The position numbers and the translations under genes were made by a program. The notes beneath the pieces are model-generated. The model did not search any database and was not told the origin of the DNA. It saw only the letters and a program-made list of their open reading frames with translations. Positions 1 through 64,000 of a stretch of DNA of 64,000 nt are shown here, in pieces (within the stretch, counting starts at the first letter, position 1; each line of letters starts with the position of its first letter). The DNA is from Motilibacter aurantiacus (GTDB lineage: Bacteria; Actinomycetota; Actinomycetes; Motilibacterales; Motilibacteraceae), in NCBI RefSeq assembly GCF_011250645.1, contig NZ_JAANNO010000006.1, forward strand, positions 1 through 64,000, in the 5' to 3' direction.

Positions 1-568
1 AACACCCCGGGCACGAGGCTCATTCCCACCGGATCAGCTCCACCCTCCCGGGCCTCGCCTCTCCGTTCTTGCTCGGAGAGCTTATCACACTCTCCCGCTC
101 CCCGCGGCCGGCCTTTCGGCACCGCTTCGGTTCTTCCTGCCGTGCCCGAGAACCATACAGCGTCTCTTGCCCGGCCCCGGGGTCGCTCCTGATGGAGCTT
201 CACCGGAGAACAGCCGCTCAATTCCCGGAAGGTCTTGCTCGGCTGTTCTGGGAGAAACTTTAGCAGTTCCTCCGGTGCGAAGTCCTCACCAGCGCAAGGA
301 TTCCGCGGCGCTCTGCCCGGAAGCGAGCGCTTCCTGGCACGACCGGCCGGACGTCGTCACCGGCGCCGACTCAAGGTTCTTGTTGTCATGACGAACGCTT
401 CGCACCGGCGCCAGCCGGTCCCGTGGTCCCGTCCGGCCCGCCACCGCGGCCACTTCCCGTGTCCGTCGCTCAGCGAGCCGAGGAGCAAACTTAGCGCACA
501 CGGGACCGTGAACGCAAAGCGCGGTCCACGTGACCCCCGTCACGGCTGCCCCGCCCCCCAGCGCCGGC
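1..568. other. Gene-free left edge downstream of tyrS
   Basis: No convincing protein, tRNA or rRNA is seen here. The short open frames overlap each other on both strands and have no recognisable motif. The stretch lies 3' of tyrS on the minus strand, so whatever it controls lies off the left edge. In several actinomycetes an rRNA operon follows tyrS; that is only a hypothesis for this genome. Confidence 0.5.
59..86 (-). promoter_or_regulatory. Hairpin plus AT-rich box, possible promoter/leader start
   Basis: On the minus strand an AT-containing box (GATAAGCT, about 79-86) is followed by a perfect 7-bp inverted repeat, CTCTCCG...CGGAGAG (59-65 with 74-80, 8-base loop). In this GC-rich DNA the box could be a -10 element read leftwards out of the window. 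No good -35 is visible 17-18 bp upstream, so this is weak. Confidence 0.25.
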
Positions 569-1825
569 TCAGTCGAGCTCGACCGCGGCCAGCGAGCGCT
601 TGCCCCGGCGAAGCACCGCCCAGCGCCCGTGCAGCAGGTCCTCCGCCCGCAGCGTCGCATCGACGTCGGCCACCCGCACGTTGTTCACGTACGCCCCGCC
701 CTCCTGCACCGCGCGCCGAGCCTCCGAACGGCTCTTGCACAGCCCGGAGCTCGCGAGCAGCTCGACGACGAGTGGCAGCGGGCGCGACGCGGCCGCCCGG
801 GGCAGCTCGGCCAGAGCGGACTGCAGCGTTGCCGCGTCAAGGGCAGCGAGCTCGCCCTGCCCGAAGAGAGCGCGGCTGGCGTCGATCACCGCCACGCACT
901 GGTCGCCGCCGTGCACCAGTGTGGTGAGCTCCTCGGCCAGCGCGCGTTGACCGGCCCTGGCGGCCGGCTTGTCCCGCGTCTCGGCCTCTAGCGCCTCGAT
1001 CTCCTCCAACGGACGGAACGAGAGGTAGCGCAGCAGCGTCGGCACGTCCCGGTCGTCCGAGTTCAGCCAGAACTGGTAGAACGCGTACGGGCTGGTGAGC
1101 GCCGGGTCCAGCCACACGGCGCCGCCCTCGGTCTTGCCGAACTTGGTCCCGTCGGACTTGAGCAGCAGGTTCGTCGTCAGGGCGTGCGCGTGGCCCCCCT
1201 CGACCCGGCGGATGAGGTCCGCGCCGGCGGTGATGTTGCCCCACTGGTCGCTGCCGCCGAGCTGGAGCGTGCAGCCCTCCCGGCGGAAGAGCTCGAGGTA
1301 GTCGTTGGCCTGCAGGATCTGGTAGCTGAACTCGGTGTAGGAGATACCGGTCGCCAGGCGCGCGCTCACGGCCTCCTTGTCGAGCATCCGGTTGACGCTG
1401 AAGTGCTTGCCCAGGTCGCGGAGCAGGTCGATCGCCGAGAGCTGGGACGTCCAGTCGAGGTTGTTGACCATGGTGGCCGCAGCCGGCCCGTCGAAGTCCA
1501 GGAAGCGCTCGATCTGGCCGCGGATGTGCCCCACCCACCCCGCGACCACGGAAGGGTCGTTGAGCACGCGCTCCGCCGTGGGCTTCGGGTCTCCGATCAG
1601 CCCCGTCGCGCCGCCGACGAGAGCCAGCGGCCGGTGCCCGGCGATCTGGAACCGGCGCATCGTGAGCACCTGCATGAGGTGCCCGACGTGCAGGCTGGCG
1701 GCGGTGGGGTCGAAGCCGGTGTAGAACGTCACCTGCCCGGCCCCGAGCGCCGCCGAGAGGGCGTCGATGTCGGTCGTCTGGGCGAGCAGCCCGCGGGCAC
1801 GCAGGTCGTCGAGGATGGCGCTCAT
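569..1825 (-). CDS. tyrS: Tyrosyl-tRNA synthetase
   Basis: Class Ic aminoacyl-tRNA synthetase (418 aa, normal length) that charges tRNA-Tyr in the cytosol. The HIGH signature appears as HVGH at residues 46-49. The tyrosine pocket region contains [13 protein letters not shown] and GGSDQWGN, and the KMSKS loop is the bacterial variant KFGKT near residue 228. The last ~70 residues form an S4-type RNA-binding domain. The ATG overlaps the TGA of the upstream mpg gene in an ATGA junction, so the two are translationally coupled. Identity is secure. Confidence 0.97.
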
Positions 1826-2487
1826 GGCGTCGATGATCCCGCACCCGTGGGACCGGCCGTCCGGCGGCGGGGCGCATGCCTGCGGTAGGCGCCGACCGTC
1901 GGGTCACCGCCGACCCAGAAGCGCCACGGGGTGTCGGCCCCGGCGGTGACCCCCACTCGCGGCCCGGTCGCCACTGCCGCAGCCGGCACGGGCGAGGCCG
2001 GCGCGAGCAGGCGGACCGGTGAGGCCGGGGCGAGCAGGTCCAGGCCGTACGCCGACCCGTCGACCCCGAGGGCGGCACAGAGCCGCGCGGGGCCGCGCGC
2101 CAGGTCGACGTCGGCGCGGGAGGCCCGCCGCCGCGTACGCGCGAGCTCCGGGCCGACGACGATCTCGCCCGCCCGCAGGAGGACGGCCGACGCGGTGCCC
2201 TCGACCCCGCACACCACGTTGGCGCACCAGTGCATGCCGTAGGTGAAGTAGACGTACAGGAAGCCGGCATCGCCGAACATGACGTCGTTGCGCGGGGTAC
2301 GCCCGCGGAAGGCGTGGGAGCCGGGGTCGGCCTCCCCCGCGTACGCCTCCACCTCGGTGAGGCGCACCGCTACCCGCCCGGCCTCGGTGTCGCTGACGAG
2401 CAGGGCGCCGAGCAGGGCCGGCGCCACCTCGGGCGCCGGCCCCCGCAGCGTCTCCCGCCGGAAGGCGGTCAGTCCCGCGTCGCCCAT
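1822..2487 (-). CDS. mpg: 3-methyladenine DNA glycosylase (AAG/MPG family)
   Basis: Monofunctional base-excision-repair glycosylase of the AAG/MPG fold (221 aa), removing alkylated purines. The family core is clear: TEVEAY near residues 44-49 (the Glu of VEAY, about residue 47, aligns with the catalytic Glu of human AAG), then [18 protein letters not shown] and [15 protein letters not shown]. The chosen ATG at 2487 overlaps the 3' end of argH by 19 bp. The gene ends in an ATGA overlap with tyrS. The Arg/Pro-rich tail after about residue 200 is poorly conserved. The exact start is less certain than the function. Confidence 0.9.
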
Positions 2488-3881
2488 GCAGCGTGCTCGC
2501 TGGCCCCGGCGGCGAGCGCCGCCAACTGCTCGGCGACGCGCGCAGGGGCGGTCCCGCCGACGGCGGAGCGGGCCTCGAGCGCCCCGCGGACCGAGAGGAC
2601 TGACCGCACCGTGGCGTCCAGCCGGGGGTCCACCGCCTCGAAGTCGGCGTCGTCCAGCTCCCACAGCTCGATGCCACGCGAGTCGCACAGCTGCACGAGG
2701 CTTCCGGAGATCTCGTGCGCGTCCCGGAACGGGACCCCCCGGCGCACGAGCCACTCGGCGACGTCGGTCGCCAGCGCATGCCCGGTCGGCGTGGTCGCCT
2801 CCAGCCGCACTGCGTCGACCCGCAGGGTGGCGACCATCCCGGCGAGCGCCGGGATCACGAGGAGCAGCTGCTCGACGGCGTCGAAAGCCGGCTCCTTGTC
2901 CTCCTGCATGTCCCGGTCGTAGGCGAGCGGCAGGCCCTTGAGCATGGCCAGCACGCCGGTCACGTGCCCGATGAGCCGCCCGGCCTTGCCACGGGCGAGC
3001 TCGGCGATGTCGGGGTTCTTCTTCTGCGGCATGATCGACGAGCCCGTCGAGAAGGCGTCGTCGAGCCGCACCCAGCCGAACTCCGACGTCGCCCAGAGGC
3101 AGAGCTCCTCGCCGAGCCGCGACAGGTGCACCCCGAGCAGCGCCGCGACGAAGAGGAACTCCGCGACGAAGTCACGGTCGCTGACGGCGTCGATGCTGTT
3201 CGGGATAGCCCCGCGGAAGCCGAGCTCGCGCGCGGTGGCCTCCGGGTCCAGCGGCAGGGAGGACCCGGCGAGCGCGCCCGCGCCCAGCGGTGACCAGGCG
3301 GCCCGCTCGTCCCAGTCGCGCAGCCGGTCGACGTCGCGGGCGAGCGGGTGGACGTGGGCCAGCAGCTGGTGGGCGAGGAGCACTGGCTGCGCGTGCTGCA
3401 GGTGCGTCATCCCCGGGGCCGGCACGTCGATGTTGCGCTCGGCGAGGCCGATCAGGGACGTCTCGAGCTCGGCGATGCGCGCGACCAGCTGGCGGGCCGC
3501 GTCCCGCAGGTAGAGCCGGAGGTCCGTGGCCACCTGGTCGTTGCGACTGCGCCCGGCGCGCAGCTTGCCGCCGAGCGCGCCGAGCCGCTCGAGCAGCCCG
3601 CGCTCGAGGGCCGTGTGGACGTCCTCGTCGTCGACGGTCGGCCGGAACGCGCCGGACGCCACGTCGGCGGCCAGCCCGTCGAGCGCCTCCAGCATGCGCC
3701 CGAGCTCGTCGTCATCGAGGAGGCCCGCCCGGTGCAGCACGCGGGCGTGCGCCTTGGAGCCGAGCAGGTCGTACGGCGCGAGGCGCCAGTCGAACTGGAC
3801 GCTGACCGAGAGCTGCGCGAGGGCGTCGGCGGGCCCGCTGGCGAACCGGCCGCCCCACAGGCGCCGGGGGGCCTCGGTCAC
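2469..3881 (-). CDS. argH: Argininosuccinate lyase
   Basis: Last step of arginine synthesis: argininosuccinate to arginine plus fumarate. The 470-aa protein belongs to the aspartase/fumarase superfamily. It carries the signature [12 protein letters not shown] at about 280-291 (flexible loop with the catalytic Ser) and the THLQHAQP segment at about 159-166. The GTG at 3881 is chosen because GGAGGGGG lies just upstream and the product starts [13 protein letters not shown], as in homologues; an in-frame start further out (3962) would add 27 unconserved residues. It follows argR by 97 bp. argG, often next to argH, is absent. Confidence 0.96.
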
Positions 3882-3978
3882 TGCGCCCCCTCCAGGACCG
3901 GGGTCTGCTCGCTGGTCAACGGTCTCTCCTTCTGCGGTGCATGGGGCGGAAGTCTTGCGCACGCGGTCGGCTGCGCGG

Positions 3979-6641
<2,663 letters not shown>

Positions 6642-6645
<4 letters not shown>

Positions 6646-7529
6646 GGGGTGACCTCCGTCCCGACGCCTTCGTCGGTGAACACTTCGAGCAGCAGGGAAT
6701 GGGGGACGCGACCGTCGAGCACGTGCGCCTTGGACACGCCGCCCCGGACCGCCCGCAGGCAGGCCTGCATCTTGGGGACCATTCCCGACGACAGCGTCGG
6801 CAGCATTGCCTCCAGCGAGTCCGCGTCCACCGAGCTGAGCACCTCGTCGGTGCTGGGCCAGTCGGCGTAGAGGCCCTCGACGTCGGTCAGGACGACGAGC
6901 TTCTCCGCCTGAAGGGCCACCGCGAGCGCGGCGGCCGCGATGTCTGCGTTGACGTTGTAGACCTCGCCCGCGTCCCCGCGCGCGACGCTGGTGACCACCG
7001 GGATGCGTCCGTCGTCGAGCAGCGCCTCGACCACCTCGGGCTCGACCCGGACGATGTCGCCGACGAGCCCGACGTCGACGGGCTCGCCGTCGACCACCGG
7101 CATGGTCCGCTCGGCCGTGAAGAGCCGGGCGTCCTCGCCGGAGAGCCCGACCGCGAAGGAGCCGTGGGCGTTGACGAGGCCGACGACCTCGCGCTGCACC
7201 TGGCCGACCAGGACCATCCGGACGACGTCCATCGCCTCCGGGGTCGTGACCCGCAGGCCGCCGGTGAAGACGGTCTCGATGCCCAGCCGGTCGAGCGCGG
7301 CGGTGACCTGAGGCCCGCCGCCGTGGACGACGACGGGCCGCAGGCCGGCGTGGCGCAGGAAGACGACGTCGGCTGCGAACGAGGCCTTGAGCGTCTCGTT
7401 GGTCATCGCGTTGCCGCCGTACTTGATGACGACGGTGCGGCCGGCGAAGCGCTTGAGCCAGGGCAGCGCCTCGACGAGGGTCGCGGCCTTGGAGAGCGCG
7501 GCCGCGCGGTCGCGGGAGACCGCGCTCAC
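6642..7529 (-). CDS. argB: Acetylglutamate kinase
   Basis: Amino-acid kinase family enzyme (295 aa) phosphorylating N-acetylglutamate, the usual feedback-controlled step of the cyclic pathway. The ATP site is IKYGGNAM around K36, the substrate site VVHGGGPQV around 68-76, and the C-terminal nucleotide region contains [12 protein letters not shown]. An N-terminal helix of about 25 residues precedes the kinase core, as in the arginine-sensitive hexameric forms; that sensitivity is inferred. GTG 7529 overlaps the argJ stop (GTGA). Confidence 0.96.
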
Positions 7530-8677
7530 GTGGAGTACGCCGAATTCTCGTGGACGTAGTCGACGGTTAAGTCGTTGGTCCACACCGTCACCGACTCCGC
7601 CCCCGCGTGCAGGTCGATGCGGATCGCGACGTCGCGCCCGTCGAACCGCACCAGCTCGCGCGGCTCCCCCGGCTCGCCGGCGATGCACACCTTGACGCCT
7701 TGGAAGGACACGTCGACCTCCTGGGGGTCGAACTGCGCCCCTGTCGTGCCGACGGCGGCCAGCACCCGGCCCCAGTTGGGGTCCTCGCCGTAGATCGCGC
7801 ACTTGAGCAGGTTGCTGCGCGCGACCGCCCGGCCGACCTCGAGCCCGTCCTCCTCCGAGGCGGCGCCGACCACCTCGATGGAGATGTCGTGCTTTGCCCC
7901 CTCGGCGTCCGCGAGCAGCTGCCGCGCGAGGTCCGCGCAGAGCACGCGCACGGCCTCGGCGAACTCGTCGTAGGAAGGCGCGATCCCGGAAGCGGCACTC
8001 GCCATCAGCAGGACGGTGTCGTTGGTCGACATGCACCCGTCGGAGTCGAGCCGGTCGAAGGTGACCCTGGTGGCCGCCCGCAGGGCGCGGTCGCACGTCT
8101 CCGCGTCCACGTCGGCGTCGGTCGTGATGACCACGAGCATGGTCGCGAGCGCGGGCGCCAGCATCCCGGCGCCCTTGGCCATGCCGCCGACCACCCAGCC
8201 CTGGCCGGCGACGAGCGCCTCCTTCGGGCGGGTGTCCGTCGTCATGATCGCGCGGGCCGCGGCCGGGCCGCCGTCCGACGCGAGGGCACCGGCTGCCGCC
8301 TCGGTCCCGGCGAGCAGCCGGACCAGGTCGAGCTGCTGCCCGATGAGCCCGGTGGAGCAGACGACCACGTCCCCGGCGCTGAGCCCGGTGAGCTCGGCCA
8401 CGAGCTCTGCGGACCGGTGGACGGTCAGGAAGCCCTGGCTTCCGGTGTAGCAGTTGGCGCCCCCGGAGTTGAGCAGCACCGCGTCGACCCGGCCGTCCGA
8501 CACGACCTGCTGGCTCCACGTGACCGGGTGCGCCTTGCAGCGGTTGGCGGTGAAGACGGCAGCCGCGCCGTGGGACGGCCCGTCGTTGACCACGAGGGCG
8601 ACGTCCGGGGTGCCGCTGGGCTTCAGCCCGGCGGTGACACCGGAAGCGCGGAACCCCGAAGCAGCGGTCACGCTCAC
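7526..8677 (-). CDS. argJ: Glutamate N-acetyltransferase ArgJ
   Basis: Ornithine acetyltransferase (383 aa) that moves the acetyl group from N-acetylornithine to glutamate, making the pathway cyclic. The precursor self-cleaves at an Ala-Thr bond; the motif [14 protein letters not shown] at 168-181 supplies Thr179 as nucleophile. Whether it is mono- or bifunctional (also using acetyl-CoA) cannot be told from sequence; no argA is seen here. The GTG at 8677 overlaps the argC stop, and the gene ends overlapping argB. Confidence 0.96.
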
Positions 8678-9717
8678 GGCGCGGCCCCCACGACGGAGAG
8701 GCCGCACTCCTCGGGAAGGCCGAGCGCGATGTTGGCGCACTGGAGGGCCTGGCCGGCGGCGCCCTTTCCGAGGTTGTCGATCGCGACCGTCACGACCGCG
8801 CGGCCCGCGTGGGTGTCCGCAGCGGCCTGCACGTGCGCAGAGTTCGAGCCCGCGGTGGCCGCGGTGGTCGGCCACACGCCCTCGGGCAGCAGCGTCACGA
8901 ACGGCTCGTCCGCATAGGCCGCCTGCAGCGCCTCGCGCAGCTGCGCCGTGGTGACCTCGGGCCTCAGGGCCGCGGTGCAGGTCGCCAGGATGCCGCGCGG
9001 CATCGGGGCCAGCAGCGGCGTGAACGACAGCGTCACCGGGCTGCCGGCGGCGGTCGTCAGGGTCTGCTCCATCTCGGGGGTGTGCTGGTGCGCGCCGCCG
9101 GCCTTGTAGGCCGAGACCGCGCCCATGACCTCGGAGCCGAGCAGGGCGACCTTGGCCGAGCGACCGGCGCCGGAGGTGCCGCTCGCGGCGACCACGACGA
9201 CGTCCTGCGCCGCGACCAGGCCGGCGGCGAGCACCGGGGCGAGGCCGAGCGCCACGGAGGTCGGGTAGCAGCCGGGGGCAGCGATCCGCCGCGCGCCGCG
9301 CAGGAGCTGGCGCTGCCCGGGCAGCTCGGGCAGGCCGTACGGCCAGGTGCCGGCGTGCGCCCCGCCGTAGTAGGACTCCCACGTGCCCGGGTCGGTGAGC
9401 CGGTGGTCGGCGCCCAGGTCGACGACCAGGGCGCCGCTGCCCTCGAGCTCGCGGGCGACGGCCGCCGACTGCCCGTGCGGCATGGCCAGGAAGACCACGT
9501 CGTGCCCGGCCAGCTCGGCCGGGTCGGTGGGTCGCAGCACCAGGTCGCCCAGCCCGCGCGCTCCCGCGAGGTGCGGGTGCGCCGCGGCGAGCGGCGTGCC
9601 CGCCGAGCTCGCGGCGGTGACGGTCGTGACGTCGAGCTCGGGATGCCCGGCGAGCAGCCGCAGCAGCTCACCCCCGGCATACCCGCTCGCGCCCGTGACG
9701 GCAACGGTGAGACCCAT
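8674..9717 (-). CDS. argC: N-acetyl-gamma-glutamyl-phosphate reductase
   Basis: NADPH-dependent reductase (347 aa), first gene of the arg operon. The Rossmann motif is [11 protein letters not shown] at 9-19, the catalytic cysteine is Cys150 in APGCYPT, and the C-terminal part contains [13 protein letters not shown] 9717 has no Shine-Dalgarno. It sits 6 nt after a TATGAT -10 element, so the mRNA is probably leaderless. Gene order argC-J-B-D-F-R then argH matches other actinomycetes except for the missing argG. Confidence 0.96.
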
Positions 9718-9752
9718 GGCGAGATCATACCGGATGACGCATGGTCATGCAG
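9718..9752 (-). promoter_or_regulatory. Leaderless argC promoter with ARG-box-like palindrome
   Basis: On the minus strand TATGAT (9724-9729) is followed by six bases and then the argC ATG, the geometry of a leaderless transcript. Directly upstream lies the palindrome ATGAC-CATGC-GTCAT (9734-9748), between the -10 and the -35 position. It resembles actinobacterial ARG boxes with TGCAT/ATGCA-type arms, and ArgR bound here would block RNA polymerase. Both elements are seen in sequence; function is inferred from ArgR in the same operon. Confidence 0.65.
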
Positions 9753-9770
9753 AACGGCGCGGGCCCCTCG

Positions 9771-10388
9771 TCAGGCCCGGCGGGCGCGGGCGGAAAGCAC
9801 GACGAGCAGCGGGTAGACGGCCTGCGCGCCGGCGGCGGCCCGCTCGGACAGCCCGAGAGCTGCGCCGCCGGTCACCGCCTGCTGGCCGACCCACAGGACG
9901 AGCGCGCCCAGCGCGGCAGCGGCGGCGGCCGCGGGCAGTGGCCGGAGGAGGCGTACGACCGGGCTGCGCCGGCCGAGCGCCGGCCAGGCAGCGAGCGCGC
10001 CGAAGGCCACCACCGCCGCGACCGCGTGGGCGCCGGAGCCGCCCTCGGCCGGGAGCGGGGTCGCGGCGACCGCGAAGGTGGCCAGCCCGCCCAGGGCGAG
10101 GCCCGCGCGCGCGGCGGCCGGGGCCGCCCGCAGCCCGCTCGCCGTGACGAGGTGGCACGCGCCCAGCCCGGCCAGAGCACCCGTCATCACCCAGGCGTCG
10201 GCCGCGCCGGCGCCCGCCAGCGCGCTGATCGAGCCCCGCACGGCGTCGAAGCCGTCGGGCTGCCGGGCCGCAGCCAGCGTCCACCCACCGACGAGCAGCA
10301 CCGGCGCGGCGGCGGCGGAGGCCACGGCCCAGGCTGCCGCACCGCCTCGTGGGGACGGCTCACCCCGCAGCCGTCGCCGCAGGCTCAC
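9771..10388 (-). CDS. DUF998 family membrane protein
   Basis: Predicted integral membrane protein (205 aa) with about six hydrophobic helices. The first-helix region and [18 protein letters not shown] are typical of the DUF998 family, whose function is unknown. GTG 10388 overlaps the pheT stop as GTGA, so it is co-translated with phenylalanyl-tRNA synthetase. It ends about 50 bp before argC on the same strand, but argC has its own promoter. No catalytic residues are evident. Confidence 0.75.
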
Positions 10389-12862
10389 GCGCCGCGCAGC
10401 ACCGCGCCGGTCCGACGACCGGCCTCGGCGACCGCCGCGTCCCGCGCCTGCGACGCCTCCTCGGCCGTCAGCGTGCGGTCCTCGGCCCGGAGCCACAGCC
10501 GGTACGCGAGCGAGCGCTGGCCCTCCGCGATCCCGGCGCCCTTGTAGACGTCGAAGAGGCGCACCTGCTCCAGCAGGCCCCCCGCCCCGGCGCGCAGCGC
10601 GGCCTCGACGGCGGCGGCCGGCACCGTGGTGTCGACCACGAGCGCCACGTCCTGGGTGGCCACGGGGTAGGCCGACAGCCGCGGCGCGGGCACCGGGCCG
10701 GGCAGGTCGGCCATGAGCAGGTCGAGGTCGAGCTCCATCGCGCAGGTCCGCTCCGGCACGCCGAGCGCCTCGACCACCCGCGGGTGCAGCTCGCCGGCGT
10801 GTCCGACGACCGTGCCGCCGACCAGGAGCGCGGCACAGCGCCCCGGGTGCCACGGCGCGTGCTCGTCGGCGCGTACGTCCAGGGTGACGCCGACGGCGGA
10901 CGCGACCGTCCGCGCGGCCTCGATCGCGTCGGCCCAGAGCGCGGGCTCGCCCGGCCCCCACCAGCCCGGCCGGCGCAGGTTGCCGGCGAGCACCGCCCCC
11001 ACCCGCCGCGGCTGGCGGGGCAGGGCCGCGTCGAGCGCGGCGAGCTGCTCGTCGCTGGGACGGGCGTCCACGCCGAGGCGGGGAGCCTGCGGCAGCGGCC
11101 CGTCGTCGACGCGGAAGACCAGGCCGGTCTCGAAGAGCGCCACGTCGACCGCGCCGCGGGCGACGTTGCGCCGCAGCGCCGCGAGCAGCCCGGGCAGCAG
11201 CGTGGTGCGCAGCGCCGGCTGCTCGGCCGAGATCGGGTTCGCCAGGTGCAGCGTCCGGCGTCGGGGGTCGTCCGCGGCGAGGCCGAGCGCCTCGAGGTCC
11301 GCCTCGCCGATGAAGGGGTAGCTCGGGGCCTCGACGAGGCCGGCCCCGGCCAGCGCGCGGCCGACCCGGCGGCGTGCCCGCTGCTGCTCGGTGAGCCCGG
11401 CGCTCGCCGGCGGCAGCGGCAGGACCGACGGGATGCGGTCGTACCCGTCGAGCCGCGCCACCTCCTCGACCAGGTCGTACGGCCCGGCGAGGTCCCCCCG
11501 CCAGGACGGCGGTGTGACGAGCAGGTCCTCGCCCTCCGCGGTGACCGTGCAGCCCACGGCCCGGAGGGCGGCGAGCACCTCGTCCGTGGTGTAGCCCACG
11601 CCGACGACACGGCCGGGCAGGTCGGCCGGCATGCGCAGCTGCGCCGGCAGGACGGGCGTCCCGGCGTCGGTCACGCCGTCCTCCGCCGTCGCGCCGCCGA
11701 GCTCGACGAGCAGGTCCACCGCCCGCTGGGCCGCGACGGGCGGCAGGGCCGGGTCGACGCCCCGCTCGAACCGGCGCGAGGCCTCGCTGAGCAGCCCGTG
11801 CCGCCGGCTGCCCCGGGACACGACCGCGGCGTCGAAGTGAGCGGCCTCGAGCACGATGTCGGTGGTGGCGGCCGAGATCTCGGTCGACGCGCCGCCCATG
11901 ACCCCGGCGACGCCGATGGCGCCGCTCTCGTCGGAGATGACCAGGTCATCCGGGTCCAGTGCCCGCTTCGTGCCGTCGAGGGTCTCGATGCGCTCGTCGG
12001 GCAGAGCCCGGCGTACGACGATCGCGCCCTGCAGCCGGCGCATGTCGTAGGCGTGCAGCGGCTGGCCGAGCTCGAGCATCACGTAGTTCGTGACGTCGAC
12101 GGCCAGGCTGACCGACCGCATGCCGGCGAGCGCCAGGCGGCGCGTCATCCACGCGGGCGAGGGGCGCTCCGGGTCGAGCCCGACGATCCCGCGCGCGACG
12201 AAGCGGTCGCAGGCGGCGCCGTCCTCGACGCGCACCGGCCATGCCGGGCCCTCGCTCGTCGCCGGCTCGACGTCTGCGGGGTCGCGCAGCGGCACGGAGT
12301 ACGCCGCCGCGAGCTCGCGCGCGATGCCGCGCACCGACAGCGCGTAGCCACGGTCGGGGGTCGGCGTGATGTCGAGGACCTCGTCGCGCAGCTTCAGGTA
12401 GTCGGCCGCGTCGGCCCCGACGGGCGCGTCCTCGGGCAGGACGACGATGCCCTCGGTGCCGTCGTCCCCGACGCCCAGCTCGGTGGAGGAGCAGATCATG
12501 CCGTCGCTGACGTGGCCGTACGTCTTGCGGGCGGCGATTGCGAAACCGCCGTGGAGCACCGCGCCGGGCAGCGAGACGACGACCTTGTCCCCGACGGCGA
12601 AGTTGGACGCCCCGCAGACGATGCCCCGCGGCTCCTCGCCCTCGGCGACGCGCACCTGGCACCAACGGATCGTCTTCTTCTTCTGCGGCTCCTCGACGAA
12701 CTCGAGGACCTGGCCGACCACGACCGGGCCGGAGACGTCACCGACGGGCTCGATGCCCTCGACCTCGAGCCCGGCGCGGACGAGGCGCTCGGCGACCTCA
12801 CGAGCACTGTGCCCGGCGGGGATGTCGACGTGCTCCCGCAGCCACGACAGCGGCACCCGCAC
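10385..12862 (-). CDS. pheT: Phenylalanyl-tRNA synthetase beta subunit
   Basis: Large subunit (825 aa) of the alpha2-beta2 PheRS. The start [15 protein letters not shown] is canonical. An OB-fold tRNA-binding domain (about 40-150, with [18 protein letters not shown]), B3/B4 editing domain, B5 domain ([15 protein letters not shown] lies near the OB/B3 boundary), catalytic-like core and C-terminal FDX-ACB domain ([15 protein letters not shown]) are in the expected order. It lies 1 bp after pheS and is coupled to the DUF998 gene. Complete, normal length. Confidence 0.96.
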
Positions 12863-12863
12863 G

Positions 12864-14000
<1,137 letters not shown>

Positions 14001-14071
14001 CTACGGCGGGCGGCCGACAGCGGCCGCCGCACGGAGCGGGAGTCAGAGGAAGGACGGGGTGGGGCGCGTGC

Positions 14072-15145
14072 TCAGAGCTCGAAGTCGGGCACGCCCGCGG
14101 GCAGCTCGACCCGGAACAGCGCTCCGCCCGAGGGCGCGGTGTCGATGGCGATCTGCCCGCCGTGCGCCTCGACGAGGCCGCGCACGATGTAGAGCCCGAG
14201 GCCCGTGCCGCCGCGCCGCCCGGTCCGCCAGAACTTGGTGAACACCCGCTGGCGCATCTCGAGCGGCACGCCCTCGCCCTCGTCGATGACGGTCAGCGCG
14301 GTGCCGGCGCCCGCGGCGGGCTCCACCCGCACCGTCACCTTCCCCTCGCCGTGGCGGAGCGCGTTCTCCAGCAAGTTGGAGAGAACCTGGTCGAGCTTGT
14401 CGCGGTCGGCCCAGAGCTCGCCGAGGCCCGGGGCCACCTCGACCACGAAGCGCGCCTCCTCGGCGCCGGCCGCGACGAGCCCGGCGACGTGGCGCGCGAC
14501 GGCCGCCGGCAGGTCCACCGGCTCCTTGCGCAGCTGCAGCCGTCCCGAGTCGATGCGCGCGGTGTCCAGCAGCTCGGTGATGAGCCGGGTGACCCGGTCG
14601 GCGTCCGCCTCGACGGTCTCGAGCATGAGCCGCTTCTGCTCGTCGGTGAAACGGTCCCAGCGCTTGAGCAGCGTCGCGGTGAAGCCCTTCACCGAGGTCA
14701 GCGGTGAGCGCAGCTCGTGCGCGACCGTGGACACGAGCTCGGCACGGCTGAGCTCCTCGCGCTCGCGGACCCGCGTGCAGCGCATCGAGACGACCACGCG
14801 CGCGACGGGGCCGAGGCGCTGCTCGCGGACGTAGCGACCGCTCACCAGCACCTCCCGGCCGTCGGGCAGCTGCAGGGTCCGTTCCCCGAAGCCGGTGCGT
14901 ATCGCGAGGCCGGTGTAGGGCGCCGCGCAGCTCCACCAGACCTTGCCGTCGCGGTCGGCGAGCGGCAGGGCGTCCTCGAGCGGACGCCCGAGCACGTCGG
15001 CGGCGCGGGACCCGGTCATGTGCTCGGCGGCGGCGTTGAACACGACGACGCGCCCCGTGGCGTCCGCGACGACGAGACCGTCGGGCAGGTCGTCGGGCGC
15101 CAGGCCGACGCCTGGATCGGGAGCAGGCTCGAGATGCTCCGGCAC
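14072..15145 (-). CDS. PAS-domain sensor histidine kinase
   Basis: Soluble sensor kinase (357 aa) without membrane segments. A PAS domain covers about 15-120. The HisKA domain has H143 in VSTVAHELRSPLTSVKG. The HATPase domain shows N257/N261 in NLLENALRHG, DEGEGVP and GGTGLGLYIVRGLVEAHGG. All phosphotransfer motifs look intact. No response regulator lies nearby, so it is an orphan; its partner and signal are unknown. GTG 15145 has TACGAT six bases upstream, implying a leaderless mRNA. A kinase gene between an SpoU-type methyltransferase and pheST is also found in Streptomyces. Confidence 0.9.
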   Translation of the reverse strand: MPEHLEPAPDPGVGLAPDDLPDGLVVADATGRVVVFNAAAEHMTGSRAADVLGRPLEDALPLADRDGKVWWSCAAPYTGLAIRTGFGERTLQLPDGREVLVSGRYVREQRLGPVARVVVSMRCTRVREREELSRAELVSTVAHELRSPLTSVKGFTATLLKRWDRFTDEQKRLMLETVEADADRVTRLITELLDTARIDSGRLQLRKEPVDLPAAVARHVAGLVAAGAEEARFVVEVAPGLGELWADRDKLDQVLSNLLENALRHGEGKVTVRVEPAAGAGTALTVIDEGEGVPLEMRQRVFTKFWRTGRRGGTGLGLYIVRGLVEAHGGQIAIDTAPSGGALFRVELPAGVPDFEL

Positions 15146-15151
15146 GCCCGA

Positions 15152-15157
15152 ATCGTA
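15152..15157 (-). promoter_or_regulatory. Leaderless -10 for the PAS kinase
   Basis: TACGAT on the minus strand ends 6 nt before GTG 15145. Spacing and hexamer fit a leaderless actinobacterial promoter. No -35 consensus is seen. Confidence 0.4.
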
Positions 15158-15210
15158 CGGTCCGGAGGCGGTCGTGGACGAGTGCCGCTCCGACTCCCCT
15201 GCCCGCACGG

Positions 15211-16086
15211 TCAGTGTCCGGAGGGCGGCGCAGGCAGGGCGCGCTGGGCGCGCGCCGAGGCGTACAGGCAGACAGCGGCGGCGGTGGCGAGATTCAGGCT
15301 CTCGGCCCGGCCGTGGATGGGCACGGCGAGCACGTCGTCGGACATGTCCAGGAGCGCGTCCGGCAGCCCCCAGGCCTCGTTGCCGAAGACCCAGGCGGTC
15401 GGGCCGGCGAGGTCGCCGTCGCGGTCGGCGAGGTCGAGGTCGCGGCCCTTGCCGTCCGCGGCCACCACCCGCAGGCCGGCTGCGCGCAGCGCGTCGAAGG
15501 CGGCCGCCGCGGGGGCGCCCGCGACGACGGGCAGGTGGAAGAGGCTGCCTGCGGTCGCACGCACGCACTTGCCGTTGTAGACGTCCACGGACGCGTCGGT
15601 GAGCACGACGGCGTCGGCCCCCGCGGCGTCGGCCGCGCGGAGCACGGTGCCGGCGTTGCCGGGGTCGCGCACGTTGGCGAGGACGGCGACCAGCCGCGCG
15701 CCGGCGGACAGCGCCTGCTCGAGCGGGACGTCGACGAAGCCGCAGACGGCGAGCACCCCCTGCGGGGTCACCGTCTGCGCGACCGAGGCCAGCACGTCTG
15801 CCGTCACGCGCATGACCGGCACGCGTGCGTCGCGGGCCAGGCCGACCAGCTCGGGCAGCCGCCCGGCGAGCTCGTCGGTCACGAGGACCTCGAGGACGCG
15901 GTCGGGCGTGCAGGCCAGCGCCTCGCGCACCGCCTGCGGGCCCTCGGCGAGGAAACGCCGGTCGGCCGAGCGGAACGACCGCTTGGCCAACCGGCGGGCT
16001 GCCGCGACCCGCGGGCTGCGGGCGGAGGTCACCAGGGACGTGGGACTCTCGCCCGCGCGCGCGGGGCGCGGCTCAGAGCTCGGCAC
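15211..16086 (-). CDS. SpoU/TrmH-family RNA 2'-O-methyltransferase
   Basis: SPOUT-class RNA methyltransferase (291 aa). An N-terminal substrate-binding domain (RFLAEGPQAVREAL, about 43-56) is followed by the knotted SAM domain with motif 1 NVRDPGNAGTVLRAADAAG, motif 2 WVFGNEAWGLP and motif 3 VPIHGRAESLNLATAAAVCLY. The exact rRNA or tRNA target cannot be assigned; 23S rRNA is likely by family. GTG 16086 is supported by GGAGAG 7 nt upstream; a later GTG (16032) would also keep the core. It lies downstream of rplT behind a probable terminator hairpin. Confidence 0.88.
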   Translation of the reverse strand: MPSSEPRPARAGESPTSLVTSARSPRVAAARRLAKRSFRSADRRFLAEGPQAVREALACTPDRVLEVLVTDELAGRLPELVGLARDARVPVMRVTADVLASVAQTVTPQGVLAVCGFVDVPLEQALSAGARLVAVLANVRDPGNAGTVLRAADAAGADAVVLTDASVDVYNGKCVRATAGSLFHLPVVAGAPAAAAFDALRAAGLRVVAADGKGRDLDLADRDGDLAGPTAWVFGNEAWGLPDALLDMSDDVLAVPIHGRAESLNLATAAAVCLYASARAQRALPAPPSGH

Positions 16087-16100
16087 TCGAGTGCTCTCCG

Positions 16101-16135
16101 GGCCCGGCCGGCGCGCGTGGCGGTCCGGCCGGGCC
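16101..16135 (-). terminator. Hairpin downstream of rplT
   Basis: An 11-bp perfect inverted repeat, GGCCCGGCCGG with CCGGCCGGGCC (16101-16111 and 16125-16135), sits 15 bp after the rplT stop. It has no U-tract, as is usual for high-GC terminators. It may attenuate rather than end transcription into the methyltransferase gene. Confidence 0.55.
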
Positions 16136-16149
16136 GACAGGAGGCCGGC

Positions 16150-16539
16150 TCAGGCGGCGCTCTCGGCAGCCGCGGGAGCGGCGGCCGGGAGGGCGGCGCG
16201 AGCGAGGTCGACCAGCGCCTTGAAGGCAGCCGGGTCGTTGACGGCCAGCTCGGCGAGCATGCGCCGGTCGACCTCGATCTCAGCGGCCTTGAGGCCCTGG
16301 ATGAAGCGGTTGTAGGTCATGCCCTGCTCGCGGGCCGCAGCGTTGATGCGCTGGATCCACAGCTGGCGGAAGTCGCCCTTGCGCTTCTTGCGGTCCCGGT
16401 AGGCGTAGACGAGCGAGTGGGTGACCTGCTCCTTCGCCTTCCGGTACAGCCGCGAGCGCTGCCCGCGGTAACCACTCGCCTGCTCCAGGACGGTGCGGCG
16501 CTTCTTCGACGAGTGAACGCCGGCCTTGACGCGTGCCAC
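16150..16539 (-). CDS. rplT: 50S ribosomal protein L20
   Basis: Large-subunit protein L20 (129 aa), needed for early 50S assembly. The basic N-terminal tail ([20 protein letters not shown]) and globular half ([27 protein letters not shown]) match the family. An Ala-rich tail of about 15 residues extends past the usual end. GTG 16539 has AGGAGAA upstream. Third gene of infC-rpmI-rplT. Confidence 0.97.
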
Positions 16540-16624
16540 GGAAAACTTCTCCTCAAGAGTGCGGGCGGCACACGCCACCCGCCGGGGTCGGACGGGGAAG
16601 AGCTACGGAGTCAGCGGCAGGGCG

Positions 16625-16819
16625 TCAGCGGCCGAGCATCTTCTTGATGCGCTTGGCGTCACCCGGGGCGACCTCGACCTCGTCGAACAGGCGACGGGTC
16701 AGCGTCGAAGGCTTGTGCTCGAGCAGGTGGTTGCGGCCCGCCTGACGACGCATGATCTTGCCGGTTCCGGTGACGCGGAAGCGCTTGCTCGCCCCGCTGT
16801 GGGTCTTGTTCTTCGGCAT
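16625..16819 (-). CDS. rpmI: 50S ribosomal protein L35
   Basis: Small basic large-subunit protein (64 aa). [20 protein letters not shown] at the start and LSRRL-like LTRRLFDEV near the end are the family marks. The ATG at 16819 is preceded by GAGGAGA. It lies between infC and rplT, the universal order. Confidence 0.97.
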
Positions 16820-16948
16820 CGGGCCGGTCTCCTCAAAGGTCGTCAGTACGTGCTGCAACCCCGCCCCGGCGTCGTCCGCCGGGGCAGGGGTCCTGCGTTC
16901 TGCGCGGCCGGCGGTCCCGACCCGCCGCGGTCCTGCTGCTGCGCCCTG

Positions 16949-17590
16949 CTACTCCGCGCTGGTCGCCTCGTCGGCGGCGACCGCCGCAGTCGGCCGGTCC
17001 TCCCCGTCGACCTCGGCCGCGCCGTCGCCCTGGGCGCGGCGGGCCTTCGCCTCGCGCGCCTCGGCCATCGCCTCGACCTTCTTCTTGTGCGGCCCCAGCA
17101 CCATGATCATGTTGCGCCCGTCCTGCTTGGGCGCGGACTCGATGAAGCCCAGCTCCTGCACGTCCTCCGCGAGCTTCTGCAGCAGCCGGTAGCCCAGCTC
17201 GGGCCGGGACTGCTCGCGGCCGCGGAACATGATCGTGATCTTGACCTTGTCGCCCGCGTTGAGGAAGCGCACGACGTGACCCTTCTTGGTGTCGTAGTCG
17301 TGAGCATCGATCTTCGGGCGGAGCTTCATCTCCTTGATGATGGTGTGAGCCTGGTTGCGCCGGGACTCACGCTCCTTCATCGCGGACTCGTACTTGAACT
17401 TCCCGTAGTCCATGAGCTTGGCCACCGGCGGGCGGGCCATCGGCGCGACCTCCACGAGGTCGAGGTCGGACTCCTGCGCGAGACGCAACGCGTCCTCGAT
17501 GCGCACGATGCCGACCTGCTCGCCATTGGGGCCCACGAGCCGGACCTCGGGCACACGGATCCGGTCGTTGATGCGGGGCTCAGTGCTGAT
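16949..17590 (-). CDS. infC: Translation initiation factor IF-3 (AUC start codon)
   Basis: IF-3 (213 aa) binds the 30S subunit and rejects non-canonical starts. The N-domain has [15 protein letters not shown] and [10 protein letters not shown]; the C-domain has [22 protein letters not shown] and [12 protein letters not shown]. An acidic Ala-rich tail follows. No ATG, GTG or TTG fits the conserved N-terminus. An ATC at 17590 lies five bases after GAGGAGA and gives [13 protein letters not shown] rare AUU/AUC start is the classic means by which IF-3 represses its own synthesis. The start is strongly supported by alignment to the family. Confidence 0.93.
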
Positions 17591-17928
17591 GCTGCTCTCC
17601 TCTAGCCGGGTACGGGGCGGGACCTGCACAACTCTGCAAGTGACCTGCGCAGCCGTCCGGCGAGAGCCGGGCGCCCACCACACGCGGCGAGCTTCCTCCC
17701 GACCGGGCGGGGCCCCGTGACAGGGGAACACCCGCGGCACCACCCGCCATTCCGCGCGGGCGGTGCTGGACCGGAACCTTGCGGCCTGTCGACGGCTGAG
17801 CGAGCAGCAGTCCGTCGGCCACAGGTGGGAGGAGGGCCTCCGCTTGCGCGCCCGTTCCGCTGGCACTCCGCGCCGGGGCGGTGGAGCACCTGTCGGGACG
17901 GACGGGTCGATCTGAAAGGCTACCAGGT
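17591..17928 (-). promoter_or_regulatory. infC leader / divergent intergenic region
   Basis: This 338-bp gap separates infC (minus) from the DUF1844 gene (plus). It ends at infC with GAGGAGA before the ATC start. A TAGCCT box (about 17918-17923, minus strand) could be a -10 for infC, giving a long leader of roughly 320 nt. Several GC-rich stems are possible. No open frame here has family features, so I read it as leader and promoter DNA. Confidence 0.4.
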
Positions 17929-18402
17929 GTGAGCACAGATCCGCTGGGCCCGCCCAGCCGCCCCGCGTCGTCGGGCGTACCCACTCCTTCTGCCGTGTCC
18001 GGTGCCGCGTCCGATGCCGCGTCCCGTGCCGCGTCCCGTGCCGCGTCTGATGCCGTATCCGATGCCGCCCGGGACATCGCCGAGGTCCCCGCCGTCGAGG
18101 TCGTCTCGGCCGCGGCCATCCACCTGATGAGCGCGGCCGCGGTCAAGTGCGGCCTCGCCGAGGACGAGGACGCCGCCCAGCACAAGGACCTCGACGAGGC
18201 CCGAACCCTCATCACGGCGCTCGCCGGGCTGGTGACCGCCGCCGCCCCCGCGCTAGGCCACCACCACGCCGCGCCCCTGCGGGACGGGCTGCGCTCGCTG
18301 CAGCTGGCCTTCCGCGAGGCGTCCCTGATCCCCGACGCCCCGGGCGAGGGGCCCGGCGAGAAGCTCACCGGCCCGGTCTACCCGCGCGGTTCCGGGCGCT
18401 GA
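17929..18402 (+). CDS. DUF1844 family protein
   Basis: Small acidic protein (157 aa). The C-terminal two thirds ([20 protein letters not shown], then [17 protein letters not shown]) is the DUF1844 domain, of unknown function; the gene is usually found next to infC in actinomycetes, as here. Before it comes a low-complexity Ala/Ser/Asp/Arg stretch encoded by five 12-bp repeats. GTG 17929 gives [12 protein letters not shown]; no strong Shine-Dalgarno is seen, and a GTG 16 codons earlier is also in frame. Divergent from infC. Confidence 0.8.
18004..18063 (+). repeat. Five 12-bp tandem repeats inside the DUF1844 gene
   Basis: Units of the type GCCGCGTCCGAT / GCCGCGTCCCGT run five times in phase, encoding Ala-Ala-Ser-Asp or Ala-Ala-Ser-Arg (the last unit degenerates to Ala-Val-Ser-Asp). 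The array makes the N-terminal region a four-residue periodic, charge-alternating segment. The exact phase and near-identity suggest recent expansion by slippage. Confidence 0.8.
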
Positions 18403-18434
18403 GCCACCCTCCCCCGCACGCCTGACGGCCGCGC

Positions 18435-18490
18435 GATCATGGGCAGGTCGTCGGCGACACGCGGCCGCCGGCGCCGACCTGCCCATGATC
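18435..18490. terminator. Perfect 16-bp palindrome after the DUF1844 gene
   Basis: GATCATGGGCAGGTCG (18435-18450) and its exact reverse complement (18475-18490) flank a GC-rich loop. It lies 33 bp past the DUF1844 stop and before the convergent metallo-hydrolase gene, so it can act as a bidirectional terminator. The unusually AT-containing arm makes it also a candidate dispersed intergenic palindrome. Confidence 0.6.
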
Positions 18491-18562
18491 AGCGTGCTCG
18501 GGGCGGCTCGGGGCGGCTCGAGGCGCTCGTCAGCACGCACGGGCCCGGCCGCGTGCCGTCGT

Positions 18563-19369
18563 TCAGTCCAGCGGCAGCGTGTCGCCGCGCGCGACGTACC
18601 GGATGTCCGCCACGAGCCCCCGCCTGTCCACCTCGGCCCGGAAGTCCTCCAGCGGGGACTTGAACACGCCGTAGTCGTCGTAGTGGATCGGCACGATGCG
18701 CGACCGGCGACCGAGCTCGAGCAGCTCGATGAGGTCCGCGCCCATCCGGCCGTCCATGGTCACGGTGACGCCGAGCACCTTGGTCCCGCCCAGGTGCAGC
18801 AGCGCCATGTCGATGTCCGGGAAGCGCCGCACGACCTCCTTGAGGTCGTCGATGACGAGCGTGTCACCGGTCTCGTAGATCCGGTACGGGCGCCCGCCCC
18901 CGACCGGCTCGAACTCGATCAGCATCCCCATCACGCTGGGAAGGGCGGCCTGCATCGGCCCGGGGGCGTGCCGGCCGGGCAGCGCCGTGACGCGCAGCGT
19001 GCTCCCGCCCTTCGTCAGCTCCCACGGCTGCCACGTCGACAGGCCGGCCGTGGTCACCCCCTGCCGCCGCAGCCGCTTCGCCCCGTGGGCCGTGGTGACG
19101 ACCGGGACGCTGGGGTGGATGCCGCGTCTGGCGGCGCGGTCGTAGTGGTCCCCGTGCAGGTGCGAAAGGGCGACGGCGTCCAGTACGGGCAGGTCCTCGA
19201 CCGCGATGGCGGGATCGGTCAGCCGGCGTGAGCTCAGCCCCTTGCCGAGGTACGCCCGCTGGCCCCGGCGCAGGAAGTTCGGGTCCGTCACGACCGTGAA
19301 GCCGTCGCGACGCAGGACCGTCGTCGCGGTCCCGACGAAGAAGAGCGAGGAGTCCGGCTGATCGTGCAC
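18563..19369 (-). CDS. Metallo-beta-lactamase-fold hydrolase (UlaG-like)
   Basis: MBL-fold enzyme (268 aa). The metal motif HxHxDH is at residues 70-75 (LSHLHGDH). Further ligand candidates are in ALPGRHAPG, ETGDTL and VPIHYDDY. The layout matches the UlaG/YtnP-like branch that hydrolyses lactones or phosphodiesters; the substrate cannot be named. GTG 19369 (VHDQPDSSLFFVG) is chosen because the domain begins immediately after it. No signal peptide. Convergent with DUF1844. Confidence 0.82.
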   Translation of the reverse strand: MHDQPDSSLFFVGTATTVLRRDGFTVVTDPNFLRRGQRAYLGKGLSSRRLTDPAIAVEDLPVLDAVALSHLHGDHYDRAARRGIHPSVPVVTTAHGAKRLRRQGVTTAGLSTWQPWELTKGGSTLRVTALPGRHAPGPMQAALPSVMGMLIEFEPVGGGRPYRIYETGDTLVIDDLKEVVRRFPDIDMALLHLGGTKVLGVTVTMDGRMGADLIELLELGRRSRIVPIHYDDYGVFKSPLEDFRAEVDRRGLVADIRYVARGDTLPLD

Positions 19370-19455
19370 GGCGGCACCTTGCCCGCGAGCGCGCCGCTTA
19401 CCCGTGCCCGGGCTCGACCATCCGCACGGCCCCGGCGCCGCAGCCCACGGCTCGC

Positions 19456-20166
19456 CTAGCCGGCCGGCTCGACCGCCACGTCGACGCCGCGCAGCGTCCG
19501 CTCCCGCAGCAGCGGGGCGCCCTGCAGCACCGGGCCCAGCCGCCGCAGCAGGGGCTCGAGCGCCGCGCCCTCGCGGACGGTCAGCACGATCCGCGCGTCG
19601 ACGCCCTCCCCCGGCACGAGGCGCACCGCCGCCACCTCGGGCTCGGGCGCAACGAGCGCCTGCACGGCCGCCGCGGCGGCGGGGTCGTCGTACAACGGGA
19701 GGGCCACCTGCTCGGCGCCCAGGGCGCGCAGCGCGGGGCCCGCCACGACGTACGGGACCGGCCCGGCGGGGTCCACGAGCAGGGCGCGCGCCCCCTCCGC
19801 CGCGCCGGCGACCGCAGCGCGCGACGGCTCGACGGGCACGGGCCGGGCGTCGGCCCGCCACCGCGACAGCGTCTCCAGGCTCGTGAAGACCGGCAGCGCC
19901 CGGCCGCCCGGCCCCTCGACGGTGACGAGCGCCATGTCGGTGCGCTTCTCCCGACGCAGCTGCCCGGGCGCGACGTCCTCCTCCTCGGCGAGCACGGCCA
20001 CCACGGGCACGAGCAGCCGGGAGGAGGCGAGGGCGGACAGCACCTCCGGCCAGCGCGCCGGGTCCGACGCGTACGCCGCGAGGGCCGCCGCGACCTTGCG
20101 GTCGGCGCTCCCCTCGTCCCCGGCGAAGCCGGTGTCCGGGATCGTCCTGCCGGCGGAGCCTGTCAC
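19456..20166 (-). CDS. SseB family protein
   Basis: Cytosolic protein (about 236 aa) with an N-terminal SseB domain: LVPVVAVLAEE, a DMALVTVEGPGGRALPVFTS strand pair, and a SLETLSRWR helix. A second, similar domain follows. The family is common in actinomycetes; its function is not established. GTG 20166 (VTGSAGRTIPDTGFAG) is favoured because TAGGTT ends 7 nt upstream (leaderless). An ATG at 20214 would add a 16-residue Arg/Ala stretch that looks non-coding. Confidence 0.8.
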   Translation of the reverse strand: MTGSAGRTIPDTGFAGDEGSADRKVAAALAAYASDPARWPEVLSALASSRLLVPVVAVLAEEEDVAPGQLRREKRTDMALVTVEGPGGRALPVFTSLETLSRWRADARPVPVEPSRAAVAGAAEGARALLVDPAGPVPYVVAGPALRALGAEQVALPLYDDPAAAAAVQALVAPEPEVAAVRLVPGEGVDARIVLTVREGAALEPLLRRLGPVLQGAPLLRERTLRGVDVAVEPAG

Positions 20167-20173
20167 GGGGCGC

Positions 20174-20179
20174 AACCTA
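20174..20179 (-). promoter_or_regulatory. Leaderless -10 for the SseB gene
   Basis: TAGGTT on the minus strand, followed by seven bases and GTG 20166. It fits TANNNT and leaderless spacing, and it would exclude the upstream ATG. No -35 consensus. Confidence 0.4.
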
Positions 20180-20232
20180 GCCAGCCCGGCCTCGGCCGCG
20201 CCACGGGGGACCATCGGCGGTGGCGGGGCAGG

Positions 20233-21084
20233 TCATGCCCCGTCCACGTCGTCGGCGGGGCCTTGCCACGGCTCGAACTCGCGCAGCCGCGTCCGCGTCT
20301 CGTGCACCGGGGCCGGCGAGCCGTCGGGGTACTGGCCCTTGAAGTACTTCATGCCCAGAGGTGCCGGCTCGCCGAAGCCGTTCGCAGCCAGGAAGTTCTG
20401 CCGGTGCGCGGCCACCCGCTCCTCGTGGAAGCGCGCCGCCTCCTGGCTGGTGTACGGGTCGGCCGAGCGTGGGAGCCACCGCGGCTCGAACTCGGCGAGC
20501 GTCCCACGCGCCTGCGGCAGGATCATGGCGAACGGCTCGCCCTCCTCGAAGCGCACCTGCGCGCCTGGGCGGGTGAGCTTCCAGTTCATCGTGAAGGGGG
20601 CGACCGACCAGTCGGTCTCCACCAGCCCCTCCAGCGGGCTGACGGCGTCCTTCGGGCGGTTGGCGGGCCCGCGGACCAGCAGGTTCCACCCGGATGGCGT
20701 CCTGAACACGTGCGGCACCCCAAAGCTCAGGACGCCGCCGCCGAAGATGGACGCGGCGAGGACCTCGCGCGGCCGGCCGTCGGGCACGACGGTGAGGGCG
20801 TCAGGGGCCTCCCCGCCGTCCCAGACGGCCGTGAAGCCGACCGGGTTGCAGATCTCCCAGCCCTGCTCCCCCGCCATGAGCAGCGGCAGGCAGTACTTGC
20901 CGGACCTGCCCGGCGTGAAGTCCAGCCACTCGCGCTTGCGCGGAGCCGGCACGATCGGTGCGCGCGCAGGGCCGCCCTTGCCGAAGTACGCCACCAGCTC
21001 GTTCGCGGCAGCGGGCCGCGGCCCCGACGCGGCGGGCAGGTCGTCGGCCGGCTGCGTCCTACCGTCCTCGTGCGCACTTGTCAC
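20233..21084 (-). CDS. DUF6065 family protein
   Basis: Soluble protein (283 aa) without signal peptide or membrane helix. The core, roughly residues 40-230, contains KREWLDFTPGRSGKYCLPL, GWEICNPVGFTAVWDGG, LLVRGPANRPKD, PLEGLVETDW and FTMNWKLTRPG. I recognise these as the DUF6065 pattern. The function is unknown; the many aromatic residues and the GxxF/WDGG patches suggest a beta-rich ligand-binding fold. GTG 21084 follows AAGGA at a usable distance. The gene stands alone between SseB and the PH-like gene, with a 162-bp upstream gap containing a TTGACA (21162-21167, minus) but no matching -10. Confidence 0.65.
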   Translation of the reverse strand: MTSAHEDGRTQPADDLPAASGPRPAAANELVAYFGKGGPARAPIVPAPRKREWLDFTPGRSGKYCLPLLMAGEQGWEICNPVGFTAVWDGGEAPDALTVVPDGRPREVLAASIFGGGVLSFGVPHVFRTPSGWNLLVRGPANRPKDAVSPLEGLVETDWSVAPFTMNWKLTRPGAQVRFEEGEPFAMILPQARGTLAEFEPRWLPRSADPYTSQEAARFHEERVAAHRQNFLAANGFGEPAPLGMKYFKGQYPDGSPAPVHETRTRLREFEPWQGPADDVDGA

Positions 21085-21246
21085 GATCAGGTGTCCTTCC
21101 GCGCTTCGGGAAGCGGCCGCACGTCCGGACGGTCGCGCGTGTGCTCGTACGGTCTGCTCGATGTCAACAGATAGCGCACCGTGCGGCGGGGCGCCCTCCC
21201 TTTGGCCGCGAAGGCCCGACCGGCGGCACCGCCCGCGCCGGAGCGC

Positions 21247-21723
21247 TCACCCCTCCTCGCGGGCGGACGCCCGGGCCGCGACGAGGTGGGCCAGCTGCCG
21301 GGCCTGCTCGACCGCGTAGGCCCCGTCGGAGCCCTGCACCCCCATCGCCGCGACGGTGCTGCCGTCGGAGACGTCGAGCACGAGCCACGGGTCGGCGGGG
21401 CGCAGCGTGACCCCGAGGACCTCCGCCCACTCGAGCCGGCGGCCGCGCAGGATGTTCGCCACGAGCAGCCCCTGCTGGTCGGCCACGACCCGGACGTCGG
21501 CGAGCCGGTGCAGGAACCAGACGATGGCGGCCCCTACGACGGCCACGAGGAACCGGTCCAGGGCGGGCCAGTCCGAGAGCCCGACCACCAGCAGGGCGAA
21601 GACCGCGGCGACCACCACCGCGAGGGCGTACGGCACACGCCTGCCCCACCGCGGCCGGAAGGTGTGCGGCAGGGCCGGTGGCGCGGTGCCGGGCCCCGGC
21701 GTCGGAGCGCTCAGAGCCGGCAC
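21247..21723 (-). CDS. PH-domain-like membrane protein
   Basis: Small protein (158 aa) with two hydrophobic helices (about residues 31-49 and 57-70) followed by a bacterial PH-like domain: [27 protein letters not shown]-type strands, then [10 protein letters not shown]. Proteins of this type are regularly adjacent to hisG in actinomycetes; the role is unknown. GTG 21723 overlaps the hisG 3' end by 13 bp, implying coupling. Confidence 0.75.
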
Positions 21724-22556
21724 GCGTGGATGCCGGTGACGAGGATCCCCCGCGCCCCCAGCTCCCACAGCTCGTCCATGACCCGGTTGGTGTCGCTCTT
21801 GGGCACCATCGCGCGGACGGCCACCCAGCCGCGGTCGTGCAGCGGGGAGACCGTCGGCGACTCGATGCCCGGCGTGATCGCCACCGCCTCCTCCACCAGC
21901 TCCGCGCGCACGTCGTAGTCCATCAGCACGTAGCGGCGCGCGATGATGACGCCCTGCAGGCGGCGGACGAGCTGGTCCACGGCGGCCGAGCCGGAGGCCC
22001 CCGCGCCGCGGACGAGGACGGCCTCGCTGTGCAGGATCGGGTCGCCCAGGATCTCCAGGCCGGCCTGGCGCAGCGTGGTCCCGGTCGACACGACGTCCGC
22101 GATCACGTCGGCGACGCCCAGCCGGACGCTCGTCTCGACGGCGCCGTCGAGCCGGATGACCTCGGCCGAGACGCCGAGCTCGGCCAGGTGCTTGGACACC
22201 AGGCCGGCATAGGACGTCGCGACGCGCTTGCCCTCGAACTCCTTGGGCGAGGAAGCGGTGCCCGGTCGGGCTGCGTACCGGAACGTCGAGCCGCCGAAGC
22301 CGAGCTGGAGCAGCTCCTCGGCGGGCGCACCGGAGTCCAGCAGCAGGTCACGGCCGGTGATGCCGAGGTCCAGCTGGCCGGAGCCGACGTAGACCGCGAT
22401 GTCACGCGGGCGCAGGAAGAAGAACTCGACGTCGTTGGCCGGGTCCTGCAGAACCAGCTCCCGCGGGTCGGTGCGCTGCGCGTACCCCGCTTCCTTCAGC
22501 ATCTCCGCCGCAGCGGTGGACAACGAGCCCTTGTTCGGTACGGCGACCCTCAGCAC
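21711..22556 (-). CDS. hisG: ATP phosphoribosyltransferase (long form)
   Basis: First enzyme of histidine synthesis (281 aa, the long HisG form with a C-terminal ACT-like regulatory domain, about 210-281). [10 protein letters not shown] opens the protein. The PRPP-binding segment is [22 protein letters not shown] 22556 is preferred, with GGAAGG nine bases upstream and the family-typical [10 protein letters not shown] start; an ATG three codons earlier abuts that sequence. hisE, normally adjacent, is 2.5 kb away. Confidence 0.94.
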
Positions 22557-22595
22557 GTGCCCCATCCTTCCAGACGGCGCAGAGTCCTTCGGACC

Positions 22596-22602
22596 TGTAA
22601 CC
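22596..22602 (+). promoter_or_regulatory. Possible ECF-type -35 upstream of the sigma gene
   Basis: TGTAACC stands 31 bp before the ATG of the ECF sigma gene. AAC-containing -35 elements are typical of ECF sigma factors, and autoregulation is common. No convincing -10 can be paired with it by eye. Confidence 0.25.
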
Positions 22603-22632
22603 GGAGGAGGGGGCTTCGGCATCAGTAGGGGC

Positions 22633-23163
22633 ATGGACGGACGGGGCGGCGGGTTCGACGAGTACGCGACGGCGCGCGGGCCGGCGCTGCTGCGGTTCGC
22701 GTACGCCCTCACCGGGCACCGCGAGCAGGCGGAGGACCTGCTGCAGACCGCGCTCGCCGACGCGTACGTGCACTGGCGCAAGGTGCTGCGCGCCGACGAC
22801 CCGGACGCCTACGTGCGCCGCATGATGCTCAACCGGTTCCTCGGCTGGCGCCGGCGCCGGTGGTCCGGCGAGCTCGCCAGCGAGCACGTCGACCCCGGCG
22901 CCTCGCCGGACCCGGCCGGCGACGTGGTGGAGCGGGACGCCGTCCGCCGGGCGCTCGCCACCCTGCCGCCGCGCCAGCGCGCGGTCGTCGTGCTGCGCTA
23001 TCTCGAGGACCTCGACGACGCCGCGATCGCGGCCACGCTCGGCGTCTCCCCCGGCAGCGTCCGCGTCACGGCCCACCGCGCACTGGCGGCGCTGCGCCGC
23101 CGGCTGCCGCCCGACCTCGTACTCGACGCCTCGGCCCCGGCCGGGAAGGGATCTGCGCCATGA
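22633..23163 (+). CDS. ECF RNA polymerase sigma factor (SigE-like family)
   Basis: Sigma-70 family factor (176 aa). Region 2 covers about 8-75 ([28 protein letters not shown] split by normal spacing) and region 4 about 105-160 ([17 protein letters not shown], then [20 protein letters not shown]). The tail is short. It resembles the SigE-type ECF group abundant in actinomycetes. The stop overlaps the ATG of the next gene (ATGA), a typical sigma/anti-sigma arrangement. It is divergent from hisG. Confidence 0.9.
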
Positions 23164-24014
23164 CCGATCTGGAGGAGCTCGTCCGGGACTCGCTGTCCCG
23201 GGGCGAGCGGATGACGCTGCCGGGCGCGCTGGTCGCGGAGGCGGCCCGCAGCGGGCGGCGGCGCGCCCGGGCACGCCGCGTGGTGCCGGCCGTCGGGGCG
23301 GCGCTCTCGGTCACCGCCGTCGCCGCCGTGCCCGTCGCCGTCGACCACGGCTCCCGCCGCTCGGCGCCGGCCGCTGCCGTGTCCGCCGAGCCACGCACGC
23401 AGTTCACCCCGCGGTGCGAGGGGCTCGCCGTGGCCGGCACCTCCAGCCCGCCGGCCACCGACGCCGCGCTCACGGCGGGCGAGCTCGGGCGCGGCTGGCG
23501 GGCCGAGCGGGACGGCGCGTGGTACATCGACGCCCGGGGGACGGTCATGGACCGGCTGACCGGGCAGCCGGCAGTGGCCTGGCTGCCTCAGGACGCCCGG
23601 CGGGAGATCGGCTGGGGCCTCTGGCGCGCGCCGGTGCGGGGTGCGACGGGCCGGCTGCCGCTGCTGACCACGAGCGTGCTGGAGACGGAGCCGGGGCGCG
23701 GGGCCGCCCTGCTGCGCGAGCAGGGCAGCCTGGACGCCTGCGACCGGCGGACGGTCGTGCTGCGGGCCTGGGCCTCACGGACGGGCGGCGAGTACGCCAG
23801 GCGCTCCACCTACCCGACCCTCGACGCCACCGAGTGGTCCCTGGCCGTCCGCAAGGGCGACCTCGTCGTGCGGGTGAGCCTCAAGGCCCGCAGCTACATC
23901 GCGGTGGACAGCCCGCTGAGCTGGCTCGGCGCGGTGGCGGACGCCGCGCTGGCCAAGGCGCAGGGCGAGCAGCCGAGCGGTGTCCCGCCGCTGCCGGCAG
24001 GCCCTCGCAGGTGA
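23160..24014 (+). CDS. Putative membrane-bound partner of the ECF sigma factor
   Basis: Protein of 284 aa. The N-terminus ([15 protein letters not shown]) is cytoplasmic, then a basic stretch (RRRARARR) and one transmembrane helix at about 41-58. The remaining ~220 residues are predicted outside and contain a C-D-R-R segment and an extracytoplasmic beta/alpha region with several Trp residues. Overlap with the sigma gene and this topology suggest an anti-sigma or signal receptor. No zinc-type anti-sigma HxxxCxxC motif is seen, so the role is inferred from context. Confidence 0.6.
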   Translation: MTDLEELVRDSLSRGERMTLPGALVAEAARSGRRRARARRVVPAVGAALSVTAVAAVPVAVDHGSRRSAPAAAVSAEPRTQFTPRCEGLAVAGTSSPPATDAALTAGELGRGWRAERDGAWYIDARGTVMDRLTGQPAVAWLPQDARREIGWGLWRAPVRGATGRLPLLTTSVLETEPGRGAALLREQGSLDACDRRTVVLRAWASRTGGEYARRSTYPTLDATEWSLAVRKGDLVVRVSLKARSYIAVDSPLSWLGAVADAALAKAQGEQPSGVPPLPAGPRR

Positions 24015-24016
24015 CG

Positions 24017-24127
24017 TCAGAGCGCCCACATCAGCACGAGCAGGGCGGCGGCGACAGCGGTGACCCACAGGACGCCGGTCACCTGGCCGTCGGCAGACAG
24101 CGGCTCGTGGTGCGTCTTGTTCGCCAT
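24017..24127 (-). CDS. 36-residue single-helix membrane protein
   Basis: ATG 24127 follows a strong GAGGAGG. The product has a polar N-terminus (MANKTHHEPLSADGQ) and a hydrophobic helix from about residue 18 to the end. Stop is 3 bp from the convergent sigma-partner gene stop. The good ribosome site and clean hydrophobic helix argue for a real small gene. No family is recognised. Confidence 0.55.
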   Translation of the reverse strand: MANKTHHEPLSADGQVTGVLWVTAVAAALLVLMWAL

Positions 24128-24298
24128 GGCGGCAGCCTCCTCGCCCACCGGCTCCGGCGGGTGCTCCTGACCCTTCCCTGACACGGTGCCGAGGAACCGT
24201 GAGGCCGGGCTGACACCGGGGTCAGGGCGGCGTACGAGGACCGTCAGGATCCGGCCCGGCCCCTGTCCGGCGGCGGGCGGAGCGCGTGAGCCGGTGCC

Positions 24299-25013
24299 AT
24301 GACGTTGAGCGACTGCCTCCCCTCCCTCCGCGCCTTCATCCCGACCCGCTCGAGGAGTCGTTGTGGCCGTCCGGCACCCGGGCGCGCGGGGACGACCGGC
24401 TGGTCGAGGGCTTCTCGCTGGCCGGGCCGCAGGGCAGGCCGGGGCTCCCGTCCAGGCCGTCTTCGGCTTCGACGTCCGGATGCGGGCGCGCGCCTGGGCC
24501 GGCCGGGACGTCACCCTGTGGCTCGGGGGGCCTGCCGCTGCGCCATGGGCGCGTGCGATGTTGGCTGCGGGCCGAGGGGGCCAGCTGGGTGCGCCCCACC
24601 GCCCCGACCGCGGGCCGGCCCCTGCGGTGACGCTCGGCGCGCTGCGGCGCAGGCCGGGCGCGTGGTGCCGATCACGGTGACGGCCCCGTGGGGCTGCCCG
24701 TCCCGCGGGGCCGGTGACCGTGCTGCCCGTGCAGGAGGTGCTTCCCGCCGCCGACGGCCGGCCCGTCGCCGTCGTGCCGCCCGTGCGGGCGGGCCTGCTC
24801 TCGGCGTACGAGGCCCGCTGCGACGGCACCCACGTTGCGCGGCTGGTCGGCCGGGCCTCGGTCGCCCGCCGGTCGCCGCACGCCGTGGTGGACGACCTCG
24901 GCTGGGTGTCCCGCTCGGCGCTGCTTCCCGCGGGCCTGGCGCCGGGGGACCTGCTCGCCGTCGCGCGCACCGGGTGCTGCGGGCACGGCGGTCAGGTGCT
25001 GGCCGTCGGCTGA
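24299..25013 (+). pseudogene. Frame-broken gene of unknown family
   Basis: A coherent protein can be followed only by changing frame about seven times: MTLSDCLPSLRAFI, PDPLEESLWPSGTRARGDD, VQAVFGFDVRMRARAWAG, LPLRHGRVRCWLRAEG, VTLGALR, AQAGRVVPITVTAPWG, LPVPRG, then an uninterrupted 100-codon C-terminal part from about 24714. Each break falls at or beside a short G or C run. Six are one-base losses; one, near 24528, is a one-base gain in a run of six G. Repaired length is near 235 aa. The intact 3' part begins VTVLPVQEVLPAADG. I do not recognise the family. It is either a decaying gene or a stretch with base-call errors. Confidence 0.5.
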
Positions 25014-25027
25014 GCGGGGCCGGGGGC

Positions 25028-25291
25028 TCAGAGGTGCTTGTAGACGTCCTCGAGGCTCAGCCCGAGCGCCAGCATGAGGACCTGCGAGTGGTAGAGCAGC
25101 TGGCTGATCTCCTCGGCCGCCCGCTCCTTGTCCTCGTGCTCGGCCGCCATCCAGGACTCGGCGGCCTCCTCCAGCACCTTCTTGCCGATGAAGTGGACAC
25201 CCCTGTCCAGCTCGGCGACGGTCCCCGACCCCTCCGGGCGGGTGGCCGCCTTCTCCGACAGCTCGGCGAAGAGCGCCTCGAACGACTTCAC
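25028..25291 (-). CDS. hisE: Phosphoribosyl-ATP pyrophosphatase
   Basis: Second step of histidine synthesis (87 aa), hydrolysing phosphoribosyl-ATP to the AMP form. The MazG-like all-alpha fold shows [15 protein letters not shown] and [15 protein letters not shown] with the metal-binding acidic residues. GTG 25291 overlaps the ribH stop (GTGA), so it is translated with the riboflavin operon. hisG, its usual downstream neighbour, is displaced by an inserted block. Confidence 0.94.
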
Positions 25292-25770
25292 GCCCACCCC
25301 TTCAGCACGTCCCGCAGCACGACCGCCGTGCTGACCGCGGCGCTCGCCGCCTCGTAGCCCTTGTCCTCCTGCGACCCCGGAAGCCCGCTTCTGGCGTAGG
25401 CCTGCTCCTCGGTGTCGCACGTGAGCACCCCGAAGCCCACCGGCACGCCGGTCTCGACCGACACCTGGGTCAGCCCCGAGGTCGCCGCGGAGCAGACGTA
25501 CTCGAAGTGCGGCGTGCCCCCGCGGATCACGACGCCGAGCGCCACGACCGCGTCGGAGCCGGTGCGCGCCAGCCGGGCTGCCGCGACGGGCAGCTCGAAG
25601 GTGCCGGGCACGCGGACGACGACCGGGTCCTCCACCTTGCACTGCGCGAGCGCGGTGAGCGCGCCGTCGAGCAGGCCGCCCATGATCTGCTCGTGCCAGC
25701 GGGCGGCGATCACCGCGACGCGCAGCCCGTGCCCGTCCGCCTGCACCGTGGGGGCGCCGGCTCCACTCAC
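25288..25770 (-). CDS. ribH: 6,7-dimethyl-8-ribityllumazine synthase
   Basis: Penultimate riboflavin enzyme (160 aa), assembling into capsids or pentamers. Family marks: [43 protein letters not shown] (catalytic His in the last) and [14 protein letters not shown] 25770 overlaps the ribBA stop. Confidence 0.96.
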
Positions 25771-27053
25771 GTGGGGCTCCTCTCGAGGTTCGGCCCGTCC
25801 GGGCCCGAGTCCGGCAGGTCGGGCAGCTCGTGCCCCATCCGGTCCCGCTTGGTCTGCAGGTACTTGAGGTTGTCCGCGGTCGGCACCATGGTCAGCGGCA
25901 CCGTCCCGGAGATCTGCAGACCGTACCCTTCCAGCCCCGCCCGCTTGGTGGGGTTGTTGGTCAGCAGCCGCATGGTGTGCACGCCGAGGTCGGCCAGCAC
26001 CTGGGCACCGGTCCCGTAGTCGCGGCGGTCCGCCGGCAGGCCCAGGGCGAGGTTCGCCTCGACCGTGTCCGCGCCGGCGTCCTGCAGCGCGTACGCCCGC
26101 AGCTTGTCCACCAGCCCGATCCCGCGGCCCTCGTGGCCCCGCAAGTACAGCACCACCCCGCGGCCCTCGTCGGCCACGGTGCGCAGCGCCGCGTGCAACT
26201 GGGGCCCGCAGTCGCAGCGCAGCGAGCCGAACGCGTCCCCGGTGAGGCACTCGGAGTGGACCCGGACGAGCACGTCCCGCCCGTCGCCGATGTCGCCTGC
26301 GACGAGCGCCACCTGCTCCGCGCCGTCGCGAAGGTCGCGGTAGCCGACGGCCCGGAACATGCCGAACTCCGTCGGCAGCCGCGTCTCGGCGACCCGCTCG
26401 ACGGACTTCTCGAAGCGCCGGCGGTAAGCGATGAGGCTCGCGATCGAGACCAGCGCGAGCCCGTGCTCGTCGCAGAAGCGGCGCAGCTCCGGCAGGCGCG
26501 CCATGTCGCCGGGGTGCTCCTCGCTGACCACCTCGGCGAGCACGCCGGCGGGGCGCAGCCCGGCCAGCTCGGCCAGGTCGATGGCGGCCTCGGTGTGCCC
26601 GGCACGGCGCAGCACGCCGCCGGGTCGCGCCCGAAGCGGGACGATGTGGCCGGGGCGGGTGAAGCTGCCCGGCGTGGAGGCCGGGTCGGCCAGCAGCCGG
26701 ATGGTGCGCGCCCGGTCCGTCGCCGAGATGCCCGTCCCGCCCCCCTCCTTGGCGTCGACGGTGACGGTGTACGCGGTCTGCCGCCGGTCCTCGTTCACCG
26801 CCGTCATCGGCGGCAGGCCCAGCCGGTCGCACTCCTCCTCGGGCAGCGGCACGCAGACGTAGCCGGAGCTGTGGCGCACCATGAACGCCACCAGCTCCGG
26901 CGTGGCCTTCTCCGCGGCGAAGATGATGTCGCCCTCGTTCTCGCGGTCCTCGTCGTCGACGACGACCACGGCCCGCCCGGCGGCGATGTGCTCGACCGCG
27001 AGCTCGACCGGGTCCAGGCGGACGTCGGTGTGCCCGTCGGCCACGGCGGTCAT
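25767..27053 (-). CDS. ribBA: Bifunctional DHBP synthase / GTP cyclohydrolase II
   Basis: Fusion protein (428 aa). The N-terminal half (about 10-210) is 3,4-dihydroxy-2-butanone-4-phosphate synthase with [24 protein letters not shown] and [10 protein letters not shown]. The C-terminal half (about 215-400) is GTP cyclohydrolase II with the zinc ligands in [19 protein letters not shown] and the [12 protein letters not shown] segment. It feeds both precursors of riboflavin. ATG 27053 overlaps ribE (ATGA); the end overlaps ribH (GTGA). Confidence 0.96.
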
Positions 27054-27664
27054 GCTGCACCCCCGGGCTGCCCGGCGCGGGCGCCGAGCAGCGACTCCAC
27101 GTACTTGGCGAGCACGTCCACCTCCAGGTTGACCGGTGCCCCCGGCGGCTTGCGTCCCAGCGTCGTCGCCTCGAGGGTCGCCGGGATGAGGCTCACCTCG
27201 AGCCAGCCGTCGCCGACGGCGCTCACGGTGAGCGAGACGCCGTCGAGGGCGACCGAGCCCTTTTCCACCACGTAACGACCCAGCTCGGCCGGGACCGCGA
27301 CGCGCACGACCTCCCAGCGGTCCCCCGGGGTCCGCGACACGATCTCCGCGGTGCCGTCCACATGGCCCTGCACGATGTGGCCGCCCAGGCGGGCCTGCAG
27401 CGCGACCGGCCGCTCGAGGTTGACGACGTCGCCGGCAGCCAGCGCGCCGAGCGACGAGCGGACGAGCGTCTCGCGCATGACGTCTGCGGAGAACACCCCG
27501 TCGGCCACGTCGACCACCGTCAGGCAGACGCCGTTCACGGCGATCGACGCGCCGTGCACCGCGTCGCTCGTCACCAACGGCCCGCGCAGCGTCAGCCGCG
27601 CGCTGTCCGCGAGCTCCTCGACCCCGACGACCTCGCCGAGCTCCTCCACGATGCCGGTGAACAC
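27050..27664 (-). CDS. ribE: Riboflavin synthase alpha chain
   Basis: Final riboflavin step, dismutating two lumazines (204 aa). Two repeated lumazine-binding barrels: the first opens with [11 protein letters not shown] and contains NGVCLTVVD; the second contains [11 protein letters not shown] and [14 protein letters not shown] 27664. It lies 4 bp after ribD and overlaps ribBA. Confidence 0.96.
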
Positions 27665-27668
27665 GCGC

Positions 27669-28748
27669 CTACTCCTTCGCCTCGATGAGTTGCCCCGCCG
27701 CGACCGGGACGGCCTCCAGGCGGAGGTCCGGCCCGACGCGCCGCACGTCGACCAGCTCGAGGCGGTACGCCCCGGCGATCGTCCCCACGCCCGCCTCGCC
27801 CAGGGCCGCCGGCCCGGCGCCGAGCAGCGCGGGCGCGACGTAGCCGACCACCCGGTCGACCAGCCCGGCCCGCAGCAGCGCGCCGGCGAGCGTGGGCCCG
27901 CCCTCGACCATGGCGCGCAGCACGCCGCGGGCGGACAGCCCGCGGGCCAGCGCCCCCAGGTCGACGCGGCCGTCGGGGCCGCGGCCCAGCTCGCCTGCCG
28001 TCGCCACCCAGGTGGGCGCGGCGTCGTCGAGGACGCGGCTGCCCGGCGGCGTCCGGCCGGCGCTGTCGACCACCACGCGCAGCGGCTGGCGGTCGACGGG
28101 CACGCCGCGCACGGTGAGCTGGGGGTCGTCGGCCAGGACCGTCCCGACCCCGGCGATCACCGCGTCCACGTCCGCGCGCAGCGCATGGACGTCGGCGCGA
28201 GCCTCGGCGCTGGTGATCCAGCGGCTGGTGCGGTCGGCGGCGGCGACACGCCCGTCGAGCGTGGCGGCGTACTTCCAGACGATCTCGGGGCGCCCCAGCC
28301 GCGCCGCGGTGAGCCAGCGGCGGTTGCCGGCCTCGGCCTCCGCGGCGAGCAGGCCGCCCGCGACGTCCACCCCCGCGGCGCGCAGCTCGGCGGCGCCTCC
28401 CCCGGCGACCGGCGACGGGTCCGGCACCGCGTAGACGACCCGGGAGACGCCGGCCGCGAGCAGTGCCTGTGTGCAGGGGCCGGTCCGCCCGGTGTGGCGG
28501 CAGGGCTCGAGGGTCACGACGGCGGTCGCCCCGCGGGCGGCGGGCCCGGCAGCGCGCAAGGCGGCGACCTCGGCGTGCGGGCCGCCGGGGCGCTCGTGCC
28601 AGCCCTCGCCGACGGTCTCGCCGGCCGGGCCCAGCACCACGCAGCCGACGACGGGGTTCGGGGCGGCCGTGGCCGCGCCGAGGGCGGCGAGCTCGACCGC
28701 ACGGCGCATAGCGGCGACCTCCGCCTGACTCGCCGTCGTACCCGTCAT
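27669..28748 (-). CDS. ribD: Bifunctional riboflavin deaminase/reductase RibD
   Basis: First gene of the rib operon (359 aa). The N-terminal deaminase domain (about 10-140) has the zinc motif HAEVAAL and, further on, PCRHTGRTGPC. The reductase domain (about 150-359) has KYAATLDGRVA, SRWITS and EGGPTLAGALL. ATG 28748 sits four bases after GGAGG. A long leader with an FMN aptamer precedes it. Confidence 0.96.
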   Translation of the reverse strand: MTGTTASQAEVAAMRRAVELAALGAATAAPNPVVGCVVLGPAGETVGEGWHERPGGPHAEVAALRAAGPAARGATAVVTLEPCRHTGRTGPCTQALLAAGVSRVVYAVPDPSPVAGGGAAELRAAGVDVAGGLLAAEAEAGNRRWLTAARLGRPEIVWKYAATLDGRVAAADRTSRWITSAEARADVHALRADVDAVIAGVGTVLADDPQLTVRGVPVDRQPLRVVVDSAGRTPPGSRVLDDAAPTWVATAGELGRGPDGRVDLGALARGLSARGVLRAMVEGGPTLAGALLRAGLVDRVVGYVAPALLGAGPAALGEAGVGTIAGAYRLELVDVRRVGPDLRLEAVPVAAGQLIEAKE

Positions 28749-28880
28749 GCTGCCTCCGTCCCGCCGCTCGCCGTCACCGGCGTACCGCGGGGGCAGGGCG
28801 CAGCGGCGGGCGGGCAGCGCACGCGCCCGCCGCACGACAGGCCCTGCCTGCGTGCGCGGGGACGCGCACGTCCCATCCGC

Positions 28881-29020
28881 CGCGTGCCGCCTCCCGTCCG
28901 GACTCTCACCGTCGGTCCCGGAGTTGCACCGGGTCAACCGGCTCCGGCCCGTGGAGGCGCCGAGACCGGGTCGCGGACTGTCACCGCCGGTTCGGAATTC
29001 CACCGACCCCGGGGCACGCG
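28881..29020 (-). promoter_or_regulatory. FMN riboswitch (RFN element)
   Basis: The minus strand carries the conserved RFN blocks in order: GGGGTCGGTGGAATTCCGAA, CCGGCGGTGACAGTCCGCGA, CGGTTGACCCGGTGCAACTC, CGGGACCGACGGTGAGAGTC and CGGACGGGAGG. The P1 stem closes exactly (CGCGTGCC with GGCACGCG at the two ends). It stands 132 nt before ribD. FMN binding should lower rib expression. The following leader contains further GC-rich hairpins but no U-tract. Confidence 0.95.
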
Positions 29021-29102
29021 TCGTCGTCGGCAACATCGTCGCACGCGGAACGATTCCGGCCGGCGGAACGCGGCCGTCCGTCCAGCATGCGGACGCGGTG
29101 GC

Positions 29103-29777
29103 TCAGGCGTCGGCGGCTGCCCCGCCCTCGGCGAGCGCGCGCAGCCCGCGCACCGCCTCCGCCGGGTCCGCGGCGCCGTAGACCGCCGACCCGGCGACGA
29201 GCACGTTCGCCCCCGCCTCGACCACGCGCTCGACCGTGTCGGCCGCGACCCCGCCGTCCACCTGCAGCCAGACCTCCGCGCCCGAGCGCTGCACGAGCTC
29301 GCGGGCGCGGCGCAGCTTGGGCAGGACCAGGTCGAGGAACTTCTGCCCCCCGAACCCGGGCTCGACGGTCATGAGCAGCAGCATGTCCAGCTCGGGCAGC
29401 AGGTCGGCGTACGGCTCGACCGGGGTCGCCGGGTTGAGCGCGAGCCCTGCCCGGGCGCCGCGCGCCCGCAGCTCGCGGGCCAGGCGCACGGGCGCGCTCA
29501 CCGCCTCGGCATGGAAGGTCACCGAGCGTGCGCCGGCTTCGGCGTACTCCGGTGCCCAGCGGTCGGGGTCTGCGATCATCAGGTGGCAGTCGAGGGGCAG
29601 CTCGCTCACCTGGGCCAGCCGCTCGACGACGGGCAGGCCGATCGTCAGGTTGGGCACGAAGTGGGCGTCCATGACGTCGACGTGGACCCAGTCCGCGGCC
29701 GGCGCGATCCGGGCGACCTCCCGCGCCAGGTCGGTGAAGTCCGCGCTCAGGATGCTCGGCGAGATCTGGACCGTCAT
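29103..29777 (-). CDS. rpe: Ribulose-phosphate 3-epimerase
   Basis: Pentose-phosphate pathway TIM-barrel enzyme (224 aa) interconverting ribulose-5-P and xylulose-5-P. Motifs: [42 protein letters not shown] and VDGGVAADT, with the metal-binding His and Asp residues intact. ATG 29777. It precedes the rib operon on the same strand, with the riboswitch leader between. Confidence 0.95.
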
Positions 29778-29876
29778 CGGGCCGGGCCCGTCGAGTTGCG
29801 GCGGCGATTGCCTTCGACTCGGTGCATGGGCGCCGATGCTAGGACGACGGGCCCGTGACGCAGGAGGGGAGGCGGC

Positions 29877-31100
29877 GTGCAGACCTTCCGTCGCCTACTG
29901 GGCTCCCTGCTGCGCGTGCAGCACCCCGACCCGGACGTACGCCGACGCGGGCGGGTCCTCATCGCCCTCTGCTCCAGCGTGTCCGGCCTGGCCGTCGCGC
30001 TCACCCCGATCGTCGCGCAGCTCTCCGACGCGCGCAGCGGGCTCTGGAGCCTCGGCCTGACCGCGCTGGCCTACCTCGGCGCCGTGCCGCTCGCGCGCCG
30101 CGGCCACGTCGGCATCGCCGGCGCGTTCGTCGTCTGCAGCTTCGGAGCCATCCTGGCCGGCATCGTCCACGCGACCAACTCCCAGCTCGCGCCGGTCTAC
30201 AGCTCCATCGTCGTGCTCGCCGGCGGGCTCGTCGTCCGCGTCCGCGCGGTGCCGCTCGTGCTGGCGGCCACGCTCGCGCTGATCCTCCTGCTGCCGTCGA
30301 TAGCAGGGGACGGGACCCGGCCGTCCAGCTACCACGACGTCGAGGTGGCCGGCGTGCTCCTGTCGGTCGTCGCGGCCTTCGCGGCGTTCGTCACCTCGCG
30401 CATCGTCTCCACCCTGCTGCGCGAGGCCGAGCACGAGCGCCAGCGCGCCGCCGACCTCGCCGGACGGCTCTCCGAGGCCAACGGCCGGCTCGAGGCCCGG
30501 GTCGCCGAGCGCACCGAGGAGCTGGAGGAGGCGCTGCGCCGCTCCCGCCTGCTGGCCGGGCAGCTGGAGGGCCTCACCCGCCGCGACGTGCTCACCGGTC
30601 TCGGCAACCGGCGAGCGCTGGACGCCGCGCTGCGCGCCATCGACTCCCGCCGCGAGCCGCCTGCCGCGATCAGCCTGGCCGTCTGCGACATCGACGACTT
30701 CAAGCACGTCAACGACAGGTACGGCCACCCGGCCGGGGACGAGGTGCTGCGCCGCGTCGCGGCCACCCTGGACGCCGGTCGCCGGGCCGGCGACCTCGTC
30801 GTCCGCCTCGGGGGCGAGGAGTTCGTGCTGTTGCTGCCCGGGGCGGGGCAGCGCCAGGCCGCCGAGGCGTGCGAGCGGCTCCGGGCCGCCGTCGCCGCCC
30901 TGGACCTGGACGCGGTCTCCCCCGGGCTGCGCGTCACGATGAGCGTCGGGGTCGCGACGGGCGGCCCGGGCCCTGCCCATCCGCGGCTCGGCGCACTGCT
31001 CGGGACCGCCGACACGCACCTCTACGAGGCCAAGCGGGCCGGCAAGGACCGCGTGGTGCTCGGGCAGCTCGAGGCCGGGCAGCCGACCGTCCCCGCCTGA
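29877..31100 (+). CDS. Membrane diguanylate cyclase (GGDEF)
   Basis: Protein of 407 aa. About six hydrophobic helices fill residues 26-175; a charged coiled coil covers 180-232; a GGDEF domain follows. [14 protein letters not shown] starts the domain, [10 protein letters not shown] supplies a metal site, and the active site is GGEEF at 312-316, a functional variant. An inhibitory I-site RAGD (303-306) precedes it by five residues, so product feedback is expected. Predicted to make c-di-GMP from two GTP at the membrane. GTG 29877 has GGGGAGG upstream. Transcribed alone, divergent from rpe. Confidence 0.93.
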
Positions 31101-31114
31101 CGTGCCCTGGGGGC

Positions 31115-32584
31115 TCAGCGCCGGCGCAGCAGGGCGAGGTACATCGCGTCGGTGCCGTGCCGGTGCGGCCAGAGCTGCACGTCCGGCCCCTCGCCGAGCG
31201 CCGGGAGCGGCCGGGCCGTCACCGCGTCCAGGACCCGGCGGGCGTCGATGCGCTCGACGTCGTCGCGGCCCGCGAGCACGTCGTCCACCACGTCCCGGGT
31301 CTCGGCCCGGTGCGGGCTGCACGTGGCGTAGGCGACGACGCCGCCGGGACGGGCCGAGGCCAGTGCGGAGCGCAGCAGCGCCCGCTGCAGCGGGCCGAGC
31401 CTGACGACGTCCTCGGGCTTGCGCCGCCACCGTGCCTCCGGGCGACGCCGCAGCGCGCCCAGCCCGCTGCAGGGCACGTCGACCACGACCCGGTCGAACA
31501 CGCCCGCCCGCCAGGGCGGGGCCGTCGAGTCGGCGACGACCACGGCCGCCGCCCCCGTCGGCACCGCCGCCTGCGCCACCAGCCGGGCCCGGTGCGGCGC
31601 CAGCTCGGCCGCGAGCACGCGCGCCCCGCGCCCGGCAGCCAGCCCGGCGAGCAGCGCAGCCTTGCCACCGGGCCCGGCGCACCCGTCGAGCCAGGCCACG
31701 TCCGGCCCGTCCAGCGGGGCGCCCGCCACGGCCAGCGCGACCAGCTGGCTCCCCTCGTCCTGCACACCGGCCTGGCCGGCGCGGACCTCGGGCAGGTCGC
31801 CGGGGTCGCCGCCGGCGAGCACCGCGGCGTACGGCGACCAGGAGCCGGGGCTGGCTCCCTCGGCGATGAGCTCCTCCACGTCGGCGCGGCCGGGACGCAC
31901 CGCCAGCGTCACCGCCGGGCGCACGTTGTCGGCCTCGAGCGCGGCGGCCGTCTCCTCCATGGACCCGTCCAGGGCGTCACGCAGCGCGCGCACCACCCAG
32001 CGCGGGTGCGCGTGGGCCAGTGCGAGGTGCCCCACGGGGTCCTCGTCGAGCGGCGGCGCGAGCTCGGCCAGCCACGCGTCCCGGTCCCGGGTGGTGACCC
32101 GTCGCAGCACCGCGTTCGCGAACCCCGCGGCCCCGCGAGAAGGCCCCTTGCGCACCAGGTCGACGGTCGCCGACACGGCCGCGTGGGGCGGGACCCGGGT
32201 CGAGAGCAGCTGGTGGGCGCCCATGCGCAGGGCATCGAGCACCGGCGGGTCGACGCGGCCGAGCGGCCGGTCCGCGCACGCGGCGAGGACCGCGTCGTAC
32301 GTGCCGAGCCCGCGCAGGGTGCCGTAGGCCAGCTCGGTGGCGAGCGCGGCGTCGCGCGGGTCGAGCCGCCGCTCGCGCAGCAGCGCGGGCAGGACCAGGT
32401 TGGCGTACGCGTCACGCTCGCGGACGGCGGTGAGCACGGCGTACGCGGTGTCGCGGGCCGGGTCGGACGAGCGCGCGGGGCGCGCCCCGGCAGAGGCACG
32501 TCGCGGCCCCCCGCGCCGCGACGGGCCGGGCGCCGCCGGACCGGAGCGGGCACGCGGGGCGTGCCCTCCGTCGGCCGGGCTCAC
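31115..32584 (-). CDS. rsmB: 16S rRNA m5C967 methyltransferase RsmB
   Basis: RNA cytosine-5 methyltransferase (489 aa). Residues 1-40 are Arg/Pro/Gly-rich. An NusB-like RNA-binding domain covers about 42-170. The SAM domain shows [18 protein letters not shown] (catalytic-release Cys) and [10 protein letters not shown] (second Cys). GTG 32584 overlaps the fmt stop. The genes def-fmt-rsmB form one minus-strand unit. Confidence 0.94.
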
Positions 32585-33507
32585 CCGAGCCGCTCGCCCG
32601 GCTCGGGGCGTACGCCGCGCGCCCAGTCCGCGGCTCCCATGAGCCGCTTGCCGGCGGGCTGGACCTCCCCGAGCAGGACGGGCACCGTGGCGGTGCCGAC
32701 GCGGGCGCCGGCGCGATCGACGACGAGCTCACCGGGGGCCAGCGCGGGAGCGTCCGGCTGCGGGCGTACCGGCCCGAGGCGCAGCCGCTCCCCGCGGAAC
32801 GTCGTCCACGGCCCCGGCGCGGGCGTGCAGGCGCGGGCGCGCCGGTCGACGGCGAACGCCGGCTGGGACCAGTCGAGCCGGGCGTCCTCGACCGTGAGCT
32901 TCGGCGCGAGGCTCACGCCCTCGGCCGGCTGCGGGGTCGGCGCCGCGGCGCCGTCCTCGATCGCGTCGAGCGTCGCCGCGAGCAGACCCGCTCCGGACAC
33001 GGCCAGCCGGCCGAGCAGGTCGCCGCTGGTGTCGGTGGGCCGCACGGCCTCGGTGACCAGCCCGAAGACCGGCCCGGTGTCGAGCCCCTCCTCGAGCAGG
33101 AACGTGCTCGCCCCGGTGACCTCGTCTCCGGCGAGGACGGCGTGCTGGACGGGCGCCGCCCCACGCCAGGCCGGCAGCAGGCTGAAGTGCAGGTTCACCC
33201 AGCCGTGGCGCGGGATGTCCAGGGCCGCGCGCGGGACGAGCGCCCCGTAGGCGACGACGGGGCAGCAGTCCGGCGCGAGCTCGGCGAGCCGCTCGAGGAA
33301 GTCGGGGTCCCGCGGCCGGGCGGGCTTGAGCACCTCCACCCCGGCGGCGACGGCACGCTCGGCGACCGGGCTCGGCGCGAGCCGGCGCCCGCGGCCCGCG
33401 GGGGCGTCGGGGCGGGTGACGACGGCGACGACCTCGTGCCGGCTGCCGAGCAGCGCGTCGAGGCTGGGCAGGGCGACGTCCGGCGTGCCGGCGAAGACGA
33501 GGCGCAC
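32581..33507 (-). CDS. fmt: Methionyl-tRNA formyltransferase
   Basis: Formylates initiator Met-tRNA with 10-formyl-THF (308 aa). [16 protein letters not shown] begins the Rossmann domain; the catalytic stretch [16 protein letters not shown] (about 103-118) and [15 protein letters not shown] are conserved; a C-terminal OB-like domain follows. GTG 33507. It lies 6 bp after def. Confidence 0.96.
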
Positions 33508-33513
33508 GGCGGC

Positions 33514-34059
33514 CTACAGCGCCAGGCCGTGGGTGGCGTGCGGGCTGTCCTTGACGGTCGGCACCGGCGCGCCGGCCCACTCGGCCTCGCGCAGGGCGCG
33601 CAGCGCCAGCTTGCGCTGCTCGCGGTCCAGCCGGTCGATGAAGAGGATGCCGTCGAGGTGGTCGGTCTCGTGCTGGACGCAGCGGGCGAGCATCGCGCTG
33701 CCCTCGAGCGTGACCGGGTCGCCGTGCTCGTTCTGGCCCTTGGCGACCACCCGCATGGCCCGCCGGGTGTCGAAGGCCATGCCGGGCAGGGAGAGGCAGC
33801 CCTCGTCGCCGTCCTGCTGCTCCTCGGACAGGTCCAGGCTGGGGTTGATGAGGTGACCGAGCTCGCCGTCGACGTGGTAGGTGAAGACGCGCAGCGAGAC
33901 GCCGATCTGCGGCGCGGCGAGCCCGGCGCCGGGCGCGTCCATCATCGTCTCGGTCAGATCCTTGACCAGAGTGCGCAGCTCCTTGTCGAAGTCGACGACC
34001 GGGTCCGCCTTGGTGCGCAGCACCGGGTCGCCGAACAGTCGAATGGGCTGGATCGCCAC
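33514..34059 (-). CDS. def: Peptide deformylase
   Basis: Metalloenzyme (181 aa) removing formyl from nascent chains. The three family motifs are present: GAGLAAPQIG, EGCLSLPG (metal Cys) and HETDHLDG (two metal His and catalytic Glu). GTG 34059. Directly upstream of fmt, so formylation and deformylation are co-expressed. Confidence 0.96.
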   Translation of the reverse strand: MAIQPIRLFGDPVLRTKADPVVDFDKELRTLVKDLTETMMDAPGAGLAAPQIGVSLRVFTYHVDGELGHLINPSLDLSEEQQDGDEGCLSLPGMAFDTRRAMRVVAKGQNEHGDPVTLEGSAMLARCVQHETDHLDGILFIDRLDREQRKLALRALREAEWAGAPVPTVKDSPHATHGLAL

Positions 34060-34197
34060 GGGCGGTGCACTCCTCGCAGACGGTGGGCGGAACGCCTCAG
34101 TCTAGGCAACGGGGCAGGCCCCGCCCGCGCTCCGGAACCGGGGCCGGCAGATCCCGAGGACCCCCCGGGACCACGGGCGGCCGGCAGACGCGGGGCG

Positions 34198-36318
34198 CTA
34201 GCCGAGGTCGAGCGGGTCGACCCGGACCCTGACCGGCTCGGCGTCGCGCCGGGCCGAGCGCAGCGCCTGCGCCGTGGCCAACGCCGCCGAGAGCGCGGCC
34301 CCGGCCGACCGCGGGGCGCGCAGGACCGCGCGGGCCGCCGGGGGCTCGTCCGTCGCCCCCGGCGGCGGCCCGCCGGGGGCGCGCGCCGAGGGCTCGAGCT
34401 GCACCGGGAGGCCGACGTCCACTCCGGTCACGCCGGCGCCCTCCAGGGTGCGGCGCACGTCCGACAGGACCGCGGACACCGAGCGCAGCGGGCCGGTGAC
34501 CGTGGCGACCCGGGCGACCGGGGGGAGCCCGAGCGGGCCACGGTCGGCGAGCTGGGCGGCGGCCGCGCCGAACGGGTCCCAGCGCACGAGGGCCTGCACA
34601 CCGGGCAGCCCGGGATCGCCGCAGAGCACGACCTCGCCCCCCTCGGCGGCCGGACGCACGAGAGCGGCGGCGCCCGCCCACCGGCGCAGCGCCTCCTCCT
34701 CGGCACGCAGGTCGGGCCGGGCGAGCAGGGCCACCGGGTCCAGCAGCAGCGCGGCGGCATAGCCGCCCTCCGCGACGGGCTCGGCGCCGGGCGTGGCGAC
34801 CACCAGGGCCGGGCGGCTGCCCACGCTCAGCAGCGGCTTCTCCCCCGAGCTCTGGCGCACGCGGGCGCGCGGGAAGGCGCGCCCGAGCTCCTCCGCGGTG
34901 CGCGCGGCGCCCACGACCACGGCGCGGGGACGGGTGCCGCCGCACTCGGCGCAGCGCCAGCCCGGCCCGCCGCGCCCGCACCACCGGCAGGCCGGCACCG
35001 ACCCGCCCGCGCGCAGGGCGAGCGGGCCCGAGCAGTGCGGGCAGCGGGCCGGCGTGCGGCAGCGGCTGCAGGCGAGCGCCGGGACGTACCCCACGCGGGG
35101 GACCTGGACGAGGACCGGGCCGTGCTCGAGTGCCGCGCTCGCGGTCCGCCACGCCGAGCTGGGGATGCGGGCGGCGGCGGCCAGCGGGTCGTCGGCCCGC
35201 GGGCCGTCCGCGGCCGTGCGCACCCGCGGCGCGGCCGCACGCACGTCGACGCGGGCGGCGGCCAGCCGGTGCGCCCAGCCGGTCTCCACCAGCTGCATCG
35301 CCTCCGCGGTGACCGTGCGACCGCCGAGCAGCAGCCCGGGCGGGCACGCGGCGGGCGTGTCGGCCGCCAGCCCGCGCGGCGCGGCGCGCAGCAGGCAGAC
35401 CTCCCGGGCGTGGGGGTACGGCGCGCGCTGCTCGGCGAGGCTCTCGTCCCCGTCGTCCCAGCAGACGACGAGCCCGAGCCGTCCCACCGGGGCGAAGGCC
35501 GCGGCCCGGGTGCCCACGACCGCGGAGGCGGCGCCCCGGCGCAGCGCCAGGAAGCGGCGGTAGCGCTCGGCCGGCCCGAGCGCGGCGGTGAGGGCGACGT
35601 GCCGCCCCGGCCCCAGCCGCTCCGTCAGCGCCGTGTCGACCCGCGCCACGTCCCGCGCGTCCGGCACGATCACCAGCGCGCCGCGGCCCCCCGCGAGGGT
35701 GGCCTGCACGGCCAGGGCGATCTCGTCCGGCCAGGCGTCCCCGGGCAGCGCGGCCCAGACCGCTCGCGGCGCGCTCCCGGCGGTCAGGGCCGCGAGGTAG
35801 GACGCCCCGTCCGGGTAGCGCGCCCACGGGCCGGGCTCCGGTGGCTCGACCGGCGTGCCGGGCACCGGCGGGGCCGGCTCGGCCTCGGCGGCCGCGTGCC
35901 GCGGTGGCACCGCGAGCCGCAGGACGTCGGCCAGGGTGCCGGCGTAGCGGTCGGCCACCGCGCGGGCGAGGCGGGCGACCTCGGGGGTCAGCACGGGCTC
36001 GGCGGAGACGACCCGCCGGATCGGCTCCAAGCGGCCGGTGTGGTCCGAGGACTCGGCCCGGTCGAGCACGAACCCGTCCACGTCGCGGCCGGCGAACCGC
36101 ACCCGGACCCGCGCCCCGGGCACCGCGGCCTCCGCCTGCGGCTCGGTGACGAGGTAGTCGAACGTGCGGTCCAGGTGCGCCAGCGGGACGTCGACCGCGA
36201 CCCGCGCCACCGGCAGGGAGGTGGCAGGCGGGTCGGCCGGCTTGGGACGGGCGCGGCGCACCTGCTCACGCACGAGCGCCAGCTGCTCGTGCGGCGGCTC
36301 GACTCCCGTCGCGATCAC
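34198..36318 (-). CDS. priA: Primosomal protein PriA, helicase-degenerate actinobacterial type
   Basis: Replication-restart protein (706 aa). The N-terminal DNA-binding domain (VARVAVDVPLAHLDRTFDY) is clear. The zinc region has four CxxC pairs: CSRC, CPHC, CRWC, CAEC. Where other PriA proteins have Walker A and DEAH boxes this one has ALPGDAWPDEI and CWDDGDES, so ATP-driven unwinding is unlikely, as is known for actinobacterial PriA. GTG 36318 follows AGGAGG directly. Downstream of metK on the same strand. Confidence 0.9.
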   Translation of the reverse strand: MIATGVEPPHEQLALVREQVRRARPKPADPPATSLPVARVAVDVPLAHLDRTFDYLVTEPQAEAAVPGARVRVRFAGRDVDGFVLDRAESSDHTGRLEPIRRVVSAEPVLTPEVARLARAVADRYAGTLADVLRLAVPPRHAAAEAEPAPPVPGTPVEPPEPGPWARYPDGASYLAALTAGSAPRAVWAALPGDAWPDEIALAVQATLAGGRGALVIVPDARDVARVDTALTERLGPGRHVALTAALGPAERYRRFLALRRGAASAVVGTRAAAFAPVGRLGLVVCWDDGDESLAEQRAPYPHAREVCLLRAAPRGLAADTPAACPPGLLLGGRTVTAEAMQLVETGWAHRLAAARVDVRAAAPRVRTAADGPRADDPLAAAARIPSSAWRTASAALEHGPVLVQVPRVGYVPALACSRCRTPARCPHCSGPLALRAGGSVPACRWCGRGGPGWRCAECGGTRPRAVVVGAARTAEELGRAFPRARVRQSSGEKPLLSVGSRPALVVATPGAEPVAEGGYAAALLLDPVALLARPDLRAEEEALRRWAGAAALVRPAAEGGEVVLCGDPGLPGVQALVRWDPFGAAAAQLADRGPLGLPPVARVATVTGPLRSVSAVLSDVRRTLEGAGVTGVDVGLPVQLEPSARAPGGPPPGATDEPPAARAVLRAPRSAGAALSAALATAQALRSARRDAEPVRVRVDPLDLG

Positions 36319-36418
36319 CCTCCTAGGTCTAACAGCCGGCACCGACCGGCGGCGGCCTGTCCACAGCGCCGGCCGTCCAGCGCCCCCGCGTGCACAGCCC
36401 CGGGCGGGCACGGAAACG

Positions 36419-36461
36419 CCGACGGGCGGCTCGCCCCCGCAGGGAGGCGGCCGCCCGTCGG
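36419..36461 (-). terminator. metK terminator hairpin
   Basis: CCGACGGGCGGC (36419-36430) pairs perfectly with GCCGCCCGTCGG (36450-36461) just after the metK stop. It separates metK from priA. No U-tract. Confidence 0.65.
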
Positions 36462-36475
36462 GCGAGGACGTGTGC

Positions 36476-37678
36476 TCAGGCGCCGGCGGCCGAGCGCAGC
36501 GCGTCCGCGCGGTCGGTGCGCTCCCAGGTGAAGTCGGGCAGGTCGCGGCCGAAGTGACCGTACGCCGACGTCGCCGCGTAGATCGGGCGCAGCAGGTCCA
36601 GGTCCCGGATGATCGCGGCCGGGCGCAGGTCGAAGACCTCGAGCACGGCGTCCTGGATCATCTCGTCGGAGAGGGTCCCGGTGCCGAACGTCTCGACGAA
36701 CAGGCCGACCGGGTGGGCCTTGCCGATCGCGTACGCGACCTGCACCTCGCAGCGCTTGGCGAGGCCCGCCGCGACGACGTTCTTCGCGACCCACCGCATG
36801 GCGTAGGCCGCGGAGCGGTCCACCTTGGACGGGTCCTTGCCGGAGAACGCGCCGCCGCCGTGACGGGCCATGCCGCCGTAGGTGTCGACGATGATCTTGC
36901 GGCCGGTCAGTCCGGCGTCGCCCATCGGGCCGCCGATGACGAACTTGCCGGTCGGGTTCACGAGCAGCCGGTGGCCCTCGGTCTGCAGTCCCTCGGGCGC
37001 CGCCTCGGCGAGCACGGGCTTGATGACGTGCTCCTCGATGTCCGGTGCGAGCATCCCGACGATGTCGATGTCCTCGGCGTGCTGGCTGGAGACGACCACG
37101 GTGTCGAGGCGGACGGCGCGGTCGCCGTCGTACTCGATGGTGACCTGGGTCTTGCCGTCGGGGCGGAGGTACGGGAGCGTGCCCTCCTTGCGCGCGGCCG
37201 TCAGCCGCTGCGCCAGCCGGTGCGCGAGCGCGATCGGCAGCGGGTAGAGCTCGGGCGTGTCGTCGCACGCGTAGCCGAACATCAGGCCCTGGTCGCCGGC
37301 CCCCTGGCGGTCCAGCGGGTCCTCGTCGCCCTCGACGCGCGACTCGTAGGCGACGTCGACGCCCTGCGCGATGTCCGGGGACTGCGCGCCGATCGAGACC
37401 GACACGCCGCAGGACAGGCCGTCGAAGCCCTTGGCGGAGGAGTCGTAGCCGATCTCGAGCACGGCGTCCCGGACGATGCCGGGGATGTCGGCGTACGCCT
37501 GCGTCGTGACCTCGCCGGCGACGTGCACCTGGCCGGTCGTGATGAGGGTCTCGACGGCGACGCGGCTCTTGGGGTCGTCCTTGAGCAGGGCGTCGAGCAC
37601 CGAGTCGCTGATGCGGTCGGCGATCTTGTCCGGGTGGCCCTCGGTGACGGACTCGGACGTGAACAGGCGTCGGGACAC
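36476..37678 (-). CDS. metK: S-adenosylmethionine synthetase
   Basis: Makes SAM from ATP and methionine (400 aa). The family signatures [18 protein letters not shown] (start), [12 protein letters not shown] and [19 protein letters not shown] are intact. GTG 37678 has AGGAGA four bases upstream. It is followed by a clear terminator. Placed between coaBC and priA as in other actinomycetes. No SAM riboswitch is recognisable in its 217-bp upstream gap. Confidence 0.97.
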
Positions 37679-37814
37679 GCGCTCTCCTGGTCTCCGGCGA
37701 AGCGGCCCGGTCGTCGGACGCGGCTGCCGTGCGATCGGGGTGCGGATCGCTCGGTGGCCGGGGCGGACGGGTCGGGGCGAGGTCGGCGCCCTCGCGGGCG
37801 ATGGCTAGGCGCCG

Positions 37815-37820
37815 AGCCTA
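37815..37820 (-). promoter_or_regulatory. Possible metK -10 within a small palindrome
   Basis: TAGGCT on the minus strand is the left part of TAGGC-TCGGC-GCCTA. The same CCGGTAGGCT sequence occurs upstream of efp (54100-54105). It fits a -10 element about 137 nt before metK; no good -35. Confidence 0.35.
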
Positions 37821-37895
37821 CCGGGAGGGCGGCGGCAGTCCGGTCAGCGACCGGGAACTCTCCCGGATGGTGAGACGAGCGCCACGTCTGCCGGG

Positions 37896-39131
37896 TCAGC
37901 GCGCGAGCAGCCGGCCGACCGCGTCCCAGACGACGTCGGCGAGCGCCTCCTTCGGCCCCGGCGGCACCGCGCGCTCGCTGCCGTCGAGGCCCAGCACGAC
38001 ACCGGCGTTGTCCGGGGACTCGAAGCCGGTCGCGCGCGCGCCGTCACCCACCTCGTTGACGACGAGCAGGTCACAGCGCTTGCGGGCGAGCTTGGCCCGC
38101 CCGTGGGTGAGCACGTCCGCGCTCTCGTCGCCGGTCTCCGCGGCGAAGCCCACGAGCACGGGCGCGCCGAGCCGTCCCGCGTCCCGGGCCTGCACGAGGC
38201 CGGCGAGCACGTCCGGGGTCTGCTCGAGCTCGATCGGAGGGGCGCCGCTCCCGGCCTTCTTGATCTTCGCGTCGGCCCGGGCGACAGGGCGGAAGTCGGC
38301 GACGGCGGCGGCCATGACCACCGCGTCGGCGCCCGCGGCGAGGCCGAGCACCGCGTCGTGCAGGTCGGCGGCCGACCCGACCGGGACGACGTTCGCCCCG
38401 GCCGGGGCCGGCAGGGCGACGTTCGCGGCGACGAGGTCGACCCGGGCCCCGCGGGCCAGCGCGGTGGTGGCCAGCGCCCAGCCCTGCCGCCCGGACGAGC
38501 GGTTGCCGAGAAAACGGACGGGGTCGAGGTGCTCGCGGGTGCCGCCGGCGGAGACGACGACCCGCCGCCCGGCCAAATCGTGCAGCGCCCCGGGCGAGCC
38601 CGCCCGGGCCAGGGCGCGTCGGCAGGCCTCGGCGATCTGGGCCGGCTCGGGCAGCCGGCCGGGGCCGGAGTCGGCGCCGGTCAGCCGGCCGACGGCGGGG
38701 TCGAGCACCTGCACGCCGCGCTCGCGCAGCAGGGCGACGTTGGCCCGGGTCGCCGGGTGCTCCCACATCTCGGTGTGCATCGCCGGCGCGAACAGCACCG
38801 GGCAGCGCGCGGTGAGCAGGACGTTGGTGAGCAGGTCGTCGGCGAGGCCGTGGGCGGCCCGGGCCAGCAGGTCGGCGGTGGCCGGTGCGACGACGACGAG
38901 GTCGGCGGACCGCCCGATGCGCACGTGCGGGACCTCGGCGGCGTCGGACCAGACGTCGCGCCGCACCGGGCGCCCGGACAGGGCCTCCCAGGTCGGGGCC
39001 CCGACGAAGCGCAGCGCCGCGTCGGTCGGCACGACGGTGACCCCGTGCCCGGCCTCGCGCAGCCGGCGCAGCAGCTCGCACGCCTTGTAGGCGGCGATGC
39101 CGCCGGTCACGCCCAGCACGATCTCAGCCAT
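37896..39131 (-). CDS. coaBC: Bifunctional CoaBC (PPC synthetase/decarboxylase)
   Basis: Coenzyme A synthesis (411 aa). The N-terminal flavoprotein decarboxylase has GVTGGIAAYKA, APATADLLA and PAMHTEMW (conserved His region). The C-terminal synthetase has VVVSAGGTREHLDPVRFLGN, AAVADFRP and the CTP site around KIKKAG. ATG 39131 has no Shine-Dalgarno. Downstream of rpoZ on the same strand but behind its terminator. Confidence 0.95.
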   Translation of the reverse strand: MAEIVLGVTGGIAAYKACELLRRLREAGHGVTVVPTDAALRFVGAPTWEALSGRPVRRDVWSDAAEVPHVRIGRSADLVVVAPATADLLARAAHGLADDLLTNVLLTARCPVLFAPAMHTEMWEHPATRANVALLRERGVQVLDPAVGRLTGADSGPGRLPEPAQIAEACRRALARAGSPGALHDLAGRRVVVSAGGTREHLDPVRFLGNRSSGRQGWALATTALARGARVDLVAANVALPAPAGANVVPVGSAADLHDAVLGLAAGADAVVMAAAVADFRPVARADAKIKKAGSGAPPIELEQTPDVLAGLVQARDAGRLGAPVLVGFAAETGDESADVLTHGRAKLARKRCDLLVVNEVGDGARATGFESPDNAGVVLGLDGSERAVPPGPKEALADVVWDAVGRLLAR

Positions 39132-39319
39132 GGTCGATCAGCAAACCAGCAGCGGCACGGCGGCGCGCGGCGGCCCCCGCCGGCTCCTGGACCGGTGGCG
39201 CCACCTCGGGCCCGCGGCACGGGCCCGCAGGTGGGCCCCAGGGGGCCAGAGGTGGTCGCTGGGCCGAATGCTGCTGCCGGAAGCGCCGCGGCGGGTGCGC
39301 GCCCGCCGGGCCGGAACGA

Positions 39320-39358
39320 CGGATGCGGGCCCGCTCACGAGGAGCAGGCCCGCATCCG
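39320..39358 (-). terminator. rpoZ terminator hairpin
   Basis: A 12-bp perfect stem, CGGATGCGGGCC with GGCCCGCATCCG, loop 15 nt, begins 17 bp after the rpoZ stop. It closes the mihF-gmk-rpoZ unit. Confidence 0.7.
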
Positions 39359-39374
39359 GGCGGGACGGGGAAGG

Positions 39375-39698
39375 TCAGGGCTGCTCGATCGGCTCCGCCG
39401 TGAGCAGGCCGGCGTTGATCTCGCGCAGCGCGATCGACAGCGGCTTCTCGTGGACGTGCGTCTCGACCAGCGGGCCGACGTACTCCAGCAGGCCCTCGCC
39501 CAGCTGGGAGTAGTACGCGTTGATCTGCCGTGCGCGCTTGGCGCCGTAGATCACGAGGCTGTACTTGGAGTCGGTGGCCGCCAGCAGCTCGTCGATCGGC
39601 GGGTTGGTGATGCCCTCGGGGACGACCTGGGAACCGGACACGCTGTACTCGCTCTCGTCGCGGGTTGGGGCGGCCGCCTGGACGGAGCCGGTGCTCAC
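39375..39698 (-). CDS. rpoZ: RNA polymerase omega subunit
   Basis: Small core-polymerase subunit (107 aa) aiding beta' folding. After a variable acidic N-terminus come [21 protein letters not shown] and [17 protein letters not shown], the family core. GTG 39698 overlaps the gmk stop (GTGA). The C-terminus is short, as usual in actinobacteria. Confidence 0.95.
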
Positions 39699-40294
39699 CG
39701 GCTCGGGTTGACAGGCGACTCCATCAAGGCTACCAGCCGTATGCACAGCTCCTCGACGTCCGTGTTGACGAGCGTCACGTCGAACTCGCCCTCGGCGGCG
39801 AGCTCCTCGCGGGCGGCCTCGAGACGGCGGGCGACGACGTCCTCGGGCTCGGTGCCCCGCCCGGCCAGCCGGCGGACGAGCTCGTCCCAGGAGGGCGGCG
39901 CCACGAAGACGAGCAGCGCGTCCGGCGCACGCTCGCGCACCTGCCGAGCGCCCTGCAGGTCGATCTCGAGGACGACCGGCACGCCGGCGTCGAGCTTGTC
40001 CTGCACCGGCTTGCGCGGCGTGCCGTAGCGGTTGCCCGCGAAGACCGCCCACTCGAGCAGGTCCCCCGACGCGACGAGGGCGTCGAACTCGGCGTCGCTG
40101 ACGAACCAGTAGTGCACGCCGTCGACCTCCCCCGGGCGGGGGAAGCGCGTCGTGGCCGAGACCGACACCCAGACGTCGGGGTAGCGCTCACGCAGCGCCT
40201 TGACCACGGTCGTCTTGCCCACCCCGGAAGGCCCGGACAGGACGGTGAGGCGGCGCGGCGCCGGGGGCGGGGACGCCGCAGCGGCCGCTGTCAC
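39695..40294 (-). CDS. gmk: Guanylate kinase
   Basis: GMP to GDP kinase (199 aa). P-loop GPSGVGKTT at 21-29; GMP-binding segment [45 protein letters not shown]. An N-terminal Ala/Pro extension of about 15 residues precedes the fold. GTG 40294 overlaps the mihF stop. Confidence 0.96.
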
Positions 40295-40614
40295 GCGTCT
40301 CGCGCGGGGAACTCGCGCTCGAGCGCGGCGACCTGGTTGGCACCGAGGCCGCGCACGCGCCGCGTCTCGGCGATGCCGAGCCGCTCCATGATCTGCTTGG
40401 CCCGGACCTTGCCCACGCCCGGCATCGACTCCAGCAGCGCGGAGACCTTCATCTTCCCGACCACGTCGTCCTCCTGGCCGGTGGCGATCACCTCGCCGAG
40501 GGAGGCACCCGAGTGCTTGAGGCGGCTCTTCACCTCGGAGCGGGCGCGACGCACGGCCGCAGCCTTCTCGAGGGCGGCGGCCCGCTGTTCGGGCGTCAAG
40601 GGGGGAAGGGGCAC
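40291..40614 (-). CDS. mihF: Actinobacterial integration host factor (mIHF/sIHF)
   Basis: Nucleoid protein (107 aa) unrelated to E. coli [22 protein letters not shown] opens it; [12 protein letters not shown] and the helix-two-turn-helix segment [18 protein letters not shown] contact DNA. GTG 40614 is chosen because GAGGTG stands six bases before it and homologues start [10 protein letters not shown]; a GTG at 40623 would add three residues. Heads the mihF-gmk-rpoZ unit. Confidence 0.95.
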
Positions 40615-40683
40615 GCGGTTCACCTCGCGGTTGGACGCCGGGCTGCTCTGGCGGCCTGAAGAAGTCGATGGCCTGAAGCCGGA

Positions 40684-40713
40684 AACCTAGCGACTGGTCG
40701 GACGGGGAGGCAA
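40684..40713 (-). promoter_or_regulatory. Promoter for mihF-gmk-rpoZ
   Basis: On the minus strand TTGCCT (40708-40713) is followed by 18 bp and TAGGTT (40684-40689). This gives a leader of about 65 nt before mihF. It is the only gap larger than 100 bp between pyrF and mihF, so separate transcription is plausible. Confidence 0.5.
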
Positions 40714-40725
40714 TGCACCCCCTGC

Positions 40726-41469
40726 CTACAGGCTCTGCGAGCCGTGGGTCGGGGCCGGCCCGCCGGGCTCGCCCCAGACGGAGGCGGCGATCTCGGCTGC
40801 CGCCCGCCCCGGGTCCGTGGCGGCGGTGATCGGACGGCCGATGACGAGCAGGTCCGCACCGTCGGCCAGCGCCTGCTGCGGGGTGGACACCCGGGCCTGG
40901 TCGCCGAGGGCCGCCCCTGGCGGCCGCACCCCGGGCGTGACCAGGACGACGTCGGGGCCGACCTCCTGCCGGACGGCCCGGACCTCCTGCGGCGAGCAGA
41001 CCAGGGCCCCGGCACCGGCGGCCACGGCGAGGGCCGCGAGCCGCCGCACGGCGTCGAGCGGCGGCCCGGCGAGGCCGACCCGCTCCAGGTCCCCGGCGCT
41101 GAGGCTGGTGAGCACGGTGACCGCCGTGACGCGCCCCGACGGCAGCGCGTCGGCCGCGGCCTGCACCATCGCCGGGCCGCCGGCGGCGTGCACCGTGAGG
41201 TAGTCGGGGGCCAGGCCGGCGACCGACCGGACCGCCCCGGCGACGGTGTTCGGGATGTCGTGCAGCTTGAGGTCGAGGAAGACCTCGCGCCCGCCGCTGG
41301 CCTCGCGCACGGCCTCGACGGCCTCGCGCCCACTGCGCAGGTACAGCTCCAGCCCCACCTTGAGCGTGCGCACGTGCGGGCCGGCCGCCCGGGCCCACGC
41401 CGTCGCGGTCCCGAGGTCCGGCGCGTCGAGCGCGACCGCGATGGGCGCGCGGACCTCCTGCGGGCTCAC
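40726..41469 (-). CDS. pyrF: Orotidine-5'-phosphate decarboxylase
   Basis: Last step of UMP synthesis (247 aa). The catalytic Asp-Lys-Asp array is in [13 protein letters not shown]; phosphate binding in VTPGVRPPG and VIGRPIT. This is the type-1 short form. GTG 41469 overlaps the pyrD stop. Last gene of the pyr operon. Confidence 0.95.
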
Positions 41470-42542
41470 AGCGCCTCCTCGGCGTCAGGGGCGAAGTCCT
41501 GCAGGCTCGGCCCCGCGGGCACGGCCGGGGCGATCCGGTCGGCGCCGTCGCCGAGGGCACGATGGGCGTAGCCGACCGCGTCGCGCAGCCGCTCGAACCC
41601 GCGCTCGGCCAGCGCCGTGCGCAGCTCGCCCAGCACGCGCAGCGGCGCGCCGGGGTCGTTGAAGACGGCGGTGCCCACCGAGACGGCGCTGGCCCCCGCG
41701 AGGATCAGCTGCAGGGCGTCGAGCCCGGTGCGCACTCCCCCGACGCCGAGGATCGGCACGTCGGGCAGCGCGGCGTGGACCTGCCAGACACAGCGCACCG
41801 CCACCGGGCGGATCGCCGGCCCGGACAGGCCGCCGGTGACGCCGCCGAGGACGGGGCGCAGCGTGGTGGTGTCGATCGCCATGCCGAGCACGGTGTTGAT
41901 CATCGTGAGCCCGTCGGCACCCGCGCCGACGCAGGCCCGCGCGATGGACACGATGTCGGTGACGTCCGGCGACAGCTTGGCCAGGACCGGGATCGACGGG
42001 TCGGTCGCCTCGCGCGCGGCGGCGACGGCGGCCGCCGCTGCGTGGGGGTCGCAGGCGAAGACCAGGCCGCGGTCCTCGACGTTGGGGCAGGAGATGTTGA
42101 CCTCGACCGCGGTCACCGTCCCGGGCGGGGCGAGCGCGAGCCGGGCGGCCACCTCGGCGTACTCGTCGATGCTGCCGGCCGCGATCGAGGCGATCGTCCG
42201 CGCGCCCTGGGACTTGAGCCAGGGCAGGTCCTGCTGCACGAACGCGTCGACGCCGGGGCCCTGCAGGCCGATGGAGTTGAGCATGCCGCTGGGCGTCTCG
42301 GCCATGCGCGGGGTGGGCCGGCCGGAGCGCGGCGCGAGCATGACGCTCTTGGTCACCATCGCCCCGAGGCGGGACAGCGGGTAGAAGCGCGCGAGCTCCC
42401 GGCCGTTGGCGGCGCAGCCGGAGGCCGTGGCGACCGGGTTGGGCAGCGCTGCCCAGGCGAGCGAGGCGCGCATGTCGACCGCGGGCTCGGGCACGTCGGC
42501 GCTGTGCGGCGCGACCGGCCGCACGGTGGGAGGGACCGTCAT
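41466..42542 (-). CDS. pyrD: Dihydroorotate dehydrogenase, class 1B catalytic subunit
   Basis: FMN enzyme (358 aa) oxidising dihydroorotate to orotate. The catalytic base is Cys in [10 protein letters not shown], the mark of class 1. [19 protein letters not shown] and [12 protein letters not shown] line the FMN site. The adjacent pyrK makes it the NAD-dependent 1B form. ATG 42542 lies 1 bp after the pyrK stop. The N-terminus is about 25 residues longer than typical. Confidence 0.94.
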
Positions 42543-42543
42543 G

Positions 42544-43427
42544 TCAGTGGCCTCCCGCCGCCACGGGGGCGCCGAGGCAGTCGGCCGGCACGGTGCCCAC
42601 GTCCGCCCAGCGGACGCTCTCCCCACGGAAGACCGGGCCCTCGGTGCAGGAGCGGACCATGCGCGTCACGCCGTCCTCGCCGACGACGGGCAGCACGCAC
42701 GTCATGCACACCCCGATGCCGCAGGCCATCGCCTCCTCGACGGCGACCTGCGCCGGGATCCCCGCGCCCGCAGCCACGTCCGACACGGCCCGCAGCATGG
42801 CCATGGGGCCGCAGGCGTAGACGACGTCGGTGGCGGCGCGCTCGATGACGCGGGGCAGGGCGTCGGTGACCCGCCCCCGGATGCCGAGCGAGCCGTCGTC
42901 CGTCGTCACCGTGACCGAGTCGGCCATCCGCTTGGCCTCGAGGACGCCGAAGAGCCGTTCCTCCGTCGCGGCGCCGAGCACGATGTCGACCCGGCAGCCG
43001 CGGGCGCGCAGCCGCTCGGCGAGGGTGAACAGCGGCGCGGAGCCGTAGCCGCCCCCGACGAGCGCGCAGCTGGCCGGCTCCTTGGGCAGCGCGAACGGCG
43101 TCCCCAGCGGGCCGACGACGTCGACCGGGTCGTGCGGCCGGCGCGAGGCCAGCCACTGGGTGCCCGGCCCGTGGGCCGACACGACGATCTCGACCGTGCC
43201 GCCGTAGACGCCGCGCTCCTGGCAGCGGTGGATGCTGAAGCTGCGCCGCAGCAGCATGCTCGAGCTCTGGTCGCCGATGGCGAGCGCGACGAAGTGGCCG
43301 GGGCGGAAGCGCTCGGCCACCCCCGGCGCGAGCAGGGTGATCGCGGCGTACGCCCCGACGCGCCGCACGGACAGCACCTCGCCGCGCACCTGCACGACCC
43401 CGCCGAGCGGGGCGCTGGGAGCCACCG

Positions 43428-43431
<4 letters not shown>
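42544..43431 (-). CDS. pyrK: Dihydroorotate dehydrogenase electron-transfer subunit
   Basis: FAD and 2Fe-2S protein (295 aa) passing electrons from PyrD to NAD. The FAD-binding part has [12 protein letters not shown] region [16 protein letters not shown]; iron-sulfur cysteines are in [14 protein letters not shown] and the later [12 protein letters not shown] 43431 overlaps the carB stop (ATGA). Confidence 0.94.
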
Positions 43432-46757
<3,326 letters not shown>

Positions 46758-47879
46758 TCAGCGACGTCCCTTCTTGTCGAGCATCAGGTCACGGAACCGG
46801 TCGAAGAGGTACGCCGCGTCGTGCGGCCCGCCGGCGGCCTCGGGGTGGTACTGGACGGAGAACGCGGGGGCGTCGAGCAGCCGGAGCCCCTCCACCACGT
46901 TGTCGTTGAGCCCGACGTGGCTCACCTCGGCCCGGCCGTACGGCGTCTCGACCGGCGTGCCGTCGACCGGCGCGTCGACCGCGAAGCCGTGGTTGTGGGC
47001 CGTGACCTCCACCTTGCCGGTGGCGCGGTCCTGGACCGGCTGGTTGATCCCGCGGTGGCCGTAGCGCAGCTTGTAGGTCCCGAGGCCGAGCGCGCGGCCG
47101 AGGATCTGGTTGCCGAAGCAGATGCCGAAGGTCGGCAGCTCGCGCTCCAACGCCCCGCGGACGGCCTCGACCGGCCCGTCGGTCGTCGCCGGGTCACCCG
47201 GCCCGTTGCTCACGAAGAGCCCGTCCGGCGCGACGGCGAGGATGTCCTCGATCGTGCTCGTCGCGGGCAGCACGTGGACCTCGATGCCGCGGTCGGCCAT
47301 CCGCAGCGGGGTCGCGCGCTTGACGCCGAGGTCGAGGCAGGCGACGCGCAGCTGCGCCTCGCCGACGGCGGGCACGACGTACGGCTCGGGCGTGGTGACC
47401 TCGGCGGCGAGGTCGGCCCCGACCATCCCGGGGCTGGTGAGCACGCGCTCGAGCAGCTTGGCCGGGTCGTCCTCCATCGTGGACAGGCCCACGCGCATCG
47501 CACCGCGCTCGCGCAGGTGCCGGGTCAGCGCGCGGGTGTCGACGCCCCCGACGCCGACGACGCCCTGCTCGCGCAGCTCGTCCTGCAGGGTGCGCTGTGC
47601 GCGCCAGTTGGACGGGCGGCGGGCGGGGTCGCGCACGACGTAGCCGGAGACCCAGACGCGGCGCGACTCGGGGTCCTCGTCGTTGACGCCGGTGTTGCCC
47701 ACGTGCGGGGCGGTCATGACGACGACCTGCCGGTGGTACGACGGGTCGGTCAGCGTCTCCTGGTAGCCGGTCATGCCGGTGGCGAAGACGGCCTCGCCGA
47801 AGGCCTCGCCGTCGGCGCCGAAGGCCTCGCCGCGGAAGGTGCGCCCGTCCTCGAGGACGAGCAGGGCGTCGCGGGCCAT
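46758..47879 (-). CDS. carA: Carbamoyl-phosphate synthase small subunit
   Basis: Glutamine amidotransferase subunit (373 aa) delivering ammonia to CarB. The N-terminal half is the CPSase domain ([17 protein letters not shown]). The class-I amidotransferase has the nucleophile Cys254 in [10 protein letters not shown] and YHPEAAGGP with catalytic His and Glu. ATG 47879 overlaps the stop of the preceding gene by one base (TGATG). Confidence 0.96.
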
Positions 47880-48430
47880 CAGGACTTCACCTCCACGAGC
47901 CCCTGCACCGCTGCCAGCAGCGCGTCCCGGTCGGCCGCGGCGCGTGGCCGGAACCCCGTGTCGAGCTGACGCGTCCCGTGCTCCCAGGTGACGACCACCA
48001 ATCCGCCTTCCTCTACGAACTTGCCCGCCATCCCGCGCTCGAGCCGGCCGCCCCGCAGGGCGGCCGTCGGCACGAAGACGTCGGGGGCGCCGACGCGGGC
48101 GAAGAGCACGCCCGCGTCGGACACGATCATGTGGGCCAGGCTGCGCACGCCCAGCCCGTGGGGGACGATCCGGTCCAGCCAGTCGCCGGCGGTCGTCGTG
48201 ACGACGTACGTCCCCTCGCCGCGGGCGCGGACGGCGCCGCGCGCGACCGCCTCGGGCACCTGCGGCAGCGCGGGGACGTCGGACTGGCGCGCGCCGCGCT
48301 TGCGCCAGCCCCTCCAGAGCAGCAGGTAGCCCAGCGCCAGCGCGGCGAGCAGGCCGCCGACGAGCCAGAGCCGCTCCCCGAGCTTGGTCAGGTGCTGCTG
48401 CTCGGCGGCGAGCAGGACGGCCTCGCTCAT
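47879..48430 (-). CDS. Membrane-anchored PH-like protein of the pyr operon
   Basis: Protein of 183 aa. One transmembrane helix at about 20-39 ([18 protein letters not shown]), a basic stop-transfer segment, and a cytoplasmic beta-rich domain from about 70 on. Overlaps pyrC (ATGA) and carA (TGATG) on either side, so it is tightly translated with them. Similar small membrane proteins occupy this place in other actinomycete pyr operons. Function unknown; an anchor for pathway enzymes is only a guess. Confidence 0.75.
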
Positions 48431-49733
48431 GCCAGCGCCCCGTCCAGCACGGTCGGGCGCCCCCGCAGGAACGTCGCGACCACCCGCCCGGGGAGGGTGC
48501 GCCCGGCATAGGGCGTGTTGCGGCTGCGTGAGGCCAGGCCGGCGGGGTCAATGGTGCGCCGTGCCGCCGGGTCGACCAGGACGACGTTGGCCGGCTCCCC
48601 GGCCTGCAGCGGGCGGCCGTGGCCGGTGAGCCGGCCGATGCGGGCCGGCCGGGTCGAGAGCCGGTCGGCCACGCCGGCCCAGTCGAGCAGGCCGGTCTCG
48701 ACCAGCGCCTCCTGGGCGATGGCCAGCGCCGTCTCGAGGCCGAGCATGCCGGGCAGCGCGTTGGCCCACTCGCCCTCCTTGTCCTCGGCGGCGTGCGGGG
48801 CGTGGTCGGTGGCGATCGCGTCGATGACGCCGTCGGCCACGGCCTGGCGCAGCGCCTGCACGTCGTCCTTGCCGCGCAGCGGCGGGTTGACCTTGAAGAC
48901 CGGGTCGTACGTCGCGGCGAGGGACTCGTCGAGCAGCAGGTGGTGCGGGGTGACCTCGGCGGTGACGGCGATGCCGCGCTCCTTGGCCAGCCGCAGGATC
49001 TCGACCGAGCCCCTGGTCGACACGTGGCAGATGTGCAGCCGGCTTCCGACGTGCGCGGCGAGCAGGACGTCGCGGGCGATGACGGCCTCCTCGGCGACCG
49101 ACGGCCAGCCGCGCAGGCCGAGCACCCCGGACAGCGCCCCCTCGTTCATCTGCGCGCCGTCGGTGAGCCGCGGCTCCTGGGCGTGCTGCGCGATGACCCC
49201 GTCGAACGCCTTGACGTACTCCAGCGCCCGGCGCATGAGCACCGCGTCGGAGACGCACTTGCCGTCGTCGGAGAAGACCCGGACCCGGGCGGCGGAGTCG
49301 GCCATCGCCCCGAGCTCGGCGAGCCGCTCGCCGCCCAGCCCGACCGTGACCGCCCCGACCGGCGCGACGTCGCAGTGCCCGGCCTCGCGGCCCAGCCGCC
49401 AGACCTGCTCGACCACGCCGGCGGTGTCGGCGACGGGATCGGTGTTGGCCATGGCGTGCACGGCCGTGAAGCCGCCGAGCGCGGCGGCCCGGGTGCCGGT
49501 CTCGACCGTCTCGGCGTCCTCGCGCCCCGGCTCGCGCAGATGGGTGTGCAGGTCGACCAGGCCCGGGAGCGCGACGAGGCCGTCGGCGTCGACCACGGTC
49601 GCGCCCGCCGCCCCCGCGGTGCCGGCTGCCGTGGCCTCGGCGAGCACGCCGTCACGCAGCACGAGGTCGACCGGGCCGCCTCCGTACGGGCGGGCCCCGC
49701 GCAGGACGAAGGTGGTCGAGTTCGCTGAACCGC

Positions 49734-49737
<4 letters not shown>
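48427..49737 (-). CDS. pyrC: Dihydroorotase
   Basis: Amidohydrolase (436 aa) closing carbamoyl aspartate to dihydroorotate. Zinc motif [10 protein letters not shown] (H64, H66); the later His ligands lie in [10 protein letters not shown] and LHICHVST; the catalytic Asp is in ATDHAPHA. This is the type-I PyrC of Gram-positives. ATG 49737 overlaps the pyrB stop. Confidence 0.95.
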
Positions 49738-51319
<1,582 letters not shown>

Positions 51320-51340
<21 letters not shown>

Positions 51341-52264
51341 CCTTAAAGGATGTCGGTGAGGGGCTGCGGTGCGCCGGCTTGCCGCCGCACCGTCTGGCAC
51401 CGTACCAGCCGGGGCCGGCGGCAGCGTCGCCGCGACCTCGAGCACCGCGCGCGCCACCCGCTGCACGCGCGCGGCAGACGGGTGCCGCTCCAGCTCCACG
51501 GTGACCGAGGACCCGGGCAGCTCGGTGTTGTGCCACTGGCCGAACGTCCCGCTGCACCCTCCGCTGCCGCAGGAGAAGGTCTTGACCGGCAGGCCCGCCC
51601 GCTCGGCGAGGGCGCGCACGAGCGGGCGCGCGCGGGCACCGTAGGAGTCCACGCCGTGCAGCGGCTGGTGCAGCACGACGGTCATCTGCGGGTCGACGCG
51701 CCGGACGAGGCCGAGCAGCGCCCGCGTCTCGGGCTCGCTCGCGGCGGACGGGCCGGGCCAGGTGCTCGACCCGCGCGCGCCCCGCGCGCGCCAGAGCACC
51801 GGGAAGTTGCGGTTGAGGTCGACCCCCCTGGCGTTGACCCGGGTGCGGGCGGCGAGGCCGTCCGGGTTCGCGGTGGGCACCACCCAGAGGTCTATGCCCT
51901 CCGGCAGCCCGCCGCGGCGCAGCAGCCGCGCCACCTGCGCCCCGGCCCGCTCGTCGCCGTGGACCTGGCCGATCACGAGCACGCGGACCGCGGGCGCGCC
52001 CGGCCGCCAGCGCCGTACCGCGACCAGCTGACGGCCGCGCACGGATCGTCCGAAAATGATCACCCTCAGTGAGCTTTGCGGGCTCGACACGGGCACCGCG
52101 GCGCGTCGCTCGGGCAGCGCAGGAGCCGGTGCGTGCGCACCGCCTAGCCTTCGGCTCGGATCGGTCGGGGCGGCACCGGCCGGGGCAGGCAGGGCCGCGG
52201 CGCACACCAGCGCAGCGGTCATCCAGCGGGCCCGACGGCCGGGTCGGGAGCGGGGAAGGAGCAC
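51320..52264 (-). CDS. Secreted M14-family zinc carboxypeptidase/amidase
   Basis: Exported peptidase (314 aa). A signal peptide spans about 1-31 (RRARWMTAALVC...APAGA). The metal site is H102xxE105 in GQVHGDERAG with H199 in VVLHQPLHG; RNFPV-type N/R substrate residues are in DLNRNFPVLW; the catalytic Glu is E257 in SVTVELER. Resembles MpaA-like murein-peptide amidases. GTG 52264 is used; an ATG at 52222 is an alternative. The last codons (RPVQRGG) coincide with the pyrR leader hairpin. Confidence 0.82.
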
Positions 52265-52329
52265 CGGGCCATGGTGACCGGGCCCACTGGCGGCTGTCCC
52301 CCGTACGGATGGTAAGGAGCGGGTTGCGC

Positions 52330-52372
52330 TTGACCTGCGGCCTTCACTCTCCGTAACGTCACTCTAAGTCAC
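52330..52372 (+). promoter_or_regulatory. bldD promoter with autoregulatory BldD box
   Basis: TTGACC (52330-52335), 18-bp spacer, TAACGT (52354-52359). Overlapping the start region is GTCAC-TCTAA-GTCAC (52358-52372), matching the published BldD box pattern GTnAC-nCWGn-GTnAC at all but one fixed base; an extra GTAAC half-site precedes it (52353-52357). BldD is known to repress its own gene in Streptomyces. Confidence 0.75.
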
Positions 52373-52408
52373 GGCCCTCGCGGCCGGTAATCGTCGGGAG
52401 GTTCACGG

Positions 52409-52903
52409 GTGGCAAGCGAGTACGGAAGGGCGCTGGGAGCACGGCTCCGGGCGATCCGGACGCAGCAGGGCCTCTCTCTGCACGGCGTCGAGGAGAAGTC
52501 GGACGGCCGCTGGAAGGCGGTCGTGGTCGGCTCCTACGAGCGCGGGGACCGGGCCGTCACCGTGCAGCGGCTCGCCGAGCTGGCGGACTTCTACGGCGTC
52601 CCGGTGGCCGAGCTGCTGCCCGAGGGCGCGCCCAGCGCCGCGTCGGAGCCCCCGCCGCGGCTCGTCATCGACCTGGAGCGGCTCGGCTCCGTGCCCGCGG
52701 AGAAGGCCGGCCCGCTCGCCCGCTACGCGGCCACCATCCAGAGCCAGCGCGGCGACTACAACGGCCGCGTCCTCTCGATCCGCCAGGACGACCTGCGCAC
52801 CCTGGCGGTGATCTACGACCAGTCCCCCAGCGTGCTCACCGAGCAGCTCATCACCTGGGGCGTGCTCAACCCCGAGGCCCGGCGCGCGGTCGTCGAGGAC
52901 TGA
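52409..52903 (+). CDS. bldD: Developmental regulator BldD (c-di-GMP receptor)
   Basis: Transcription factor of 164 aa. N-terminal XRE-type HTH (LRAIRTQQGLSLHGVEEKS, residues 13-31; SYERGDRAVTVQRLAELADF). The C-terminal domain carries the c-di-GMP signature RGD-x8-RQDD with R114, D116, R125 and D128, the same numbers as in Streptomyces coelicolor BldD. A c-di-GMP tetramer dimerises BldD and switches on DNA binding. GTG 52409 follows GGGAGG by seven bases. Confidence 0.96.
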   Translation: MASEYGRALGARLRAIRTQQGLSLHGVEEKSDGRWKAVVVGSYERGDRAVTVQRLAELADFYGVPVAELLPEGAPSAASEPPPRLVIDLERLGSVPAEKAGPLARYAATIQSQRGDYNGRVLSIRQDDLRTLAVIYDQSPSVLTEQLITWGVLNPEARRAVVED

Positions 52904-52911
52904 CCGGGCGT

Positions 52912-52976
52912 ACGACGAAGCCGTGGAGCGCGGGGCGCGGGTGACGACACCCCCCGGCGCTCCACGGCTTCGTCGT
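52912..52976. terminator. Bidirectional terminator between bldD and nusB
   Basis: A perfect 20-bp inverted repeat (52912-52931 with 52957-52976; arms begin ACGACGAAGCC and end GGCTTCGTCGT) and a 25-nt loop lies between two convergent genes, ending both transcripts. Confidence 0.8.
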
Positions 52977-52996
52977 GCAGGCCGCGCGGCGGGCCG

Positions 52997-53425
52997 CTAG
53001 GAGTCCTGCGGCTCGACCTGTGACAGCTGCGGACGCAGCCCGAGCACGGTGCCGAGCAGCCCGTTGACGAACCCCGGGGACTCGTCGGTCGACAGCTCGC
53101 TGACGAGGGCAACGGCCTCCGCGACGGCCACCGGGCCCGGGATGTCGTCGCGGTGGAGCAGCTCGTAGACCGCGATGCGCAGCACGTTGCGGTCGACCGC
53201 CGGCATGCGGTCGAGCTCCCAGCCCTGCGCGTGCCGGGCCAGGACGGCGTCGATGGCCTCCCGGTGGGCCGCGACGCCCTCGACGAGCTCCACGGCGTAC
53301 GCCGAGACCGGCGGCTCGCCGCGCGAGACGTGCTCGGCGAGCGAGGTCAGCGGGTCACGGCCGCGCTGCTCGGCCTCGAAGAGGACGTCGAGGGCGCGCT
53401 TGCGCGCCTTGTGGCGGGCCGACAC
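52997..53425 (-). CDS. nusB: Transcription antitermination factor NusB
   Basis: All-alpha RNA-binding factor (142 aa) for rRNA antitermination. SARHKARKRALDVLFEAEQRG begins it in two blocks; VDRNVLRIAVYELLHRDDIP and EAVALVSELSTDESPGFVNGLL end it, matching the family. GTG 53425 lies 1 bp after the efp stop. Convergent with bldD. Confidence 0.96.
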   Translation of the reverse strand: MSARHKARKRALDVLFEAEQRGRDPLTSLAEHVSRGEPPVSAYAVELVEGVAAHREAIDAVLARHAQGWELDRMPAVDRNVLRIAVYELLHRDDIPGPVAVAEAVALVSELSTDESPGFVNGLLGTVLGLRPQLSQVEPQDS

Positions 53426-53426
53426 G

Positions 53427-53990
53427 TCAGCTCGACACGCGGCCCAGGTAGGACCCGTCGCGGGTGTCGACCTTGACCTTCTCGCCGCTGGTGATGAAGA
53501 GCGGCACCTGGACCTCGGCGCCGGTCTCGAGGCGCGCCGGCTTGGTGCCACCGGTCGAGCGGTCGCCCTGCAGGCCGGGCTCCGTGTACTCGATGACGAG
53601 CTCGACCGAGGCCGGCAGCTCGATGTAGAGCGGCGTGCCCTCGTGGATCGCGACCATCGCCATCTGGTTCTCGAGCATGTAGTCGGCGTTCTTGCCGACG
53701 GTCGCCGCGGGGACGTTCAGCTGGTCGTACGAGTCCGTGTCCATGAACACGTAGTCGTTGCCGTCCTTGTAGAGGTACTGCATGTCGCGCTTGTCAACGG
53801 TGGCCGTCTCGACCTTGACGCCCGCGTTGAAGGTGCGGTCGACGACCTTGCCGGACAGGACGTTCTTGAGCTTGCTGCGCACGAAGGCGCCGCCCTTGCC
53901 GGGCTTGACGTGCTGGAACTCGATGACGGTCCACAGCTGGCCGTCGATGTTCAGCACCAGGCCGTTCTTCAGGTCGTTGCTCGTCGCCAC
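53427..53990 (-). CDS. efp: Elongation factor P
   Basis: Ribosome factor (187 aa) relieving stalls at polyproline. Three beta domains; the tip loop KPGKGGAF places Lys32 where modification occurs in other bacteria; no EpmA-type enzyme is in the window. [18 protein letters not shown] is the family signature. GTG 53990 with GAGGC upstream. A TAGGCT box (54100-54105, minus) may be the promoter. Confidence 0.96.
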
Positions 53991-54286
53991 GGGTACGCCT
54001 CGCCTCGTTCGGATGTCCGTCGTTGTGCTCTGCCCGGTGGCCGCAACAAGCACAGGCGTCAGGAGCCGCGTCGCGAGCCGTCCGAAGGCACGGCTTCCCA
54101 GCCTACCGGGGGCGGGCAGGCCCGGGCTCGGGCACCCTGAGGCGCGCGCGGCGGCACCGGCGGCCCCCGCGTCACCCGTCCGGCCGGTCCAGCGCCTCGC
54201 GATCATCCGTCCGGGCCATCGGAGACGTCGCGTTCGCGCCGACTGTCGGGCAGAGGGGGCGAACGGCCCCCGCGAGGGGAGCCCGT

Positions 54287-56623
54287 ATGTCTCTGACCCG
54301 CCGATGGCGCCGCGCGGCCCTGCCCGCCGTGCTCGCGGTGCCGGCCCTGCTGGCGGGCCTCGTCGTGGCCCCGGTGGCACCGGCCGGTGCCGCCACGGTG
54401 GCGGCTCCGGCCGGGCTGGCCCCGGACGCGGGGGCGGTCGTGTCGAACGCGGAGCTCACCTGGGCCCCGGTCGAGGGGGCGACCGGCTACGAGGTCCAGC
54501 TGTCCGACAGCGACGGATTCGACCCCAACGTCCTGGCGGCCACGGTCCCGACGCCGGCCTGGCAGCTGCCGCCGCTCGTGCCGAGCGGCGACTACGTGTG
54601 GCGGGTCCGCGCCACCACCGCCGCGGCTGCCGGCGAGTGGAGCGCGCCCGCGACGCTCACGAGGAGCTGGGACGCAGAGCCGGCGTCGCCGGTCACCGTC
54701 TCCTCGGTCGCGGTGCCGGTCGTCAGCTGGCAGCCCGTCGCCGACGCATCGTTCTACGAAGTCGAGTTCAGCGCCGACCCGTTCCACGACGCCTGGTCCT
54801 ACGAGGGCCGCGAGGACACCCGCCGGTTCACCTGCTACACCCAGCACACCTACCTCGCGCCGTACGGGACGGCCGCGGGCAAGGAGGCGCTGCCGGGCGA
54901 CGAGACCAAGTGCGCGTTCGCCTTCGGCGAGGACCCGCGCGTGCAGTGGCTCGAGGACGAGCAGAAGACGTGCCTGGACAAGACCGAGCCCACCGCCCGC
55001 GCTGTCTGCCTGGCCGACGCCGCCGAGCGGGTGGCCGCCCGCAACCCGATGGAGGGCGGCAAGTTCTTCCCCGGCGCGTGGTACTGGCGGGTCCGGGGCC
55101 GCGACGGGACCGTGAGCGAGGCCAAGACGCCCTTCAACGACCCGGCGCTCAGCTGCACCGGCGTCTGGGACGGCGCCGGCGGCACGAAGAGCGTCTCGGA
55201 CGGCAAGATCACCGTGCCGGTCCCGTCCGCGGTGCCCGGCTACGCGCCCAAGCCGGCCTGCAGCAGCTGGTCCGACCAGGGCACGTTCACCTTCACCTCG
55301 CCGGCGGCGGTCGCCGAGGCCGTGTCGGCGGTGCCGGGCGGTGCCGCGGTCACCCCGGTGGCCGGCGGTGTCGCCTCCGCCACGCCGGTCTTCTCCTGGC
55401 AACCGGTCGACGGGGCGATCAAGTACCGCCTCTACGTGTCGCGCACGAAGGACCTGCGCGACTCCGACCACGTGTGGGAGACCGCCGCGACGAGCCTGTC
55501 GCCCTACGGCACCCTGCCCGACGCCCGGTCGCTCTACTGGGGCGTGCAGGCCTGCGGGTGGCGGCTCTGCGGCCCGGTGAGCGGCCCGCAGCGCTTCGGC
55601 AAGCTCGCGACCTCCCCGGTACGCGCCGTCTCCGCCGTCTCCGCGGGCCCGGTCGTCAGCGCGTCCTGGACGACGCAGACCGCTGCCGTCCCGGCGGGCG
55701 CCCGCGTGGCGGCGACGGACTCCGAGGCCAAGGCGTACCGCGTGCAGGTGGCGGTCGACGGCAACTTCGCCCAGCCGGTCGTCGACGTCACGACCGACCG
55801 GGTCGTGCGCCCCGGCGACCCCGCGGGGACCAGCCGGGTCACGCTCGACGCGAGCAAGCTGGGCAACGGCACCTACACGTGGCGGGTCCGTGCCCTGGAC
55901 GAGTCCGGCTTCGCCTACCCCTGGTCGTCCGGCGCCCCCTTCCGCCGGGACGTCGACACCCCCCAGGCCAGCATCGGAGCCGCCGACGGGATGGCCCTGA
56001 CCGGTGCCGTCCCGCTGGCCTTCAGCGAGCCGGTCACCGGTGTCTCGGGCACCACCGTCGGCCTGGTGGGCGAGGACGGGGCCAAGGTCCGCGGCGTGGT
56101 GACGCGCCAGAGCGGCACGGCCTACACCTTCACCCCGTCCGCGCCGCTGGTCGCGAACACCCGCTACTCCGCGTGGGTGGCGCCGACGGTCCTGGACCTG
56201 TCGGGCAAGAGCGCGATCGCTGTCGGGACGACCGTCCGCACCACCGGGGTCGTGGACAGCGCGAGCTCGGCACTGGTGCGGGTACGCGGCGGCTGGCGCA
56301 CCGTCACGGCCTCCGACGCGGCGGGCAAGTCGTTCGTCCGTGCCACCAAGGGCAAGGCCAAGCCGGCGGTGAAGGCCGTGCTGCGCGGCACCTCCGTGAC
56401 GGTCCACGCCTGCCGGAGCGTGCGGTCGGGCATCGCGACGGTCGCCGTCGACGGGCGCCGGGTGGCGACCGTCGACCTCTACCGGGGCTACAGCAGCTGC
56501 GGCAGGGTCGCGACGGTGAAGGTCCCGGCGGGCAAGCACACCGTGGTCGTGAGCGCGACGAGCAAGGGCAACAAGCGCTCGCGGGGCACCGACCTCGCGG
56601 TGGACGCCATCAGCGGGGCCTGA
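54287..56623 (+). CDS. Large secreted protein with FnIII-like and Ig-like domains
   Basis: Exported protein (778 aa) without membrane anchor. Signal peptide 1-36 (RRWRR...APAGAA). FnIII-like modules at about 48-125, 135-280, 360-435 and 440-555 repeat the pattern [17 protein letters not shown] ... GDYVWRVRA. The second module holds an insertion with six Cys (183, 209, 229, 241, 290, 325). A Big_5/SbsA-type Ig domain covers about 558-652 ([12 protein letters not shown]). The last 120 residues form a beta domain with Cys709 and Cys738. No enzyme motif; likely surface or matrix binding. ATG 54287 with GAGGGGA upstream. Confidence 0.85.
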
Positions 56624-56648
56624 CGGCCCACCACCCGCGTGGTGCGAC

Positions 56649-56690
56649 GCGCGCCGTGCTTCCTCCGCCTGGCGAAGGGGCACGGCGCGC
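56649..56690 (+). terminator. Terminator after the FnIII protein
   Basis: GCGCGCCGTGC (56649-56659) and GCACGGCGCGC (56680-56690) form an 11-bp stem 26 bp after the stop. Confidence 0.7.
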
Positions 56691-56799
56691 TCGTGTGCCC
56701 GGGCGGCGATGACTTCCGCCCCGACGGGACGTCTTCCCTGCTGACGCACACGTCGTGCGACCGCGCCGCAGGAGCGGCATCCGAGAGAGGGACCCCGCC

Positions 56800-57243
56800 A
56801 TGACCATGATCTTTATCAACCTGCCGGTCGCGGACGTCCGCGCCTCCGACGCGTTCTGGCAGGCGCTGGGCTACGGGCGCAACGAGCAGTTCTGCGACGA
56901 CCAGGCCACCAACGTGGTCCTCGACGACAACATCACCCTCATGCTGCTGCAGCAGGCGCGTTTCTCCGACTTCCTGCCGGCCGGGACGCCGGTCGCCGGC
57001 CCGCACGCCGGGACACGGGCGCTCTACGCGCTGTCGGCCGACAGCCGGGAGGCCGTCGACACCCTCGTGGACAAGGCCCTCGCAGCCGGCGGCAGCGACT
57101 GGATGCCGGCCCAGGACCACGGCTTCACGTACGGCCGCTCGTTCCGCGACCTCGACGGCCACGTCTTCGAGGTGATGTGGATGAACCCGGCGGTGGCCGC
57201 CGGCGAGGCCGAGGTGCCCGAGCTCGCCGCCGCCGGCTCCTGA
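56800..57243 (+). CDS. VOC-family (glyoxalase/bleomycin-resistance fold) protein
   Basis: Small protein (147 aa) of the vicinal-oxygen-chelate fold. NLPVADVRASDAFWQALGY begins the first beta-alpha-beta-beta-beta unit and YGRSFRDLDGHVFEVMWMNP ends the second. The end motif GHVFEVMW supplies the usual metal Glu. Substrate unknown; many close relatives are annotated as lactoylglutathione-lyase-like. ATG 56800 with GAGAGAGG upstream. Stands alone, convergent with aroQ. Confidence 0.85.
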   Translation: MTMIFINLPVADVRASDAFWQALGYGRNEQFCDDQATNVVLDDNITLMLLQQARFSDFLPAGTPVAGPHAGTRALYALSADSREAVDTLVDKALAAGGSDWMPAQDHGFTYGRSFRDLDGHVFEVMWMNPAVAAGEAEVPELAAAGS

Positions 57244-57262
57244 CCGCGGGACCGGGCCCGGC

Positions 57263-59322
<2,060 letters not shown>

Positions 59323-60504
59323 TCACCGGACGCCCAGCCCGGCGAGGTAGGCGGCGGCGTTGCGGTGGGTCTCCGCGGCCGAGTCGCCGCCGAACTTCTC
59401 CAGCACCGCGTCCGCGAGGACGAGCGCGACCATCGCCTCCGCGACGACCCCGGCGGCGGGGACCGCGCAGACGTCGCTGCGCTGGTGGTGGGCCTTGGTG
59501 GCCTCCCCGGTCGCCACGTCGACGGTGTCGAGCGCGCGCGGCACGGTCGCGATCGGCTTCATGGCCGCTCGCACCCGCAGCACCTCGCCGGTCGACATGC
59601 CGCCCTCGGTGCCCCCGGAGCGACCGCTGCGGCGACGGATCCGGCCGTCCTCGCCGGTCTCGATCTCGTCGTGGGCCTTCGACCCGGGGGTCGCGGCGAG
59701 CGCGAAGCCGTCGCCGACCTCCACGCCCTTGATCGCCTGGATGCCCATCAGCGCGGCGGCCAGCCGGGCGTCCAGGCGCCGGTCCCAGTGCACGTGGCTG
59801 CCGAGGCCGGGCGGGAGGCCGGTGACCGCGACCTCGACGACGCCGCCGAGGGTGTCGCCGTCCTTGTGGGCGCGGTCGATCTCCTCGACCATCGCCGCGC
59901 TCGCTGCGGGGTCGAAGCAGCGCACCGGGTCCGCGTCCACCGCCGCGAGGTCGTCGGGGCCGGGCACGACGCCCTCGGGCGCCACGGCCCCTCCGATGCG
60001 TACGACGTGGCTGACGACGGTCGCGCCCACGGCCTGGGCGAGGAAGGCCTTGGCGACGCGGCCGAGCGCGACGCGGGCCGCGGTCTCCCGCGCGGAGGCC
60101 CGCTCGAGGATGGGCCGGGCGTCCTCGAAGCCGTACTTCTGCATCCCGACGAGGTCGGCGTGGCCCGGGCGCGGGCGGGTCAGCGGCGCGTTGCGCGCGA
60201 GCCCGGCCAGCACCTCGGGGTCGACCGGGTCCGCGGCCATGACCTGCTGCCACTTCGGCCACTCGGTGTTGCCGACGCGCACCGCGACCGGCCCGCCCTG
60301 GGTGACGCCGTGGCGCACTCCGCCGAGCAGCTCGACCTCGTCCTGCTCGAACGACATGCGGGCGCCGCGCCCGTAGCCGAGGCGGCGCCGCGCGAGGTCG
60401 TCGGCGAGGTCGCGGGTGGTGACCCGCACTCCGGCGGGCAGCCCCTCGAGGACGGCGAGGAGGGCAGGGCCGTGGGACTCCCCGGCGGTGATCCAGCGCA
60501 GCAC
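59323..60504 (-). CDS. aroC: Chorismate synthase
   Basis: Reduced-FMN-dependent enzyme (393 aa) giving chorismate from [53 protein letters not shown] and [20 protein letters not shown] are the conserved blocks. GTG 60504 with GGGAGG nine bases upstream. Heads the aroC-K-B-Q unit; aroE and the pathway's aroA are elsewhere. Confidence 0.96.
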
Positions 60505-60556
60505 GGCTCAGATCCTCCCACAGCGCGGTGCGTGGGCCGTACGCGCGCGCGGTGCC

Positions 60557-61231
60557 TCAGCCTGCAGGCACCGTCAGGGACTGGCCCTCGCAGAGGTCCT
60601 TCTTGACGGTGCCGTACGCGATGGTCCCGCAGCTGCCGCCCTCCAGGCGGAGCAGGGTGAACCGCTCGGCGAACTCCGCGCCCGGCACGGCGACGTACGT
60701 CTTGCCGGAGACCTGGAAGGTCGCGGCGGCGTTGTCGCCGCCCACCGCCACGAGCTTCACGACGACCGGGGCCGCGCTGGGAGACGGCGTGGGAGCGGGC
60801 GTGGCGGTGGGCGTCGGGCCGGGAGCCGCCGAGCCGGGTGCCGCGGTGGCGCTCGGGACCGCGGTGGGCGCCGGCGTGGCGCTCGCGGAGGGCGCGGCCG
60901 AGGCGGCCGGGGTTGCCGACGGGCGCGCGGCCGCGACGAGCGGGACGAAGGGGTTGCGCAGCGCGCCGCCGCCGGCGGGCCGGGCGCTGGTCAGCGTGTC
61001 GTCCCCGCCGGAGCCAGGCGTGGCTGCCGGGATGGCGGAGGCCGCGGGAACCGGGGACGCAGGGGCGGCGGCCGGGGCCGTCGTCACCACCGCGAGGGCG
61101 GTGTCGTCGCCGCCGGACGTCGTGGACCAGGCGAGCATCCCGGCCGCGACGACCGCGGCGCCGCCGGCGGCCACGAGGAACGCCGGCCGCACCTGGCGCT
61201 GGTCGGCGGGGTCTCCTGCACTGCGGGGCAT
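60557..61231 (-). CDS. Membrane-anchored cap protein of the pilus cluster (PilP-position)
   Basis: Protein of 224 aa. A short cytoplasmic start, one helix at about 20-40 ([18 protein letters not shown]), a long Pro/Ala/Ser/Thr linker (about 50-160), and a C-terminal beta-like domain (VVKLVAVGGDNAAATFQV to the end) with two Cys. It occupies the place of PilP after pilM-N-O but shows no firm PilP sequence. The linker suggests crossing of cell wall. ATG 61231 with AAGGA upstream. Confidence 0.6.
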   Translation of the reverse strand: MPRSAGDPADQRQVRPAFLVAAGGAAVVAAGMLAWSTTSGGDDTALAVVTTAPAAAPASPVPAASAIPAATPGSGGDDTLTSARPAGGGALRNPFVPLVAAARPSATPAASAAPSASATPAPTAVPSATAAPGSAAPGPTPTATPAPTPSPSAAPVVVKLVAVGGDNAAATFQVSGKTYVAVPGAEFAERFTLLRLEGGSCGTIAYGTVKKDLCEGQSLTVPAG

Positions 61232-61266
61232 GGAAGGTGTCCTTCGGTGAGCGTGCCGGAGCCGGG

Positions 61267-61977
61267 TCAGCTGGCGGGCAGGGTCGAGGTGCCGCCGGCA
61301 GGCGTGCCGGACGGGGTGGTGCCGGACGGGGTGGTGCCGGACAGGGTGGCGGCCGGGGCGCTGCTGCCCACGGCCGCGGTGCCCCCGGCCGCGGTGCCCG
61401 TGCCGTCGGCAGGGCGCACGAAGACCGCGCCCTGGATCTGCGCCTGGACCGTCCCGGCCGGCGCCTCGTCCGTGCCCGTCGCCATGGCGTCGGTGAGGGA
61501 GACCGTGGTCACCAGGAAGGCGCGGCCCATCGTCTCCAGCCGGCTGAGCAAGCCGGCCACCTCGAAGTAGTCGCCGGTGACCGTGAGCCCCACGGAGACG
61601 CTCTGCATCCCCGTGACGGTGCCGTCGGTGCCGGCGAGAGCCACCGGTGCGGCGGGCGAGATGCTCCCCAGCGTGACACCCGAGGCCGTGGCCAGGGCCG
61701 TGATCCGGCGGACGAGCGTGGGCAGGTCGACGCTGTCCGGCACCTTGCTGTTGAGCTGGGCCAGCGCGCGCTGCTTGGCGGGGAGCTCCTGCGCCAGCAC
61801 CTTGAGCTGGCCGAGCTGCGTCGAGAGCTGGGCGTTCTGGGCCAGCTGCGCCGTCGCCTCGTCGCGCAGGCCGGAGGCCTCGGCCCGCTTCGGCCCGAGG
61901 AGGAGCAGCCAGCCGGCGGCCAGCAGGACTAGGCCTGCCGCCACCGTGGCGGCGGTCCACTTCTGGGTGCGGGTCAT
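61267..61977 (-). CDS. pilO: Type IV pilus assembly protein PilO-like
   Basis: Inner-membrane alignment protein (236 aa). Helix at about 9-28, a coiled coil (about 30-75), then the alpha-beta PilO domain (VDLPTLVRRITALATASGV, VGLTVTGDYFEVAGLLSRLE). The tail is low-complexity Thr/Pro/Ser/Gly. ATG 61977 lies 1 bp after the pilN stop. Confidence 0.82.
   Translation of the reverse strand: MTRTQKWTAATVAAGLVLLAAGWLLLLGPKRAEASGLRDEATAQLAQNAQLSTQLGQLKVLAQELPAKQRALAQLNSKVPDSVDLPTLVRRITALATASGVTLGSISPAAPVALAGTDGTVTGMQSVSVGLTVTGDYFEVAGLLSRLETMGRAFLVTTVSLTDAMATGTDEAPAGTVQAQIQGAVFVRPADGTGTAAGGTAAVGSSAPAATLSGTTPSGTTPSGTPAGGTSTLPAS
61304..61348 (-). repeat. Three 15-bp tandem repeats in the pilO tail
   Basis: GTGCCGGACGGGGTG repeats twice exactly and once with one mismatch (plus-strand view), encoding Ser-Gly-Thr-Thr-Pro-type units. 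Likely a variable-length linker. Confidence 0.75.
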
Positions 61978-61978
61978 G

Positions 61979-62704
61979 TCAGCTCCCCGTCGAGTCGTAG
62001 CGGTGGGACAGCGCCTCGGCGGTCACGTTCACGCTCGAGGAGAACGTGATGAGCGTGCGCCCGAGCTCGGCGTCGACCGCCGACTGCGAGTTCGTGAAGT
62101 ACGGATCGGCGAAACCCGGCTCGCCGGACAGCGCGTCCAGCCAGCCGGCCACGGCGTCCTGGCTCGTCGCCTTGCCGGTGAAGGTGATCGTGGCGACCGG
62201 GGCCGAGGTCACCGCGCTGCCGGTGGCCGGCGTCCCCGCGGCGTCCGTTGCAGTGGCGGCGCCGGCCTCGGGCTGCACGATCGACACCTCGGTCAGCCAG
62301 ACGCCCTTGGGGACGATGACGCCGATGTCCCGCAGGTACTGCGACCAGCGCACGTCCCGGCCCATGGCCTGGGCCAGCAGCGCCGACTCGGCCTTCAGGT
62401 CGGCCTCGACCTGGGGGACGTCGGCGTACTCCTGCTGCGCGCTCTGCAGCTGCGCGCCCTCGGACCTCGCGGCCGCGAGGTCCTGCCGGGCGTCGGACAC
62501 GGACCCGGCGGACAGGGCGTAGCCGGCGACGACGAGCGCGGCCACCAGGCCGAGGCCGGCCCCGAGGCCCGCCTGCACCCTGCGGAACCGCTGCTGCTCG
62601 AGGATCTCGGGCGGGAGCAGGTTGACCCGGGGCAGGACTGCCGCACGGGCGGCGGAGACCGCGGTGTCCGCGGTCTCGGCGGAGAGGAAGGTGGGTGTGG
62701 TCAT
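61979..62704 (-). CDS. pilN: Type IV pilus assembly protein PilN-like
   Basis: Bitopic protein (241 aa). The conserved N-terminal cytoplasmic patch PRVNLLPPEI (about 25-34), which docks PilM, precedes the helix (about 46-66). A coiled coil and a ferredoxin-like domain follow (LRDIGVIVPKGVWLTEVSI, VATITFTGKATSQDAVAGWL). ATG 62704 shares a base with the pilM stop. Confidence 0.87.
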   Translation of the reverse strand: MTTPTFLSAETADTAVSAARAAVLPRVNLLPPEILEQQRFRRVQAGLGAGLGLVAALVVAGYALSAGSVSDARQDLAAARSEGAQLQSAQQEYADVPQVEADLKAESALLAQAMGRDVRWSQYLRDIGVIVPKGVWLTEVSIVQPEAGAATATDAAGTPATGSAVTSAPVATITFTGKATSQDAVAGWLDALSGEPGFADPYFTNSQSAVDAELGRTLITFSSSVNVTAEALSHRYDSTGS

Positions 62705-63792
62705 CAGGCAGCTCCGAGAGCGAGGCCGACGGGCACCGTCGACGACGGGGCGAGCAGGCCCAGGGCGTGCTCGCTCAGGCCGGTCCTTCCGATCCGCAGC
62801 CGCGGGAGCGGAGTCACCGTGCGGACGGGCAGCCGGGTGGCCTCGGAGAGGCGGGCGTCCAGCCCGGCCAGCCGGGCGCTCCCCCCGCTGAGCAGCAGGT
62901 GGGCGATCGGCGCGGTGCCGGACGAGGCGACGTAGTAGTCGAACGAGCCGCGGATCTCCGCGACGAGGGCGCTCGTGGCGTCGGCGAGGGCGCGCCGCGC
63001 GTGGTCGCTCTCCGAGCCGTCCCACTCCGGGGCCGGGCCGTCCGGCGCGCCGGCGCCGAGCTCCTGCTTCAGCTGCTCGGCGCGCTCGAACGGGACGCCC
63101 AGGCGGTCGGCCACGGCCTCGGTGAGGTGCTGGCCGCCCATGGGCAGGATGCGGACGAAGCGCGGGACGCCACCCTGGTGGACGAGGACGTTGGTGACGC
63201 ACGCGCCGACGTCCACGATCGCCTCGACGGGGACGCCGGGCCCGTCGGCAGCCGGGCCGGCGATGACCACCGAGCCGATCGAGCGCAGCACCGCGAAGGA
63301 CGTGAGGTCGACCGACGTCGGCACCAGCTTTGCCTGCTGGACGGCGTCCACCAGCTTGTCGACCATCTCGCGGGAGGCCGCGACGAGCAGTCCGCGCAGC
63401 AGGCGTGCGCCGGTGGGGGCCTCGAACTCCTCCAGCGGGTGGAAGTCGAGCAGTGCCTGGTCGATCGGCATGGGGACGAGGTCCTGGGCCTGGAAGGCGA
63501 GCGAGGCCTTGAGGTCGGCCAGCGGCATCCACGGCAGCTCGACCTGACGGACGACGACGCGGGAGTTGGCGACGCCCAGGGCGACCTTCTTGGTCGAGAA
63601 GCGGCCGGTCGCCCAGAGCTCGCGCAGGGCTGCCGCCACGGCTGCGACGTCGACGACCTCTCCGTCGCGCACGGCGCCCGGAGGCAGCGGCACCTCCGCG
63701 AGGCGCTCGAGGGTCGCCCGCCCCTTCCCGGACGACACCTCCGCCGCCCGTACGCCGGACGTCCCGATGTCGAGACCGATGGCTCCAGCCAC
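62704..63792 (-). CDS. pilM: Type IV pilus assembly ATPase-like PilM
   Basis: Actin-like cytoplasmic protein (362 aa). Phosphate loop GLDIGTSGVRAAEV near the start; second phosphate segment VDVGACVTNVLV; adenine region LLLSGGSARLAGLD. DLKASLAFQAQDLVPMPIDQ is typical. It binds the PilN tail on the membrane face. GTG 63792 is chosen because AAGGAA stands five bases upstream; a start 13 codons earlier lacks support. Confidence 0.88.
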   Translation of the reverse strand: MAGAIGLDIGTSGVRAAEVSSGKGRATLERLAEVPLPPGAVRDGEVVDVAAVAAALRELWATGRFSTKKVALGVANSRVVVRQVELPWMPLADLKASLAFQAQDLVPMPIDQALLDFHPLEEFEAPTGARLLRGLLVAASREMVDKLVDAVQQAKLVPTSVDLTSFAVLRSIGSVVIAGPAADGPGVPVEAIVDVGACVTNVLVHQGGVPRFVRILPMGGQHLTEAVADRLGVPFERAEQLKQELGAGAPDGPAPEWDGSESDHARRALADATSALVAEIRGSFDYYVASSGTAPIAHLLLSGGSARLAGLDARLSEATRLPVRTVTPLPRLRIGRTGLSEHALGLLAPSSTVPVGLALGAA

Positions 63793-63925
63793 GTCGCTTC
63801 CTTCCCCGGCCGGCAGGGCCGCGCTGCGCACGGAAGTGCACTCGACAAGACCATCGGCGCGGTGGCCCTCGCCTTGAGCCCCCGCGCCTCCCGAACGGGC
63901 GCGTGGGGAAGGCCCGCGGGCGGGG

Positions 63926-64000
63926 TCAGACGCCGATGACGTCGAGGTAGGCGCCGGTGATGCTGCTGCCGGCCAGCACGCCGAGCAGCGCGCCGACGAG
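63926..64000 (-). CDS. C-terminal tip of a membrane protein, probably prepilin peptidase
   Basis: Only the last 24 codons are in the window (ends GAYLDVIGV). The segment LVGALLGVLAGSSITGAYLD looks like the final helix of an actinobacterial prepilin peptidase, and the neighbouring pil genes agree. The active-site Asp residues would lie off the edge, so this is tentative. Confidence 0.4.
   Translation of the reverse strand, partial: LVGALLGVLAGSSITGAYLDVIGV

Follow-up and report, generated by a model that had tools for sequence, protein, structure and literature searches.

A frame-broken remnant beside hisE in Motilibacter aurantiacus, probably a pseudogene of the LysA family

The DNA that we analyzed, hereafter the window, consists of positions 1-64000 (64,000 nucleotides) of a contig from the assembly of Motilibacter aurantiacus, which comprises 4.59 Mb in 62 contigs. 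Within it, an intact gene for a SigE-family ECF sigma factor (22633-23163, + strand) matches NCBIfam TIGR02983 at 173.1 bits, against a cut-off of 141.55. It overlaps at an ATGA with the intact gene of a 284-aa orphan protein (23160-24014, + strand), for which no Pfam or NCBIfam family was found, which was matched weakly by 1 of 59 other genomes and which, going only by its position, is perhaps the partner of the sigma factor. Weak tblastn matches to the orphan were also seen near the locus in two relatives, in searches without composition correction. Next comes a small membrane-type ORF of 36 aa (24017-24127, - strand), which separates the sigma-factor pair from the remnant that is our subject (24286-25013, + strand); its counterpart in Motilibacter deserti, 67% identical over 36 aa, is likewise intergenic between hisG and hisE. 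On its other side, the remnant is bordered by a convergent and intact hisE (25028-25291, - strand), 95% identical over 87 aa to the same-genus copy, while the hisG of the window is 93% identical to that of M. deserti E257 (NZ_JAANNP010000003.1). Rfam returned no match up to E = 1 over 22500-25500.

A sequence-only reading of 24299-25013 had pieced together a single protein of about 235 residues by changing frame seven times. We scored this region against background, in nats, with a codon-position model whose training set was ~33.8 kb of window genes, using 300 dinucleotide shuffles as controls. A coding signal is indeed present on the + strand of 24299-25013, and it can be followed only by changing frame, but the number of changes did not hold up. 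In one frame, 24703-25010 scored +20.6 nats, which no shuffle matched (0/300), and 24299-24702, allowed two free changes, scored +7.8 nats vs -14.6 ± 5.7 in shuffles (again 0/300). Antisense strands of real genes, also allowed two changes, gave 3.7 ± 8.7 nats (72 pieces), so that the value for 24299-24702 is unexceptional by this yardstick. The HMM called 24169-24702 (switch rate 1e-3) or 23973-24702 (switch rate 1e-4) non-coding, indicating that the signal over that part is weaker than in the surrounding genes.

Successive frame changes over 24299-25010 gained 40.2, 6.8, 19.2, 6.8, 3.9, 5.9, and 3.9 nats. The first, at ~24434, is firm, with none of the 300 whole-stretch shuffles gaining as much as its 40.2 nats. 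Moving from one change to three (~24644 and ~24713) gained 26.0 nats vs 19.1 ± 4.8 in shuffles, 26/300 of which gained as much, and we regard these two breaks as moderate. The step from three changes to seven is without support (20.6 nats vs 23.4 ± 3.6; 234/300 shuffles as much). Thus, although the best seven-change path, with codon starts modulo 3 of 2,1,0,1,0,2,1,0, has the same order of frames as the sequence-only reading, its breaks comprise one that is firm, two with moderate support, and four without any. We therefore describe the remnant as four segments, all on the + strand. Segment 1 (24286-24434, codon starts 1 modulo 3) opens with a GTG at 24286, in a different frame from the ATG at 24299 of the earlier reading, and ends at the firm break. 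Segment 2 (24434-24644, 0 modulo 3), delimited by the codon model, is followed by segment 3 (24644-24713, 2 modulo 3), which is flanked by the two moderate breaks. Segment 4 (24713-25013, 0 modulo 3) is a 99-codon open part running from a GTG at 24714 to a TGA at 25011-25013.

The nearness of the breaks to G/C runs and the absence of stops between them had both been stressed in the sequence-only reading, and neither carries weight as evidence here. The stretch has a GC content of 79.3%, and 22% of its bases lie in runs of 3 or more, vs 14% window-wide. From the three best-supported breaks to the closest run of at least 4, the distances are 7, 22, and 3 nt. Of all positions, 55% have a run of 3 or more no farther than 3 nt away, and 17% have a run of 4 or more at such a distance. 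At this GC content stop codons are rare, and 46% of 500 shuffles had a frame that ran for at least 235 codons without a stop. The three + frames hold 6 stops, vs 5.1 ± 1.9 expected from shuffles.

Searches for relatives of the encoded protein pointed to a single family, LysA (diaminopimelate decarboxylase; NCBIfam TIGR01048), a fold type III PLP enzyme. With the 99-aa open part as query, 5 of 39 other relatives gave a weak LysA match (E = 2e-5 to 5e-4), and with the pieced protein, 9 of 392 other class genomes gave a match; on reading, the frames matched by either query were LysA. In a search of 395 other genomes of the phylum, a set that overlaps with that of the class, two were matched, one through a LysA (761 bits with a LysA profile of our own) and the other through a frame (L072) that is not LysA. 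Among 641 frames scored with the same profile, the open part came top at 16.6 bits (E = 1e-4), followed by the pieced protein at 16.2 bits, while the third-ranked frame reached 3.0 bits.

We wrote a frameshift-aware aligner to compare the remnant with LysA; an early version with low penalties overfitted, introducing 13-18 breaks, and was dropped. In the numbering of the trimmed LysA sequences, 24361-24527 aligned to residues 3-59 and 24576-24974 to residues 244-391 of another LysA, so that ~58 N-terminal and ~150 C-terminal residues align in order. Segments 1 and 2 together hold the N-terminal match (to ~24527), and the C-terminal match begins within segment 2, from ~24576. Segment 3 corresponds to the part of LysA ahead of the EPGR motif and around it, and an excursion like it is present in the alignments to two LysA sequences (L040 and L042) and absent from that to a third (L034). 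Segment 4 corresponds to the C-terminal domain of LysA without its last part. The clearest LysA-like part of the remnant is LLPAGLAPGDLLAVARTG.

The strength of this similarity was judged against DNA pieces of equal length cut from real sense genes of the window. When the N part (24299-24570) was aligned to the first 95 residues of 26 LysA, the mean score was 43.5, vs 27.8 ± 1.8 for the sense-gene pieces, none of which scored as high (0/79). For the C part the mean was 78.9 vs 36.0 ± 2.7 (0/79), and the outcome had been the same in an earlier run that used 9 of those LysA and 86 pieces. We chose this control since a decoy test with all coding-like frames had given a blurred result: 4, 3, and 2 of 69 decoy frames reached the LysA mean at penalties of 12, 16, and 22, the two highest being noise-like frames by eye, and for the N part at penalty 12, the LysA mean was attained by 18 of 305 decoy 90-mers and the best LysA score by 3 of them. 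The highest score at penalty 16 was 69 among 150 shuffles of LysA and 90 for reversed LysA, vs 109 for the best real LysA. Similarity in collinear order at both ends is what a LysA-derived pseudogene should display; it was found against the sense-gene pieces and was less clear-cut against these weaker decoy controls.

The remnant departs from LysA in more than its broken frame. Between the two matching ends, ~185 LysA residues have no counterpart, a gap that sits in segment 2. Of the 51 aligned columns of the C part that are invariant in 26 LysA, 20 are kept; of motifs with catalytic roles, EPGR keeps 1/4 residues, DGGMSDN 1/7, and KHCESGD 2 of its six invariant ones. The LysA tail, with 13 more invariant residues, is unaligned in the remnant. 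In the N part, 7 of the 10 or 11 invariant columns are kept, whichever of four references is used. Provided that the remnant does derive from LysA, the lost residues mean that substitution decay has gone on beside the indels, contradicting the earlier impression of a protein without such decay, and that the product would hardly be a working LysA even if restored to one frame. In line with this, the remnant does not reach the LysA family cut-off (it scores 16-17 bits with our own profile), the conserved residues of the C half are largely gone, and the barrel core is incomplete. Neither the pieces nor the pieced protein had an NCBIfam family match up to E = 10, and apart from a sub-threshold Pfam match of one piece (CobS_N, E = 0.14), neither Pfam nor NCBIfam gave a curated family for them.

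With similarity in order at both ends and a reading frame interrupted by one firm and two moderate changes, we conclude that the remnant is probably a pseudogene of the LysA family, an extra and shortened copy that died in the ordinary way. Under this explanation, the Motilibacter lineage at hand would have gained an extra lysA-like gene, once working, in the space between hisE and the conserved small ORF, and the gene, with selection relaxed, would then have lost ~185 central codons. At least one frame-breaking indel, and probably three or more, would have accumulated together with many substitutions, leaving a remnant that is presumably unexpressed and now inert. The suggestion that the gene was lost very recently by slippage thus stands as to the loss; the 20/51 invariant columns and the ~185 missing core residues speak against recency and against slippage as the sole cause.

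An extra copy is one that the host could spare, because one intact, full-length lysA (455 bits, without internal stops) is kept elsewhere in the genome; the family search found no second LysA there. The copy may have originated by transfer or by an old duplication. The resident lysA and the LysA of its own family are among the lower frameshift-aware scores (61-71, vs up to 109 across the 26 LysA), so that nothing here supports the resident gene having been duplicated recently. Since four of the five own-family LysA are also lower in family score, their low scores against the remnant are no proof of transfer. M. deserti encodes a second LysA-like enzyme (G001:C232:672383-673426, 157 bits), as does a family relative, G002 (G002:C11:10781-11827, 180 bits), and like the remnant, both match the LysA family model below its cut-off. 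Neither qualified as the parent: the frameshift-aware score of the M. deserti gene equaled that of its reversed control (55 vs 55, penalty 16), and for the G002 gene (158 vs 133 reversed) the match lay in a noise-like stretch upstream of the enzyme.

We also weighed whether errors of sequencing or assembly, limited to this stretch, have put breaks into what is an intact, short LysA-like gene, as the 79% GC of the stretch and its run density above that of the window might lead one to suspect. For comparison we used the orthologous 62 kb of M. deserti, with 81/83 coding-like frames matching the window, and took 48 non-overlapping best blocks, some of them antisense or leader frames, which amount to 46.2 kb with 437 G/C runs of at least 4 and 98 of at least 5; 39/48 cover at least 90% of the query. 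Because each block is a single BLAST stretch, it lies in one frame by construction, and frameshift-aware alignment was the fairer test. By that test, 43/48 blocks (42.1 kb) needed no frame change, which makes a general sequencing fault unlikely. The other five had changes at window positions 3886, 3890/3944, 16089/16118, 27667, and 54133/54266; judged by position against the gene lists, 3886, 16089/16118, and 54133/54266 fall at gene 5′ ends or leaders and 3890/3944 and 27667 in antisense frames. Apart from these five blocks, frame breaks in other genes, as an artefact would be expected to leave, were not found in the blocks compared within the 64-kb window, and seven window genes at 78-82% GC, with 12-26 runs of 4 or more, stay open. 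Moreover, indel errors do not remove invariant residues, and no short intact relative appeared among the matches in the 392 class and 395 phylum genomes. We consider it unlikely, then, that the bases are wrong here while those of the neighbors are right.

In the same comparison, a single long frame at 53187-54250 (+ strand), upstream of the gene at 54.3-56.6 kb, was 76% identical to M. deserti over 336 aa; by eye, it is leader or antisense sequence.

Alternatively, only the last 99 codons (24714-25013) might survive as a still-translated, stand-alone protein made of the LysA C-terminal domain, with the rest being debris. Its open frame and coding score (+20.6 nats over 308 bases vs 40 ± 18 over 404 bases for sense genes) would fit such a protein, as would a single-sequence AlphaFold model consisting mostly of strands, albeit at low confidence (mean pLDDT 52), which was too poor for the model to be included in a fold search. 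At such a GC content, however, frames this long are often open, the conserved LysA residues have been lost, and no homologue of equal length was present among the matches in the class and phylum genomes. A scan of genome contigs gave 594 pattern matches to the open part, none of which was confirmed, and tblastn against a plasmid collection gave none. On these grounds we find it improbable that a small protein has outlived the enzyme here, in an accessory block with the SigE-family sigma factor and the orphan. When the open part was compared with solved structures, one entry, a phage capsid, was returned at E = 3.5 and was taken as chance.

It is very improbable that the stretch was never a gene, being instead GC-rich spacer DNA with frames that look protein-like by chance. 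The frequency of stop-free frames here, the scores of antisense gene strands, within whose range the first half falls, and the non-coding HMM call would all suit spacer DNA, but no dinucleotide shuffle reached the score of either half (0/300), and both ends match the ends of LysA in order, at scores that none of the 79 sense-gene pieces attained.

That programmed frameshifting or some other recoding keeps the protein readable can practically be dismissed, since nothing beyond the frame changes themselves speaks for it, no homologue with the same changes, let alone with a change conserved at a slippery site, was found in the searches of relatives, class, and phylum or at the loci examined around hisE (6 relatives) and hisG (80 loci), 7 nt separate the firm break from the closest run of at least 4, the conserved residues and core are gone, and the 2013 GeneTack survey counted many more pseudogene clusters (4010) than recoding clusters (146) in its 19,430 clusters of frame-changed genes (PMC3711429). 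The idea that something unusual keeps the gene readable accordingly drew no support from our analyses.

Taken as a LysA-family pseudogene, the remnant resembles the bacterial pseudogenes of the survey in showing reading-frame breaks in what is left of a gene, and differs in that those are clustered (PMC3711429). As no intact orthologue was found at its place, it cannot be put into such a cluster. Its significance goes little past annotation. At 79% GC, a lack of stops or G/C runs close by tell almost nothing about how recently a frame was lost, and comparison of conserved residues with a distant family exposes decay that is hidden when a stretch is read by sense.

The surroundings of hisE were compared with those in other genomes, given that an intact homologue after hisE in relatives had been proposed as a check and its absence named as the outcome that would count against the pieced-together protein. 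No such homologue was found in the hisE regions of 6 relatives (0/6) or at 80 hisG loci (0/80), a set that includes M. deserti, also one of the 6, so that where we looked the outcome went against it. The 99-codon open part had no match in the hisE regions of the relatives, and alignments of the pieced protein to their hisE-hisG regions, scoring up to 80, were noise-like and were taken as composition. At the 80 hisG loci, neither the open part nor the orphan sigma partner had a match (0/80). The spacing between hisE and hisG is 59-284 bases in M. deserti (G001) and in relatives G002, G006, and G016, whereas in G003 977 bases holding other frames separate the two genes; in G004, other genes lie near hisE, and no hisG was found in the 11 kb fetched. 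Across the hisG loci, the gap is 0-284 bases in the 79 of 80 that have both genes in view.

The extra DNA of the window thus consists of the SigE-family sigma factor, the orphan, and the remnant, and the first two are absent from the hisG-hisE spacer of M. deserti. As this DNA flanks the 36-aa ORF on both sides, two insertion points or a rearrangement would have been needed to bring it in. The hisG-hisE spacer is hereby documented as an accessory insertion point in one Motilibacter genome. The 36-aa ORF, of single-pass membrane type, has a weak likeness to PF07835 (aa3-type cytochrome oxidase subunit IV; 16.1 bits, cut-off 22), and its tblastn match at 1 of the 80 hisG loci was to the Motilibacter one.
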